Source of the DNA: Spiroplasma endosymbiont of Clivina fossor
GTDB taxonomy: Bacteria; Bacillota_I; Bacilli_A; Mycoplasmatales; Nriv7
Reading direction: 5' to 3'
Length of the DNA stretch: 64,000 nt
Assembly (NCBI RefSeq): GCF_964031115.1
Contig: NZ_OZ035006.1
Location: forward strand, 372,001-436,000
Shown one piece after another: positions 1 to 64,000 of the stretch. The notes beneath the pieces are model-generated. The model saw only the letters and a program-made list of their open reading frames with translations, was not told where the DNA came from and searched no databases. The stretch's first letter is position 1, and each line of letters starts with the position of its first letter. The position numbers and the translations under genes were made by a program.

Positions 1-265
1 ACGCAATGGTAAGATTCACATTTAGGGCATTTAATACCTTGCGCTCTAAATTTTTGATCAATTTCATTTAAACGTTTTTGTTTTTTTATTAATTCTGCTT
101 GTTGTTTGACTTTTTCATAAAATTCTAAAAATTGATCATCTGTTAAAGTATTTACTAGTTCTTGAATTATTTTTTCCATAATTATTATCCACCTCTATCA
201 TATTAAAAATATACCTAAAATTAAGTATATTCAATAAATATCAAGAGTTTTCGACAAAATTAAAA
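1..265 (-). mobile_element. IS1595-like A, 5' part (runs off window)
   Basis: The transposase N-terminus is read on the minus strand from the ATG at 180 and leaves the window at position 1. It carries the start of the zinc ribbon (CPKCESYHC). The outer terminal repeat, reading ATCAAGAGTTTTCGAC, ends near 264. The full gene structure is described at 5043-6002. Confidence 0.85.
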
Positions 266-351
266 CAATTTTTTTAATTTTAATAATACAAAATATGGTA
301 TGATGAAATCAATTAAGAGAAGCATAGTCTAATAACTGTGTGTGATTTACA
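266..351. other. Unassigned spacer between two IS1595-like fragments
   Basis: About 86 bp of AT-rich sequence not shared with any other part of the window. No ORF or hairpin is recognised. The next IS fragment begins abruptly at 352. Confidence 0.4.
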
Positions 352-1157
352 CTAAATGTGAATCTTACCATTGCGTTAAAAATGGACATAATTCAGAAGG
401 AAAACAAAAATATTTATGTAAAAATTGCCGTGCAAGTTTTGACGCTTTTCGTAATCATTTTATTTATTGAAGTCATTTAAATTATGAACAATGAAATTTA
501 TTGATTCAAATTTCATTGCTGGGGCAATCTAGTAAAACAATTTTTCGTTTTATTAAAACTACATTAAAAACTGCTTGATATAATCGTCAAAAATTAATGA
601 AATCAAAACAATTAGAAAATACCCAATTAAAATTTAAAAAATTATCTGGTAAAATCCAAATCGATGAAACATTTATTAAAGAAATCCATAAAGGAAATTT
701 CAAATATAAAACTGATCCACGAAGAATTCACCTTGACCCATTCGCAACTAATACTAAATGCTGTATTCAAATGGCAATTGATAATAATAACAATATTTAT
801 GTTAAATTCACAAACACCAAACGTTTACAAAAACAATGAGTTATTGAAAATATGAACAAAGAATTAATTAACGAAAATTCAATTATTACTTCTGATATGC
901 AAAAATTATATTTTTTAGTAGCAAAACAAACAAATTCTACTTTATGTGTAACTAAAACAACAATTAATCCTGAAGCTAGTTATCGTAACTTAAATAAAAT
1001 CAGTAAATTACAATCTAGTCTTAAAGAAGCCTTAATTCATTATCATGGTTTAGGTTTTACTAATATTCAAAATTATTTAAATCTCTGAAAATGAAAATAC
1101 CAACATAAGGGTTTAACTCCAAACCAACAAACAGCGGTATTATATTTTAATGTATAA
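352..1157 (+). pseudogene. IS1595-like A transposase, N-terminus missing
   Basis: The reading frame is open (code 4) from the second half of the zinc ribbon to the normal stop TAA at 1155-1157. It keeps IDETFIKEIHKGN and the later TSDMQ motif. The first 50 or so codons and the 5' terminal repeat are missing. The 3' terminal repeat of the element ends near 1257 and adjoins a phage-terminus module. Confidence 0.85.
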
Positions 1158-1257
1158 AAAAGTTAAAGTAAAAATAGTAATTTTACATAAAAGCCTTTTA
1201 AAATTATCAAGTTGATGATTTTTTTTTTATTTTATCAAGAGTTTTCGACAAAATTAA

Positions 1258-1452
1258 AATAAAAAATTATTTTAATGTTGTTTTTATAAGCATTTTACTT
1301 AGTTTTTATAACCTTTTATTAAGATTATGTTTGTTAATATTAAATATTTTGTTTTATTACTTATTTTTCAAATAAAACGATAATTAAATTGTAGTTACTT
1401 TTCTTTCAAAATTAATCAAATATTTTTCCACCTAACAAAACTTTACGCGTCC
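1258..1452 (+). repeat. Plectrovirus right-terminus module (R)
   Basis: A non-coding block of about 195 bp ending in CCTAACAAAACTTTACGCGTCC-type sequence (last bases ACGCGTCC). Near-identical blocks lie at 6095-6199 (truncated), 13325-13520 (inverted), 36391-36586 and 43037-43216. Sequence identity stops at GCGTCC each time, so GCGTCC marks an element end. Confidence 0.75.
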
Positions 1453-1465
1453 ATTATCATATATT

Positions 1466-2533
1466 AGACTTCTTGCAAAATTAATTTAAAATATAATTGA
1501 ATTGTTGTTTTTAATAAAAAGGTGGAATTTAAATGAAATTTAAAAAAAATAATCAAATAAGTGATAAAAATTTTTTAAGATTAACTGGTATTAAACATAC
1601 TACTTTTAATAAAATGCTAGAAATTTTAAAAATAGAAGAATTAAAAAAGAGATTTCGTCGCGGAAGAACCAATAAATTATCATTAGAAAATCGTATTTTA
1701 ATGACTTTAGAATATTGAAGAGAATATAGAACTTATTTTCATATTGCAAAAAGTTATGATATTAGTGAAAGTAGTTGTTATAGAAATATCAAATGAATTG
1801 AAGACACTTTAATAAAACACCCTAATTTTCAACAACTTACTGGTCAAAAATCACTATTAAAAGATTATTTCAAAGATAAGACTGTTATAATTGATGTAAC
1901 TGAAAGCCAAATCCAACGCCCAAAAAAAGACAAAAACAGCACTACTCAGGAAAAAAGAAAAAACACACAATAAAAACACAAGTTATAATTGAAAAAGATA
2001 GTAAAAAAATTATTAGTTCTGATTTTTCTTATGGTAAAAACCATGACTTTAAAATTTTAAAAGATTCAAAAATTAAATTTTTACCAGAAACAACTGTTTT
2101 AGTGGATTTAGGTTATCAAGGCATACAAAAAATTAATCATAATGTTTTAATTCCTAAAAGAAAATCAAAGAAAAACCCTTTAAATAAAGAAGAAAAGCAA
2201 AATAATGAGCGAATTTCAAAAATGAGAATTGTTATTGAAAATGTTTTTGCTATACTTAAAAAATTTAAAATTATTAGTGAAAAATATCGAAATCGTAGAA
2301 AAAGATTTGCTTTAAGATTTAATTTAATAGCTTCAATTTATAATTTACAACTATTAGTTTAAATATATTTGATAATTTAAAATTTCAGTCTTTTTTTATT
2401 GTAAATAATAATTTTTATTATGTTTTAATGACAAAATATTTGTAAAAATAATCTAAAAATTATTTTAATAACACTTTTATATTTATTTTAAATTTAAAAA
2501 TTATAATTATCATATTAATTTTGCAAGAAGTCT
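1466..2533 (+). mobile_element. IS5-family (ISL2-like) element, copy 1
   Basis: A 1068-bp element bounded by AGACTTCTTGCAAAATTAAT and its inverse, flanked by a 3-bp ATT direct repeat. It sits just upstream of the asnS-type promoter. The ANT target repeat and the transposase type match the ISL2 subgroup of IS5 as I remember it. Confidence 0.92.
1533..2362 (+). CDS. IS5-family transposase, made by -1 frameshift
   Basis: DDE transposase made from two overlapping frames. The first frame (1533-1973, 146 aa) starts after AAAGGTGGAA and holds an N-terminal helix-turn-helix-like part and the first catalytic Asp (IIDVTE, about residue 121). The second frame is -1 to it and supplies YSGKKKKHTIKTQ, the second Asp (VDLGYQG, about 192) and the Glu (IENVF, about 236). 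The motif R-P-K-K then H-T-I-K is only continuous if ribosomes slip back on the A7 run at 1922-1928, giving about 276 aa. All complete copies in the window keep the same A7, so the shift is a conserved mechanism and not decay. Family assignment is by motif. Confidence 0.9.
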
Positions 2534-2554
2534 ATTATATAAAATTATATGTGT

Positions 2555-2560
2555 TATAAT
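2555..2560 (+). promoter_or_regulatory. -10 box of the asnS-type promoter
   Basis: TATAAT 42 bp before the ATG at 2602. The same promoter lies before the intact asnS (minus strand, near 12218). No good -35 is visible. Confidence 0.5.
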
Positions 2561-2601
2561 TAGGAAAAATCTTATTCATTTTGAAAAGAGGGAAAATATT
2601 A

Positions 2602-3849
2602 ATGTTAATTAAAAAACTTTATGAAACATATAAAGCCCTTGTTGGTCAAGAAATTACTTTAAAAGGTTGAGTACGAACTAACCGCGATTCTGGTAAAGTA
2701 GGTTTTATTAGTTTAAATGATGGTAGTTATTTGGACAGTATTCAAGTTGTTTATAATCAAGAAATTAGAACTTTTAATGAAATTAAAAGTTTGCGAACAG
2801 GTTCTTCAATTGCAGTAACAGGAGTATTAGTTTTGCCAGATAAAGGTAAGGAATTGTTTGAAATTAAAGCAACAAATATAAAAATATATAATAATGCTGT
2901 GGAACAATATCCATTACAAAAAAAAGAACATTCTAATGATAATAATAAGTTAGAAGTAACATTAAATAGTATTTTAAAACAAAAGGATAAAGATTATGAA
3001 ATTATTATTGTGGATGATAAAGCAAAAGATGATACTCTAGAATATATTACTAAATTCTTTCAAGAGCATAGTGATACTATTAAAGTTATTAGTAGTTGAA
3101 AAGAAATTGAAACCGCTAATGCTTGAAATTTAGTATTAAGTAATGCTAAAGGAACTTATGTTTTATTTTTACAACCAGGATATAAATTAATAAATAATTT
3201 TATGGAAAATATTATCCAAGAAATTAATAATAATGATGAACCTGATTTAATTGAATTTATGGTTCAATATTCTAATGTTTATCATCATATTTCTTCACGA
3301 AGATTAAAAAATAATAATTTGTATCATCCACTTTTAAATCGGGAAGTCTTTGCTTTAATTCATCATTCACTATTTAATAAGTTATTTAAAAGAAAGATTA
3401 TTACTAGTCATAAAATTACTTTTCGTCGTTCTAATCGTTTTGATTTATTATTTATTTATAAAATATTGCCGTGAATTGAAACTTTATATACGAGCACTAA
3501 AATATTAGTAGATATTGAAATTGAGCCGTTCTTGAATTTTAATAGTTTTGATTTTTTAAAGCAATGAGTTCATATTTATAACTATTATAAGCAAATAAAC
3601 TTAGCACGAGAGTTAATTGAAGAATTAGAATATGCATTTGTTCGCTTTCATTACTATACATTTTTAAAAGTTATTGCTCCAACAGGAAATAAAGTATTAG
3701 TTAAAAAAGCTATTCAAGAAGTTACAAATAAAGTTACGAAAAGATTTCCTCACTGAGAAAAAAATCAATATCTCAATTTAGTACCAGATGATTTGTTCAA
3801 TAAAGATGTTGCTAAAGATTGAAAAAAATATTTAAAGAATTTTGTTTAA
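2602..3849 (+). CDS. Chimeric protein: AsnRS N-terminal domain fused to family 2 glycosyltransferase
   Basis: 415 aa in code 4, start ATG after GAAAAGAGGGAAAA. Residues 1-112 are the OB-fold anticodon-binding domain of asparaginyl-tRNA synthetase, nearly identical to the intact asnS at 10817-12175 (one Thr/Ile change seen). After the shared KKEHSN the sequence changes to a GT-A glycosyltransferase lacking its first strand: NNKLEVTLNSILKQ, EIIIVDDKAKDDT, then a long C-terminal region. The junction lies in AATGA, common to both parents. The next gene overlaps by one base, as in an operon. The GT part probably acted on membrane or surface glycolipid (inference). The fusion uses the asnS promoter and start; whether it makes a working enzyme is unknown. 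Confidence 0.85.
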
Positions 3850-4598
3850 TGGATATTATGAAAATTAAAACTATTAGTAGTGATAATGACACTATAAGAA
3901 AAAAAAAGCCATATTTTTTAGTAAAACTTTGAAAAGTAATTTTTGCTAGAGTGATTGATGATGTAATTATCAGTATGATTATTTTTATTATTACTTGGGG
4001 TATTTATCAAAATCAATATCTTAATGACTGACAAAAAGCAATTATTAATCATTTCAGTGCATTGTCATTATTAATGTCTTATTTTGTTATGATGCCATAT
4101 TTTTGTCAAGGTAGAACAATAGCAAAATTTATTTTTTGTTTTAAATTAATCAAAAAAGGTCAAAATAAGCTTCGGATTTGAGATTTATTATATCGGGAAT
4201 TGTTTATTACAATTATTCCGTGAGTAATTTTGATTATTAGTAATTTATTTGTTAGCTTAGTTTTTAAATATCCAATTTTTATTTTTAATTATCAAAACAT
4301 TTTTGTAATTACTAAACCACAACATTCTTTACCGTTAGCTGTAACAATTACATTAAGATTAATGGGATTATTTTATTTATTATGATATGGTTCATTAATG
4401 TTACTTTATAAGTTTGATGTTAAAAATCAATTATTCTTTGATCGCTATTTACATATTTATATTGTTAATATTCGTTATCATCAAGAGAAAAAGCAAGAAA
4501 AAGAAAAATTACAAGATAATAAAATTCATATTCATTTAGAAGAGTCTTTACCGGGAACTATTGATAGTAAAGAATTAAAAGCAATTGAAGAGTTATAA
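3849..4598 (+). CDS. RDD-family membrane protein
   Basis: 249 aa. The ATG overlaps the stop of the preceding gene (TAATG), so the two are probably translationally coupled. The sequence KVIFARVIDDVIISMII gives the R-x-x-D-D signature of RDD proteins. Several hydrophobic segments follow (about residues 40-55, 75-95, 120-150, 175-200), with a highly charged C-terminal tail rich in K, E and Q after about residue 215. Function unknown; RDD proteins are small polytopic membrane proteins, sometimes linked to ion or compatible-solute transport. Confidence 0.75.
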
Positions 4599-4610
4599 AA
4601 GGAGTAGAAG

Positions 4611-4944
4611 ATGAATATAAACCATTTAAATGAAGAACAAAAATTAGCAGTTTTAAGTAAGTAGTGAAGGCGCTAATAGAATTATAGCTGGTGCGGGAAG
4701 TGGGAAGTGGCAAAACAAGAGTTATTATTTATAAAATTGCTCATTTAATTCATAATTTGGCCATTAGTAGTAATCAAATTTTAGCGGTAACTTTTACTAA
4801 TAAGGCAGCCAATGAAATGAAAAGTCGATTAAATGAATTGGTTGGCGATCAATCTAAATATACATGAGTTCATACATATCATGCCTTTTGTGTTCGGGTT
4901 TTAAGAAATGATATTGTGGTTTTGGGATATACAAAAGATTTTTT
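4611..4944 (+). pseudogene. pcrA: UvrD/PcrA-type helicase, 5' fragment, frameshifted and IS-truncated
   Basis: Begins MNINHLNEEQKLAVLS, the Q-motif region of UvrD/PcrA helicases, then AGAGSGKTRV (Walker A) and [16 protein letters not shown] (motif Ia). Two small tandem duplications shift the frame: about 4 nt at AGTAAGTAGTGAAG (4654-4667) and 7 nt inside the Walker A codons (AGTGGGAAGTGG). The gene is then cut by an IS1595-like element at 4945. The remaining two thirds are not in the window. It follows the RDD gene by 12 bp with GGAGTAGAAG as ribosome site. Confidence 0.85.
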
Positions 4945-6085
4945 TAATTTTGTCGAAAACTCTTGATAAAATAAAAAAAATCATCAACTTGATAATTTTA
5001 AAAGGCTTTTATGTAAAATTACTATTTTTACTTTAACTTTTTTTATACATTAAAATATAATACCGCTGTTTGTTGGTTTGGAGTTAAACCCTTATGTTGG
5101 TATTTTCATTTTCAGAGATTTAAATAATTTTGAATATTAGTAAAACCTAAACCATGATAATGAATTAAGGCTTCTTTAAGACTAGATTGTAATTTACTGA
5201 TTTTATTTAAGTTACGATAACTAGCTTCAGGATTAATTGTTGTTTTAGTTACACATAAAGTAGAATTTGTTTGTTTTGCTACTAAAAAATATAATTTTTG
5301 CATATCAGAAGTAATAATTGAATTTTCGTTAATTAATTCTTTGTTCATATTTTCAATAACTCATTGTTTTTGTAAACGTTTGGTGTTTGTGGTTTTAACA
5401 TAAATATTGTTATTATTATCAATTGCCATTTGAATACAGCATTTAGTATTAGTTGCGAATGGGTCAAGGTGAATTCTTCGTGGATCAGTTTTATATTTGA
5501 AATTTCCTTTATGGATTTCTTTAATAAAAGTTTCATCGATTTGGATTTTACCAGATAATTTTTTAAATTTTAATTGGGTATTTTCTAATTGTTTTGATTT
5601 CATTAATTTTTGACGATTATATCAAGCAGTTTTTAATGTAGTTTTAATAAAACGAGAAATTGTTTTACTAGATTGCCCCAGCAATGAAATTTGAATCAAT
5701 AAATTTCATTGTTCATAATTTAAATGACTTCAATAAATAAAATGATTACGAAAAGCGTCAAAACTTGCACGGCAATTTTTACATAAATATTTTTGTTTTC
5801 CTTCTGAATTATGTCCATTTTTAACGCAATGGTAAGATTCACATTTAGGGCATTTAATACCTTGTGCTCTAAATTTTTGATCAATTTCATTTAAACGTTT
5901 TTGTTTTTTTATTAATTCTGCTTGTTGTTTGATTTTTTCATAAAATTCTAAAAATTGATCATCTGTTAAAGTATTTACTAGTTCTTGAATTATTTTTTCC
6001 ATAATTATTATCCACCTCTATCATATTAAAAATATACCTAAAATTAAGTATATTCAATAAATATCAAGAGTTTTCGACAAAATTA
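4945..6085 (-). mobile_element. IS1595-like A, complete copy
   Basis: About 1141 bp with terminal inverted repeats of about 24 bp beginning TAATTTTGTCGAAAAC. It encodes one transposase (5043-6002). The flanks do not form a target repeat here: pcrA lies on one side and a truncated R module on the other, so the ends have been rearranged. Confidence 0.88.
5043..6002 (-). CDS. IS1595-like transposase (type A)
   Basis: 319 aa, open in code 4. Start ATG at 6002 preceded by AGAGGTGGATAATAATT. The N-terminus has a four-cysteine zinc ribbon (C51, C54 ... C74, C77). The catalytic core shows IQIDETFIKEIHKGN (Asp about 156), IITSDMQKLYF (Asp about 233) and a C-terminal YHGLGFTNIQNYLNLW. A zinc ribbon followed by an ISXO2-like DDE core is the plan of IS1595-family transposases. 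The 8-bp target duplication inferred elsewhere in the window agrees. The family name is from memory of motifs, not a search. Confidence 0.8.
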
Positions 6086-6094
6086 AAAAAATAT

Positions 6095-6199
6095 TTTGTT
6101 TTATTACTTATTTTTCAAATAAAACGATAATTAAATTGTAGTTACTTTTCTTTCAAAATTAATCAAATATTTTTCCACCTAACAAAAATTTACGCGTCC
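6095..6199 (+). repeat. R module, truncated
   Basis: The last about 105 bp of the plectrovirus right-terminus block, ending TTACGCGTCC. It is joined on its left to IS1595-like A and on its right to the promoter region of the hydrolase gene. Confidence 0.7.
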
Positions 6200-6357
6200 T
6201 ATTAAAATGATAAAATAAATATATTACTAAAACATGAGGTTAAAATTATGGAAATTACTCAAATTAAAAATCCCCTACCAAGAAAGTTTAAACGACTATC
6301 ATTTTTTAGTTTAATTATCATTATTTTAACTTTCCCTATTTTAATATGATATCTATT

Positions 6358-7425
6358 AGACTTCTTGCAAAATTAATATGATAATTATAATTTTTAAATT
6401 TAAAATAAATATAAAAGTGTTATTAAAATAATTTTTAGATTATTTTTACAAATATTTTGTCATTAAAACATAATAAAAATTATTATTTACAATAAAAAAA
6501 GACTGAAATTTTAAATTATCAAATATATTTAAACTAATAGTTGTAAATTATAAATTGAAGCTATTAAATTAAATCTTAAAGCAAATCTTTTTCTACGATT
6601 TCGATATTTTTCACTAATAATTTTAAATTTTTTAAGTATAGCAAAAACATTTTCAATAACAATTCTCATTTTTGAAATTCGCTCATTATTTTGCTTTTCT
6701 TCTTTATTTAAAGGGTTTTTCTTTGATTTTCTTTTAGGAATTAAAACATTATGATTAATTTTTTGTATGCCTTGATAACCTAAATCCACTAAAACAGTTG
6801 TTTCTGGTAAAAATTTAATTTTTGAATCTTTTAAAATTTTAAAGTCATGGTTTTTACCATAAGAAAAATCAGAACTAATAATTTTTTTACTATCTTTTTC
6901 AATTATAACTTGTGTTTTTATTGTGTGTTTTTTCTTTTTTCCTGAGTAGTGCTGTTTTTGTCTTTTTTTGGGCGTTGGATTTGGCTTTCAGTTACATCAA
7001 TTATAACAGTCTTATCTTTGAAATAATCTTTTAATAGTGATTTTTGACCAGTAAGTTGTTGAAAATTAGGGTGTTTTATTAAAGTGTCTTCAATTCATTT
7101 GATATTTCTATAACAACTACTTTCACTAATATCATAACTTTTTGCAATATGAAAATAAGTTCTATATTCTCTTCAATATTCTAAAGTCATTAAAATACGA
7201 TTTTCTAATGATAATTTATTGGTTCTTCCGCGACGAAATCTCTTTTTTAATTCTTCTATTTTTAAAATTTCTAGCATTTTATTAAAAGTAGTATGTTTAA
7301 TACCAGTTAATCTTAAAAAATTTTTATCACTTATTTGATTATTTTTTTTAAATTTCATTTAAATTCCACCTTTTTATTAAAAACAACAATTCAATTATAT
7401 TTTAAATTAATTTTGCAAGAAGTCT
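6358..7425 (-). mobile_element. IS5-family element, copy 2
   Basis: Complete 1068-bp element in minus orientation with ATT on both sides. Removing it and one ATT rejoins the hydrolase frame across WYLLYMCCKNF. Confidence 0.92.
6529..7358 (-). CDS. IS5-family transposase, -1 frameshift
   Basis: Identical in structure to the copy at 1533-2362: first frame from the ATG at 7358, second frame ending at 6529, with the A7 slip site kept. Confidence 0.88.
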
Positions 7426-7908
7426 ATTATATATGTGTTGTAAAAATTTTTATGTTATGCCTCGTTTCACAAATACATTTCATCGATTTGGTAAATATGA
7501 CCCCTTATATCATGGCACTGAAAAATATAGTTTAACTGTTTTAACTACTGATAGTATTATTAAAAACAATTCTTTAATTGCTTTCAGCACAAAAGAAAAA
7601 AATAATCTCAAATTTCAAGAACATGAAATTATTAATGGTAATACTATTCTTAGCAGTTTAATCTTAAAAAAATTACGGGCCTGTCCAAAATTCTGTGTCT
7701 CGATAATTCATTCTGAATTATACTTAAAAGAAGGAGAACAGAAAATGACAAAAAAAATAAAAAAAAGAACCTGACGCAATTGATAAAGTTGTTGATTATT
7801 TTTTAGAAAATATTGATAATCCACAAGATTTATTTAAAGGCAATACTATTTTTCAGGAATTTACCAAAAAATTAACTGAACGAATGTTAAATACGGAAAT
7901 TAAAGATT

Positions 7909-8976
7909 AGACTTCTTGCAAAATTAATATGATAATTATAATTTTTAAATTTAAAATAAATATAAAAGTGTTATTAAAATAATTTTTAGATTATTTTTAC
8001 AAATATTTTGTCATTAAAACATAATAAAAATTATTATTTACAATAAAAAAAGACTGAAATTTTAAATTATCAAATATATTTAAACTAATAGTTGTAAATT
8101 ATAAATTGAAGCTATTAAATTAAATCTTAAAGCAAATCTTTTTCTACGATTTCGATATTTTTCACTAATAATTTTAAATTTTTTAAGTATAGCAAAAACA
8201 TTTTCAATAACAATTCTCATTTTTGAAATTCGCTCATTATTTTGCTTTTCTTCTTTATTTAAAGGGTTTTTCTTTGATTTTCTTTTAGGAATTAAAACAT
8301 TATGATTAATTTTTTGTATGCCTTGATAACCTAAATCCACTAAAACAGTTGTTTCTGGTAAAAATTTAATTTTTGAATCTTTTAAAATTTTAAAGTCATG
8401 GTTTTTACCATAAGAAAAATCAGAACTAATAATTTTTTTACTATCTTTTTCAATTATAACTTGTGTTTTTATTGTGTGTTTTTTCTTTTTTCCTGAGTAG
8501 TGCTGTTTTTGTCTTTTTTTGGGCGTTGGATTTGGCTTTCAGTTACATCAATTATAACAGTCTTATCTTTGAAATAATCTTTTAATAGTGATTTTTGACC
8601 AGTAAGTTGTTGAAAATTAGGGTGTTTTATTAAAGTGTCTTCAATTCATTTGATATTTCTATAACAACTACTTTCACTAATATCATAACTTTTTGCAATA
8701 TGAAAATAAGTTCTATATTCTCTTCAATATTCTAAAGTCATTAAAATACGATTTTCTAATGATAATTTATTGGTTCTTCCGCGACGAAATCTCTTTTTTA
8801 ATTCTTCTATTTTTAAAATTTCTAGCATTTTATTAAAAGTAGTATGTTTAATACCAGTTAATCTTAAAAAATTTTTATCACTTATTTGATTATTTTTTTT
8901 AAATTTCATTTAAATTCCACCTTTTTATTAAAAACAACAATTCAATTATATTTTAAATTAATTTTGCAAGAAGTCT
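7909..8976 (-). mobile_element. IS5-family element, copy 3
   Basis: Complete 1068-bp element, minus orientation, ATT/ATT target repeat. Comparison with the uninterrupted IS256 at 23786 (AAAGATTATCTTG) proves the 3-bp duplication and the exact ends AGACTTC...GAAGTCT. Confidence 0.94.
8080..8909 (-). CDS. IS5-family transposase, -1 frameshift
   Basis: Same as 1533-2362. Start at 8909, second-frame stop at 8080, A7 slip site kept. Confidence 0.88.
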
Positions 8977-10416
8977 ATTATCTTGAAACTGATGAGAATC
9001 ATAATAAAAGAAATGGCAACACACAAAAAACCATTATTACTAAAAATGGTTCAATCGCAATTGATGTACCAAGAGATCGAAATAGTACTTTTGAACCAGT
9101 AATTATTCCGAAAAGACAAAGAAGATTTGATAACTTTGATCAAAAAGTAATTTCTTTATATGCAAGAGGAATGACAATTTCTGATATCAAAGCACAATTG
9201 CAAGAATTCTATCACGGAGCAGAAATTTCAGAAAGTTTAATTAGTCAAATAACTGATGATGTTATTGAAGAAGTTAAAATGTGACAAACTAAACCTTTAG
9301 AGAAGATTTATCCGATTGTTTATTTTGATTGTATTGTTGTTAAAGTAAAGCAAGATAAACGAATAATAAATAAAGCAGTTTATCTTGCCTTAGGAATTAA
9401 TTTAGATGGTTTAAAAGATATTTTAGGAATGTGAATTAGCGAGAATGAGGGAGTCAAATTTTGACTTAATAATCTCCTCTTACGGAAATGAAAAATCGTG
9501 GCTTACAAGATATTCTTGTTGCTTGTAGCGATAATTTAACTGGAATGTCTGATGCAATAGAAGCTGTGTTCCCAAAAACACAGCACCAATTATGCATCGT
9601 TCATCAAATTCGTAATAGTTTAAAATTTGTCCCTTACAAAGATCGCAAACTTGTAGCTAATGATTTAAAATCAATTTATACAGCAATTAATGAAGAAATA
9701 GCGCTAGTTGCTTTAGATCATTTTTCAGAAAAATGAAATAAAAAGTATCCACAAATTACTAAATCATGAAAAAATAACTGAAATAATTTAATAATTTTTC
9801 TTGAATATCCTCAAGAATTTAGAAGGATTATTTACACAAAACTAATGCGATTGAATCTGTTAATAGTCAACTAAGAAAAGTCATTAAGAATAAAAAGATT
9901 TTTCCTAATGATGCATCAGTTTTTAAAATATCTTATTTAGCATTTCAAAATATGGTTAAGAAATGAACGATGCCAATTCAAAATTGGGGTAGTGCAATTT
10001 CACATTTAATGATAAAATTTGAGGACAGAGTGAATTTAAGTTAATTACTTAGAGACACAGTTAATTGTACAGTCCCTTAATTTTTAATTTTTTAACCCTA
10101 ATAATAAAAATAACAAATGAGTTATTGCCATGCACGGATGAACAGAAAACAAATTTTTAGCTTTAAGAATGACAAGACATTTTTTATAATGAAGGATACA
10201 ATATTATATCATTTGATGCACGCAACCACGGTAAATCTAGTACTAAAACTATTGGTTTTGGTTTTTTTGAAAAACATGATTTAGCAATGGTAATAAAATA
10301 TTTACATAAGAACTTTACTATCCAATCAATTGGTTTAATTGGTAATTCAATGGGTGGAAGTACTATTATTGAATTCATTAAAGAATACAGTGAAAAAATT
10401 AAAGAATTAAAAGCTT

Positions 10417-10547
10417 TAATTTTATAGATAAGTATTGATATTTCAATAAAACCTTGATTTTGCTGGGTTTTTAGTAAAACCGTGTTTTTACAAATCCCTA
10501 TATTTAATAAGGGTTTTTTACCCTGTCAATACTTATCTTTAAAATTA
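10417..10547. mobile_element. Candidate MITE with IS1595-like B ends
   Basis: A 131-bp element whose two ends are inverted repeats of about 22 bp (TAATTTTATAGATAAG... against its reverse, one or two mismatches). The inner AGATAAGTATTGA is identical in both arms. The same end sequence lies at 21187-21211, the outer end of the IS1595-like B element. The interior has hairpins (AAATCCCTATATTTAATAAGGG) and no ORF of its own. It replaces part of the hydrolase gene. Confidence 0.75.
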
Positions 10548-10784
10548 GAAAAAAAATGTGCTACTATCCCATTACTAATTATTCATGATGAAAAAGATAA
10601 TTTTGTTCCATTATATATGGCTTATGATATTTATCATCATAAAATTCGTGATGAAGAAAAACAAATTAGTGAACTATTAATTATAAAAGATGCTGGTCAT
10701 GTACAATCAATTACAACTGATTATGACCTCTATACAAGTAAAACTTTATTATTTGCTAAAATACACGAAGAAATTACTAATTAA

Positions 10785-10818
10785 AAAGATAAAGTTTTAA
10801 GAAACTTTATCTTTTTTT
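10785..10818. terminator. Bidirectional terminator between hydrolase remnant and asnS
   Basis: AAAGATAAAGTTT, loop TAAG, AAACTTTATCTTT and a T run. The genes converge on it and A/T runs flank both sides. Confidence 0.8.
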
Positions 10819-12175
10819 AAAATTCTAAATTATTAGGTACTCGTGGAAATGGTAAAACATCACGAATATTTGTCATCCCTGTCAAATACATAATTAATCG
10901 TTCTAATCCTAAACCAAACCCACCACTTGGAGCATACCCATACTGTCTTAAATTTAAATATCATTGAAAATCCTTAATATCTAAATTAGCCATTTGCATT
11001 TTTGCTAATAACTTTTCATAATTATCTTCCCTTTGACTACCACCAATTAATTCGCCAATTCCTGGGACTAATAAATCCATTGCTTGAACAGTTTTATTAT
11101 CCTCATTAGTTTTCATATAAAATGCTTTAATAACTTGTGGATAATTAGTAATAAATGTTGGCTTATTAGTTAATTGTTCACATAAATATCTTTCATGTTC
11201 AGTTTGTAAATCCATTCCTCAATGAATATTTTGATTTTCAAAACGGTCTTTAACTTTAATTAATTCCATAATTGTATCATCATAAGTCATAACTACAAAT
11301 TTAACAGTTACTACTGTCTTTAGTTTATCTAATAAATTATTATCAACATTATCATTTAGAAACTTTAATTCGTTTTTATTATTTTCTAAAATATAATTAA
11401 TAATATATTTAATTAATTCTTCTCCTAATTTGATATTTTCTTCTAACGAACTATATGCTACCTCTGGTTCTACCATTCAAAATTCAGCTACATGCCGAGA
11501 AGTATGAGACTTCTCGGCTCGAAAAGTTGGTCCAAAAGTATAAACACGATTAAATGCTTGTGTATATGCTTCAGCATTTAATTGTCCAGAAACAGTTAAA
11601 TTAGCCTTTTTAGAAAAGAAATCTTGTTGATAATTATTATCTTCTTCACGAGTTGTCACAATAAATGCTTCACCTGCACCTTCAGCATCATTACTAGTAA
11701 TAATTGGCGAATGCAAATATAAAAAGTCATTTCTTTGAAAAAAGCAATGAATCGCATAACTAACACTACTTCTAATCTTAAAAATAGCTCAAAACTTATT
11801 AGTTCGAGCTCGCAAATGAGCAATTTCTCGTAAATATTCATTAGAATGTTCTTTTTTTTGTAATGGATATTGTTCCACAGCATTATTATATATTTTTATA
11901 TTTGTTGCTTTAATTTCAAACAATTCCTTACCTTTATCTGGCAAAACTAATACTCCTGTTACTGCAATTGAAGAACCTGTTCGCAAACTTTTAATTTCAT
12001 TAAAAATTCTAATTTCTTGATTATAAACAACTTGAATACTGTCCAAATAACTACCATCATTTAAACTAATAAAACCTACTTTACCAGAATCGCGGTTAGT
12101 TCGTACTCAACCTTTTAAAGTAATTTCTTGACCAACAAGGGCTTTATATGTTTCATAAAGTTTTTTAATTAACAT
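10817..12175 (-). CDS. asnS: Asparaginyl-tRNA synthetase
   Basis: 452 aa in code 4, intact. Charges tRNA-Asn with asparagine in the cytosol. The N-terminal OB domain (about residues 1-110, [22 protein letters not shown]) is followed by a class II catalytic core: motif 2 region [20 protein letters not shown] and motif 3 near the C-terminus, [13 protein letters not shown] as read from 10875-10915. Start ATG at 12175 has GAAAAGAGGGAAAA upstream, and its promoter region abuts an IS5. The N-terminal third and the whole upstream region are duplicated at 890-2941. Confidence 0.95.
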
Positions 12176-12243
12176 TAATATTTTCCCTCTTTTCAAAATG
12201 AATAAGATTTTTCCTAATTATAACACATATAATTTTATATAAT

Positions 12244-13311
12244 AGACTTCTTGCAAAATTAATTTAAAATATAATTGAATTGTTGTTTTTAATAAAAAGG
12301 TGGAATTTAAATGAAATTTAAAAAAAATAATCAAATAAGTGATAAAAATTTTTTAAGATTAACTGGTATTAAACATACTACTTTTAATAAAATGCTAGAA
12401 ATTTTAAAAATAGAAGAATTAAAAAAGAGATTTCGTCGCGGAAGAACCAATAAATTATCATTAGAAAATCGTATTTTAATGACTTTAGAATATTGAAGAG
12501 AATATAGAACTTATTTTCATATTGCAAAAAGTTATGATATTAGTGAAAGTAGTTGTTATAGAAATATCAAATGAATTGAAGACACTTTAATAAAACACCC
12601 TAATTTTCAACAACTTACTGGTCAAAAATCACTATTAAAAGATTATTTCAAAGATAAGACTGTTATAATTGATGTAACTGAAAGCCAAATCCAACGCCCA
12701 AAAAAAGACAAAAACAGCACTACTCAGGAAAAAAGAAAAAACACACAATAAAAACACAAGTTATAATTGAAAAAGATAGTAAAAAAATTATTAGTTCTGA
12801 TTTTTCTTATGGTAAAAACCATGACTTTAAAATTTTAAAAGATTCAAAAATTAAATTTTTACCAGAAACAACTGTTTTAGTGGATTTAGGTTATCAAGGC
12901 ATACAAAAAATTAATCATAATGTTTTAATTCCTAAAAGAAAATCAAAGAAAAACCCTTTAAATAAAGAAGAAAAGCAAAATAATGAGCGAATTTCAAAAA
13001 TGAGAATTGTTATTGAAAATGTTTTTGCTATACTTAAAAAATTTAAAATTATTAGTGAAAAATATCGAAATCGTAGAAAAAGATTTGCTTTAAGATTTAA
13101 TTTAATAGCTTCAATTTATAATTTACAACTATTAGTTTAAATATATTTGATAATTTAAAATTTCAGTCTTTTTTTATTGTAAATAATAATTTTTATTATG
13201 TTTTAATGACAAAATATTTGTAAAAATAATCTAAAAATTATTTTAATAACACTTTTATATTTATTTTAAATTTAAAAATTATAATTATCATATTAATTTT
13301 GCAAGAAGTCT
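12244..13311 (+). mobile_element. IS5-family element, copy 4 (upstream of asnS)
   Basis: Complete 1068-bp element with AAT/AAT repeats. It occupies exactly the same target as copy 1 in the duplicated locus, but in the opposite orientation relative to asnS. Confidence 0.93.
12311..13140 (+). CDS. IS5-family transposase, -1 frameshift
   Basis: Same as 1533-2362, divergent from asnS. A7 slip site kept. Confidence 0.88.
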
Positions 13312-13324
13312 AATATATGATAAT

Positions 13325-13520
13325 GGACGCGTAAAGTTTTGTTAGGTGGAAAAATATTTGATTAATTTTGAAAGAAAAGTAACTACAATTTAATTATCGT
13401 TTTATTTGAAAAATAAGTAATAAAACAAAATATTTAATATTAACAAACATAATCTTAATAAAAGGTTATAAAAACTAAGTAAAATGCTTATAAAAACAAC
13501 ATTAAAATAATTTTTTATTT
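13325..13520 (-). repeat. R module, inverted
   Basis: Reverse complement of 1258-1452, starting GGACGCGTAAAG. It lies between IS5 copy 4 and an IS1595-like A fragment, in the same order as the inverted duplicate at 890-2941. Confidence 0.75.
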
Positions 13521-13885
13521 TAATTTTGTCGAAAACTCTTGATAAAATAAAAAAAATCATCAACTTGATAATTTTAAAAGGCTTTTATGTAAAATTACTA
13601 TTTTTACTTTAACTTTTTTATACATTAAAATATAATACCGCTGTTTGTTGGTTTGAAGTTAAACCCTTATGTTGGTATTTTCATTTTCAGAGATTTAAAT
13701 AATTTTGAAAATTAGTAAAACCTAAACCATGATAATGAATTAAGGCTTCTTTAAGACTAGATTGTAATTTACTGATTTTATTTAAGTTACGATAACTAGC
13801 TTCAGGATTAATTGTTGTTTTAGTTACACATAAAGTAGAATTTGTTTGTTTTGCTACTAAAAAATATAATTTTTGCATATCAGAA
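13521..13885 (-). mobile_element. IS1595-like A, 3' fragment
   Basis: Contains the 3' terminal repeat (TAATTTTGTCG at 13521) and the last about 90 codons of the transposase (stop at 13618-13620). It breaks at CAGAA, where it meets a short forward piece of the same IS and then phage module Q. Confidence 0.82.
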
Positions 13886-14033
13886 TTAATTAACGAAAAT
13901 TCAATAATATGATAAAATGGTAACGAATAAAAATGACAATAACAAGAAAGGCAGGGTTAGTTTAGTAATTAAATAATATATAGCTGATTGTTTTACTTCT
14001 TCAAAGCAATACCTAAGAAAACTAAACGCGGCC
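13886..14033 (+). repeat. Plectrovirus-type left-terminus module Q
   Basis: Begins with a forward IS1595 scrap (TTAATTAACGAAAATTCAAT), then about 130 bp containing GAAAGGCAGGGTTAG and ending CCTAAGAAAACTAAACGCGGCC. Copies at 29754-29888 and 40361-40499 end at the same CGCG(A/G)CC. Non-coding. Confidence 0.65.
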
Positions 14034-14424
14034 TTAGTAACAATATTTGTAATTACTTATTGATATATATTGGATAGGCTACAATAAATTGGACCATAAT
14101 TATATAGACTTCAAAATTATTAAGAAAGAAGGAATATAAAAATGGGAAATAAAACCTCATACTCTGAAGAATTTAAAAAACAAATTGTAATGCTATACAA
14201 AAATGGCAAAAGTGTTATTAATTTAGGGAAAGAATATAATTTATCAAAACCAACTATTTATAGTTGAGTTAAAAATTATAATAATTCTGGGTCATTTAAA
14301 GCAAAAGATAATCGCACTGTCGAAGAAAATGAATTAATTTACTTGCGAAAAGAAAACCAACAATTACGAATGGAAAATGACATTTTAAAGCAAGCAGCAC
14401 TGATAATCGGCAAAAAATAACAAT

Positions 14425-15492
14425 AGACTTCTTGCAAAATTAATATGATAATTATAATTTTTAAATTTAAAATAAATATAAAAGTGTTATTAAAATAATT
14501 TTTAGATTATTTTTACAAATATTTTGTCATTAAAACATAATAAAAATTATTATTTACAATAAAAAAAGACTGAAATTTTAAATTATCAAATATATTTAAA
14601 CTAATAGTTGTAAATTATAAATTGAAGCTATTAAATTAAATCTTAAAGCAAATCTTTTTCTACGATTTCGATATTTTTCACTAATAATTTTAAATTTTTT
14701 AAGTATAGCAAAAACATTTTCAATAACAATTCTCATTTTTGAAATTCGCTCATTATTTTGCTTTTCTTCTTTATTTAAAGGGTTTTTCTTTGATTTTCTT
14801 TTAGGAATTAAAACATTATGATTAATTTTTTGTATGCCTTGATAACCTAAATCCACTAAAACAGTTGTTTCTGGTAAAAATTTAATTTTTGAATCTTTTA
14901 AAATTTTAAAGTCATGGTTTTTACCATAAGAAAAATCAGAACTAATAATTTTTTTACTATCTTTTTCAATTATAACTTGTGTTTTTATTGTGTGTTTTTT
15001 CTTTTTTCCTGAGTAGTGCTGTTTTTGTCTTTTTTTGGGCGTTGGATTTGGCTTTCAGTTACATCAATTATAACAGTCTTATCTTTGAAATAATCTTTTA
15101 ATAGTGATTTTTGACCAGTAAGTTGTTGAAAATTAGGGTGTTTTATTAAAGTGTCTTCAATTCATTTGATATTTCTATAACAACTACTTTCACTAATATC
15201 ATAACTTTTTGCAATATGAAAATAAGTTCTATATTCTCTTCAATATTCTAAAGTCATTAAAATACGATTTTCTAATGATAATTTATTGGTTCTTCCGCGA
15301 CGAAATCTCTTTTTTAATTCTTCTATTTTTAAAATTTCTAGCATTTTATTAAAAGTAGTATGTTTAATACCAGTTAATCTTAAAAAATTTTTATCACTTA
15401 TTTGATTATTTTTTTTAAATTTCATTTAAATTCCACCTTTTTATTAAAAACAACAATTCAATTATATTTTAAATTAATTTTGCAAGAAGTCT
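14425..15492 (-). mobile_element. IS5-family element, copy 5
   Basis: Complete 1068-bp element with AAT/AAT repeats at the IS3 orfA/orfB boundary. Confidence 0.92.
14596..15425 (-). CDS. IS5-family transposase, -1 frameshift
   Basis: Same as 1533-2362. Start at 15425; slip site kept. Confidence 0.88.
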
Positions 15493-15905
15493 AATAATTA
15501 ATAACAACAAAACTAAATATTCAGTGAGGAAAATATGTAAGATTTTAGGTTTACTAAAATCAACATATTATTATCAAACTAATAAATGCACTAAGTTTGA
15601 TATTAATAATTATGAACAAGAAGTTATCAGTGCATTTAATAAAAGTCGTAAGATTTATGGTGCTCGTAAAATTAAAGCTGTTTTAATAAGAAAAAATATC
15701 ATCTTATCACGACGAAAAATCCGATTCATTATGATCAAAAATAATTTGGTTTCTAAATACACCAAATTAAAATATCGTAATCATGAAAAAACAGTTAATA
15801 ATGACCAAATTAATAATGTTTTAAATCACCAATTTAATGACCAAAAACCCAATGAAGTTGTTGTTAGTGATTTAACATATGTTCAAGTTGGTACTAAATG
15901 ACATT

Positions 15906-16439
15906 AGACTTCTTGCAAAATTAATATGATAATTATAATTTTTAAATTTAAAATAAATATAAAAGTGTTATTAAAATAATTTTTAGATTATTTTTACAAA
16001 TATTTTGTCATTAAAACATAATAAAAATTATTATTTACAATAAAAAAAGACTGAAATTTTAAATTATCAAATATATTTAAACTAATAGTTGTAAATTATA
16101 AATTGAAGCTATTAAATTAAATCTTAAAGCAAATCTTTTTCTACGATTTCGATATTTTTCACTAATAATTTTAAATTTTTTAAGTATAGCAAAAACATTT
16201 TCAATAACAATTCTCATTTTTGAAATTCGCTCATTATTTTGCTTTTCTTCTTTATTTAAAGGGTTTTTCTTTGATTTTCTTTTAGGAATTAAAACATTAT
16301 GATTAATTTTTTGTATGCCTTGATAACCTAAATCCACTAAAACAGTTGTTTCTGGTAAAAATTTAATTTTTGAATCTTTTAAAATTTTAAAGTCATGGTT
16401 TTTACCATAAGAAAAATCAGAACTAATAATTTTTTTACT
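15906..16439 (-). mobile_element. IS5-family element, 3' half (copy 6)
   Basis: The distal half of an IS5 (transposase second frame, 16077-16337 and onward), cut at TTTTTTACT where copy 7 begins. The outer ATT matches the ATT after copy 7, so 6 and 7 fill a single original insertion site in IS3. Confidence 0.88.
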
Positions 16440-17507
16440 AGACTTCTTGCAAAATTAATTTAAAATATAATTGAATTGTTGTTTTTAATAAAAAGGTGGA
16501 ATTTAAATGAAATTTAAAAAAAATAATCAAATAAGTGATAAAAATTTTTTAAGATTAACTGGTATTAAACATACTACTTTTAATAAAATGCTAGAAATTT
16601 TAAAAATAGAAGAATTAAAAAAGAGATTTCGTCGCGGAAGAACCAATAAATTATCATTAGAAAATCGTATTTTAATGACTTTAGAATATTGAAGAGAATA
16701 TAGAACTTATTTTCATATTGCAAAAAGTTATGATATTAGTGAAAGTAGTTGTTATAGAAATATCAAATGAATTGAAGACACTTTAATAAAACACCCTAAT
16801 TTTCAACAACTTACTGGTCAAAAATCACTATTAAAAGATTATTTCAAAGATAAGACTGTTATAATTGATGTAACTGAAAGCCAAATCCAACGCCCAAAAA
16901 AAGACAAAAACAGCACTACTCAGGAAAAAAGAAAAAACACACAATAAAAACACAAGTTATAATTGAAAAAGATAGTAAAAAAATTATTAGTTCTGATTTT
17001 TCTTATGGTAAAAACCATGACTTTAAAATTTTAAAAGATTCAAAAATTAAATTTTTACCAGAAACAACTGTTTTAGTGGATTTAGGTTATCAAGGCATAC
17101 AAAAAATTAATCATAATGTTTTAATTCCTAAAAGAAAATCAAAGAAAAACCCTTTAAATAAAGAAGAAAAGCAAAATAATGAGCGAATTTCAAAAATGAG
17201 AATTGTTATTGAAAATGTTTTTGCTATACTTAAAAAATTTAAAATTATTAGTGAAAAATATCGAAATCGTAGAAAAAGATTTGCTTTAAGATTTAATTTA
17301 ATAGCTTCAATTTATAATTTACAACTATTAGTTTAAATATATTTGATAATTTAAAATTTCAGTCTTTTTTTATTGTAAATAATAATTTTTATTATGTTTT
17401 AATGACAAAATATTTGTAAAAATAATCTAAAAATTATTTTAATAACACTTTTATATTTATTTTAAATTTAAAAATTATAATTATCATATTAATTTTGCAA
17501 GAAGTCT
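16440..17507 (+). mobile_element. IS5-family element, copy 7 (nested)
   Basis: Complete 1068-bp element in plus orientation. Its left flank is ACT inside copy 6, consistent with an ANT target; its right flank is the ATT of IS3. Confidence 0.9.
16507..17336 (+). CDS. IS5-family transposase, -1 frameshift
   Basis: Same as 1533-2362, A7 slip site kept. Confidence 0.88.
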
Positions 17508-18008
17508 ATTATATTTGTTTATTAATTGACTTGTTTAATCGCGAAGTAATTGGCTATAGTGCTGGACCAAATAAAACTGCTGAACTAGTTCAACAAGCTT
17601 TTCACAAGATAACACGACCATTAAATAAAATAACTTTATTTCATACTGATCGTGGTAATGAATTCAAAAATAAAATCATTGATGAAATTTTAATAACCTT
17701 TAAAATTCAAAGATCATTAAGTACCAAAGGATGCCCGTATGATAATGCTGTTGCTGAAGCAACTTACAAAACCTTTAAAACTGAATTTATTAACGGTAAA
17801 AAATTTGCAAACTTAACACAATTAAAATGCGAACTATTTGATTTTGTTAATTGATATAACAATATTCGAATTCATGGTAGTTTAAATTATTTAACTCCCG
17901 TTGAATTTAGAAAATACCAGTCTACATAAAAAGTGTCCTAAAAAGGGTTGCCATTCCATATATATATATATATAATTGATTTATTCATTGGAAAGGAATA
18001 TTACTAAG

Positions 18009-18103
18009 ATGTTTAAAAAATTATTAATATTTTTAGCTAATTCTTTATACTAACAAGTTATAATGTAGTTATTAGTTCAGAAGTAACTAAAAGACAAAAA
18101 TAA
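18009..18103 (+). other. Possible small secreted-protein remnant (low confidence)
   Basis: ATG at 18009 after GAAAGGAATATTACTAAG gives MFKKLLIFLANSLY and stops. A shift of one base would continue as LTSYNVVISSEVTKRQK. It looks like a signal peptide of a small exported protein. The same sequence with the same frame break is at 29984-30078, so the break predates the duplication, or only the 14-codon ORF is used. Confidence 0.35.
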
Positions 18104-18121
18104 AAGGAAGGTTAATCATAG

Positions 18122-19615
18122 ATGATAAAATCAAATAAAAATATGTTAAAAATGCTAGTTACATTAGCATTTACAATGTCACCAGTTTTTGCTGTTGCTG
18201 CTTGTAATCCTAGTACTAAAGATGACCAAGCAAAATTAAAAACAGGAGACTTAAATAAATTAAGGATTATATCCCCTGAAATTGAAGCTTTTAATAATGT
18301 TAAAGACAAAACTGCTGTAACAACAGACGAAATTACTACTGTTGTGAATACAATTGTTAAAACTGCCATTGATCAAATTGTTACTAAAACTAATTTAAAT
18401 GTTGACTATCGTATTAAAATTGAAAAAGATGCTACAACAATTACGGGTACTTATGATTTGACAAGCAAAACTGATTTTGCTAGAACTTTTGATATTACAG
18501 TTATTAAAACTCAAACTGCAAAATTAAAAGGAATACATAAATCACAAAGCATTGTGTTTCCGAAATTAAAAGAAGTAGAAGAAGTTGGTAGTGAATTTGG
18601 TGTTACCAAAACAAATTTAAGGACCTTAACAAATATTGATTCTGCAATAGCTGTTGAAGCCACTGAAACTACTAATACAAGTGCTGATATGATTAAAACT
18701 GCTGTTGAAGCAAAAATTTTAGAAGTAATTAAAAAATTAACAAATGCAAAAGATGTTTTAGAGACTGATTTAGATATTAATGTTAAAAAACGAAATGGTA
18801 CAGATGACTTAGATGACTTAGATGCTACAACTAGTTTAGAAAATGAACTTACTGTAAGTGTAACAGTTAAAGCAAGTAAAATTGGTGAAGCAAAACTTGA
18901 AGGTACAAAAACTATTACTGTAAAAATTGCTAAAATTACACCAGTAGTGGTAAAAGCAGATTTAAGTAAGTTAGAAGCGATTGATTCTGCAATAGCTGTT
19001 GAAGCCACTGAAACTACTAATACAAGTGCTGATATGATTAAAACTGCTGTTGAAGCAAAAATTTTAGAAGTAATTAAAAAATTAACAAATGCAAAAGATG
19101 TTTTAGAGATTGATTTAGATATTAATGTTAAAAAACAAAATGGTACAGATGACTTAGATGCTACAACTAGTTTAGAAAATGAACTTACTGTAAGTGTAAC
19201 AGTTAAAGCAAGTAAAATTGGTGAAGCAAAACTTGAAGGTACAAAAACTATTACTGTAAAAATTGTTAAAATTACACCAGTAGTGGTAAAAGCAGATTTA
19301 AGTAAGTTAGAAGCGATTGATTCTGCAATAGCTGTTGAAGCCACTGAAACTACTAATACAAGTGCTGATATGATTAAAACTGCTGTTGAAGCAAAAATTT
19401 TAGAAGTAATTAAAAAATTAACAAATGCAAAAGATGTTTTAGAGACTGATTTAGATATTAATGTTAAAAAACAAAATGGTACAGATGACTTAGATGCTAC
19501 AACTAGTTTAGAAAATGAACTTACTGTAAGTGTAACAGTTAAAGCAAGTAAAATTGGTGAAGCAAAACTTGAAGGTACAAAAACTATTACTGTAAAAATT
19601 GCTCAATTAATTTAA
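18122..19615 (+). CDS. Spiralin-like surface lipoprotein with three 112-aa repeats
   Basis: 497 aa. Signal peptide with lipobox: hydrophobic MLVTLAFTMSPVFAVAAC, lipid-modified Cys28. After a unique region (about 29-170) come three tandem repeats beginning IDSAIAVEATETTNTSADM and ending TITVKIA. The units are 336 bp, the first with 9 extra bp (an added DDL). The repeat sequence (DLSKLEAI ... LEGTKTITVKI) recalls the repeats of spiralin, the major S. citri surface lipoprotein. Ribosome site AAAGGAAGG. The DNA copies are nearly identical, so unit number can change by recombination; the paralogue at 30097 has seven. Likely anchored on the outer face of the membrane, role unknown (adhesion or immune shielding are guesses). 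Confidence 0.88.
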   Translation: MIKSNKNMLKMLVTLAFTMSPVFAVAACNPSTKDDQAKLKTGDLNKLRIISPEIEAFNNVKDKTAVTTDEITTVVNTIVKTAIDQIVTKTNLNVDYRIKIEKDATTITGTYDLTSKTDFARTFDITVIKTQTAKLKGIHKSQSIVFPKLKEVEEVGSEFGVTKTNLRTLTNIDSAIAVEATETTNTSADMIKTAVEAKILEVIKKLTNAKDVLETDLDINVKKRNGTDDLDDLDATTSLENELTVSVTVKASKIGEAKLEGTKTITVKIAKITPVVVKADLSKLEAIDSAIAVEATETTNTSADMIKTAVEAKILEVIKKLTNAKDVLEIDLDINVKKQNGTDDLDATTSLENELTVSVTVKASKIGEAKLEGTKTITVKIVKITPVVVKADLSKLEAIDSAIAVEATETTNTSADMIKTAVEAKILEVIKKLTNAKDVLETDLDINVKKQNGTDDLDATTSLENELTVSVTVKASKIGEAKLEGTKTITVKIAQLI

Positions 19616-19710
19616 TTTATTAAATAAAATTAATGTGGATATAAAATTTAAGTAGGGAAAGGACGAGCGCATAAAATATTCGGTTGGTGGGTAATTTTCC
19701 AAAAACTAAG

Positions 19711-19742
19711 AAAAAGATAGAAATAAAATTCTATCTTTTTTT
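19711..19742 (+). terminator. Terminator after lipoprotein
   Basis: AAAAAGATAGAA, loop TAAAA, TTCTATCTTTTTTT. An identical hairpin follows the paralogue at 33026-33058. Confidence 0.85.
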
Positions 19743-19746
19743 AATT

Positions 19747-19985
19747 AGGTTAAAATTGTCGTTAACCTTGCTTAGTTTAAGAAAATAACAGCAAAAACAA
19801 CTAAATAAAACTCTCCTACTTGGAATGATCGTTAAACCAAGCAAGCGAGGATAAACAATATAGGGGTGGCCGTGTATACCGCTACGACACAATGGGGGAA
19901 ATTCTTTTAGGCAATATAAAAGAGTTATCGTGGTTTGGGGATAAATCTTTAACCTGCAATGGTTAAAGGGTGAGTGTTCCACAAT
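19747..19985. ncRNA. Hairpin-rich conserved non-coding block (unknown)
   Basis: No ORF fits. It holds a long hairpin (CTTGCTTAGTTTAA at about 19767 pairing with TTAAACCAAGCAAG at about 19833, one G-T pair) and a perfect CTTTAACC/GGTTAAAG hairpin near 19950, with G-rich single strands between. It is conserved in the paralogous locus (33065-33300). It could be a structured RNA, a leader of the following gene, or a replication or transfer origin; the sequence does not decide. Confidence 0.45.
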
Positions 19986-20029
19986 AAAAAAAATTTAGAA
20001 ATCTTACTATTTATAAGGAGGTTTTGCGA

Positions 20030-20333
20030 GTGTCTTTAAAAGAACTCTGTCAAAAAGAGTTAAAAATTAAAGTACAAAATAAATCAACACTAATTAACAA
20101 ATGTCAGTGTTATATCAATGATTATTTTACAAAATTAACCAAAAACAGAAAAGGTGGTTGATATTTATAAAAAATATGCTCGGCATTGTTTAGCAAGGTT
20201 AGAATTTATTAATAAACAAAAAATAAATGCTAAACTTTGATTTTTAACTTTGCAATGCAAAAATAATCATCAAATTATTAAAAAATTAATTTTTAAGAAA
20301 AATAAATGATGAATTATTAATATCAAAAATTAG
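20030..20333 (+). pseudogene. Small basic hypothetical protein, frameshifted copy
   Basis: GTG start 8 nt after AAGGAGG. Reads MSLKELCQKELKIKVQNKS..., Lys-rich. One extra T (GATATTTATAAA near 20160) shifts the frame; the paralogue at 33346-33648 lacks it and is open for 100 aa. Not recognised. Confidence 0.65.
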
Positions 20334-20347
20334 AAAGGAGAAATTAT

Positions 20348-20500
20348 ATGGTTGAAAATAATATCAAAAATACGATTAGCGATTTAATTAACAAAATTAA
20401 AACAACAACAGAAAACAATTTAAGCAATTTAGAACAAATTATGAAAGCTTTAATTGACAAAGTCAACAATATTGAAAATATCTTAAATCAAATAAGATAA
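20348..20500 (+). CDS. 50-aa hypothetical protein, predicted coiled coil
   Basis: ATG after GAAAGGAGAAATTAT. MVENNIKNTISDLINKI... shows a heptad-like pattern of I/L/V along almost its whole length (TISDLINKIKTTTENNLSNL, LIDKVNNIENILNQI), so probably a helical, perhaps oligomeric, peptide. It lies in a run of small genes after the lipoprotein and ends just before a terminator. Function unknown. Confidence 0.6.
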   Translation: MVENNIKNTISDLINKIKTTTENNLSNLEQIMKALIDKVNNIENILNQIR

Positions 20501-20510
20501 AAAATAAATT

Positions 20511-20546
20511 AAACCAACTATTTATTAAAATTAGTTGGTTTTTTAT
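20511..20546 (+). terminator. Rho-independent terminator
   Basis: AACCAACTA, loop of about 11, TAGTTGGTT followed by TTTTAT. Confidence 0.8.
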
Positions 20547-20588
20547 TTCTCATATTCTCATAAATAAAAAAGAAAGGAGATAAAAATA

Positions 20589-20708
20589 ATGAGAAAAAGT
20601 TGTCCTAAATGTAGATCAAAAATAGATGGTGATGGTAAAGATTTATGATGCAGCAATTATTATTGTATTTTAGCAAAAAAATCATATATTTTTAGAAAGG
20701 AAAAATAA
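20589..20708 (+). CDS. 39-aa zinc-ribbon-like hypothetical protein
   Basis: ATG after GAAAGGAGATAAAAATA. Cysteines at CPKC and WCSNYYC form a likely zinc knuckle. The stop is 2 bp before the next start, so the two genes are probably co-translated. Function unknown. Confidence 0.55.
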
Positions 20709-20710
20709 TA

Positions 20711-21202
20711 ATGAATGTAACAGAATGAGGAAAATTTGAAAAGTTAAAAGAAGAAAATGAAAAATTAAAAGCAGAAATCAGAAAATTAAAACAAGAAATT
20801 AATATACAAAAAGAAAATATTTTTCCAAAAACTTTAACATTAACAGAGTATATTGAAATAAATTATAATTATATTCAAAATAGAATTTTAAATCTAAATT
20901 TTTCGGATAAAGATTTTGACAACGCATTATTTATTGCAAATAAATGGCGATCAGATGTTATTGAGAATGATTATGATATGCTTGCATGTGTTGGGATTGC
21001 CTTAGCAAAATGAAATTTTTTATCAAAAAAAGAACAAGAAATCTTATTAGATAAAGTTAGTTTTCGTGGTGGATACTTAAAAGATGTTCTAACTGATTAT
21101 GACAAAGAAAAATATTCAAGCAAACAAAATAATGAAAATTTTCCTGAGATAACAAAAGAAGATGTTTTTAGAAGATGAAATAGCCTTAAATTTTATAGAT
21201 AA
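20711..21202 (+). CDS. Hypothetical protein with N-terminal coiled coil, 3' end formed by IS
   Basis: 163 aa. Residues about 7-35 (FEKLKEENEKLKAEIRKLKQ) are a strong coiled coil; the remainder (LTEYIEINYNYIQ ... DKDFDNALFIANKW ... VFRRWNSLKFYR) is mixed alpha-helical and not recognised. The stop TAA (21200-21202) lies inside the terminal repeat of the IS1595-like B element, so the native C-terminus has probably been lost. Ribosome site AGAAAGGAAAAATAATA. Confidence 0.6.
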
Positions 21203-22122
21203 GTATTGATAAAATAAAAAAGTCATCAACCTGACTTTTAAAAATTAATTTTATTAAATTTTAGAATTAATGGTTATAAATTAAAATACAACAAGCTTGA
21301 TTGTTGATAAGGATTTAAACCATAATGTTGATATTTTCATTTTCATAAGTTGAGATAATCTTGAATGTTAGTAAACCCAATGCCATGATAATGAGTGAGA
21401 AATTCTTTTATACTGGATTGAACTTTGCTAACATTTTTTAAATTATAATAACTAGCTTTTTTAGAAGCATTATGTTTAACTTGTTTTAACTTACATTTAG
21501 TTTGTATTGCAACTAAATCATACAAGGGGTGCATATCTGTTTTTAAAAGCGAATTTTCTTTAATAAGTTTGTTAGTTAAATTATCTTCAACCCATTTTCG
21601 TTTTAGTCTTTTAGTATTGGTAACTTGTGCATAAATATTAAGGTTTTCATCAATAGCTACTTGAATACAACATTTTGTATTTTTAGCATTAGGTTCAATA
21701 TAGAGTTTTCTTGGGTCATCTTTGGATTTAAAATTTCCTTTATGAATTTCTTTAATAAAAGTTTCATCAATTTCAATGATGCCACTAAGTTTCTTAAAAG
21801 ATTTTTGAGTTTTTGCTAATTGTTTTGATTTCATTAATTTTTGACGATTAAATCATGCTGAAAGTGTTGAAGTGTTGATAAAATTAGCAATTATTCTTGA
21901 AGATTGTCCTAACATAGCAATTTTAATTAATAAATCTCATTGTTCATAAGAAAGTTTACTACGATAAGTAAAATGATTTCTAAACGCATCAAAACTACTT
22001 TTGCAATTTTTACATAAATATCTTTGTTTATCATTTTTAAACCCATTTTTTACACATTTAAAGGATTTACAATCAGAACAAATTATACCCTTCTTTTTAA
22101 ATTTATTATCAATAATTGCTTT
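21187..22122 (-). mobile_element. IS1595-like B element, 5' end truncated
   Basis: Outer end repeat TAAATTTTATAGATAAG..., the same sequence as the MITE at 10417. The 5' side is cut by the terminal repeat of an IS1595-like A copy at 22123. Confidence 0.8.
21274..22122 (-). pseudogene. IS1595-like B transposase, N-terminus missing
   Basis: About 283 codons remain, open in code 4 to the stop at 21274-21276. It has its own zinc ribbon (CSDC ... CVKNG ... CKNC), IIEIDETFIKEIHKGN and LLKTDMHPLYDL, then YHGIGFTNIQDYLNLW. It is clearly homologous to type A but differs at many residues, so it is a separate element and not a decayed A copy. The first about 35 residues are lost. Confidence 0.85.
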
Positions 22123-22475
22123 TAATTTTGTCGAAAACTCTTGATATTTATTGAATATACTTAATTTTAGGTATATTTTAATATGATAGAGGTGGATAAT
22201 AATTATGGAAAAAATAATTCAAGAACTAGTAAATACTTTAACAGATGATCAATTTTTAGAATTTTATGAAAAAGTCAAACAACAAGCAGAATTAATAAAA
22301 AAACAAAAACGGTTAAATGAAATTGATCAAAAATTTAGAGCGCAAGGTATTAAATGCCCTAAATGTGAATCTTACCATTGCGTTAAAAATGGACATAATT
22401 CAGAAGGAAAACAAAAATATTTATGTAAAAATTGCCGTGCAAGTTTTGACGCTTTTCGTAATCATTTTATTTATT
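22123..22475 (+). mobile_element. IS1595-like A, 5' part
   Basis: Terminal repeat at 22123, then transposase N-terminus 22205-22475 with the whole zinc ribbon, interrupted by IS5 copy 8 after HFIY. Only GAAGTCATT of the remainder survives after that IS5 (about 23547-23555) before an IS256 begins. Confidence 0.87.
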
Positions 22476-23543
22476 AGACTTCTTGCAAAATTAATTTAAA
22501 ATATAATTGAATTGTTGTTTTTAATAAAAAGGTGGAATTTAAATGAAATTTAAAAAAAATAATCAAATAAGTGATAAAAATTTTTTAAGATTAACTGGTA
22601 TTAAACATACTACTTTTAATAAAATGCTAGAAATTTTAAAAATAGAAGAATTAAAAAAGAGATTTCGTCGCGGAAGAACCAATAAATTATCATTAGAAAA
22701 TCGTATTTTAATGACTTTAGAATATTGAAGAGAATATAGAACTTATTTTCATATTGCAAAAAGTTATGATATTAGTGAAAGTAGTTGTTATAGAAATATC
22801 AAATGAATTGAAGACGCTTTAATAAAACACCCTAATTTTCAACAACTTACTGGTCAAAAATCACTATTAAAAGATTATTTCAAAGATAAGACTGTTATAA
22901 TTGATGTAACTGAAAGCCAAATCCAACGCCCAAAAAAAGACAAAAACAGCACTACTCAGGAAAAAAGAAAAAACACACAATAAAAACACAAGTTATAATT
23001 GAAAAAGATAGTAAAAAAATTATTAGTTCTGATTTTTCTTATGGTAAAAACCATGACTTTAAAATTTTAAAAGATTCAAAAATTAAATTTTTACCAGAAA
23101 CAACTGTTTTAGTGGATTTAGGTTATCAAGGCATACAAAAAATTAATCATAATGTTTTAATTCCTAAAAGAAAATCAAAGAAAAACCCTTTAAATAAAGA
23201 AGAAAAGCAAAATAATGAGCGAATTTCAAAAATGAGAATTGTTATTGAAAATGTTTTTGCTATACTTAAAAAATTTAAAATTATTAGTGAAAAATATCGA
23301 AATCGTAGAAAAAGATTTGCTTTAAGATTTAATTTAATAGCTTCAATTTATAATTTACAACTATTAGTTTAAATATATTTGATAATTTAAAATTTCAGTC
23401 TTTTTTTATTGTAAATAATAATTTTTATTATGTTTTAATGACAAAATATTTGTAAAAATAATCTAAAAATTATTTTAATAACACTTTTATATTTATTTTA
23501 AATTTAAAAATTATAATTATCATATTAATTTTGCAAGAAGTCT
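22476..23543 (+). mobile_element. IS5-family element, copy 8
   Basis: Complete 1068-bp element with ATT/ATT repeats in IS1595-like A. One base differs from other copies (GACGCTTT for GACACTTT). Confidence 0.92.
22543..23372 (+). CDS. IS5-family transposase, -1 frameshift
   Basis: As 1533-2362 with one substitution in the first frame (Thr to Ala in the segment IEDTLIKH). Slip site kept. Confidence 0.88.
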
Positions 23544-23559
23544 ATTGAAGTCATTAAGA

Positions 23560-24814
23560 GCCTGTCCAAAATTCTGTGTCTCGATAATTCATTCTGAATT
23601 ATACTTAAAAGAAGGAGAACAGAAAATGACAAAAAAAATAAAAAAAGAACCTGACGCAATTGATAAAGTTGTTGATTATTTTTTAGAAAATATTGATAAT
23701 CCACAAGATTTATTTAAAGGCAATACTATTTTTCAGGAATTTACCAAAAAATTAACTGAACGAATGTTAAATACGGAAATTAAAGATTATCTTGAAACTG
23801 ATGAGAATCATAATAAAAGAAATGGCAACACACAAAAAACCATTATTACTAAAAATGGTTCAATCGCAATTGATGTACCAAGAGATCGAAATAGTACTTT
23901 TGAACCAGTAATTATTCCGAAAAGACAAAGAAGATTTGATAACTTTGATCAAAAAGTAATTTCTTTATATGCAAGAGGAATGACAATTTCTGATATCAAA
24001 GCACAATTGCAAGAATTCTATCACGGAGCAGAAATTTCAGAAAGTTTAATTAGTCAAATAACTGATGATGTTATTGAAGAAGTTAAAATGTGACAAACTA
24101 AACCTTTAGAGAAGATTTATCCGATTGTTTATTTTGATTGTATTGTTGTTAAAGTAAAGCAAGATAAACGAATAATAATATAAAGCAGTTTATCTTGCCT
24201 TAGGAATTAATTTAGATGGTTTAAAAGATATTTTAGGAATGTGAATTAGTGAGAATGAGGGAGCCAAATTTTGACTTAATAATCTTACGGAAATGAAAAA
24301 TCGTGGCTTACAAGATATTCTTGTTGCTTGTAGTGATAATTTAACTGGGATGTCTGATGCAATAGAAGCTGTTTTCCCAAAAACACAGCATCAATTATGC
24401 ATTGTTCATCAAATTCGCAATAGTTTAAAATTTGTTCCTTACAAAGATCGCAAACTTGTAGCTAATGATTTAAAATCAATTTATACAGCAATTAATGAAG
24501 AAATAGCGTTAATTGCTTTAGATCATTTTTCAGAAAAATGAAATAAAAAGTATCCACAAATTACTAAATCATGAAAAAATAACTGAAATAATTTAATAAT
24601 TTTTCTTGAATATCCTCAGGAATTTAGAAGAATTATTTACACAACTAATGCGATTGAATCTGTTAATAGTCAATTAAGAAAAGTCATTAAGAATAAAAAG
24701 ATTTTTCCTAATGACGCATCAGTTTTTAAAATATTTTATTTAGCATTTCAAAATATGGTTAAGAAATGAACGATGCCAATTCAAAATTGGGGTAATGCAA
24801 TTTCACATTTTAAT
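23560..24814 (+). mobile_element. IS256-family element, 3' truncated, first of a tandem pair
   Basis: Left end GCCTGTCCAAAATTC. The right end is missing: after GCAATTTCACATTTT the sequence passes directly into the left end of the next IS256. Confidence 0.87.
23626..24814 (+). pseudogene. IS256-family transposase, frameshifted, 3' end lost
   Basis: Starts [14 protein letters not shown] with AAGAAGGAGAACAG upstream. An extra base in ATAATAATATAAAG (about 24176) shifts the frame after VKQDKRIIN. The CTCCT insertion of other copies is absent here. The last about 15 residues are replaced by the start of the next element. Confidence 0.85.
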
Positions 24815-26140
24815 AGGCCTGTCCAAAATTCTGTGTCTCGATAATTCATTCTGAATTATACTTAAAAGAAGGAGAACAGAAAATGACAAAAAAAATAAAA
24901 AAAGAACCTGACGCAATTGATAAAGTTGTTGATTATTTTTTAGAAAATATTGATAATCCACAAGATTTATTTAAAGGCAATACTATTTTTCAGGAATTTA
25001 CCAAAAAATTAACTGAACGAATGTTAAATACGGAAATTAAAGATTATCTTGAAACTGATGAGAATCATAATAAAAGAAATGGCAACACACAAAAAACCAT
25101 TATTACTAAAAATGGTTCAATCGCAATTGATGTACCAAGAGATCGAAATAGTACTTTTGAACCAGTAATTATTCCGAAAAGACAAAGAAGATTTGATAAC
25201 TTTGATCAAAAAGTAATTTCTTTATATGCAAGAGGAATGACAATTTCTGATATCAAAGCACAATTGCAAGAATTCTATCACGGAGCAGAAATTTCAGAAA
25301 GTTTAATTAGTCAAATAACTGATGATGTTATTGAAGAAGTTAAAATGTGACAAACTAAACCTTTAGAGAAGATTTATCCGATTGTTTATTTTGATTGTAT
25401 TGTTGTTAAAGTAAAGCAAGATAAACGAATAATAAATAAAGCAGTTTATCTTGCCTTAGGAATTAATTTAGATGGTTTAAAAGATATTTTAGGAATGTGA
25501 ATTAGCGAGAATGAGGGAGTCAAATTTTGACTTAATAATCTCCTCTTACGGAAATGAAAAATCGTGGCTTACAAGATATTCTTGTTGCTTGTAGCGATAA
25601 TTTAACTGGAATGTCTGATGCAATAGAAGCTGTGTTCCCAAAAACACAGCACCAATTATGCATTGTTCATCAAATTCGTAATAGTTTAAAATTTGTCCCT
25701 TACAAAGATCGCAAACTTGTAGCTAATGATTTAAAATCAATTTATACAGCAATTAATGAAGAAATAGCGCTAGTTGCTTTAGATCATTTTTCTGAAAAAT
25801 GAAATAAAAAGTATCCACAAATTACTAAATCATGAAAAAATAACTGAAATAATTTAATAATTTTTCTTGAATATCCTCAAGAATTTAGAAGGATTATTTA
25901 CACAACTAATGCGATTGAATCTGTTAATAGTCAACTAAGAAAAGTCATTAAGAATAAAAAGATTTTTCCTAATGACGCATCAGTTTTTAAAATATTTTAT
26001 TTAGCATTTCAAAATATGGTTAAGAAATGAACGATGCCAATTCAAAATTGGGGTAGTGCAATTTCACATTTAATGATAAAATTTGAGGACAGAGTGAATT
26101 TAAGTTAATTACTTAGAGACACAGTTAATTGTACAGTCCC
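24815..26140 (+). mobile_element. IS256-family element, second of a tandem pair
   Basis: 1326 bp from GGCCTGTCC to GTACAGTCCC. It is inserted at its right side in a plectrovirus adsorption-like gene. Confidence 0.88.
24883..26108 (+). pseudogene. IS256-family transposase, frameshifted
   Basis: Full-length gene except for a 5-nt insertion (CTCCT, about 25540-25545) in the segment [12 protein letters not shown], which puts the rest out of frame. The same insertion occurs in the copy at 7745-10044, so those two share ancestry. Confidence 0.87.
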
Positions 26141-26476
26141 TTAATTTTTAATTTCAGGAATATATAATTTTGAATTAAGCTAGTTATAGTTATGTACCAA
26201 GTCTAATCTATAATTGTTAGTATTACCATTACCATGTTCAAAAGTTAGTAATTCTGTCCCTTGTGCTTTAATTCTTATTGTTTTATTGGGTATATTAATC
26301 ATTCAGGTATAAAAATTTAAATTGGAAGTATCTATTTTTGTTCCATAAGTATTTGTTATTTTTTGAAAGTCTTTTTGTTTAATTCTGTTATTTACAAGCT
26401 CTGCATTAAACTCTAAACTAAGAATTTTTATATTTTTTAAATTTGATAATTGTTTATCTATATTTGCTTTTATATT

Positions 26477-27544
26477 AGACTTCTTGCAAAATTAATATGA
26501 TAATTATAATTTTTAAATTTAAAATAAATATAAAAGTGTTATTAAAATAATTTTTAGATTATTTTTACAAATATTTTGTCATTAAAACATAATAAAAATT
26601 ATTATTTACAATAAAAAAAGACTGAAATTTTAAATTATCAAATATATTTAAACTAATAGTTGTAAATTATAAATTGAAGCTATTAAATTAAATCTTAAAG
26701 CAAATCTTTTTCTACGATTTCGATATTTTTCACTAATAATTTTAAATTTTTTAAGTATAGCAAAAACATTTTCAATAACAATTCTCATTTTTGAAATTCG
26801 CTCATTATTTTGCTTTTCTTCTTTATTTAAAGGGTTTTTCTTTGATTTTCTTTTAGGAATTAAAACATTATGATTAATTTTTTGTATGCCTTGATAACCT
26901 AAATCCACTAAAACAGTTGTTTCTGGTAAAAATTTAATTTTTGAATCTTTTAAAATTTTAAAGTCATGGTTTTTACCATAAGAAAAATCAGAACTAATAA
27001 TTTTTTTACTATCTTTTTCAATTATAACTTGTGTTTTTATTGTGTGTTTTTTCTTTTTTCCTGAGTAGTGCTGTTTTTGTCTTTTTTTGGGCGTTGGATT
27101 TGGCTTTCAGTTACATCAATTATAACAGTCTTATCTTTGAAATAATCTTTTAATAGTGATTTTTGACCAGTAAGTTGTTGAAAATTAGGGTGTTTTATTA
27201 AAGTGTCTTCAATTCATTTGATATTTCTATAACAACTACTTTCACTAATATCATAACTTTTTGCAATATGAAAATAAGTTCTATATTCTCTTCAATATTC
27301 TAAAGTCATTAAAATACGATTTTCTAATGATAATTTATTGGTTCTTCCGCGACGAAATCTCTTTTTTAATTCTTCTATTTTTAAAATTTCTAGCATTTTA
27401 TTAAAAGTAGTATGTTTAATACCAGTTAATCTTAAAAAATTTTTATCACTTATTTGATTATTTTTTTTAAATTTCATTTAAATTCCACCTTTTTATTAAA
27501 AACAACAATTCAATTATATTTTAAATTAATTTTGCAAGAAGTCT
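26477..27544 (-). mobile_element. IS5-family element, copy 9
   Basis: Complete 1068-bp element with ATT/ATT repeats in the plectrovirus gene above. Confidence 0.92.
26648..27477 (-). CDS. IS5-family transposase, -1 frameshift
   Basis: As 1533-2362. Start at 27477; slip site kept. Confidence 0.88.
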
Positions 27545-27798
27545 ATTATCTTCTGTTGTTATCTCAACTTTTAAAAGGTCGCGGTCTTGCCTTTCCGTTA
27601 AAAATCTTATTTTTTCTAGATTTCTGATTTCAAAATCATAAACTTTATTACCTTGTCTTTTATTTCTAATTAGTGAATTTGCTGTTGTTTTGTCATTGTT
27701 AATGTTTGGAGGAATAGTAAAAATGTTATTGAAACTAATAGTTAGCACGGTAAATATTTTCATAAACATTTTTATCCCTCCTTTTTAAAATATTTTTT

Positions 27799-28152
27799 TA
27801 ATTTTGTCGAAAACTCTTGATATTTATTGAATATACTTAATTTTAGGTATATTTTTAATATGATAGAGGTGGATAATAATTATGGAAAAAATAATTCAAG
27901 AACTAGTAAATACTTTAACAGATGATCAATTTTTAGAATTTTATGAAAAAGTCAAACAACAAGCAGAATTAATAAAAAAACAAAAACGGTTAAATGAAAT
28001 TGATCAAAAATTTAGAGCGCAAGGTATTAAATGCCCTAAATGTGAATCTTACCATTGCGTTAAAAATGGACATAATTCAGAAGGAAAACAAAAATATTTA
28101 TGTAAAAATTGCCGTGCAAGTTTTGACGCTTTTCGTAATCATTTTATTTATT
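27799..28152 (+). mobile_element. IS1595-like A, 5' part
   Basis: Terminal repeat at 27799, transposase N-terminus 27882-28152 (zinc ribbon intact), cut by IS5 copy 10 at the same codon as the 22205 copy. The rest is not present after the IS5. Confidence 0.87.
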
Positions 28153-29220
28153 AGACTTCTTGCAAAATTAATATGATAATTATAATTTTTAAATTTAAAA
28201 TAAATATAAAAGTGTTATTAAAATAATTTTTAGATTATTTTTACAAATATTTTGTCATTAAAACATAATAAAAATTATTATTTACAATAAAAAAAGACTG
28301 AAATTTTAAATTATCAAATATATTTAAACTAATAGTTGTAAATTATAAATTGAAGCTATTAAATTAAATCTTAAAGCAAATCTTTTTCTACGATTTCGAT
28401 ATTTTTCACTAATAATTTTAAATTTTTTAAGTATAGCAAAAACATTTTCAATAACAATTCTCATTTTTGAAATTCGCTCATTATTTTGCTTTTCTTCTTT
28501 ATTTAAAGGGTTTTTCTTTGATTTTCTTTTAGGAATTAAAACATTATGATTAATTTTTTGTATGCCTTGATAACCTAAATCCACTAAAACAGTTGTTTCT
28601 GGTAAAAATTTAATTTTTGAATCTTTTAAAATTTTAAAGTCATGGTTTTTACCATAAGAAAAATCAGAACTAATAATTTTTTTACTATCTTTTTCAATTA
28701 TAACTTGTGTTTTTATTGTGTGTTTTTTCTTTTTTCCTGAGTAGTGCTGTTTTTGTCTTTTTTTGGGCGTTGGATTTGGCTTTCAGTTACATCAATTATA
28801 ACAGTCTTATCTTTGAAATAATCTTTTAATAGTGATTTTTGACCAGTAAGTTGTTGAAAATTAGGGTGTTTTATTAAAGTGTCTTCAATTCATTTGATAT
28901 TTCTATAACAACTACTTTCACTAATATCATAACTTTTTGCAATATGAAAATAAGTTCTATATTCTCTTCAATATTCTAAAGTCATTAAAATACGATTTTC
29001 TAATGATAATTTATTGGTTCTTCCGCGACGAAATCTCTTTTTTAATTCTTCTATTTTTAAAATTTCTAGCATTTTATTAAAAGTAGTATGTTTAATACCA
29101 GTTAATCTTAAAAAATTTTTATCACTTATTTGATTATTTTTTTTAAATTTCATTTAAATTCCACCTTTTTATTAAAAACAACAATTCAATTATATTTTAA
29201 ATTAATTTTGCAAGAAGTCT
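28153..29220 (-). mobile_element. IS5-family element, copy 10
   Basis: Complete 1068-bp element, but the flanks are ATT and AAT and belong to different sequences (IS1595 on the left, plectrovirus intergenic region on the right). The junction arose by recombination. Confidence 0.9.
28324..29153 (-). CDS. IS5-family transposase, -1 frameshift
   Basis: As 1533-2362. Start at 29153; slip site kept. Confidence 0.88.
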
Positions 29221-29696
29221 AATATATAAACTAAGTTAGTTAACTTAGTTTTTTAAACACTTATATATCGCAGATTTAAGTGTTTAACAAGCTTTGTTAG
29301 TAAATTTTGTTTTTTAATTAGATAAAGATTTTAATAATTTTAAACTTAGCATACCTCTATATAGAAATTTTTACACTTTAATATCCGCATCCTACCCTTG
29401 GAACTAATTTAATAGCGTGTATATTTTTAGGAAATCCACCCATTCATTTTTTTATTGCAAAATGAAACAAATTGCTATAGCTAATAGGATGTTATCTATT
29501 AACTGGTAAACTTCTTTTGGTTATGGCGACCACCCACAATTTATCGTGCTTTAATACATACCAACATTATTAATTCACTTGTATTTAATTTTCAAAGAAC
29601 AAACTTTTAACACCTTATAAAATAAAAAGACAATCATTGCTGACTGTCTTAATACTTATTCAAATATTTTCCCACCTAGCAAAACTTTATGCGTCC
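29221..29696. repeat. Plectrovirus intergenic/terminus region (R')
   Basis: Non-coding. It opens with a perfect palindrome AACTAAGTTAGTTAACTTAG.. and T run, then AAACACTTA/TAAGTGTTT, then a G/C-richer stretch with several short stems, and a hairpin AAGACAATCA/TGACTGTCTT near 29630. It ends CTAGCAAAACTTTATGCGTCC. A near-identical block is at 35041-35528. Such hairpin clusters fit the origin or packaging region of a filamentous ssDNA phage (inference). Confidence 0.7.
29229..29254 (+). terminator. Palindromic terminator in R'
   Basis: AACTAAGTTA, GT, TAACTTAGTT, then TTTT. Confidence 0.65.
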
Positions 29697-29888
29697 AACG
29701 TTTACAAAAACAATGAGTTATTGAAAATATGAACAAAGAATTAATTAACGAAAATTCAATAATATGATAAAATGGTAACGAATAAAAATGACAATAACAA
29801 GAAAGGCAGGGTTAGTTTAGTAATTAAATAATATATAGCTGATTGTTTTACTTCTTCAAAGCAATACCTAAGAAAACTAAACGCGGCC
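29697..29888 (+). repeat. IS1595-like A scrap followed by module Q
   Basis: 29697-29760 is a 64-bp internal piece of the A transposase (RLQKQWVIENMNKELINENS region). It is followed by the phage module ending AAACTAAACGCGGCC at 29888, as in 13886-14033. Confidence 0.65.
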
Positions 29889-29914
29889 TTAGTACAATAT
29901 TTGTAATTACTTAT

Positions 29915-29952
<38 letters not shown>

Positions 29953-30096
29953 GATTTATTCATTGGAAAGGAGTATTACTAAGATGTTTAAAAAATTATT
30001 AATATTTTTAGCTAATTCTTTATACTAACAAGTTATAATGTAGTTATTAGTTCAGAAGTAACTAAAAGACAAAAATAAAAGGAAGGTTAATCATAG

Positions 30097-32925
30097 ATGA
30101 TAAAATCAAATAAAAATATGTTAAAAATGCTAGTTGCATTAGCATTTACAATGTCACCAGTTTTTGCTGTTGCTGCTTGTAATCCTAGTACTAAAGATGA
30201 CCAAGCAAAATTAAAAACAGGAGACTTAAATAAATTAAGGATTATATCCCCTGAAATTGAAGCTTTTAATAATGTTAAAGACAAAACTGCTGTAACAACA
30301 GACGAAATTACTACTGTTGTAAATACAATTGTTAAAACTGCCATTGATCAAATTGTTACTAAAACTAATTTAAATGTTGACTATCATATTAAAATTGAAA
30401 AAGATGCTACAACAATTACGGGTACTTATGATTTGACAAGCAAAACTGATTTTGCTAGAACTTTTGATATTACAGTTATTAAAACTCAAACTGCAAAATT
30501 AAAAGGAATACATAAATCACAAAGCATTGTGTTTCCGAAATTAAAAGAAGTAGAAGAAGTTGGTAGTGAATTTGGTGTTACCAAAACAGATTTAAGGACC
30601 TTAACAAATATTGATTCTGCAATAGCTGTTGAAGCCACTGAAACTACTAATACAAGTGCTGATATGATTAAAACTGCTGTTGAAGCAAAAATTTTAGAAG
30701 TAATTAAAAAATTAACAAATGCAAAAGATGTTTTAGAGACTGATTTAGATATTAATGTTAAAAAACGAAATGGTACAGATGACTTAGATGCTACAACTAG
30801 TTTAGAAAATGAACTTACTGTAAGTGTAACAGTTAAAGCAAGTAAAATTGGTGAAGCAAAACTTGAAGGTACAAAAACTATTACTGTAAAAATTGCTAAA
30901 ATTACACCAGTAGTGGTAAAAGCAGATTTAAGTAAGTTAGAAGCGATTGATTCTGCAATAGCTGTTGAAGCCACTGAAACTACTAATACAAGTGCTGATA
31001 TGATTAAAACTGCTGTTGAAGCAAAAATTTTAGAAGTAATTAAAAAATTAACAAATGCAAAAGATGTTTTAGAGACTGATTTAGATATTAATGTTAAAAA
31101 ACAAAATAGTACAGATGACTTAGATGCTACAACTAGTTTAGAAAATGAACTTACTGTAAGTGTAACAGTTAAAGCAAGTAAAATTGGTGAAGCAAAACTT
31201 GAAGGTACAAAAACTATTACTGTAAAAATTGCTAAAATTACACCAGTAGTGGTAAAAGCAGATTTAAGTAAGTTAGAAGCGATTGATTCTGCAATAGCTG
31301 TTGAAGCCACTGAAACTACTAATACAAGTGCTGATATGATTAAAACTGCTGTTGAAGCAAAAATTTTAGAAGTAATTAAAAAATTAACAAATGCAAAAGA
31401 TGTTTTAGAGACTGATTTAGATATTAATGTTAAAAAACAAAATGGTACAGATGACTTAGATGCTACAACTAGTTTAGAAAATGAACTTACTGTAAGTGTA
31501 ACAGTTAAAGCAAGTAAAATTGGTGAAGCAAAACTTGAAGGTACAAAAACTATTACTGTAAAAATTGCTAAAATTACACCAGTAGTGGTAAAAGCAGATT
31601 TAAGTAAGTTAGAAGCGATTGATTCTGCAATAGCTGTTGAAGCCACTGAAACTACTAATACAAGTGCTGATATGATTAAAACTGCTGTTGAAGCAAAAAT
31701 TTTAGAAGTAATTAAAAAATTAACAAATGCAAAAGATGTTTTAGAGACTGATTTAGATATTAATGTTAAAAAACGAAATGGTACAGATGACTTAGATGCT
31801 ACAACTAGTTTAGAAAATGAACTTACTGTAAGTGTAACAGTTAAAGCAAGTAAAATTGGTGAAGCAAAACTTGAAGGTACAAAAACTATTACTGTAAAAA
31901 TTGCTAAAATTACACCAGTAGTGGTAAAAGCAGATTTAAGTAAGTTAGAAGCGATTGATTCTGCAATAGCTGTTGAAGCCACTGAAACTACTAATACAAG
32001 TGCTGATATGATTAAAACTGCTGTTGAAGCAAAAATTTTAGAAGTAATTAAAAAATTAACAAATGCAAAAGATGTTTTAGAGACTGATTTAGATATTAAT
32101 GTTAAAAAACAAAATGGTACAGATGACTTAGATGCTACAACTAGTTTAGAAAATGAACTTACTGTAAGTGTAACAGTTAAAGCAAGTAAAATTGGTGAAG
32201 CAAAACTTGAAGGTACAAAAACTATTACTGTAAAAATTGCTAAAATTACACCAGTAGTGGTAAAAGCAGATTTAAGTAAGTTAGAAGCGATTGATTCTGC
32301 AATAGCTGTTGAAGCCACTGAAACTACTAATACAAGTGCTGATATGATTAAAACTGCTGTTGAAGCAAAAATTTTAGAAGTAATTAAAAAATTAACAAAT
32401 GCAAAAGATGTTTTAGAGACTGATTTAGATATTAATGTTAAAAAACAAAATGGTACAGATGACTTAGATGCTACAACTAGTTTAGAAAATGAACTTACTG
32501 TAAGTGTAACAGTTAAAGCAAGTAAAATTGGTGAAGCAAAACTTGAAGGTACAAAAACTATTACTGTAAAAATTGCTAAAATTACACCAGTAGTGGTAAA
32601 AGCAGATTTAAGTAAGTTAGAAGCGATTGATTCTGCAATAGCTGTTGAAGCCACTGAAACTACTAATACAAGTGCTGATATGATTAAAACTGCTGTTGAA
32701 GCAAAAATTTTAGAAGTAATTAAAAAATTAACAAATGCAAAAGATGTTTTAGAGACTGATTTAGATATTAATGTTAAAAAACAAAATGGTACAGATGACT
32801 TAGATGCTACAACTAGTTTAGAAAATGAACTTACTGTAAGTGTAACAGTTAAAGCAAGTAAAATTGGTGAAGCAAAACTTGAAGGTACAAAAACTATTAC
32901 TGTAAAAATTGCTCAATTAATTTAA
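30097..32925 (+). CDS. Spiralin-like surface lipoprotein with seven 112-aa repeats
   Basis: 942 aa, paralogue of 18122-19615. Same signal peptide and lipobox (Cys28), same unique N-terminal region, then seven repeats of exactly 336 bp, starting at 30613, 30949, 31285, 31621, 31957, 32293 and 32629. Differences between units are single codons (K-R-N-G, K-Q-N-S or K-Q-N-G before TDDLD). Such uniformity implies recent expansion or gene conversion. Upstream AT repeats and ribosome site AAAGGAAGG at 30078. The long open frame on the opposite strand is only a by-product of the repeats. Expected on the cell surface; ligand unknown. Confidence 0.9.
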   Translation: MIKSNKNMLKMLVALAFTMSPVFAVAACNPSTKDDQAKLKTGDLNKLRIISPEIEAFNNVKDKTAVTTDEITTVVNTIVKTAIDQIVTKTNLNVDYHIKIEKDATTITGTYDLTSKTDFARTFDITVIKTQTAKLKGIHKSQSIVFPKLKEVEEVGSEFGVTKTDLRTLTNIDSAIAVEATETTNTSADMIKTAVEAKILEVIKKLTNAKDVLETDLDINVKKRNGTDDLDATTSLENELTVSVTVKASKIGEAKLEGTKTITVKIAKITPVVVKADLSKLEAIDSAIAVEATETTNTSADMIKTAVEAKILEVIKKLTNAKDVLETDLDINVKKQNSTDDLDATTSLENELTVSVTVKASKIGEAKLEGTKTITVKIAKITPVVVKADLSKLEAIDSAIAVEATETTNTSADMIKTAVEAKILEVIKKLTNAKDVLETDLDINVKKQNGTDDLDATTSLENELTVSVTVKASKIGEAKLEGTKTITVKIAKITPVVVKADLSKLEAIDSAIAVEATETTNTSADMIKTAVEAKILEVIKKLTNAKDVLETDLDINVKKRNGTDDLDATTSLENELTVSVTVKASKIGEAKLEGTKTITVKIAKITPVVVKADLSKLEAIDSAIAVEATETTNTSADMIKTAVEAKILEVIKKLTNAKDVLETDLDINVKKQNGTDDLDATTSLENELTVSVTVKASKIGEAKLEGTKTITVKIAKITPVVVKADLSKLEAIDSAIAVEATETTNTSADMIKTAVEAKILEVIKKLTNAKDVLETDLDINVKKQNGTDDLDATTSLENELTVSVTVKASKIGEAKLEGTKTITVKIAKITPVVVKADLSKLEAIDSAIAVEATETTNTSADMIKTAVEAKILEVIKKLTNAKDVLETDLDINVKKQNGTDDLDATTSLENELTVSVTVKASKIGEAKLEGTKTITVKIAQLI

Positions 32926-33025
32926 TTTATTAAATAAAATTAATGTGGATATAAAATTTAAGTAGGGAAAGGAAAGGACGAGCGCATAAAATATTCGGTT
33001 GGTGGGTAATTTTCCAAAAACTAAG

Positions 33026-33058
33026 AAAAAGATAGAAATAAAATTCTATCTTTTTTTA
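33026..33058 (+). terminator. Terminator after lipoprotein
   Basis: Same hairpin as at 19711-19742. Confidence 0.85.
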
Positions 33059-33064
33059 ATTAGG

Positions 33065-33300
33065 TTAAAATTGTCGTTAACCTTGCTTAGTTTAAGAAAA
33101 TAACAGCAAAAACAACTAAATAAAACTCTCCTACTTGGAATGTCGTTAAACCAAGCAAGCGCGAGGATAAACAATATAGGGGTGGCCGTGTATACCGCTA
33201 CGACACAATGGGGGAAATTCTTTTAGGCAATATAAAAGAGTTATCGTGGTTTGGGGATAAATCTTTAACCTGCAATGGTTAAAGGGTGAGTGTTCCACAA
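33065..33300. ncRNA. Hairpin-rich conserved non-coding block, second copy
   Basis: Counterpart of 19747-19985. Both stems are conserved. The few differences (GATCGTT/GTCGTT, GCGAGG/GCGCGAGG) fall outside or at the edge of the stems. Confidence 0.45.
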
Positions 33301-33345
33301 TAAAAAAAATTTAGAAATCTTACTATTTATAAGGAGGTTTTGCGA

Positions 33346-33648
33346 GTGTCTTTAAAAGAACTCTGTCAAAAAGAGTTAAAAATTAAAGTACAAAATAAAT
33401 CAACACTAATTAACAAATGTCAGTGTTATATCAATGATTATTTTACAAAATTAACCAAAAACAGAAAAGGTGGTTGATATTATAAAAAATATGCTCGGCA
33501 TTGTTTAGCAAGATTAGAATTTATTAATAAACAAAAAATAAATGCTAAACTTTGATTTTTAACTTTACAATGCAAAAATAATCATCAAATTATTAAAAAA
33601 TTAATTTTTAAGAAAAATAAATGATGAATTATTAATATCAAAAATTAA
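33346..33648 (+). CDS. 100-aa basic hypothetical protein
   Basis: GTG start 8 nt after AAGGAGG. Open in code 4: MSLKELCQKELKIKVQNKS ... NRKGGWYYKKYARHCLARLEF ... LKIKWW-type basic tail (many K, N, W). It could bind nucleic acid (inference from charge). The stop is formed at a junction: the paralogue reads AAATTAG, here AAATTAA, where the sequence passes into an IS5 fragment. Downstream small genes of the paralogous locus are missing. Confidence 0.6.
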
Positions 33649-34105
33649 ATTTTTACCAGAAACAACTGTTTTAGTGGATTTAGGTTATCAAGGCATACAA
33701 AAAATTAATCATAATGTTTTAATTCCTAAAAGAAAATCAAAGAAAAACCCTTTAAATAAAGAAGAAAAGCAAAATAATGAGCGAATTTCAAAAATGAGAA
33801 TTGTTATTGAAAATGTTTTTGCTATACTTAAAAAATTTAAAATTATTAGTGAAAAATATCGAAATCGTAGAAAAAGATTTGCTTTAAGATTTAATTTAAT
33901 AGCTTCAATTTATAATTTACAACTATTAGTTTAAATATATTTGATAATTTAAAATTTCAGTCTTTTTTTATTGTAAATAATAATTTTTATTATGTTTTAA
34001 TGACAAAATATTTGTAAAAATAATCTAAAAATTATTTTAATAACACTTTTATATTTATTTTAAATTTAAAAATTATAATTATCATATTAATTTTGCAAGA
34101 AGTCT
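33639..34105 (+). mobile_element. IS5-family element, 3' fragment (copy 11)
   Basis: The last 467 bp of the IS, including the second transposase frame from about 33646 to 33934. The left breakpoint is in CAAAAATTA, which both the hypothetical gene and the IS contain. Confidence 0.88.
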
Positions 34106-34297
34106 AATAAATCACACCATAATTGCTGTCAAGAATCAAAAAGCAATGTTTGCTATTAAAAGCCAAAGTGTTTCTTGGGTTAAATCAATTTCTTTGCCAC
34201 CACTAATATGAGCCGGAATAGTTGTAATTTGAATAAATAAATCTCAGAAAGTTTGTTTAATTTGTTCTCAATTAAATTCTTTTAAATTTACTGTCAT
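34106..34297 (-). pseudogene. Plectrovirus membrane protein, 3' end cut by IS5
   Basis: Starts MTVNLKEFNWEQIKQTFWDL at 34297, homologue of the intact 50874-51104. It is cut after FWFLTAIMVW by the end of IS5 copy 11. Confidence 0.75.
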
Positions 34298-34300
34298 TTT

Positions 34301-34462
34301 TTATCTCCCAAAAATCATTTTTATTGGTAAATACATAATTGAAATTAACGCGAAAAGAAAAGTAATGATAATAATTAATCCGGCAATAAAAGCAACTTGT
34401 GCAGGCATTTTTTCTATCGGAACAAACAGTTTTAAGAATTCCATAATAATTTCTCAAAACAT
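34301..34462 (-). CDS. Plectrovirus 53-aa membrane protein
   Basis: MFWEIIMEFLKLFVPIEKM..., one long hydrophobic segment (AFIAGLIIIITFLFALISIMYL), short basic tail. The ATG overlaps the stop of the preceding gene. In the prophage at 50710-50870 the same gene has lost a base in an A run, so this is the better copy. Likely a minor virion or assembly membrane protein, by context only. Confidence 0.7.
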
Positions 34463-34683
34463 TATTTTTTATTCTCATTATTTTCTTTTGAATTAGGAGC
34501 TTTAACTCATTCTTCAAAGCGAGCAATAAATACTTTTTCGTCTTTTGTAAAATTACCAGTATTATTTTTAATGGCATTTTTATATTTAATTCGCATTTTT
34601 ATTTTGGCATAAATTTTATAAGCAAAATATGCCAATAGCATTATGCAAATGATAATAAATATTATTCCAATCGCAATATTCAT
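34462..34683 (-). CDS. Plectrovirus 73-aa single-span protein
   Basis: MNIAIGIIFIIICIMLLAYF is an N-terminal membrane anchor, followed by a charged domain (NFTKDEKVFIARFEEWVKA). It lies between two other small genes with 2-bp spacing and a 1-bp overlap, a typical compact phage operon. Function unknown. Confidence 0.7.
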
Positions 34684-34685
34684 TT

Positions 34686-35012
34686 TTAAACTCCTTTAAA
34701 ATAGTTATAATTTATATCTTTTTTGTTGTTTTCTTTTTCGGTAATGAAGAAGCCTAATAATTCTTGGCCTTTAATTAATTTGGTTTCTTTTTCTTTTTGA
34801 TTAATTGAGATTACTTGATATTTACTATCTTTTATTATTCCGATGCAAATTGAATTTTCATATTTTCCTTTATAAACAAATCGTTTTGGAAACCAAATAC
34901 CGATTTGTTCATTAAATCATGGAATTTTTGGTGCTTTAATAAGCATTGCGTTTTGCGTTTCTTTTAAGAGATATTTTTTAGTATTTAAGAAAATGTTTTC
35001 AATGTTTTTCAT
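34686..35012 (-). CDS. Plectrovirus 108-aa hypothetical protein
   Basis: ATG at 35012 after AAGAAAGGTAATTTACT. It starts MKNIENIFLNTKKYLLKETQ; soluble, basic, beta-rich in the middle (IGIWFPKRFVYKGKYE). It is the first gene after the R' region. A ssDNA-binding role would fit a filamentous phage but no motif shows it. Confidence 0.65.
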
Positions 35013-35040
35013 AGTAAATTACCTTTCTTATGGATAAACT

Positions 35041-35528
35041 AAGTTATATTAACTAAGTTAGTTAACTTAGTTTTTTAAACACTTATATATCGCAGATTTA
35101 AGTGTTTAACAAGCTTTGTTAGTAAATTTTGTTTTTTTTTTTTTTAATTAGATAAATATTTTAATAATTTTAAACATAATATACCCTTATTATAGAAATT
35201 TCTACACTTTAATGTCCGCATCCTACCCTTGGAACTAATTTAATAGCGTGTATATTTTTAGGAAATCCACCCATTCATTTTTTTATTGCAAAACAAAACA
35301 AACTGCTATAGTTAATAGAGGGTGTTTGTCTATTAACTGGTAAACTTCTTTTGGTTATGGCGACCACCCACAATTTATCGTGTTTTAATACATACCAACA
35401 TTATTAATTCACTTGTATTTAATTTTCAAAGAACAAATTTAACACCTTATAAAATAAAAAGACAATCATTGCTGACTGTCTTAATACTTATTCAAATCTT
35501 TTCCTACCTAACAAAACTTTATGCGTCC
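35041..35528. repeat. Plectrovirus intergenic/terminus region (R'), second copy
   Basis: As 29221-29696: palindrome AACTAAGTTA-GT-TAACTTAGTT at 35051, further stems, the AAGACAATCA/TGACTGTCTT hairpin near 35460, and the end ATGCGTCC at 35528. It has a longer T run (T15) near 35134. Confidence 0.7.
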
Positions 35529-36390
35529 GCTTCAGGATTAATTGTTGTTTTAGTTACACATAAAGTAGAATTTGTTTGTTTTGCTACTAAAAAATATAAT
35601 TTTTGCATATCAGAAGTAATAATTGAATTTTCGTTAATTAATTCTTTGTTCATATTTTCAATAACTCATTGTTTTTGTAAACGTTTGGTGTTTGTGGATT
35701 TAACATAAATATTGTTATTATTATCAATTGCCATTTGAATACAGCATTTAGTATTAGTTGCGAATGGGTCAAGGTGAATTCTTCGTGGATCAGTTTTATA
35801 TTTGAAATTTCCTTTATGGATTTCTTTAATAAATGTTTCATCGATTTGGATTTTACCAGATAATTTTTTAAATTTTAATTGGGTATTTTCTAATTGTTTT
35901 GATTTCATTAATTTTTGACGATTATATCAAGCAGTTTTTAATGTAGTTTTAATAAAACGAGAAATTGTTTTACTAGATTGCCCCAGCAATGAAATTTGAA
36001 TCAATAAATTTCATTGTTCATAATTTAAATGACTTCAATAAATAAAATGATTACGAAAAGCGTCAAAACTTGCACGGCAATTTTTACATAAATATTTTTG
36101 TTTTCCTTCTGAATTATGTCCATTTTTAACGCAATGGTAAGATTCACATTTAGGGCATTTAATACCTTGCGCTCTAAATTTTTGATCAATTTCATTTAAA
36201 CGTTTTTGTTTTTTTATTAATTCTGCTTGTTGTTTGACTTTGTCATAAAATTCTAAAAATTGATCATCTGTTAAAGTATTTACTAGTTCTTGAATTATTT
36301 TTTCCATAATTATTATCCACCTCTATCATATTAAAAATATACCTAAAATTAAGTATATTCAATAAATATCAAGAGTTTTCGACAAAATTA
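35529..36390 (-). mobile_element. IS1595-like A, 3' truncated
   Basis: The transposase starts at 36307 and is open to the truncation near 35530, after VTKTTINPEA. The 5' terminal repeat ends at 36390 and is followed by an R module. The 3' part was lost where the element meets the phage end GCGTCC. Confidence 0.85.
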
Positions 36391-36586
36391 AAATAAAAAA
36401 TTATTTTAATGTTGTTTTTATAAGCATTTTACTTAGTTTTTATAACCTTTTATTAAGATTATGTTTGTTAATATTAAATATTTTGTTTTATTACTTATTT
36501 TTCAAATAAAACGATAATTAAATTGTAGTTACTTTTTTTTCAAAATTAATCAAATATTTTTCCACCTAACAAAACTTTACGCGTCC
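36391..36586 (+). repeat. R module
   Basis: As 1258-1452. It ends ACGCGTCC at 36586 and is followed by another IS1595 fragment. Confidence 0.75.
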
Positions 36587-36595
36587 TACCAAGTC

Positions 36596-36913
36596 TATTA
36601 AAATATAATACCGCTGTTTGTTGGTTTGGAGTTAAACCCTTATGTTGGTATTTTCATTTTCAGAGATTTAAATAATTTTGAATATTAGTAAAACCTAAAC
36701 CATGATAATGAATTAAGGCTTCTTTAAGACTAGATTGTAATTTACTGATTTTATTTAAGTTACGATAACTAGCTTCAGGATTAATTGTTGTTTTAGTTAC
36801 ACATAAAGTAGAATTTGTTTGTTTTGCTACTAAAAAATATAATTTTTGCATATCAGAAGTAATAATTGAATTTTCGTTAATTAATTCTTTGTTCATATTT
36901 TCAATAACTCATT
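36596..36913 (-). mobile_element. IS1595-like A, 3' half of a split copy
   Basis: Transposase C-terminal part from WVIENMNKEL to VLYFN; the stop codon and 3' repeat are missing. The other half is at 39494-40215, and the ATT at the break is repeated on both sides of the intervening 2.6 kb. Confidence 0.85.
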
Positions 36914-37981
36914 AGACTTCTTGCAAAATTAATATGATAATTATAATTTTTAAATTTAAAATAAATATAAAAGTGTTATTAAAATAATTTTTAGATTATT
37001 TTTACAAATATTTTGTCATTAAAACATAATAAAAATTATTATTTACAATAAAAAAAGACTGAAATTTTAAATTATCAAATATATTTAAACTAATAGTTGT
37101 AAATTATAAATTGAAGCTATTAAATTAAATCTTAAAGCAAATCTTTTTCTACGATTTCGATATTTTTCACTAATAATTTTAAATTTTTTAAGTATAGCAA
37201 AAACATTTTCAATAACAATTCTCATTTTTGAAATTCGCTCATTATTTTGCTTTTCTTCTTTATTTAAAGGGTTTTTCTTTGATTTTCTTTTAGGAATTAA
37301 AACATTATGATTAATTTTTTGTATGCCTTGATAACCTAAATCCACTAAAACAGTTGTTTCTGGTAAAAATTTAATTTTTGAATCTTTTAAAATTTTAAAG
37401 TCATGGTTTTTACCATAAGAAAAATCAGAACTAATAATTTTTTTACTATCTTTTTCAATTATAACTTGTGTTTTTATTGTGTGTTTTTTCTTTTTTCCTG
37501 AGTAGTGCTGTTTTTGTCTTTTTTTGGGCGTTGGATTTGGCTTTCAGTTACATCAATTATAACAGTCTTATCTTTGAAATAATCTTTTAATAGTGATTTT
37601 TGACCAGTAAGTTGTTGAAAATTAGGGTGTTTTATTAAAGTGTCTTCAATTCATTTGATATTTCTATAACAACTACTTTCACTAATATCATAACTTTTTG
37701 CAATATGAAAATAAGTTCTATATTCTCTTCAATATTCTAAAGTCATTAAAATACGATTTTCTAATGATAATTTATTGGTTCTTCCGCGACGAAATCTCTT
37801 TTTTAATTCTTCTATTTTTAAAATTTCTAGCATTTTATTAAAAGTAGTATGTTTAATACCAGTTAATCTTAAAAAATTTTTATCACTTATTTGATTATTT
37901 TTTTTAAATTTCATTTAAATTCCACCTTTTTATTAAAAACAACAATTCAATTATATTTTAAATTAATTTTGCAAGAAGTCT
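36914..37981 (-). mobile_element. IS5-family element, copy 12
   Basis: Complete 1068-bp element. Left flank is IS1595 ...CTCATT, right flank ATTAGATAATAAAGG (uvrC). It is the left arm of a composite-like structure. Confidence 0.92.
37085..37914 (-). CDS. IS5-family transposase, -1 frameshift
   Basis: As 1533-2362. Start at 37914; slip site kept. Confidence 0.88.
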
Positions 37982-38285
37982 ATTAGATAATAAAGGTTAT
38001 CGGTTAGATATTGCTAAAAAGAGTGCTTTATTTCATTGATTAACTAAAGTTCAAGAAGAGGTACATAATTATACAATTTCATTTCATCGTCAACAACGAA
38101 CTAATTCTTTATTTGTTAATTCGTTAAAAAAAGTTAAAGGATTAGGTGAGTTAACTATTAAAAAGTTATATCAACAGTTTGAAACATTAACAAAAATGAA
38201 AACAGTTTCATTTGCGGAATTAAATGCTATTATTAAAAATAAAACAACAACAAAAGAGTTAATTGCTTATTTAAAAGATAATTAA
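37982..38285 (+). pseudogene. uvrC: UvrC C-terminal fragment
   Basis: About 100 codons: DNKGYRLDIAKKSALFHWLTKVQEEVHNYTISFHR-type sequence, then SLKKVKGLGELTIKKLYQQF, the helix-hairpin-helix DNA-binding motif at the end of UvrC, and the natural stop at 38283-38285. UvrC is the dual-incision nuclease of nucleotide excision repair. The nuclease domains lie upstream and are absent, having been replaced by IS5 copy 12. Its own terminator follows. Confidence 0.85.
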
Positions 38286-38336
38286 TTTAGAAATCTTATT
38301 CGTTAAATCGAAAAATTTATTACTAATTTGATGCTA

Positions 38337-38370
38337 AAATGCTTATATAAAAATATAAGCATTTTTATTT
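38337..38370 (+). terminator. uvrC terminator
   Basis: AAATGCTTATAT, loop AAAA, ATATAAGCATTTTTATTT. Confidence 0.85.
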
Positions 38371-38392
38371 TTAATAAAATAGAAGGAGGTTT

Positions 38393-38426
38393 TAATTTTG
38401 TCGAAAACTCTTGATATTTATTGAAT
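38393..38426 (+). mobile_element. IS1595-like A, solitary 5' terminal repeat
   Basis: 34 bp: TAATTTTGTCGAAAACTC and TTGATATTTATTGAA, then IS5 copy 13. Confidence 0.75.
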
Positions 38427-39493
38427 AGACTTCTTGCAAAATTAATTTAAAATATAATTGAATTGTTGTTTTTAATAAAAAGGTGGAATTTAAATGAAAT
38501 TTAAAAAAAATAATCAAATAAGTGATAAAAATTTTTTAAGATTAACTGGTATTAAACATACTACTTTTAATAAAATGCTAGAAATTTTAAAAATAGAAGA
38601 ATTAAAAAAGAGATTTCGTCGCGGAAGAACCAATAAATTATCATTAGAAAATCGTATTTTAATGACTTTAGAATATTGAAGAGAATATAGAACTTATTTT
38701 CATATTGCAAAAAGTTATGATATTAGTGAAAGTAGTTGTTATAGAAATATCAAATGAATTGAAGACACTTTAATAAAACACCCTAATTTTCAACAACTTA
38801 CTGGTCAAAAATCACTATTAAAAGATTATTTCAAAGATAAGACTGTTATAATTGATGTAACTGAAAGCCAAATCCAACGCCCAAAAAAAGACAAAAACAG
38901 CACTACTCAGGAAAAAAGAAAAAACACACAATAAAAACACAAGTTATAATTGAAAAAGATAGTAAAAAAATTATTAGTTCTGATTTTTCTTATGGTAAAA
39001 ACCATGACTTTAAAATTTTAAAAGATTCAAAAATTAAATTTTTACCAGAAACAACTGTTTTAGTGGATTTAGGTTATCAAGGCATACAAAAAATTAATCA
39101 TAATGTTTTAATTCCTAAAAGAAAATCAAAGAAAAACCCTTTAAATAAAGAAGAAAAGCAAAATAATGAGCGAATTTCAAAAATGAGAATTGTTATTGAA
39201 AATGTTTTTGCTATACTTAAAAAATTTAAAATTATTAGTGAAAAATATCGAAATCGTAGAAAAAGATTTGCTTTAAGATTTAATTTAATAGCTTCAATTT
39301 ATAATTTACAACTATTAGTTTAAATATATTTGATAATTTAAAATTTCAGTCTTTTTTATTGTAAATAATAATTTTTATTATGTTTTAATGACAAAATATT
39401 TGTAAAAATAATCTAAAAATTATTTTAATAACACTTTTATATTTATTTTAAATTTAAAAATTATAATTATCATATTAATTTTGCAAGAAGTCT
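38427..39493 (+). mobile_element. IS5-family element, copy 13
   Basis: Complete; 1067 bp because one T is missing in the T run after the gene (CAGTCTTTTTTATTG). Flanks AAT and ATT differ: it is the right arm of the composite-like structure. Confidence 0.92.
38494..39323 (+). CDS. IS5-family transposase, -1 frameshift
   Basis: As 1533-2362, slip site kept. Confidence 0.88.
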
Positions 39494-40215
39494 ATTGTTT
39501 TTGTAAACGTTTGGTGTTTGTGGATTTAACATAAATATTGTTATTATTATCAATTGCCATTTGAATACAGCATTTAGTATTAGTTGCGAATGGGTCAAGG
39601 TGAATTCTTCGTGGATCAGTTTTATATTTGAAATTTCCTTTGTGGATTTCTTTAATAAATGTTTCATCGATTTGGATTTTACCAGATAATTTTTTAAATT
39701 TTAATTGGGTATTTTCTAATTGTTTTGATTTCATTAATTTTTGACGATTATATCAAGCAGTTTTTAATGTAGTTTTAATAAAACGAGAAATTGTTTTACT
39801 AGATTGCCCCAGCAATGAAATTTGAATCAATAAATTTCATTGTTCATAATTTAAATGACTTCAATAAATAAAATGATTACGAAAAGCGTCAAAACTTGCA
39901 CGGCAATTTTTACATAAATATTTTTGTTTTCCTTCTGAATTATGTCCATTTTTAACGCAATGGTAAGATTCACATTTAGGGCATTTAATACCTTGCGCTC
40001 TAAATTTTTGATCAATTTCATTTAAACGTTTTTGTTTTTTTATTAATTCTGCTTGTTGTTTGACTTTTTCATAAAATTCTAAAAATTGATCATCTGTTAA
40101 AGTATTTACTAGTTCTTGAATTATTTTTTCCATAATTATTATCCACCTCTATCATATTAAAATATACCTAAAATTAAGTATATTCAATAAATATCAAGAG
40201 TTTTCGACAAAATTA
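39494..40215 (-). mobile_element. IS1595-like A, 5' half of a split copy
   Basis: Transposase from the ATG at 40133 down to RLQKQ at 39494, then IS5. The 5' terminal repeat ends at 40215 and meets an inverted L module. It complements the 3' half at 36596-36913. Confidence 0.85.
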
Positions 40216-40337
40216 AAAATTTTTTACAACAAAAATCATACATAAGAAATATATACTTAATTTGCATATTGAAATAATTTATAGTAAATGATTATTTTTT
40301 CTTTTTTAAAAAATACCTAAGAAAACTAAACGCGACC
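40216..40337 (-). repeat. Plectrovirus left-terminus module (L), inverted
   Basis: Reverse complement of 42913-43036, ending CCTAAGAAAACTAAACGCGACC. Non-coding, AT-rich. Confidence 0.72.
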
Positions 40338-40499
40338 ATTAAAAATTTTTTATTGTGTAAAAATTCAATAATATGATAGAATCATCACAAATAAAAATGA
40401 CAATAACAAGAAAGGCAGGGTTAGTTTAGTAATTAAATAATATAATTAGCTGATTGTTTTACTTCTTCAAAGCAATACCTAAGAAAACTAAACGCGACC
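40338..40499 (+). repeat. Module Q, third copy
   Basis: After about 23 bp of other sequence, the GAAAGGCAGGGTTAG ... CTAAACGCGACC block. The adjoining sequence (CGATAGTAGAG) begins ordinary chromosome. Confidence 0.65.
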
Positions 40500-40537
40500 C
40501 GATAGTAGAGTAAATTCTCTGCCGTTTTATTTTGTGG

Positions 40538-40543
40538 TATAAT
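40538..40543 (+). promoter_or_regulatory. -10 box and leader hairpin of the DEAD-box gene
   Basis: TATAAT 58 bp before the start. A hairpin AATAGTTTT/AAAACTATT (about 40564-40585) lies directly before the ribosome site AGAGGTG and could affect translation. Confidence 0.5.
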
Positions 40544-40600
40544 TACTTCTGATTTGAAAAAAATAATAGTTTTATTAAAAACTATTTAGAGGTGATAGTA

Positions 40601-41881
40601 ATGAGATTTCAAGATATTGGTTTAAGTAATGAAGTGTTAGCAACAATTGATTCATTAAAATTTGTTGCTCCAACAAATATTCAAAAGAAGATGTTGCCTT
40701 TAATGGTTAAGGGACAAAATGTTATTGTTAGTGCTAATACAGGAACTGGGAAAACTGTTGGTTATTTATTAGCAATTTTAAGTAAAATTAATCCAACTAT
40801 TAACAAGACACAAGCAATTATAATTGTACCAACAAGAGAATTAGCGGTGCAAATATATAATGTTAGTCAAAAATTTATGAAAAATAATCCTAATTTAAAA
40901 ATTGCTAATTTAATTGGTGGTCAAGATTTAGAGCAACAAAAGCAAAAGTTTAGTACTAATTATCCGCATTTAGTTATTGGAACACCAACAAGATTAAAGC
41001 GAATGATTGATGAACAAGCATTAGCTTTAACTACTAGTAAGATGGTTGTTTTGGATGAAGTAGATATGGTTTTTGATTTAGATTTTGTTAATGAAGTAGA
41101 TTTTTTATTATCGAAACTTGCTTCAAATACACAATTTATGGTATTCTCAGCAACTATTAATAATGAATTACAAAATTTTTTAAAGAAATATTTAAAAAAT
41201 GCAACAATTTTTGATTTAAGTGATTATAAAATTCAAACAAATATTGAAGATTTTTTAGTTAAAACCCGATATCGTAATCGGATTGAAATTTTGAAAAATC
41301 TTTTAACAACCGTTGATCCATTTTTATGTTTAATTTTTGTTAATAAAAAAGAAGATGTGGACCAAGTTCTTGATTTGTTACAAGAACAAAATATTAAAGT
41401 CGGACAAATTCATAGTAGTTTAAAATCGCGTGAACGCATTAAAATGCTAAAACGAATTAATAATCTTGAATTTAAATTTGTTGTTTGCTCTGATATTGCT
41501 TCAAGAGGTATTGATTTACCAGGAGTTTCACATGTTATTTCATTAAATTTACCGTATGATTTAACATATTATTTTCATCGTGCAGGAAGAACAGGTAGAG
41601 GAAAATATCATGGATATTCTTACTTATTTTATGATTCGTCAGATGAAGAAGGAATTGCATATTTAACTAAAAAGGGAATTAATTTTACATTATGAAATGA
41701 AAAAGTTAAGAAGCCAACAAAGAAGGTTATTAAAAATATTCCCCAAGCATCAGTAAATGATTTACAAAAAGTTATCTCAAAGTATCATTCTCAACCAATT
41801 AAACCAGGTTATAAAAAACAAAGAAAAGAAGAAGTTAAAAAAGTTATTCAAAAACATCGTAAGAAAAGTTTTAAGAAGTAA
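40601..41881 (+). CDS. DEAD-box RNA helicase
   Basis: 426 aa in code 4. An ATP-dependent RNA-unwinding enzyme, probably of the CshA/CshB type acting in ribosome assembly or mRNA decay. Motifs in order: F3 and Q motif PTNIQ, Walker A ANTGTGKT (45-52), PTRELA, DEVD at about 152-155 (Val in place of Ala), SAT, then the C-terminal RecA domain with SRGIDLPGV and HRAGRTGRG. A basic tail of about 60 residues (KKQRKEEVKKVIQKHRKK) probably binds RNA. The ATG at 40601 is chosen because AGAGGTG lies 8 nt upstream; an in-frame GTG at 40592 overlaps that site. Confidence 0.9.
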
Positions 41882-41906
41882 GGTTATTCGCCTTACTTCT
41901 TATTTT
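41873..41906 (+). terminator. Terminator after the DEAD-box gene
   Basis: AAGAAGTAAGG, loop TTATTCG, CCTTACTTCTT then ATTTT. The stop codon lies within the stem. Confidence 0.85.
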
Positions 41907-41932
41907 ATGTAAGATAAGAAAATAATTTATAG

Positions 41933-41938
41933 TATAAT
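41933..41938 (+). promoter_or_regulatory. -10 box of the nfo-yqeH-nadD operon
   Basis: TATAAT, 37 bp before the nfo start. Confidence 0.55.
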
Positions 41939-41974
41939 TTACATATAACTTAAAATATAAAGGTGATTATGTTG

Positions 41975-42853
41975 ATGAAAAATAAATTAATATTAGGTTG
42001 TCATGTATCAATGAAAAGTCCCGATTATCTAGTAGGAGCATTAAATGAGGCTATTAGTTATGGAGCTAATGCCATGATGTTTTATACGGGAGCCCCTCAA
42101 AATACAAGAAGAAAACCCTTAGACCAGTTAAAAATTGATGAATTTAAACGAGGATTAGAAAACCATAATTTAGATATTAATAATGTTATTATTCATGCAC
42201 CCTATATTATTAATTTAGCTAATAGTATTAATCCTAATACTTATATGCTAGCTAAGGAGTTTTTAAAAACAGAAATCAATCGTTCTTTAGCAATTGATGC
42301 TAAATATATCGTATTGCATCCTGGAAGTAGTGTTGGTGCTGATGCTAGTATTGGTTTACAATATATTATTGATGGGTTAAATGAAGTATTGGAACCTAAT
42401 CAAAATATTAAAATTGCTTTAGAAACAATGTCAGGTAAAGGTAGTGAATTAGGAATTAATTTTTTGCAATTACAAACAATTATTCGGGGAGTTAAATACT
42501 CACATTTAGTTGGTGTTTGTTGGGATACTTGTCATTTGAATGATGCGGGTTATGATTTAGTTAATAATTTAGAACAAGTTATTGAAGAATTTGATAAGAT
42601 AATTGGTTTGGATAAATTATTTGTTATTCATCTTAATGATTCTAAAAATATTAAAGGTTCCCATAAAGACCGCCATGAGAATATTGGTTATGGTAATTTA
42701 GGGTTTGATAGTTTGTGTAGTATTCTTTATCATCCTAAATTTGTTAATATAATTAAAATTTTAGAAACTCCTTGAAATAATTCTGAACCACCATATAAGG
42801 AAGAAATTATAATGCTTAAAAATAAACAATTTAATAATTTTTTAAATCGTTAA
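41975..42853 (+). CDS. nfo: Endonuclease IV (AP endonuclease)
   Basis: 292 aa. Cleaves the backbone 5' of abasic sites in base excision repair. A TIM-barrel enzyme with three zinc ions; the ligands are visible as GCHVSM, IIHAPY, VLHPGS, ALETM, WDTCHLNDAGYD, VIHLNDSK and DRHENIG. The usual family length is about 280-300 aa. ATG 41975 is preferred (AAAGGTGATT 9 nt upstream) over ATG 41969 and GTG 41963, which sit in or next to the ribosome site. It overlaps closely with yqeH (TAAAATG). Confidence 0.93.
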
Positions 42854-42854
42854 A

Positions 42855-44243
42855 ATGATCGCGATGACATGTTATGGGTGTGGTTCAGAATTACAATCTA
42901 ATAATAATTTACGGTCGCGTTTAGTTTTCTTAGGTATTTTTTAAAAAAGAAAAAATAATCATTTACTATAAATTATTTCAATATGCAAATTAAGTATATA
43001 TTTCTTATGTATGATTTTTGTTGTAAAAAATTATTTTAATGTTGTTTTTATAAGCATTTTACTTAGTTTCTATAAAATTTTATTGAGATTATGTTTGTTA
43101 ATATTAAATATTTTGTTTTATTACTTATTTTTCAAATAAAACGATAATTAAATTGTAGTTACTTTTCTTTCAAAATTAATCAAATATTTTTCCACCTAAC
43201 AAAACTTTACGCGTCCCTAATTACAAGCTGGTTACATTTCAAAAATTCAAAATAATTCTCATTTTTATTGTTGGCGATGTTTTCGGATTAAACATTATAA
43301 TGAATTAGAAAATGTTAATAATGTTAATTATAACTATGATGATTTATTTATGAAGATTAAAAATAATGATGGGGTAGTTTTTTATGTTATTAATATAATG
43401 GACTTTTTTGGAAGTTTAATTTGGCAGTATCATTATCAATTAAAGAACTTAAGATTTTATTTAATAATTAATAAAATTGATACTATAATGCAATATATTG
43501 CTTTTAATAAACTTAAAGATTGAGTTAGAAAACAAATAACATTAATTGGACTAGAACCAATTGATATTATTCTTGTTAGTAGTACAAAAAATTATTTTAT
43601 TGATGAATTTGTTGAATTTTTAAAAAAACAACAAACTGATATTTATTGAATTGGAAAAACTAATGTTGGTAAAAGCTCATTAATTAATAAGGTATTATCA
43701 TTACAACAACAGTTTCCTCGTAAATTACCATTAATAAGTTATTTTCCTAATACAACAATGAATCTAATTGCTATTGCTTATCGTGACTACTTATATTTTT
43801 ATGATACTCCAGGATTTGCTAATAGCAATGAATTAAATTATTATTTAAATAATAATGCTTATCGTAATTTAAATTTTGAATCAAAAATTAAAAGTAAAAC
43901 TTATCAGTTAGAATATGGACAAACAATAACTATTGTGGGATTATTTCAATTTTCGTTTATTGAAGGGTTAGCAACATCATTTCATTTTTATGGTTCTAAT
44001 AAATTAGTTTTACATCGTAGTAAAATTGAAAATTGTTCGCGAATTTGAAAGCAACAAATTTTACTTTTAAAACCAAATACTAAAATGGTTGAACATCAAA
44101 TTAAAATTTCTAAAGATAATGAAGAAAAAATTGGCATTCAAATTTATGGTTATGGATGAATTTCATTTAAAGCTCGAAAGCAACAATTGAGGTTGCTGTT
44201 ACCAGAAAATTATGATTATCAAATTATTAAACCAATAGTATAA
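42855..44243 (+). pseudogene. yqeH: YqeH-type circularly permuted GTPase, interrupted after codon 19
   Basis: Codons 1-19 (MIAMTCYGCGSELQSNNNL) are at 42855-42911. Then a 304-bp phage-terminus element intervenes, and the frame resumes at 43221 with QAGYISKIQN ... FYCWRCFRIKHYNE. The four-Cys zinc motif (CYGC ... CWRC) is split. The remainder is intact: circularly permuted GTPase with G4 LIINKID before G1 WIGKTNVGKSSLINK and G3 DTPG. YqeH acts in assembly of the small ribosomal subunit and is usually important for growth. The insert keeps the frame by length but brings a TAA after LRSRLVFLGIF. Restart from an internal codon would give a GTPase without the zinc domain. Confidence 0.88.
42913..43216 (+). 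mobile_element. 304-bp element made of plectrovirus ends (L and R modules)
   Basis: Begins GGTCGCGTTTAGTTTTCTTAG and ends in the inverse-like CTAACAAAACTTTACGCGTCC. Over 22 bp the two ends match as inverted repeats except four positions. The flanks AATTTAC and AATTAC are an imperfect direct repeat. No ORF. Left half equals the L module at 50459 and (inverted) 40216; right half equals the R modules. Confidence 0.8.
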
Positions 44244-44258
44244 TCAGAAAGGAATAAG

Positions 44259-45347
44259 ATGAAAATTATTATTTTTGGTGGGAGTTTTAACCCTATTCAT
44301 AACCAACATAAAGAAATTATGCTTCAAGCTTATGAACAATTAAAAGCTGATATGCTTTTAATTGTTCCTGCATATTGTTCACCTTTAAAAAAACGACAAT
44401 TAACTAATTCCCTTCATCGGATTAAAATGATTAATCTTGTCATTAGTAAATATCCTTGAATGAAGTTAGAAACTTGTGAGGTAGATCGTCAAGGCATTTC
44501 ATATACGATTGATACGGTAATATCTTTACAAGAAAAATATGGTTTTAATCATCAATATTATATTATTATTGGTTCTGATCAAGCTAATAATTTGCATCGC
44601 TGACATAATATTGCGATTTTAAAAACTAAAGTTATTTTTGTTATTGCTCAAAGAGCAGAATATCTTTTAAATGAAAAAATATTACAATCATATAATAAAG
44701 TTATTTTACAACCACTTTTTGCTAATATTAATTCAACTAAAATTCGTCAAGGAATGATAACAACAATTGATTCTAAAGTTTTAGCATATATTAATGATAA
44801 TTTACTTTATATTGCTGATCGTTTGTTATTACATATGGATAAAACTCGTTATCTTCATTGTTTAAATGTAGGAAAAATGGCAAAACAATTAGCGAATCAT
44901 TATCAAGTTAATTGTTTAAAAGCCGAAATAGCAGGCGTTTATCATGATATAACTAAACAATGAGAAGATACTCAACATCAGCAATATTTACAACAGTATT
45001 TACCACAATTTTTAAGTGAACCCGTACCAACTTGACATTCAAAAACAGGGGCATTATATTTAGAGCATCATTTAGGTTTTAATGATAAAGAAATTTTATT
45101 AGCAATTAGTAATCATACTACTGCTGCTGTTACAATGAGTAATTTGGATAAAATTATTTTTATTGCTGATAAAATTTCTTTTGAAAGAAATTATCCTCAT
45201 ATTGATAATTTACGAAAATTAGCATTTACTAATCTTGATGAAGCTTTTAAAAAAATTTTTTATTATCATTATTTAGAAGTAGTTAATAAAAATGGAATTG
45301 ATAATATTGGTCAAGAAATTGAAAAAGTTTATAAAAAATTTTTTTAA
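44259..45347 (+). CDS. nadD: Nicotinate-nucleotide adenylyltransferase fused to YqeK HD phosphohydrolase
   Basis: 362 aa in code 4. Residues 1-about 185: NadD, which makes deamido-NAD from NaMN and ATP, with FGGSFNPIHNQH (nucleotidyltransferase H-x-x-H type) and NSTKIRQGM (ISSTxxR-like). Residues about 195-362: HD domain, with H of YLHCLNVGKMA, HD in VYHDITKQ, H in SNHTT and the late D in IFIADKI, matching YqeK-type Ap4A hydrolases. Fusion of the two is known in Mollicutes (Mycoplasma genitalium MG240 type). Ribosome site AGAAAGGAATAAG, 15 bp after yqeH. Confidence 0.92.
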
Positions 45348-45390
45348 ATTATGATAGCTAATTATATAATTAATTGTAAGGAGAATAATA

Positions 45391-46173
45391 ATGAAAAAAA
45401 TTAGTCGTAGTTTTTCAGTTAAAGGTTTTTATACATTGATTTTTGCTATTGTTGGTACAATTGTTTTAATTTGAGATTTTATTGATTATTTATTTTTCCA
45501 TTCTTATTTAGCAAAATATGATTTATTATATACTGACAAAGGAACAATTTTTATTTCTTTTTTTACGCAACAAACTAATATTATTGTTATTATTTATTTT
45601 TATTTTGTAGCATATTTTCATTTTACTTATCAAAAACTAGATATTCATTCTTTTTTGATTCGTTTATTTGTTACGGTATATATTACTGTTACTTCAATAG
45701 TTTTTGCGGCTGGTTTATTACCAGGAATTGTTAATAAAACTACATATGACCTTAAAGGTTGAATTTTTACAATATTTTTACATTTTATTATTCCGATAGG
45801 AATGCTTATTTATTTTTTTTGAATGTCAGGTAAATTTCATTATGATTTACGAAGATTTAATCGTCAATCTTTATATAAGGTTTATATTTATCCATTTTTT
45901 TATTTTTTGTTTATAATGGTCCGCGGTGAACTTCGCCATCAAAATTCATTTATTGATAGTCTTTATGAGAAATTTCCCTTAGAAAGTTTTGATTTAGAAT
46001 ATCCTTATTGATTTTTAAACTATCATCATTATGCTTATGGTATTGCAACAATTACAGTAACATTTTTATTTTTATTTATATTAATTACTGGGTTAACTTA
46101 TTTATTCATTTCATTAAATAATGTTATTTTTGAAAAACGACAATATCGTCATTCTAAAATGGTGCGCAGATAA
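45391..46173 (+). CDS. DUF1600-like integral membrane protein
   Basis: 260 aa, start after AAGGAGAATAATA. About six hydrophobic spans with short loops, beginning KGFYTLIFAIVGTIVLIWDFIDYLFF and ending TFLFLFILITGLTYLFISL. A conserved MVRGELRH segment before the last loop recurs as LVRGALRLLDH in the paralogue at 46879. The family appears common in Spiroplasma; function unknown. The stop overlaps the mtnN start (TAATG). Confidence 0.75.
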
Positions 46174-46886
46174 TGATAATTGGAATTATAGCGGCAATGA
46201 GCCAAGAGTTAGCAATTTTAAATAAGGAATTAAGTAAAATTGCTAAAAAACAGATATTAGTGAGAATTTAGTTGTATGAAATTATCTTGACCACCAAATT
46301 ATTATTACTGAAAGTGGTATTGGAAAAGTTAATAGTGCTATTAATACTTATCATTTGTTACAAAATTATAATTTAGATTTATTAATTAATATTGGTAATG
46401 TTGGTGCTATTAGTGAAGAAATAAAAATTAGTTCATTATTTTTAGTTCAACAAGTCTTTTATTATGATGTTGATTTAACGGCATTTGATTATAAATATGG
46501 ACAATTGCCAAAATTAGCACAAGCATATAATTGTATTTATGAACCTTGAAAAAAATTTAGTAAAAATAATAATATTATGATAACTAATCTTGCTACAGGT
46601 GATAGTTTTATTAATAGTGTATCACAAGCACAAATAATTCAAGAAAATGTTGGTAAGAAAGTAACAATTGTTGATATGGAATGTGCAGCTTATTTGTCAA
46701 GTAGCATATTTACAACAATGTCCCATCTTAGTTTTAAAAGCAGTTTCGGATAATGTTTATCATCAATTAAAAAATATTAATCAGTTTAATAAGAGTTTAG
46801 ACAATATTAGTCGGAAGTTGGCAAAAATAACATTGAAATTAGTTGCTGAAATTATTAGTAAAGGGAGAATTGAAGATAATGGTTAA
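46173..46886 (+). pseudogene. mtnN: MTA/SAH nucleosidase, two frameshifts
   Basis: Hydrolyses methylthioadenosine and S-adenosylhomocysteine. MIIGIIAAMSQELAIL is followed by a one-base loss in the A6 run near 46252, then ITESGIGKVNSAI (nucleotide-binding region), ATGDSFIN and VDMECAAY. A second shift (one extra T in TTATTTG, near 46692) precedes CPILVLKAVSDN (catalytic Asp). Both breaks are in homopolymers and every motif is otherwise intact, so either a recent pseudogene or sequencing error. Confidence 0.85.
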
Positions 46887-47679
46887 ACATTATATTTTGG
46901 GTTTATTAACTTGAAGAACAATATATAAAGTTATTGCTATTAGTTTATGTATTGTTGTTTTGGTAATTGGTTATTTGATAGCTTTATTTGATTATCAAGG
47001 AACAGCTTTTGATAAAACTCCTGCTGATGGTCGGAGTGGTAATTATTTAAGTTTTTTTGTAGTGCAAGTGAATATTTTAATTTTAGCATATTTTGTTAAT
47101 GCGTTAGTCTTTTATCGTAATGAAGGATTAACAAGGTGAACTAAACCAACGGCTAAAATTGCTTTTTCTGTTTATGCATCAGTTACTTTATTAGTTTATT
47201 GAATAATTATTTTTCCATGAATATTAATATCTACACCGTATACTATTAAAGGTTGACATTGAATTATTATTGCTTTTCAAAATGGTATTATTCCTTTATT
47301 ATTAATTATTTACATTGTGATTATTAGTTATGAAGATATAATCTATTCAAGAAATTTTTTTCGTTGAAAGCTATGAATTATTATTTTATATCCCTTAATT
47401 TATTTAATGTTTATTTTAGTTCGGGGCGCATTACGCTTATTAGATCATAATAAACACCCAGATTTATTTACTACTAATGGTAAGATTGATTGGATTAAAA
47501 TTTATAATTATCCATTTCTTTCATATAACCAAGAAGTTTCTTTTATTAATTTTGATGGTATATTTACTTTTATTTTCTTTATGATTATTTTTACTATTTT
47601 ATTATTATTTTTAGTATGATTTTATGTGTATATTTTTAATTATCGTTATGATATGAAACATAAAAGAAAAAGGAGATAA
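46879..47679 (+). CDS. DUF1600-like integral membrane protein
   Basis: 266 aa, paralogue of 45391-46173. Six or so membrane spans (YKVIAISLCIVVLVIGYLIA ... FTFIFFMIIFTILLLFLVWF), the shared LVRGALRLLDH segment and a basic tail (DMKHKRKRR). It overlaps the end of mtnN by 8 bp with GGGAGAATTGAAG as ribosome site, so it is translationally coupled. Function unknown. Confidence 0.75.
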
Positions 47680-47681
47680 AA

Positions 47682-48158
47682 ATGAAAAATTATCGTAAAA
47701 TTATTAATTATTTATATTTAGGAGATTATCAATCAAAACCAGCATTTTGTGAATTTATCGTCGGTGCTGCGAGCGATTTTTTTGCTCAAAAAATCCCTAA
47801 TCTTGATGACCAATCAGAACAAGTTTATTTAAGCGATGATAAAAAAGAATTATATTTAAATTTGTTAGATTATCCAGAAATTGGTACCTTAGACAAAAAA
47901 GTTTTAAAAGCAGGTTTAAATTTTATTGATGAACATCTTAAAGAGGAAGAAAATGTTTTCGTTCATTGTGTTTGAGGAGTTAATCGTAGTGCTTCATTAG
48001 TCTTTATTTATTTAGTTATTAATAACCATTTATCACAAGATAACTTTCATAGTGCTTGAAAACAATTTAAAAAAAATTATTCTCGTGCTAATCCGAACCC
48101 AGCTTATTGACATTATTTGAATCATGAGTTTCCTTATAATGATTTAAAAAATAAGTAA
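47682..48158 (+). CDS. Dual-specificity protein phosphatase
   Basis: 158 aa. Removes phosphate from Tyr or Ser/Thr residues. The active-site loop HCVWGVNRSAS fits HC-x5-R-S; the general-acid Asp is probably in LLDYPEIGTLD. INYLYLGDYQSKP at the N-terminus is typical of DUSP folds. A cytoplasmic enzyme, 2 bp after the membrane protein gene (AAAGGAGATAAAA), so co-expressed. Target unknown. Confidence 0.85.
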
Positions 48159-48187
48159 AATCTTTTTTAGTAATTAAGGAGAACATA

Positions 48188-50356
48188 ATGGAAAAAATTA
48201 AAGGCTATTTAAAAACAATTGTTTTTGAAACTAATGGTTTTATAATTTGTAAGTTTTTGTTACATGATAGTATTAATCGTTATATTTTTGTTAAAGGTTA
48301 TTTATTTAATTTGCAACCCGAACAGTTATATGAATTACAAGGACAATTTGTTAGTCATCCAAAGTATGGTAAACAGTTTCAAGTTGAACAATATGAAACA
48401 GTAATTATTGAAGACAATGAATATTTAGTGAAGTATTTGTCATCACCATTATTTCCGACAATTGGTAAAACTACAGCTCAAAAGATTATTGATTGTTTAC
48501 AAGATGATGTTTTAAATAAGATTTATTGTGATGATAAGATTTTATTTAATATTGGTATTAAAAAAAATCAAGCGCAAATTATTTATGAACAAATTAAAAA
48601 GCAAAAAAATGATCATCAATTAACACAATGATTTTCACGAGCTCAGTTATCTTTTAATTTATTGCATAAGTTACAAGCACAATATGGAGAAAAACTTTTA
48701 GAATTAATAAAAGTTAATCCTTATATGTTAAGTGATCAATGTGAATTTTGAACTTTTCATAAAGCTGACCAACTAGCTAGAGTGTTAGAAATTAATCTTG
48801 ATAATGTTTCGCGTTTAGTATATGCATTAAGATATATTATTCGTCAAGAGTCCTTTAAGACAGGGCATAGTTATTTTTCAGTTAATATAATTTTAAAACA
48901 ACTTATGAAGTATAGTATTTTAGATGAAAAATTAATTAATCAAGTAGTAATGCAAGCTGTTAATGAAAATAAAATTATCGTTGATAATAATAATTTTTAT
49001 GATATAGAGATTTATTATAGTGAAATTTTTATTGCTAAATATTTAAATCAATTACAAAAATTAGATAATAATATTAATGATGCTGTTATTATTCAAGATA
49101 TTCATATTATTGAACAAGAAAATAATATTAGTTATAATAGCGAACAACAATTAGCATTATTAAAATTTAGTCAAAAAAATTTAACCATTATTAATGGTGG
49201 GCCGGGGACAGGAAAAACAACTTTAATTAAAGGAATTATTGCTTTATATCAAAAACATTATCCTCATAATACAGTAGCGATTTGTGCTCCCACAGGAAGA
49301 GCCGCTAAACGATTAAAAGAGCAAACTAATGTTGAAGCAATAACAATTCATAAATTATTAAAATGAGATTTGCATCGCAATAAATTTAATCATAATGAAA
49401 CTGAACCATTAAATTTTGATTTAATTGTTGTTGATGAGATGAGTATGGTTGATACAATTTTATTTAATAATTTATTAGTTGCTAGTCCTAATTTACATAA
49501 ATTAGTTTTAGTTGGTGATAATAATCAATTAACTTCTGTTGGTAGTGGTAATGTTTTAGGAGATTTATTACAAGTATCACATTTAAATATTATTAGTTTA
49601 CAGAAAGTCTATCGTCAACTTGAAAAATCAGAAATTATTAATTTAGCATATCAAATGCAACAAAATAATTTTAGTTATGAATTTACTAATAGTAATGAAG
49701 TTCAATTTATTGAATATTATCAAATCCAGCAACTTTTAGAAAATTTGGCAAAGATATTTTTACAATTAGTTAATGAAAGCAATATCTTTGAAGTTCAGGT
49801 TCTTGCTTCAATGTATAATGGTCGTTGTGGCATTAATGCAATTAATGAAATATTGCAAGAAGCCTATAATCCTTTTTCTAAAGATAAAATGCAAATTAAA
49901 ATTGCAACAACTATTTTTCGTGTTGGTGATAAAGTAATGCAAACTAAAAATGATAGTGAAAAAGATATTTATAATGGTGATATTGGGATTATTGATAGCA
50001 TTATTATTAATGAACAAAATAAGCAAGTTATTATTGTTCGTTATGAGCAAAGAATTATTGAATATTACCATCAGGAGTTGAATAATCTTATTTTAGCTTA
50101 TACTATTTCTGTTCATAAATCACAAGGTAGTGAATATCCGTTTGTAATAATGATTATTGACAGTAGTGCAACATATATGTTAAAAAGAAATCTTATTTAT
50201 ACGGCTATTACTCGCTGTCAAAAGAAATTATATCTTTTAGGTCAAAAAAATATTTTTATTAAAGCTGTTAATTCATTAGAAAAACCACGAATTACAACAT
50301 TAGTTAAAAGATTAATGGAAAATAAAATAATCTATAATGGTAAAATATCATCATAA
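48188..50356 (+). CDS. recD2: RecD2-type DNA helicase
   Basis: 722 aa in code 4 (three UGA-Trp segments joined). ATP-dependent 5'-3' helicase of superfamily 1B, found in bacteria without RecBC and involved in DNA damage tolerance. The N-terminal OB-like and helix-hairpin-helix parts (FPTIGKTTAQKIID) are followed by Walker A GGPGTGKTT (about 337-345), CAPTGRAAKRL, DEMSMVD (Walker B), GDNNQLTSVGSG, VYRQ, and at the end AYTISVHKSQGSEYP and YTAITRC. Length fits the family. Start ATG after AAGGAGAACATA. Confidence 0.93.
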
Positions 50357-50393
50357 ATGACATCATCTAATAAGTGAAAAGTGAGGGATATTA

Positions 50394-50458
50394 TGAAAAA
50401 GAATGTAGTGCTAGTAGTTATCTTTTTTTTTGATTAATACAAGTTCTTAATATTATTA
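50394..50458 (+). pseudogene. Signal-peptide remnant cut by prophage
   Basis: MKKNVVLVVIFFF after GTGAGGGATATT, then either a stop (D, TAA) or, with one more T in the T9 run, WLIQVLNII. It looks like the start of an exported protein whose body was removed where the plectrovirus end begins at 50459. Confidence 0.45.
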
Positions 50459-50579
50459 GGTCGCGTTTAGTTTTCTTAGGTATTTTTTAAAAAAGAAAAA
50501 ATAATCATTTACTATAAATTATTTCAATATTCAAATTAAGTATATATTTCTTATGTATGATTTTTGTTGTAAAAAATTA
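50459..50579 (+). repeat. L module, left end of prophage
   Basis: GGTCGCGTTTAGTTTTCTTAG and about 100 bp more, identical to 42913-43036 apart from a base or two. It is followed directly by a truncated phage gene, so phage DNA after the end has been deleted. Confidence 0.78.
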
Positions 50580-50710
50580 GAATTAAATATAAAAATGCCA
50601 TTAAAAATAATACTGGTAATTTTACAAAAGATGAAAAAGTATTTATTGCTCGCTTTGAAGAATGAGTTAAAGCTCCTAATTCAAAAGAAAATAATGAGAA
50701 TAAAAAATAA
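50580..50710 (+). pseudogene. Plectrovirus 73-aa protein, N-terminus missing
   Basis: Frame from RIKYKNAIKNNTGNF to the stop at 50708, matching the C-terminal 44 residues of 34462-34683. The membrane anchor is missing. Confidence 0.7.
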
Positions 50711-50870
50711 TGTTTTGAGAAATTATTATGGAATTTTTAAAACTGTTTGTTCCGATAAAAAAATGCCTGCACAAGTTGCTTTTATTGCCGGATTAATTAT
50801 TATCATTACTTTTCTTTTCGCGTTAATTTCAATTATGTATTTACCGATAAAAATGATTTTTGGGAGATAG
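50710..50870 (+). pseudogene. Plectrovirus 53-aa membrane protein, frameshifted
   Basis: Homologue of 34301-34462. It reads CCGATAAAAAAATGCC where the other copy has CCGATAGAAAAAATGCC, one base less. The ATG at 50763 would still give the last 35 residues with the membrane span. Confidence 0.7.
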
Positions 50871-50873
50871 AAA

Positions 50874-51104
50874 ATGACAATAAACTTAAAAGAATTTAAT
50901 TGAGAACAAATTAAACAAACTTTCTGAGATTTATTTATTCAAATTACAACCATTCCCGCTCATATTACTGGTGGTAAAGAAATTAATTTAACCGAAGCAC
51001 CACTTTGGCTTTTAATAGCAAACATTGCTTTTTGATTCTTGACAGCAATTATGGTGTGATTTATTCTAATGCTACTTTGAAAAACCATATCAGTATTTAG
51101 ATAG
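50874..51104 (+). CDS. Plectrovirus 76-aa membrane protein
   Basis: MTINLKEFNWEQIKQTFWDL... then a hydrophobic half (LWLLIANIAFWFLTAIMVWF and ILMLLWKTISVF), two probable spans. Three bases after the preceding stop. Small hydrophobic proteins of this sort are virion or assembly components in filamentous phages; the exact role is unknown. Confidence 0.72.
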
Positions 51105-51115
51105 AAACAAAAGTA

Positions 51116-51250
51116 ATGTCAAGAAGTTACATTGTGATGCATTCACAAAGAAATTCAAAATTAATTAGGAAAAAATACAATCGTGTTAACGATAATCGCG
51201 GTTTTAACAAATTTAAGAAAAACTTTGAATATAAATGATGAATGTTTTAA
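51116..51250 (+). CDS. Plectrovirus 44-aa basic protein
   Basis: MSRSYIVMHSQRNSKLIRKK..., very rich in K, R and N, ending YKWWMF. It could bind phage DNA in the virion (inference from charge). No strong ribosome site. Confidence 0.6.
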
Positions 51251-51270
51251 AAAAGAAAGGGGGTGATTAT

Positions 51271-51516
51271 ATGATTGGAACTTTCTTGGCCGATGCACCA
51301 GCAACAGTAGAAAAAATAACAGCTAGTGACGCGATAACTAAATTATGAAATGCAATTATAACGGCATTTACTAAAATGTGAGAAATTATTGCTGTTAATA
51401 TGCCACAAGTCGGTAACTTCTTTGCTGACTACTGAATATTCATTTTTCCATTTATTTTGGCAATATTCTTTATTTGCTTTAAAATGTTTGAAAAACTACT
51501 TGGAGCAGTACGCTAA
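51271..51516 (+). CDS. Plectrovirus major coat protein candidate
   Basis: 81 aa with a very strong ribosome site (AAAGGGGGTGATTAT). MIGTFLADAPATVEKITASD is amphipathic or surface-exposed, and DYWIFIFPFILAIFFICFKMF is a single membrane span with a short C-terminal tail KLLGAVR. This is the plan of filamentous-phage major coat proteins, which sit in the membrane before assembly. Intact here although most neighbours are damaged. Confidence 0.75.
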
Positions 51517-51806
51517 TAAAAAAATAAAGTGAGGTGCAAGATGAAATTTTGCAAATGAATAATAGAAAAAAATAACCATTTTATTGAATTAAATCGCACC
51601 TCATTTTTAATTTTATGACATTGGGGAGCAATTTGATATATTTACAACGGTTATTTTAAAAACATTGTGAGCTATTTATTTTTAGCAGGTTGTATTTTAA
51701 TTTTTCTTTTTAAAATCAGTAATTTAACACAAATTAACAAAGTTATTAATTTCTTAAAAATTCACCATTAAATATTGTTATTGGTTCATTAGGAACAGGA
51801 AAAACT

Positions 51807-53124
51807 GGGACTGTACAATTAACTGTGTCTCTAAGTAATTAACTTAAATTCACTCTGTCCTCAAATTTTATCATTAAATGTGAAATTGCACTACCCCAAT
51901 TTTGAATTGGCATCGTTCATTTCTTAACCATATTTTGAAATGCTAAATAAAATATTTTAAAAACTGATGCGTCATTAGGAAAAATCTTTTTATTCTTAAT
52001 GACTTTTCTTAGTTGACTATTAACAGATTCAATCGCATTAGTTGTGTAAATAATCCTTCTAAATTCTTGAGGATATTCAAGAAAAATTATTAAATTATTT
52101 CAGTTATTTTTTCATGATTTAGTAATTTGTGGATACTTTTTATTTCATTTTTCTGAAAAATGATCTAAAGCAACTAGCGCTATTTCTTCATTAATTGCTG
52201 TATAAATTGATTTTAAATCATTAGCTACAAGTTTGCGATCTTTGTAAGGGACAAATTTTAAACTATTACGAATTTGATGAACGATGCATAATTGGTGCTG
52301 TGTTTTTGGGAACACAGCTTCTATTGCATCAGACATTCCAGTTAAATTATCGCTACAAGCAACAAGAATATCTTGTAAGCCACGATTTTTCATTTCCGTA
52401 AGATTATTAAGTCAAAATTTGGTTCCCTCATTCTCGCTAATTCACATTCCTAAAATATCTTTTAAACCATCTAAATTAATTCCTAAGGCAAGATAAACTG
52501 CTTTATTTATTATTCGTTTATCTTGCTTTACTTTAACAACAATACAATCAAAATAAACAATCGGATAAATCTTCTCTAAAGGTTTAGTTTGTCACATTTT
52601 AACTTCTTCAATAACATCATCAGTTATTTGACTAATTAAACTTTCTGAAATTTCTGCTCCGTGATAGAATTCTTGCAATTGTGCTTTGATATCAGAAATT
52701 GTCATTCCTCTTGCATATAAAGAAATTACTTTTTGATCAAAGTTATCAAATCTTCTTTGTCTTTTCGGAATAATTACTGGTTCAAAAGTACTATTTCGAT
52801 CTCTTGGTACATCAATTGCGATTGAACCATTTTTAGTAATAATGGTTTTTTGTGTGTTGCCATTTCTTTTATTATGATTCTCATCAGTTTCAAGATAATC
52901 TTTAATTTCCGTATTTAACATTCGTTCAGTTAATTTTTTGGTAAATTCCTGAAAAATAGTATTGCCTTTAAATAAATCTTGTGGATTATCAATATTTTCT
53001 AAAAAATAATCAACAACTTTATCAATTGCGTCAGGTTCTTTTTTTATTTTTTTTGTCATTTTCTGTTCTCCTTCTTTTAAGTATAATTCAGAATGAATTA
53101 TCGAGACACAGAATTTTGGACAGG
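51807..53124 (-). mobile_element. IS256-family element, complete
   Basis: Ends GGGACTGTACAATTAACTG and ...CAGAATTTTGGACAGG, imperfect inverted repeats. Flanks GAAAAACT and GAAAAAACT form a target repeat of about 8 bp. Confidence 0.92.
51839..53059 (-). CDS. IS256-family (mutator-type) transposase, intact
   Basis: 406 aa in code 4. Start ATG at 53059 with AAGAAGGAGAACAG. DDE catalytic residues: Asp in [11 protein letters not shown] (about 171), Asp in [11 protein letters not shown] (about 237), Glu in [15 protein letters not shown] (about 344), with the helical C-x2-H insertion [13 protein letters not shown] between. It is the only IS256 copy in the window without a frameshift: it lacks the CTCCT insertion seen at 9476 and 25540. 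It may supply transposase to the others. Confidence 0.93.
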
Positions 53125-53168
53125 ATCGAAAAAACTGCCTTTCTAGTATACGCATCAAAATTACTTTT

Positions 53169-53204
53169 TAATTTTGTCGAAAACTCTTGATAAAATAAAA
53201 AAAA
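53169..53204 (+). mobile_element. IS1595-like A scar (one end only)
   Basis: TAATTTTGTCGAAAACTC then TTGATAAAATAAAAAAAA inside the Zot-like gene. ATTACT stands on both sides. The rest of the element is absent. Confidence 0.7.
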
Positions 53205-53906
53205 ATTACTAAAAAAGAAAAAATATCACATCGCCTCAACATTTCCATTACTAGAAACCCAAAAATTAAGTTTAGGGCATATGGGATTATTAGACTTTGA
53301 TTATCCAGTATTGCCAGACAAAACCTTACTTTTGTGAGACGAAACCAATTTATTTTTAGAAGGAACTGATTGAGAAAAAAAATAATACCAAAAACGAAGA
53401 AACCGGTATCCAAGAGTATTTCGCTCTGGCACGCCATTTCGGTCATATTGTGTTAGCTAGTGGTCAAAGAGATAAACATATTTGAGTTAAAGTTCGTGAT
53501 ATTGCCAATAATGTGATTGTGGGAATTCGCAAAAAACCCGTTAATATTTTTCGCCCCTACTTAAAAGTCATTTATGGTACCTTTACGAGCATTGAAGAAT
53601 ATGAACGCTGACGAAACACCTTAATTGATGCGAAAAATAGCAAAAAAGGTCGCCGTATTAAATATCGTGATATTCCTGAACTCGATATTTATTTTTTTTA
53701 AACTAAAAATTCCTCTACCAATACTTAACACTTACAATTCTTTTTACCTAGCATTTTTAAGAGATTACTTAAATGCAAAAGTAAATCCTGATTATGAAGA
53801 CAAATACTATACTGACACAGCAATTGATTTAGAAGACTTAGAATACTTAAAAATGGATAAATTTAGCAAATTTTTAAGAAAAATGAAAGAAAAGGAATAA
53901 TAAAAA

Positions 53907-54077
53907 ATGGAAAATCTCGCAAAAATGGCCGACTTTCTCGCCCAAATGCTTTATAAAGTTTTTGATTTAATTTGAAGTTTAGAAGTGCCAGGAACAAATA
54001 TTCAACTAATATTTCCTTTATTCTTAACACTTGCTGTAGAATTTCTTATGGCAATTATTCTTGGATTTGGTAGTTAA
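53907..54077 (+). CDS. Plectrovirus 56-aa membrane protein (possibly prematurely stopped)
   Basis: MENLAKMADFLAQMLYKVFDL..., one C-terminal hydrophobic span (LIFPLFLTLAVEFLMAIILGF). After the TAA at 54075 the same frame stays open for another 37 codons (QVNLEKQRQYAVKNKGRLCVWGK...) to 54191, which would give a basic cytoplasmic tail of about 93 aa in total. A CAA to TAA change would explain this. Confidence 0.65.
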
Positions 54078-54241
54078 CAAGTTAATTTAGAAAAACAACG
54101 CCAGTATGCTGTTAAAAATAAGGGTCGTTTATGTGTGTGAGGAAAAGTTAAAAAACAAATAAAACCAATAAAAACAAAACAAGGTAACTAACAATCTTTA
54201 AACTAATTATTATTTTTATCTTAATAACTGTTCTTGGACTA

Positions 54242-54442
54242 TTGGCTGGTAGTCATTTTGAAACTTTAACGAACTATATTAGTGAAGGCCTTGCCAATTT
54301 CCAAAAGTTTATTACTAGCAATTTAACAATTTTAGAACTATTTAAACCAATGGCTCGGACATTTTCTCAACATCCAATCTTCACCATTCTTGGTGTCACT
54401 TGTGTACTGATTGCTTTATTTATTGTGATTAAAGGTAGATAA
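54242..54442 (+). CDS. Plectrovirus small membrane protein
   Basis: Frame ...LAGSHFETLTNYISEGL..., ending FTILGVTCVLIALFIVIKGR, with one C-terminal membrane span and an exposed N-terminal part. Upstream the frame is open to 54188 as a second hydrophobic stretch (FKLIIIFILITVLGLL), which looks like a signal or anchor, but no ATG is present. The TTG at 54242 is only one possible start, and a start near 54194 would suit the signal peptide better. Resembles a minor or major coat-type protein. Confidence 0.6.
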   Translation: MAGSHFETLTNYISEGLANFQKFITSNLTILELFKPMARTFSQHPIFTILGVTCVLIALFIVIKGR

Positions 54443-54446
54443 AAAA

Positions 54447-54674
54447 ATGAAAAAATGAACTAAAAAACAAGAATTAGAAACAGAGAATGACAAATTAAAA
54501 ATTGCTAATGTCATATTAGAAAATAGTGTTAATGCTCTTAAATACATAATAATGGAAAAAAATAAAGAAATTTTAGAACTAGAAAAGTGAAATACTATTC
54601 ATATTAATCAAAAATCGGACTTAATAATTGAAAACCAAAAATTAAAAATTTTTAAACACGAAAGGAGAATAAAA
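54447..54674 (+). CDS. Plectrovirus coiled-coil protein, in frame with the next gene
   Basis: MKKWTKKQELETENDKLKIANVILENS..., almost entirely coiled coil with regular L/I spacing. No stop codon separates it from the ATG at 54675, which has its own AAAGGAG. It may therefore be the N-terminal part of a 207-aa protein ending at 55070, or an independent product. Confidence 0.55.
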
Positions 54675-55070
54675 ATGAAAAAACTTTTAGGAAAATTATT
54701 TAAAAAAGATAATTCAAAAGAAAAAATGCCATTAAAATTAAGGATTAAAAATTCTTTTAAAAAGCAGTGGTTAAAAGTATTATTAAGTATCATTTTCATC
54801 TTTATAAGCTTATTAATTTGTGCATTAACAGTAATCGATACTAAATGAATAACCGGAACAAGTGACGAATTTAATAATTTTATGAATGAAGAAGAGATGG
54901 TTAAATTCTTTGGCAAGTTCAATAGTGGTATTATGCTTGCAGGAATATTTGTTTTTTGATGAGATGGAGCAATATATTTTGCAATTAAATTTGAAAAATT
55001 AATCCGCTTTATTATTCAAAAAATTAAAGCAAAAAGAGCCTTGAAAAATGAAATCAAACAAACTAATTAA
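54675..55070 (+). CDS. Plectrovirus membrane protein, 131 aa
   Basis: ATG 7 nt after AAAGGAG. Basic start MKKLLGKLFKKDNSKEK, span WLKVLLSIIFIFISLLICAL, an outside-type loop (DTKWITGTSDEFNNF), second span GIMLAGIFVFWWDGAIYF, and a basic tail KAKRALKNEIKQTN. Overlaps the next gene. Function unknown. Confidence 0.65.
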
Positions 55071-55293
55071 TTCTTTAAAAAAATATTGATGGAGAATTTT
55101 GCCTTACATTTTTATGATTATTATCTTTTTCATTCCATTTTTAAAATTGGAAATTAATGATTTGAAATTATTATATGAAAAATTTAAAACATTAATTTCA
55201 CTTATGATACTAGGATATTTAGATATATGCATTACAATAGCTGTAATTATAAATTGTGGTATTGAGTGACTTATTAAAAAAAATCAAAACTAA
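55048..55293 (+). CDS. Plectrovirus membrane protein, 81 aa
   Basis: MKSNKLINSLKKYWWRILPYIFMIIIFFIPFL-type start with one span, a short loop, and a second span (LMILGYLDICITIAVIINCGIEW). Starts 23 bp before the stop of the preceding gene in another frame. Function unknown. Confidence 0.6.
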
Positions 55294-55336
55294 AAGAACA
55301 ACGAAAAATAAAATATTTTAAAAAGGAGTGATAAAA

Positions 55337-56332
55337 ATGTTTATGAAAATATTTACTGTGATAATTATTAGTTTCAATAACATTTTTACCATTCCCCAAA
55401 ACATTAATAATGACAAGGCAACATCACAACTAATTAGAAATAAAAGACAAAGTGATAAAATTTATAATTTTGAAATCAGAAATCTAGAAAAAGTGAGGTT
55501 TTGAATTTCGAATTCAACAAATAATATTACACAAGTTCAAATAAATAAAATAGATAATAACAATCTAAATGAAAAATTACCAGAATTAAGAAATTTAGAA
55601 AACCTTAGTTTCTTATTTACACAAAAATTACAAAATAATCAGAGCAAACAAGATAAGATTAGACAACTAATAAATACAGACGGTCAAGAAACCGCCATGC
55701 GAAATACATGAGTAATTAATAAAAAAATAACAATTAAAGCACAAGGTACAAATTTAGATGACTGCAAATATGATAGTTTAGGAAATATTAGTCCTGCTTA
55801 TGATAATAATAAAATAGATTACATATTAAGAAATACAAATGATTTTGAAATTGAAATTGAAAAAGATAGCAACCGATATTGATTTACCAGAAATAACCAC
55901 CAAATTTGATGGTAACCACAAATACAGCGATGTTATTGATAACCTTGACTATTTAATGATTCACCGCGTGGCGATTTTGATAAATTTAATTACTCTTATC
56001 TCTATTGAACACCAGTATTTAATTTCATTGACACTTTAGAAAAAGGTTATTACAAAGAATTTACGATTAAAAATCACGGCTTTAAAGACGAGAGCTATTT
56101 TTATCATAAGACTTCAACTATTTTACCAAATTCAGAAATAATCGACCCTACAAATGCAACCAAAATTGAAGTTATAAAAAAATTAAAAAAAGACTTAATG
56201 AAGCAATTAACAATCTTGATGGCGTAAATAATGCAATTGAAGGCATTGACTATAATACAGAAATTAAAGATAATGACAACAATTACTTAGATGATGATAG
56301 GGCTACTTACTTTTGATTTAACAACAGACAAT
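55337..56332 (+). pseudogene. Plectrovirus adsorption/ORF1-like protein, frameshifted and cut by IS5
   Basis: Begins MFMKIFTVIIISFNNIFTIP (signal-like) after AAAAGGAGTGATAAAA. Open to about 55860 (NKRQSDKIYNFEIRNLEKV ... ITIKAQGTNLDDCKYDS), then continues in another frame as DIDLPEITTKFDG and YSDVIDNLDYL, then in a third as GDFDKFNYSYLYWTPVFNF and GYYKEFTIKNHGF. At least three frame changes occur before IS5 copy 14 ends it at 56333. Homologue of 26141-27769. Probably the large virion protein that contacts the host. Confidence 0.7.
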
Positions 56333-57400
56333 AGACTTCTTGCAAAATTAATTTAAAATATAATTGAATTGTTGTTTTTAATAAAAAGGTGGAATTTAAA
56401 TGAAATTTAAAAAAAATAATCAAATAAGTGATAAAAATTTTTTAAGATTAACTGGTATTAAACATACTACTTTTAATAAAATGCTAGAAATTTTAAAAAT
56501 AGAAGAATTAAAAAAGAGATTTCGTCGCGGAAGAACCAATAAATTATCATTAGAAAATCGTATTTTAATGACTTTAGAATATTGAAGAGAATATAGAACT
56601 TATTTTCATATTGCAAAAAGTTATGATATTAGTGAAAGTAGTTGTTATAGAAATATCAAATGAATTGAAGACACTTTAATAAAACACCCTAATTTTCAAC
56701 AACTTACTGGTCAAAAATCACTATTAAAAGATTATTTCAAAGATAAGACTGTTATAATTGATGTAACTGAAAGCCAAATCCAACGCCCAAAAAAAGACAA
56801 AAACAGCACTACTCAGGAAAAAAGAAAAAACACACAATAAAAACACAAGTTATAATTGAAAAAGATAGTAAAAAAATTATTAGTTCTGATTTTTCTTATG
56901 GTAAAAACCATGACTTTAAAATTTTAAAAGATTCAAAAATTAAATTTTTACCAGAAACAACTGTTTTAGTGGATTTAGGTTATCAAGGCATACAAAAAAT
57001 TAATCATAATGTTTTAATTCCTAAAAGAAAATCAAAGAAAAACCCTTTAAATAAAGAAGAAAAGCAAAATAATGAGCGAATTTCAAAAATGAGAATTGTT
57101 ATTGAAAATGTTTTTGCTATACTTAAAAAATTTAAAATTATTAGTGAAAAATATCGAAATCGTAGAAAAAGATTTGCTTTAAGATTTAATTTAATAGCTT
57201 CAATTTATAATTTACAACTATTAGTTTAAATATATTTGATAATTTAAAATTTCAGTCTTTTTTTATTGTAAATAATAATTTTTATTATGTTTTAATGACA
57301 AAATATTTGTAAAAATAATCTAAAAATTATTTTAATAACACTTTTATATTTATTTTAAATTTAAAAATTATAATTATCATATTAATTTTGCAAGAAGTCT
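56333..57400 (+). mobile_element. IS5-family element, copy 14
   Basis: Complete 1068-bp element. Flanks AAT (phage gene) and ATT (IS1595 half) do not match. Its right junction ATTGTTTTTGTAAACG is the same as that of copy 13 at 39494. Confidence 0.92.
56400..57229 (+). CDS. IS5-family transposase, -1 frameshift
   Basis: As 1533-2362; slip site kept. Confidence 0.88.
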
Positions 57401-58128
57401 ATTGTTTTTGTAAACGTTTGGTGTTTGTGGATTTAACATAAATATTGTTATTATTATCAATTGCCATTTGAATACAGCATTTAGTATTAGTTGCGAATGG
57501 GTCAAGGTGAATTCTTCGTGGATCAGTTTTATATTTGAAATTTCCTTTATGGATTTCTTTAATAAATGTTTCATCGATTTGGATTTTACCAGATAATTTT
57601 TTAAATTTTAATTGAGTATTTTCTAATTGTTTTGATTTCATTAATTTTTGACGATTATATCAAGCAGTTTTTAATGTAGTTTTAATAAAACGAGAAATTG
57701 TTTTACTAGATTGCCCCAGCAATGAAATTTGAATCAATAAATTTCATTGTTCATAATTTAAATGACTTCAATAAATAAAATGATTACGAAAAGCGTCAAA
57801 ACTTGCACGGCAATTTTTACATAAATATTTTTGTTTTCCTTCTGAATTATGTCCATTTTTAACGCAATGGTAAGATTCCATTTAGGGCATTTAATATCTT
57901 GCGCTCTAAATTTTTGATCAATTTCATTTAAACGTTTTTGTTTTTTTTTTTTTATTAATTCTGCTTGTTGTTTGACTTTTTCATAAAATTCTAAAAATTG
58001 ATCATCTGTTAAAGTATTTACTAGTTCTTGAATTATTTTTTCCATAATTATTATCCACCTCTATCATATTAAAAATATACCTAAAATTAAGTATATTCAA
58101 TAAATATCAAGAGTTTTCGACAAAATTA
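57401..58128 (-). mobile_element. IS1595-like A, 5' half, frameshifted
   Basis: Transposase from 58045 with an added AAA (KKKK) and a one-base loss at GATTCCATTTAGG in the zinc ribbon, so dead even before the truncation at 57401. The 5' repeat ends at 58128, next to the gapN promoter. Confidence 0.85.
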
Positions 58129-58163
58129 AAAATTAATTTTTCTGTTTTTAATTTTAAAAACGA

Positions 58164-58169
58164 TATAAT
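58164..58169 (+). promoter_or_regulatory. gapN -10 box
   Basis: TATAAT 20 bp before the ATG; the -35 region falls near the end of the IS1595 fragment (TTTTTCTG). Confidence 0.5.
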
Positions 58170-58188
58170 TATATTTAGAGGTGATAAA

Positions 58189-59619
58189 ATGGAAAAAGGT
58201 CAAGCATTAATTAATGGTAAGTTGCTTTCTTCTACAAATGTTATTGAAATTACGAGTCCAAACACATTAGAAGTAATTGGTAGTGTTCCTGCTCTTTCGT
58301 TAGAAAATATTAATGATGCGTTTTTGGCAGCTAAGAATGTTCAAAAGCAATGAGAAAGATTATTAATTAATGAAAGAATTAAGTTTATTGAACAATGAAA
58401 GCAGTTAATTATTGAAAATACTGATGCGCTTGCTAATTTGATGGTCTTAGAAATTGCTAAAGGTAAAAAAGCAGCTATTTCTGAAATTAATCGCACAATT
58501 GAATATATTGATTTTACTGTTAATGAAGCATATCGTATTTATCCTGAATCATATACGGGTGATGCTTTTAATGTGAAAAATAAGTTGGCAATTTTTTCGC
58601 GAGTTGCTAAAGGAGTTGTTTTAGCAATTTCACCTTTTAATTATCCTGTTAATTTATCGTTAGCAAAAATAATTCCGGCATTAATTATGGGAAATACAGT
58701 GGTTTTTAAACCAGCTTCACAAAGTTCTTTAACAGGATTATTTTTAGCTAAGTTAGCATTTGATGCTAATTTTCCTGCTGGTGTCATTAATGCTGTTACT
58801 GGTAAGGGCAGTGTTATTGGTGATAGTTTAGTAACCCATCCAGCAATTAATGTTATTTCTTTTACTGGTTCTGATGTTACAGGAAAACATATTACTAAGA
58901 TTACTAGCAAAGTGGATATTATTTTGGAATTAGGTGGTAAAGACCCAGCCATTGTTCTTAAAGACTGTGATCTCGCAATGACAGCTAAAAAAATTGTTAA
59001 AGGAGCATTTAGTTATTCAGGTCAAAGATGTACTGCTATTAAAAGAGTTTTAGTTGATAATACGATTGCTGATGAATTGGTATCTTTAATTAAAGTTGAA
59101 ACAGAAAAATTAACAGTTGGAAGTCCGAATGATAATGCTGATATTACCCCAATTATTGATATGAAAACAAGCGATATTCTTCAAAAATTAGTTGATGACG
59201 CGTTAGAAAAAAAGGCATCGTTAGTTTTAGGAAATACTAGAAAAAATAATTTGTGATATCCAACAATTATTGATAATGTTACTAAAGATATGGATATTGC
59301 TTGGATTGAACCATTTGGACCGGTGTTGCCAATTATCAGAGTAACATCAATTGATGATGAAGCGATTACGCTTGCAAATGGTTCTAAATATGGTTTGCAA
59401 GCATCAATTTTTACTAATGATATTGATATGGCGGTTAAAATTGCTAATCAATTAGATGTTGGTTCAATTAACATTAATGATGTTCCCCAACGCGGACCAG
59501 ATTATTTACCTTTTTTAGGAATTAAAGATTCAGGGATGGGCGTACAAGGGATTCGTGAAGCATTATTATCAATGACCCGACATAAAGGCATTGTTTTTAA
59601 CTGAAAGGCAGAAAAATAA
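58189..59619 (+). CDS. gapN: NADP-dependent glyceraldehyde-3-phosphate dehydrogenase
   Basis: 476 aa in code 4, the usual length. An aldehyde dehydrogenase that oxidises glyceraldehyde-3-phosphate to 3-phosphoglycerate and yields NADPH without ATP. In Mollicutes, which lack the oxidative pentose phosphate branch in many species, it is a main NADPH source. Motifs: ISPFNYPVNLSLAK, NTVVFKPASQS, SFTGSDVTGK, general base Glu in ILELGGKDPA (about 247), nucleophile Cys in SYSGQRCTAIKR (about 281), and EPFGPVLP. Start ATG after AGAGGTGATAAA. Single gene with its own terminator. Confidence 0.92.
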
Positions 59620-59650
59620 TAACAAGAAATTTAATAATGATATTGTTTTT

Positions 59651-59678
59651 AAAGTTAAGTATTTACTTAACTTTTTTT
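59651..59678 (+). terminator. gapN terminator
   Basis: AAGTTAAGT, loop ATTT, ACTTAACTT and T run. Confidence 0.85.
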
Positions 59679-59805
59679 GGATTTTTAATTTATAAAAATT
59701 AGATAAAACTCTTGCTTATTGATAGTAAAATATTTCATAATTTAATAACAGATAGTTATATTGTATTTTATTAACAGTTAACATCAGAAAAGATAATCTA
59801 AAAAT

Positions 59806-59982
59806 ATGAAAAATATTTATCAATTATTAAAAGTTTTTACACCACTTTTGTTTTTAGTTCTACCACTTTTAATTATTGTTAGTTGTAATTCTGAATATAA
59901 TATTGCCGAAGAAAAAAATAATAAAAAAATTGCTATGACCATTATTGAAGAAGATTTAAAAACAATGGAAAGTATTAAATAG
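59806..59982 (+). CDS. Short lipoprotein, probably a truncated remnant
   Basis: 58 aa. MKNIYQLLKVFTPLLFLVLPLLIIVSC with lipobox IVSC, then NSEYNIAEEKNNKK. The stop TAG comes early and an IS256 end follows 30 bp later, so this is probably only the start of a longer lipoprotein. No clear ribosome site. Confidence 0.5.
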   Translation: MKNIYQLLKVFTPLLFLVLPLLIIVSCNSEYNIAEEKNNKKIAMTIIEEDLKTMESIK

Positions 59983-60013
59983 CACAGCTTATTATCAGTT
60001 AATGAACCATAAA

Positions 60014-60158
60014 GGGGACTGTACAATTAACTGTGTCTCTAAGTAATTAACTTAAATTCACTCTGCTCTGCTTTGTTCTCAAATTTTATCATTAAATGTG
60101 AAATTGCATTACCTCAATTTTGAATTGGCATCGTTCAATATTTTAAAAACTATAAACC
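60014..60158 (-). mobile_element. IS256 3'-end remnant
   Basis: GGGGACTGTACAATTAACTG to GAATTGGCATCGTTCA, then an internal deletion of about 38 bp to ATATTTTAAAAACT. It contains a small extra CTGCTCTG repeat. Duplicated at 63098-63196. Confidence 0.82.
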
Positions 60159-60270
60159 ACTACCCAAAGAAAGATGGCTTTTTAGGATAACAAACATCCT
60201 TGAATAACTAAACAACTTTTTCATTTTTTATATTTTGTCAGAATAAAAACCAGTAATTTTAGTTAATTAC
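60159..60270. other. Unassigned spacer
   Basis: About 110 bp (AAAGAAAGATGGCTTTTTAG ...) with no ORF; repeated at 63197-63322. Nothing recognised. Confidence 0.4.
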
Positions 60271-60558
60271 GAGCCTGTCCAAAATTCTGTGTCTCGATAA
60301 TTCATTCTGAATTATACTTAAAAGAAGGAGAACAGAAAATGACAAAAAAAAAATAAAAAAAGAACCTGACGCAATTGATAAAGTTGTTGATTATTTTTTA
60401 GAAAATATTGATAATCCACAAGATTTATTTAAAGGCAATACTATTTTTCAGGAATTTACCAAAAAATTAACTGAACGAATGTTAAATACGGAAATTAAAG
60501 ATCATCTTGAAAGTGATGAGAATCATAATAAAAGAAATGGCAACACACAAAAAACTTT
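60271..60558 (+). mobile_element. IS256 5'-end fragment cut by IS1595
   Basis: Left end GAGCCTGTCCAAAATTC, then the first 70 or so transposase codons (MTKK start at 60338, A10 run shifts the frame), ended by an IS1595-like A element at 60559. Confidence 0.85.
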
Positions 60559-61697
60559 TAATTTTGTCGAAAACTCTTGATAAAATAAAAAAAATCATCA
60601 ACTTGATAATTTTAAAAGGCTTTTATGTAAAATTACTATTTTTACTTTAACTTTTTTATACATTAAAATATAATACCGCTGTTTGTTGGTTTGGAGTTAA
60701 ACCCTTATGTTGGTATTTTCATTTTCAGAGATTTAAATAATTTTGAATATTAGTAAAACCTAAACCATGATAATGAATTAAGGCTTCTTTAAGACTAGAT
60801 TGTAATTTACTGATTTTATTTAAGTTACGATAACTAGCTTCAGGATTAATTGTTGTTTTAGTTACACATAAAGTAGAATTTGTTTGTTTTGCTACTAAAA
60901 AATATAATTTTTGCATATCAGAAGTAATAATTGAATTTTCGTTAATTAATTCTTTGTTCATATTTTCAATAACTCATTGTTTTTGTAAACGTTTGGTGTT
61001 TGTGGATTTAACATAAATATTGTTATTATTATCAATTGCCATTTGAATACAGCATTTAGTATTAGTTGCGAATGGGTCAAGGTGAATTCTTCGTGGATCA
61101 GTTTTATATTTGAAATTTCCTTTATGAATTTCTTTAATAAATGTTTCATCGATTTGGATTTTACCAGATAATTTTTTAAATTTTAATTGGGTATTTTCTA
61201 ATTGTTTTGATTTCATTAATTTTTGACGATTATATCAAGCAGTTTTTAATGTAGTTTTAATAAAACGAGAAATTGTTTTACTAGATTGCCCCAGCAATGA
61301 AATTTGAATCAATAAATTTCATTGTTCATAATTTAAATGACTTCAATAAATAAAATGATTACGAAAAGCGTCAAAACTTGCACGGCAATTTTTACATAAA
61401 TATTTTTGTTTTCCTTCTGAATTATGTCCATTTTTAACGCAATGGTAAGATTCACATTTAGGGCATTTAATACCGTGCGCTCTAAATTTTTGATCAATTT
61501 CATTTAACCGTTTTTGTTTTTTTATTAATTCTGCTTGTTGTTTGACTTTTTCATAAAATTCTAAAAATTGATCATCTGTTAAAGTATTTACTAGTTCTTG
61601 AATTATTTTTTCCATAATTATTATCCACCTCTATCATATTAAAATATACCTAAAATTAAGTATATTCAATAAATATCAAGAGTTTTCGACAAAATTA
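60559..61697 (-). mobile_element. IS1595-like A, complete copy
   Basis: 1139 bp with both terminal repeats. It separates IS256 debris from unassigned sequence. Confidence 0.88.
60656..61615 (-). CDS. IS1595-like transposase (type A), intact
   Basis: 319 aa in code 4, same motifs as 5043-6002. A few substitutions: FRAHGIKC in place of FRAQGIKC before the zinc ribbon, LLKKF in the alternate frame, and silent changes. One of only two complete A genes in the window. Confidence 0.82.
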
Positions 61698-61815
61698 AAA
61701 AAAAATGAGTAAGTAAATATCTCAATTTATGTATCAACTTATATATGAATAATACAGATAACATATCTGTAAATAAATTGATTAAAAAATATTTTCGTGG
61801 TAGTAAAATGACATT

Positions 61816-62883
61816 AGACTTCTTGCAAAATTAATTTAAAATATAATTGAATTGTTGTTTTTAATAAAAAGGTGGAATTTAAATGAAATTTAAAAAAAAT
61901 AATCAAATAAGTGATAAAAATTTTTTAAGATTAACTGGTATTAAACATACTACTTTTAATAAAATGCTAGAAATTTTAAAAATAGAAGAATTAAAAAAGA
62001 GATTTCGTCGCGGAAGAACCAATAAATTATCATTAGAAAATCGTATTTTAATGACTTTAGAATATTGAAGAGAATATAGAACTTATTTTCATATTGCAAA
62101 AAGTTATGATATTAGTGAAAGTAGTTGTTATAGAAATATCAAATGAATTGAAGACACTTTAATAAAACACCCTAATTTTCAACAACTTACTGGTCAAAAA
62201 TCACTATTAAAAGATTATTTCAAAGATAAGACTGTTATAATTGATGTAACTGAAAGCCAAATCCAACGCCCAAAAAAAGACAAAAACAGCACTACTCAGG
62301 AAAAAAGAAAAAACACACAATAAAAACACAAGTTATAATTGAAAAAGATAGTAAAAAAATTATTAGTTCTGATTTTTCTTATGGTAAAAACCATGACTTT
62401 AAAATTTTAAAAGATTCAAAAATTAAATTTTTACCAGAAACAACTGTTTTAGTGGATTTAGGTTATCAAGGCATACAAAAAATTAATCATAATGTTTTAA
62501 TTCCTAAAAGAAAATCAAAGAAAAACCCTTTAAATAAAGAAGAAAAGCAAAATAATGAGCGAATTTCAAAAATGAGAATTGTTATTGAAAATGTTTTTGC
62601 TATACTTAAAAAATTTAAAATTATTAGTGAAAAATATCGAAATCGTAGAAAAAGATTTGCTTTAAGATTTAATTTAATAGCTTCAATTTATAATTTACAA
62701 CTATTAGTTTAAATATATTTGATAATTTAAAATTTCAGTCTTTTTTTATTGTAAATAATAATTTTTATTATGTTTTAATGACAAAATATTTGTAAAAATA
62801 ATCTAAAAATTATTTTAATAACACTTTTATATTTATTTTAAATTTAAAAATTATAATTATCATATTAATTTTGCAAGAAGTCT
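61816..62883 (+). mobile_element. IS5-family element, copy 15
   Basis: Complete 1068-bp element. Left flank ATT (GTAGTAAAATGACATT), right flank AAT inside another IS5; not a simple insertion. Confidence 0.92.
61883..62712 (+). CDS. IS5-family transposase, -1 frameshift
   Basis: As 1533-2362; slip site kept. Confidence 0.88.
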
Positions 62884-63096
62884 AATTTATTGGTTCTTCC
62901 GCGACGAAATCTCTTTTTTAATTCTTCTATTTTTAAAATTTCTAGCATTTTATTAAAAGTAGTATGTTTAATACCAGTTAATCTTAAAAAATTTTTATCA
63001 CTTATTTGATTATTTTTTTTAAATTTCATTTAAATTCCACCTTTTTATTAAAAACAACAATTCAATTATATTTTAAATTAATTTTGCAAGAAGTCT
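62884..63096 (-). mobile_element. IS5-family element, 5' fragment (copy 16)
   Basis: First about 49 codons of the transposase (ATG at 63029) with the promoter and left repeat. Copy 15 replaces the rest. Confidence 0.87.
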
Positions 63097-63610
63097 ATTA
63101 ACTTAAATTCACTCTGCTCTGCTTTGTTCTCAAATTTTATCATTAAATGTGAAATTGCATTACCTCAATTTTGAATTGGCATCGTTCAATATTTTAAAAA
63201 CTATAAACCACTACCCAAAGAAAGATGGCTTTTTAGGATAACAAACATCCTTGAATAACTAAACAACTTTTTCATTTTTTATATTTTGTCAGAATAAAAA
63301 CCAGTAATTTTAGTTAATTACGAGCCTGTCCAAAATTCTGTGTCTCGATAATTCATTCTGAATTATACTTAAAAGAAGGAGAACAGAAAATGACAAAAAA
63401 AAAAATAAAAAAAGAACCTGACGCAATTGATAAAGTTGTTGATTATTTTTTAGAAAATATTGATAATCCACAAGATTTATTTAAAGGCAATACTATTTTT
63501 CAGGAATTTACCAAAAAATTAACTGAACGAATGTTAAATACGGAAATTAAAGATCATCTTGAAAGTGATGAGAATCATAATAAAAGAAATGGCAACACAC
63601 AAAAAACTTT
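63097..63610 (+). mobile_element. IS256 debris, duplicate of 60045-60558
   Basis: Same order as the first copy: 3'-end remnant with the CTGCTCTG extra, spacer, then left end and transposase start. Here the start codon (63390) is in frame for 70 codons because the A run has 11 bases. Ended by IS1595-like A. Confidence 0.85.
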
Positions 63611-64000
63611 TAATTTTGTCGAAAACTCTTGATAAAATAAAAAAAATCATCAACTTGATAATTTTAAAAGGCTTTTATGTAAAATTACTATTTTTACTTT
63701 AACTTTTTTATACATTAAAATATAATACCGCTGTTTGTTGGTTTGGAGTTAAACCCTTATGTTGGTATTTTCATTTTCAGAGATTTAAATAATTTTGAAT
63801 ATTAGTAAAACCTAAACCATGATAATGAATTAAGGCTTCTTTAAGACTAGATTGTAATTTACTGATTTTATTTAAGTTACGATAACTAGCTTCAGAATTA
63901 ATTGTTGTTTTAGTTACACATAAAGTAGAATTTGTTTGTTTTGCTACTAAAAAATATAATTTTTGCATATCAGAAGTAATAATTGAATTTTCGTTAATTA
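63611..64000 (-). mobile_element. IS1595-like A, 3' part (runs off window)
   Basis: 3' terminal repeat at 63611, transposase stop at 63708-63710, frame open to the window edge. One change from the copy at 60559 (INSEAS for INPEAS). Confidence 0.85.

Follow-up and report, generated by a model that had tools for sequence, protein, structure and literature searches.

The window, a 64,000-nucleotide stretch of the genome of the Spiroplasma endosymbiont of Clivina fossor, carries a 415-codon open reading frame (ORF) that joins the OB-type anticodon-binding domain of AsnRS to the greater part of a GT2-fold protein (Table 1). This ORF stays open under genetic code 4, with 7 TGA codons read as Trp, and Pfam finds both domains in its product: tRNA_anti-codon (OB) at residues 18 to 95 (1.8e-13) and Glycos_transf_2 (PF00535), spanning the nucleotide-binding half, at residues 114 to 254 (9.3e-15). 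The latter match begins only at profile position 10, whereas that of a native GT2 orthologue begins at position 1 (4.6e-16). The initial annotation had described an in-frame fusion with a GT2 part that lacks its first strand, and both points are confirmed by these searches. Its statement that the first 112 residues equal those of the intact AsnRS is correct for 111 of the 112, with Thr in the fusion and Ile in AsnRS at position 57. It had also placed the intact asnS 8 kb away; a separate intact copy is indeed present, with about 7 kb separating the ends of the two ORFs.

The DNA common to the fusion and asnS extends beyond the coding region to include the -10 box, leader, ribosome-binding site (RBS), and start codon, and this leader is conserved in relatives. 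The view that the asnS promoter, RBS, and OB domain have replaced the start of a GT operon is well founded, as the native start and promoter of the GT2 gene are missing and the asnS leader now heads the GT2-RDD unit, in which the stop codon of the fusion and the start of the RDD gene overlap in TTTAATG, as had been annotated. Because it carries the extended -10 element, leader, and RBS of asnS, the fusion is likely to be expressed from these predicted signals, which would also keep the downstream RDD gene on.

Table 1. Positions of the fused ORF, its neighbors, and the arms of the inverted repeat within the window
Feature	Position	Strand	Description
Left outer arm	890..1466	+	Partial IS1595-like element and 237 bp that recur, inverted and unchanged, at 13547-13311
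IS5-family element upstream of the fusion	1467..2532	+	TATTA on both sides
Left inner arm (asnS leader and 5' part)	2533..2939	+	407 bp, 1 mismatch versus 12244-11838
Captured asnS leader	2545..2601	+	Extended -10 TGTTATAAT, RBS GAGGGAAAATATTA ATG; same as before intact asnS
Fused ORF	2602..3849	+	AsnRS OB domain (residues 1-112) in frame with a GT2-fold protein minus its first 10 residues (113-415)
Junction word	2931..2939	+	TTCTAATGA; common to asnS and GT2, equal codon phase in both
RDD-family membrane protein gene	3848..4598	+	Intact; start overlaps the fusion stop codon
pcrA remnant	4611..4945	+	Interrupted by an IS1595-like element after 107 of 713 codons
Intact asnS	10817..12175	-	452 aa; 5' portion forms the opposite arm of the inverted duplication
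Right inner arm (asnS leader and 5' part)	11838..12244	-	Pairs with 2533-2939 (407 bp, 1 mismatch)
IS5-family element before asnS	12245..13310	+	Same target site, opposite orientation relative to the arm
Right outer arm	13311..13908	-	Corresponds in inverted orientation to 890-1466, with a truncated IS1595-like part

Two other genes of this region are interrupted by IS elements. The alpha/beta hydrolase gene that adjoins asnS (positions 6260 to 10748) is split by IS elements into fragments near 6260-6358, 7424-7666, and 10117-10748. The local pcrA, reduced here to a remnant, is degraded in genome G002 too. PcrA-like paralogues of about 640 codons, 83 to 87% identical and one of them nearly full length, are encoded elsewhere in the genome of the C. 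fossor symbiont (G000:C1:1713079-1714995 and 1659622-1662691; loci L034 to L036), and such paralogues are also present in the symbiont of Nebria riversi.

Parental genes in related genomes

The C. fossor symbiont has a single intact asnS, which scores 628 bits in the profile search (the NCBI asnS cut-off is 414), and a single GT2 of this kind. Profile comparison places the class II catalytic domain of AsnRS in the intact protein but not in the fusion. Each of the 4 congeneric genomes carries asnS and GT2 as intact, separate genes, one complete copy of each, the GT2 gene having 315 codons and beginning with MVTISFILTS. A set of 198 genomes of the order yielded no second AsnRS-GT2 fusion (0 of 4 congeners and 0 of 193 others), and none was found in a literature search. 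Within this set the fusion is confined to one genome, without the conservation in more than one lineage that would mark a functional fusion. An ancient two-domain protein was considered and rejected, as no relative has one.

In the symbiont of Nebria riversi, the nearest named relative and the one used for the junction comparison, asnS and GT2 are co-oriented and separated by the hydrolase gene and IS elements. The order GT2>RDD>pcrA is kept in all 18 distant genomes whose gene order was read (two have an extra ORF between RDD and pcrA), and in 11 of these asnS lies directly upstream of GT2. Judging from this distribution, asnS>GT2>RDD>pcrA is an old gene order in which asnS and GT2 are ancestral neighbors, which argues for a deletion rather than for the joining of unrelated genes.

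The residues that the fusion has lost from its GT2 part, MVTISFILTS, constitute strand beta-1. All 22 aligned orthologues possess this strand, and from it (residue 4) onward the native orthologue can be aligned over the nucleotide-binding half with SpsA and heparosan synthase B. AlphaFold2 places it at residues 3 to 9 of the native protein, although the model, built from 3 sequences, has a mean pLDDT of 51.6 and is too weak to be reliable. Elsewhere in the 2.05-Mb genome, there are only chance-level matches to the leader and initial 10 codons of the native GT2. The remainder of the GT2 frame is still open and has only two private amino acid changes in 304 codons; its branch carries 2 synonymous and 2 nonsynonymous private changes, and the split of the species long predates the fusion.

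This GT2-fold family (loci L040 to L057), found order-wide in the asnS-GT2-RDD-pcrA neighborhood, lacks the canonical DxD motif in every orthologue aligned. The corresponding place reads FLQPGY in the fusion and the congeners and x-G-D, PTE, or similar in distant orthologues. Because of this, even complete members of the family may be atypical sugar transferases or lack that activity.

Junction and inverted duplication

In the alignment with relatives, the sequence of the fusion tracks asnS up to the 9-bp word TTCTAATGA and GT2 after it. The same word occurs exactly twice in the 12.9-kb locus of the Nebria riversi symbiont (L038), in asnS at position 1541 and in GT2 at position 6000, that is, 4.46 kb apart on the same strand and in the same codon phase; it covers codons 110 to 113 of asnS and codons 10 to 13 of GT2. 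Chance is unlikely to account for the word that the two genes share at the joint, since only 0.028% of the asnS-by-GT2 position pairs have an identity run of at least 9. The window contains many other copies of TTCTAATGA, most of them within IS5 elements.

The fusion and the intact asnS lie on the two arms of an inverted repeat, beside IS elements, and on each side an IS5-family element flanked by TATTA separates the inner arm from the outer one. The outer arms (1230-1466 and 13547-13311) show 0 differences and continue into IS1595-like sequence. With the IS parts excluded, the arms differ at 1 position in 644 bp, versus ∼2% (18 in 912 bp) between the GT2 genes of this genome and congener G003. 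This low divergence indicates a young duplication, unless the arms have been homogenized by gene conversion. The same IS5-family element is found at identical target sites in both orientations (at 1467-2532, 12245-13310, 22477, 28154, and others), which points to a hot spot for insertion or to inversion of the element at its site. The initial annotation mentioned neither the 9-bp direct repeat, nor the IS-associated inverted duplication, nor the ancestral adjacency of asnS and GT2, and was silent on the inverted orientation of the asnS copy, which makes the two copies face each other.

Origin of the fused ORF

Taken together, the anatomy of the locus and the gene order in relatives indicate that the fusion probably arose through an inverted duplication of asnS followed by a deletion between the 9-bp direct repeats in one of the copies, which captured the asnS promoter and RBS. 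In such a scenario, the asnS region and its upstream flank would have been duplicated in inverted orientation among IS elements, so that the 5' part of asnS was present twice. In the copy retaining the order asnS>...>GT2>RDD>pcrA, a deletion between the TTCTAATGA repeats, of which the junction is observed directly, would then have removed the rest of asnS, anything between the two genes, and the promoter, start, and first 10 codons of GT2. We infer this order of the two steps. The frame would have stayed open because both repeats are in the same codon phase, and the loss of the left asnS would have been tolerated because the inverted copy kept this essential gene intact. The remnant could then be transcribed from the asnS promoter, keeping the downstream RDD gene expressed. 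Its product, with the OB domain complete but the first beta strand missing from its GT-A fold, would probably be inactive as a transferase. Certain observations do count against this account: the GT2 body is open, which recency explains as well as retained function does; the flipped IS element at the same site requires either two insertions into a hot spot or an inversion in place; and the same junction would be left by a one-step template switch.

In that one-step alternative, replication that was copying the asnS 5' region would have switched templates at the 9-bp word to GT2, so that duplication and fusion arose together and no separate deletion was needed. The microhomology at the join and the inner arm of the inverted repeat, which ends exactly at the junction word, are as expected from such an event. 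However, the arm also runs upstream through the IS element and the 237-bp flank, with another IS element, and for two co-oriented ancestral neighbors a plain deletion is enough; a template switch is accordingly an unlikely, though not negligible, source of the fusion. Misassembly at the inverted repeat is distinctly less probable. It would be favored by the location of the junction where a 2-kb inverted repeat ends; this repeat contains an IS element with >40 matches in the genome. Nevertheless, the 9-bp word at the join, which lies within single-copy coding sequence, is too short to act as an overlap in assembly, the arms differ in the orientation of the IS element and at one base, where the fusion has the base of 3 of the 4 relatives, and the assembly contains no native 5' end of GT2.

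The initial annotation also raised the idea of a tRNA-binding domain on a sugar transferase, which would be new if expressed. The 415-codon open frame, the complete OB domain, and the retained asnS promoter and RBS could all be seen as signs of a functional protein whose tRNA-binding OB domain guides the GT2 enzyme or holds it in place. Yet the fusion exists in one genome only, and the near identity of the arms makes it too recent for selection to be visible. Moreover, a glycosyltransferase that binds tRNA is unlikely, because the GT2 gene has lost beta-1, its promoter, and its start and belongs to a family without the canonical DxD. Such a functional protein is therefore to be regarded as highly improbable. 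Even less credence is due to the more specific prediction that the fusion is translated and that its OB domain replaces beta-1 or brings the GT2 part to tRNA, creating a new sugar transferase or regulator that is linked to tRNA or located near the ribosome. The claimed new enzyme activity does not hold up. Being found in one genome only, with arms that differ at one base, the fusion appears to be recent, and its ORF probably arose by accident during genome decay rather than as a new enzyme.

Significance and known systems

With its relatives compared, this locus provides a base-level case of a symbiont genome rich in mobile elements making an open-frame chimera, in which a spare copy of an essential gene would have permitted a microhomology deletion into an old neighbor and the reuse of its promoter. 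Such ORFs will get annotated as novel two-domain proteins, and the present case shows how they can be told from real ones.

Deletion between short direct repeats in co-directional neighbors is a general mechanism of gene fusion. Similarly to such cases, the fusion described here involves co-directional ancestral neighbors, a 9-bp repeat, and missing intervening DNA; unlike them, it involves an inverted duplication, and the essential asnS survives in another copy. Among the GT2 enzymes, SpsA (1qg8/1h7l) and heparosan synthase B (8vh7), to which the native orthologue can be aligned, have the DxD motif that its family lacks, in addition to the first strand lost from the fusion. In another mollicute, Mycoplasma penetrans, MetRS is fused to an alanine-glyoxylate aminotransferase, with the whole aminoacyl-tRNA synthetase retained and both enzymes active (PMC13215547). 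Both fusions place aminoacyl-tRNA synthetase sequence in frame with another enzyme, but that of the C. fossor symbiont has kept only the OB domain of the synthetase and joins it to a truncated partner.

What the first reader, a model, noticed from the sequence alone, without database searches (positions are those of the whole stretch)
42913..43216. MITE-like element built from plectrovirus ends splits yqeH
The 304-bp insert has inverted terminal repeats of about 22 bp (GGTCGCGTTTAGTTTT against GGACGCGTAAAGTTTT), an imperfect direct repeat at the target and no gene. Its halves equal the L and R modules that bound phage fragments elsewhere. It looks like a phage genome reduced to its ends that still moved. 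The target is a GTPase gene normally important for ribosome assembly.
Basis: partly seen in the sequence, partly recalled or inferred. Interest (0 to 1): 0.85.

Follow-up and report, generated by a model that had tools for sequence, protein, structure and literature searches.

The report
Mini-transposon sharing a phage's ends
A 304-base gene-less piece of DNA has jumped into and broken a ribosome-assembly gene of an insect-associated Spiroplasma; dozens of copies exist in five related genomes, and it carries the same ends as a thread-like phage whose own transposase most likely moves it.

Summary
Window 42913-43216 is a 304-bp, gene-less insertion with 23-bp imperfect ITRs. It splits yqeH, whose empty site is present in two relatives. 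It is a real mobile family. At least 18 full-length copies lie in this 2.05-Mb genome, and 304- or 282-293-bp copies lie in all four congeners searched. There are 182 L ends in this genome against 0 in the reversed control. Eight- or nine-bp target duplications occur far above chance.

Intact plectrovirus-type units (6.9-12.1 kb) in the same genomes carry the same ends and make 9-bp duplications (18 of 21 units exact). Only the outer ~65 bp (L) and ~41 bp (R) are shared, so the 304-bp element is not simply a phage with its middle deleted. Most 'L and R modules' elsewhere are MITE halves split by an IS1595-family IS.

The likely mobiliser is a UPF0236/Mbov_0401-type (Mutator-superfamily) DDE transposase next to the L end of the phage units, present in all five genomes. 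IS30, the transposase of the classical plectrovirus R8A2B, is excluded: three of the five genomes lack it.

One oddity remains. In several copies, yqeH included, one target-duplication copy is 9 bp and the other 8.

The parts
42913..43216 (+). 304-bp non-autonomous element (MITE), gene-less
   Evidence: >=18 full-length copies in this genome and copies in all 4 congeners
42913..42935 (+). L terminal inverted repeat GGTCGCGTTTAGTTTTCTTAGGT
   Evidence: 182 matches (<=3 mismatches) in G000, 0 for the reversed control pattern
43194..43216 (-). R terminal inverted repeat GGACGCGTAAAGTTTTGTTAGGT (read on - strand)
   Evidence: 119 matches in G000, control 0; 19/23 identical to L
42904..42912 (+). 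L-side target duplication ATAATTTAC (ancestral sequence)
   Evidence: empty sites in L224 (G001) and L228 (G002)
43217..43224 (+). R-side target duplication CTAATTAC: one T lost and first base A to C relative to the ancestral 9-mer
42855..42912 (+). 5' fragment of yqeH (19 codons); reading continues 10 codons into the element, then stop; insertion lies between the two Cys pairs of the zinc finger
   Evidence: 29-codon truncated product; intact 358 codons in G001
43225..44243 (+). 3' remainder of yqeH; open from ATG 43350 with all GTPase and C-terminal domains
   Evidence: MMR_HSR1, RsgA_GTPase, YqeH-like_C
40207..40337 (-). MITE L half (1-119) split by IS1595-family IS
   Evidence: 8-bp duplication TAAAAAAT (MITE 112-119) shared with R halves
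36394..36586 (+). MITE R half (112-304) with IS1595 on its inner side
1260..1452 (+). MITE R half (112-304) beside IS1595
13325..14033 (-). 709-bp chimera: MITE R half (112-304) + 391 bp of IS1595 + 138 bp of phage L end; same 709-bp unit at L030 985-1693
6089..6199 (+). MITE R part (194-304) beside IS1595
50459..50579 (+). MITE L part (1-121) fused to plectrovirus DNA (50572-51752), overlap AAAAATTA
51235..51516 (+). plectrovirus-type coat gene in that phage segment; 33-64 relatives per genome in the genus
34106..35528 (-). plectrovirus fragment ending at its R end (35488-35528)
29223..29696 (-). plectrovirus fragment ending at its R end (29656-29696)
40338..40499 (+). phage L end fragment (terminus at 40499)

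Best explanation
The insert is a MITE: a 304-bp, gene-less transposon moved in trans by the transposase of a plectrovirus-type prophage that has the same terminal repeats. Shown: multi-copy, fixed ends, target duplications, an empty target site in relatives, complete phage units with the same ends and the same kind of duplication, and a DDE transposase gene 130-230 bp inside the phage L end. Inferred: that this transposase (UPF0236/Mbov_0401 family, Mutator superfamily) binds the shared ~23-bp termini of both elements and inserts them nearly at random with an 8-9-bp staggered cut, probably through a circular form. Insertion into yqeH cuts the protein off after 19 native residues; a shorter GTPase lacking the zinc finger could only be made from a downstream start.
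For: Copies: G000; G001-G004; outside the genus only low-scoring AT-rich matches. End counts with zero in the reversed control. Target duplications in 58 copies: 10 exact 8-9 bp against about 0.05 expected from mismatched flank pairs; in G003, 12 copies are 98.7-100% identical, 7 with perfect duplications (an eighth, L114, shows one once a 1-bp offset is allowed). Empty sites for yqeH and three other loci. Phage units with the same ends; 18 of 21 measured units have exact duplications, 17 of 9 bp and 1 of 8 bp. Transposase: NCBIfam NF046004, E=1e-85, above the curated cutoff; Pfam UPF0236; L end within 250 bp of its 3' end in 29 of the 30 best loci; 61/29/75/28/113 matches in the five genomes. 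Prokaryotic Mutator-type transposases, Mycoplasma ICEs included, make 8-9-bp duplications and use circular forms (PMC3942029). Tandem phage units in G004 separated by 5 bp (GAAAA) look like such a circle junction.
Against: No experiment shows the transposase acting on the MITE. In the related ICEA, DDE transposase mutants were not complemented in trans (PMC6030558), so a cis preference is possible. Many MITE copies (41 of 58) have no recognisable duplication, presumably through age or rearrangement between copies. MITE duplications are less regular than phage ones.
Confidence: 0.86

Rival explanations
1. Internal-deletion derivative: the element is literally a plectrovirus genome that lost its middle and kept ~100-190 bp of each end.
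For: Shared ends; a phage segment fused to a MITE L half at 50459-51752; MITEs are commonly thought to arise by deletion (PMC11389934).
Against: Only 65 bp (82%) and 41 bp (88-90%) match the phage units; the ~200-bp interior matches none of the phage DNA examined, while 282-336-bp variants in the genomes all keep it.
Confidence: 0.12
2. The element is mobilised by the IS30-family transposase found inside one phage unit (L098), as in the classical phage R8A2B.
For: IS30 transposase lies inside a unit with a perfect 9-bp duplication; R8A2B uses IS30.
Against: That IS30 occurs in 150+ copies in G001 and G003 as an ordinary IS and is absent from G000, G002 and G004, which carry the MITE and phage units.
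Confidence: 0.02
3. Another resident IS (IS1595, IS256 or IS5-like) moves it.
For: IS256-type (Mutator) transposases also make 8-9-bp duplications and IS1595 makes 8-bp ones; all are abundant in the window.
Against: Their ends differ: IS1595 TTTTAATTTTGTCGAAAACTCTTGAT, IS5-like TAGACTTCTTGCAAAATTAA, and the IS256 copy has no GGTCGCG-type end; none has GGTCGCG/GGACGCG ends, whereas the phage units do.
Confidence: 0.03
4. Not mobile now: an ancient repeat spread by recombination and segmental duplication.
For: 41 of 58 copies lack a clear target duplication; the genomes are full of repeats and rearranged flanks.
Against: Perfect duplications in 10 copies, near-identical copies in G003, empty sites for four insertions.
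Confidence: 0.02

Closest known systems
Bacterial MITEs (gene-less elements of ~300 nt moved by another element's transposase; PMC11389934)
   Same: Size, ITRs, no gene, target duplications, multi-copy, helper with the same ends in the same genome
   Different: The helper is a filamentous-phage-type prophage rather than a simple IS; only the outer 41-65 bp are shared with it
Vespertiliovirus plectroviruses R8A2B and C74 (Plectroviridae)
   Same: The units encode a plectrovirus-type assembly protein (~33% identical to R8A2B, C74, SVTS2, SkV1CR23x) and coat-like gene, and integrate as transposons; ICTV states the packaged genome is a circular transposition intermediate (PMC8295915)
   Different: R8A2B carries an IS30-type and C74 an IS481-like transposase; these units carry a UPF0236/Mbov_0401-type one. 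The R8A2B and C74 genomes lack the GGTCGCG ends (best 8-10 mismatches of 23)
Mycoplasma ICE (ICEA/Mbov_0401) and ISLre2 transposases of the Mutator superfamily (PMC3942029)
   Same: Transposase family (NF046004 above cutoff), 8-9-bp duplications, ITRs, circular forms
   Different: Here the enzyme sits on a phage and a MITE shares its ends; ISLre2 model scores below its cutoff
Spiroplasma phage MaM-2019a (S. poulsonii, 19 kb, tailed-phage-type genes)
   Same: Encodes the same transposase family at one end (NF046004 E=3e-78)
   Different: Unrelated capsid genes (terminase, portal), ~33% transposase identity, different end sequences

Membership tests
MITE | Short, no protein gene | tested here: met
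   304 bp; longest ATG ORF 42 codons
MITE | Terminal inverted repeats at fixed positions | tested here: met
   19/23 positions; nearly all full copies begin and end at GG...CC
MITE | Target-site duplication | tested here: met
   10 exact 8-9 bp of 58 versus ~0.05 expected; imperfect 9/8 in the window copy
MITE | Many copies at different loci; empty sites | tested here: met
MITE | Same ends as an autonomous element with a transposase in the same genome | tested here: met
   phage units in G000 with 9-bp duplications and transposase gene
MITE | Transposition in trans by that transposase | not testable with these tools
   needs a bench assay
Mutator-superfamily (UPF0236/Mbov_0401) transposon - phage units | Transposase family | tested here: met
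   NF046004 288 bits, cutoff 162; UPF0236 2e-25
Mutator-superfamily (UPF0236/Mbov_0401) transposon - phage units | 8-9-bp duplication | tested here: met
   18 of 21 units
ISLre2 IS family proper | Transposase above the curated cutoff | tested here: not met
   105 bits, cutoff 200
Plectroviridae - phage units | Homologous assembly and coat proteins | tested here: inconclusive
   assembly protein matches five plectroviruses at 31-34%; the coat gene itself gave no phage-record match
Plectroviridae - phage units | Packaging as circular ssDNA in rod virions | not testable with these tools
   no virion data
Phage satellite | Packaged into the helper's particles | not testable with these tools
   no virion data

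The most novel reading that the evidence does not exclude
The element is a true satellite of a transposing filamentous phage: the phage transposase makes 304-nt circles of it, some of which are replicated or packaged as tiny single-stranded genomes, so the MITE spreads between cells as well as within genomes. Its short length also leads to a distinct insertion product in which one target-duplication copy loses a base.
Probability: 0.1. Interest if true: 0.8.

Novelty: new variant of a known kind. Interest (0 to 1): 0.55.

Why it matters
It ties a MITE family to a named autonomous partner that is a phage, and shows a third transposase type used by plectrovirus-like phages, after IS30 in R8A2B and an IS481-like one in C74. 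Together the phage and MITE contribute tens to nearly two hundred ends per genome, a large part of the repeat load of these symbionts, and they break housekeeping genes such as yqeH. The system (phage, transposase, satellite with known ends and recent copies) is small enough to test trans-mobilisation and circle formation directly.

Tried and rejected
IS30 in L098 as the mobiliser: first accepted, then rejected when one search showed it is an unrelated IS absent from three genomes. BLAST of the element against phage and plasmid records: no meaningful match. Pattern and protein scans of viral contigs for the ends, the transposase or the assembly protein: nothing. Rfam: nothing. DNA fold of the element: modest (z -2.4), explained mostly by the ITRs. 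Promoter scan: near expectation for AT-rich DNA. Reading 10 copies of the 112-304 half with one junction as a phage module: rejected, it is an IS1595 insertion at MITE 112-119 that was then copied. Literature: no held paper found on MITEs or UPF0236/ISLre2 elements in Spiroplasma.

Full report
What is there. The window lies at G000:C1:372001-436000 of a 2.05-Mb single-contig Spiroplasma genome (genetic code 4). At 42913-43216 sits a 304-bp insert without a gene (longest ATG ORF 42 codons). Its ends form a 23-bp imperfect inverted repeat (19/23; 0 of 20,000 random stretches reach this). It lies in yqeH between the two cysteine pairs of the zinc finger. The frame from ATG 42855 gives 19 native codons plus 10 from the insert. 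In G001 (intact gene, 358 codons) and G002 the site is empty...AATAATAATTTACAAGCTGG..., and the insertion added 304 + 8 bp.

It is a mobile family. G000 holds at least 18 full-length copies at 89-100% identity (only 40 candidates were scored, so this is a lower bound). All four congeners hold it too, at 12 or more matches each, with full-length 304-bp or 282-293-bp forms. Outside the genus only low-scoring AT-rich matches appear. The L end occurs 182, 56, 87, 62 and 182 times in G000-G004 and the R end 119, 44, 51, 37 and 103 times, with zero for the reversed patterns. In 58 aligned copies, 10 have exact 8-9-bp target duplications (about 0.05 expected) and 7 more have duplications that differ by one base (0.12 expected). 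In G003, 12 copies are 98.7-100% identical. Seven of these have perfect duplications, and an eighth shows one when a 1-bp offset is allowed. This points to a recent burst.

The partner. Plectrovirus-type units in all five genomes (33-64 coat genes each) begin and end with the same termini. Against the MITE they match 65 bp at the L end (82%) and 41 bp at the R end (88-90%), and nothing between. The assembly protein of a unit matches phages R8A2B, C74, SVTS2, SkV1CR23x and SVGII3 at 31-34%, so 'plectrovirus-type' is justified, although the coat gene itself found no phage record. Of 21 units whose two flanks I could read, 17 have exact 9-bp and 1 an exact 8-bp duplication. G000 itself has a complete unit at 1605431-1617509 with duplication ATACATTAT.

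The enzyme. I first took the IS30 transposase inside unit L098 for the phage's own, as in R8A2B. A genome search corrected this. It is an ordinary IS with 150+ copies in G001 and G003 and none in G000, G002 or G004, although those carry the MITE and the phage. The gene common to the units is a 460-aa UPF0236 protein. NCBIfam calls it Mbov_0401-family ICE transposase-like (E=1e-85, above cutoff), with weaker matches to ISLre2 and ISKra4, all Mutator superfamily. It occurs in all five genomes (61, 29, 75, 28 and 113 matches). Its 3' end lies within 250 bp of an L end in 29 of the 30 best loci. Published Mutator-type elements, Mycoplasma ICEs included, make 8-9-bp duplications and use circles with 6-10-bp spacers (PMC3942029); two tandem units in G004 are separated by GAAAA. 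In known phages, R8A2B carries IS30, C74 an IS481-like enzyme, and the tailed-type phage MaM-2019a the same Mbov_0401-type enzyme. The combination with a plectrovirus is not in the sources I could search.

Origin and the 'modules'. The interior of the MITE (about 66-264) matches no phage DNA examined, and most short L-R elements I found between 233 and 1511 bp retain it wholly or partly, with IS1595 or small insertions accounting for the longer ones. So it shares ends with the phage but is not simply the phage minus its middle; how it arose is open. The repeated halves come from one IS1595-family insertion at MITE 112-119 (8-bp duplication TAAAAAAT), copied many times. A 709-bp chimera (phage L end, IS1595 piece, MITE R half) occurs at two loci.

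An unexplained regularity. In L005, L007 and L012 the empty sites show an ancestral 9-mer; the copy next to the R end keeps all 9 and the copy next to the L end has lost one base. The yqeH copy shows it mirrored: ancestral ATAATTTAC on the L side, CTAATTAC on the R side. L113 and L139 have the same pattern unpolarised. The lost base always lies in a run at positions 5-6 from the element end. As the G000 copies concerned are about 97-100% identical to the yqeH copy, simple decay is unlikely; slippage during gap repair is my guess. Phage units rarely show it.

Verdict. The anatomy, spread and link to the phage are shown; mobilisation by the UPF0236-type transposase is inferred (0.86). yqeH appears dispensable here: it is also broken in G003 and G004 and frameshifted in G002.

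Noticed in passing
L001, L005, L007, L012, L113, L139 (flanks of the 304-bp element): The two target-duplication copies differ by one base, 9 versus 8; polarised with empty sites in four cases; the lost base is in a run at positions 5-6 from the element end.
   Followed up: partly
L098 7062-9632 (G001): A phage unit flanked by a 9-bp duplication carries an 857-aa gene with ankyrin repeats and an OTU domain, the domain pair known from Spaid-type male-killing proteins.
   Followed up: partly
L303 7237-9363, L091 2439-4568: Phage units in G000 and G004 carry a ~710-aa beta-propeller (PQQ/BamB-like) gene on the strand opposite to the phage genes, near the transposase; looks like cargo.
   Followed up: partly
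L279 2720-3027 (G004): A 308-bp element with L and R ends has inserted into a copy of the UPF0236-type transposase gene of its presumed helper.
   Followed up: no
window 13325-14033 and L030 985-1693: Identical-structure 709-bp chimera of phage L end, IS1595 fragment and MITE R half at two loci, suggesting it moves as a unit.
   Followed up: partly
L090/L091 (G004:170943-193297): Two 11,175-bp phage units in tandem separated by GAAAA, like an integrated circle junction.
   Followed up: partly
G001:117.7 kb, G000:835.9 kb, L031: Independent phage or MITE insertions at GACTTGGTACATAA or a close variant (GACTTAGTACATAA in L031), a repeated target sequence.
   Followed up: no
window 10817-12196 and 2581-3849: An asparaginyl/aspartyl-type tRNA synthetase gene and a second ORF with the same N-terminal OB domain fused to a glycosyltransferase domain; probably a recombination product.
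   Followed up: no
window 18122-19615 and 30097-32925: Two lipoprotein genes built of near-identical ~100-aa repeats in different copy number.
   Followed up: no
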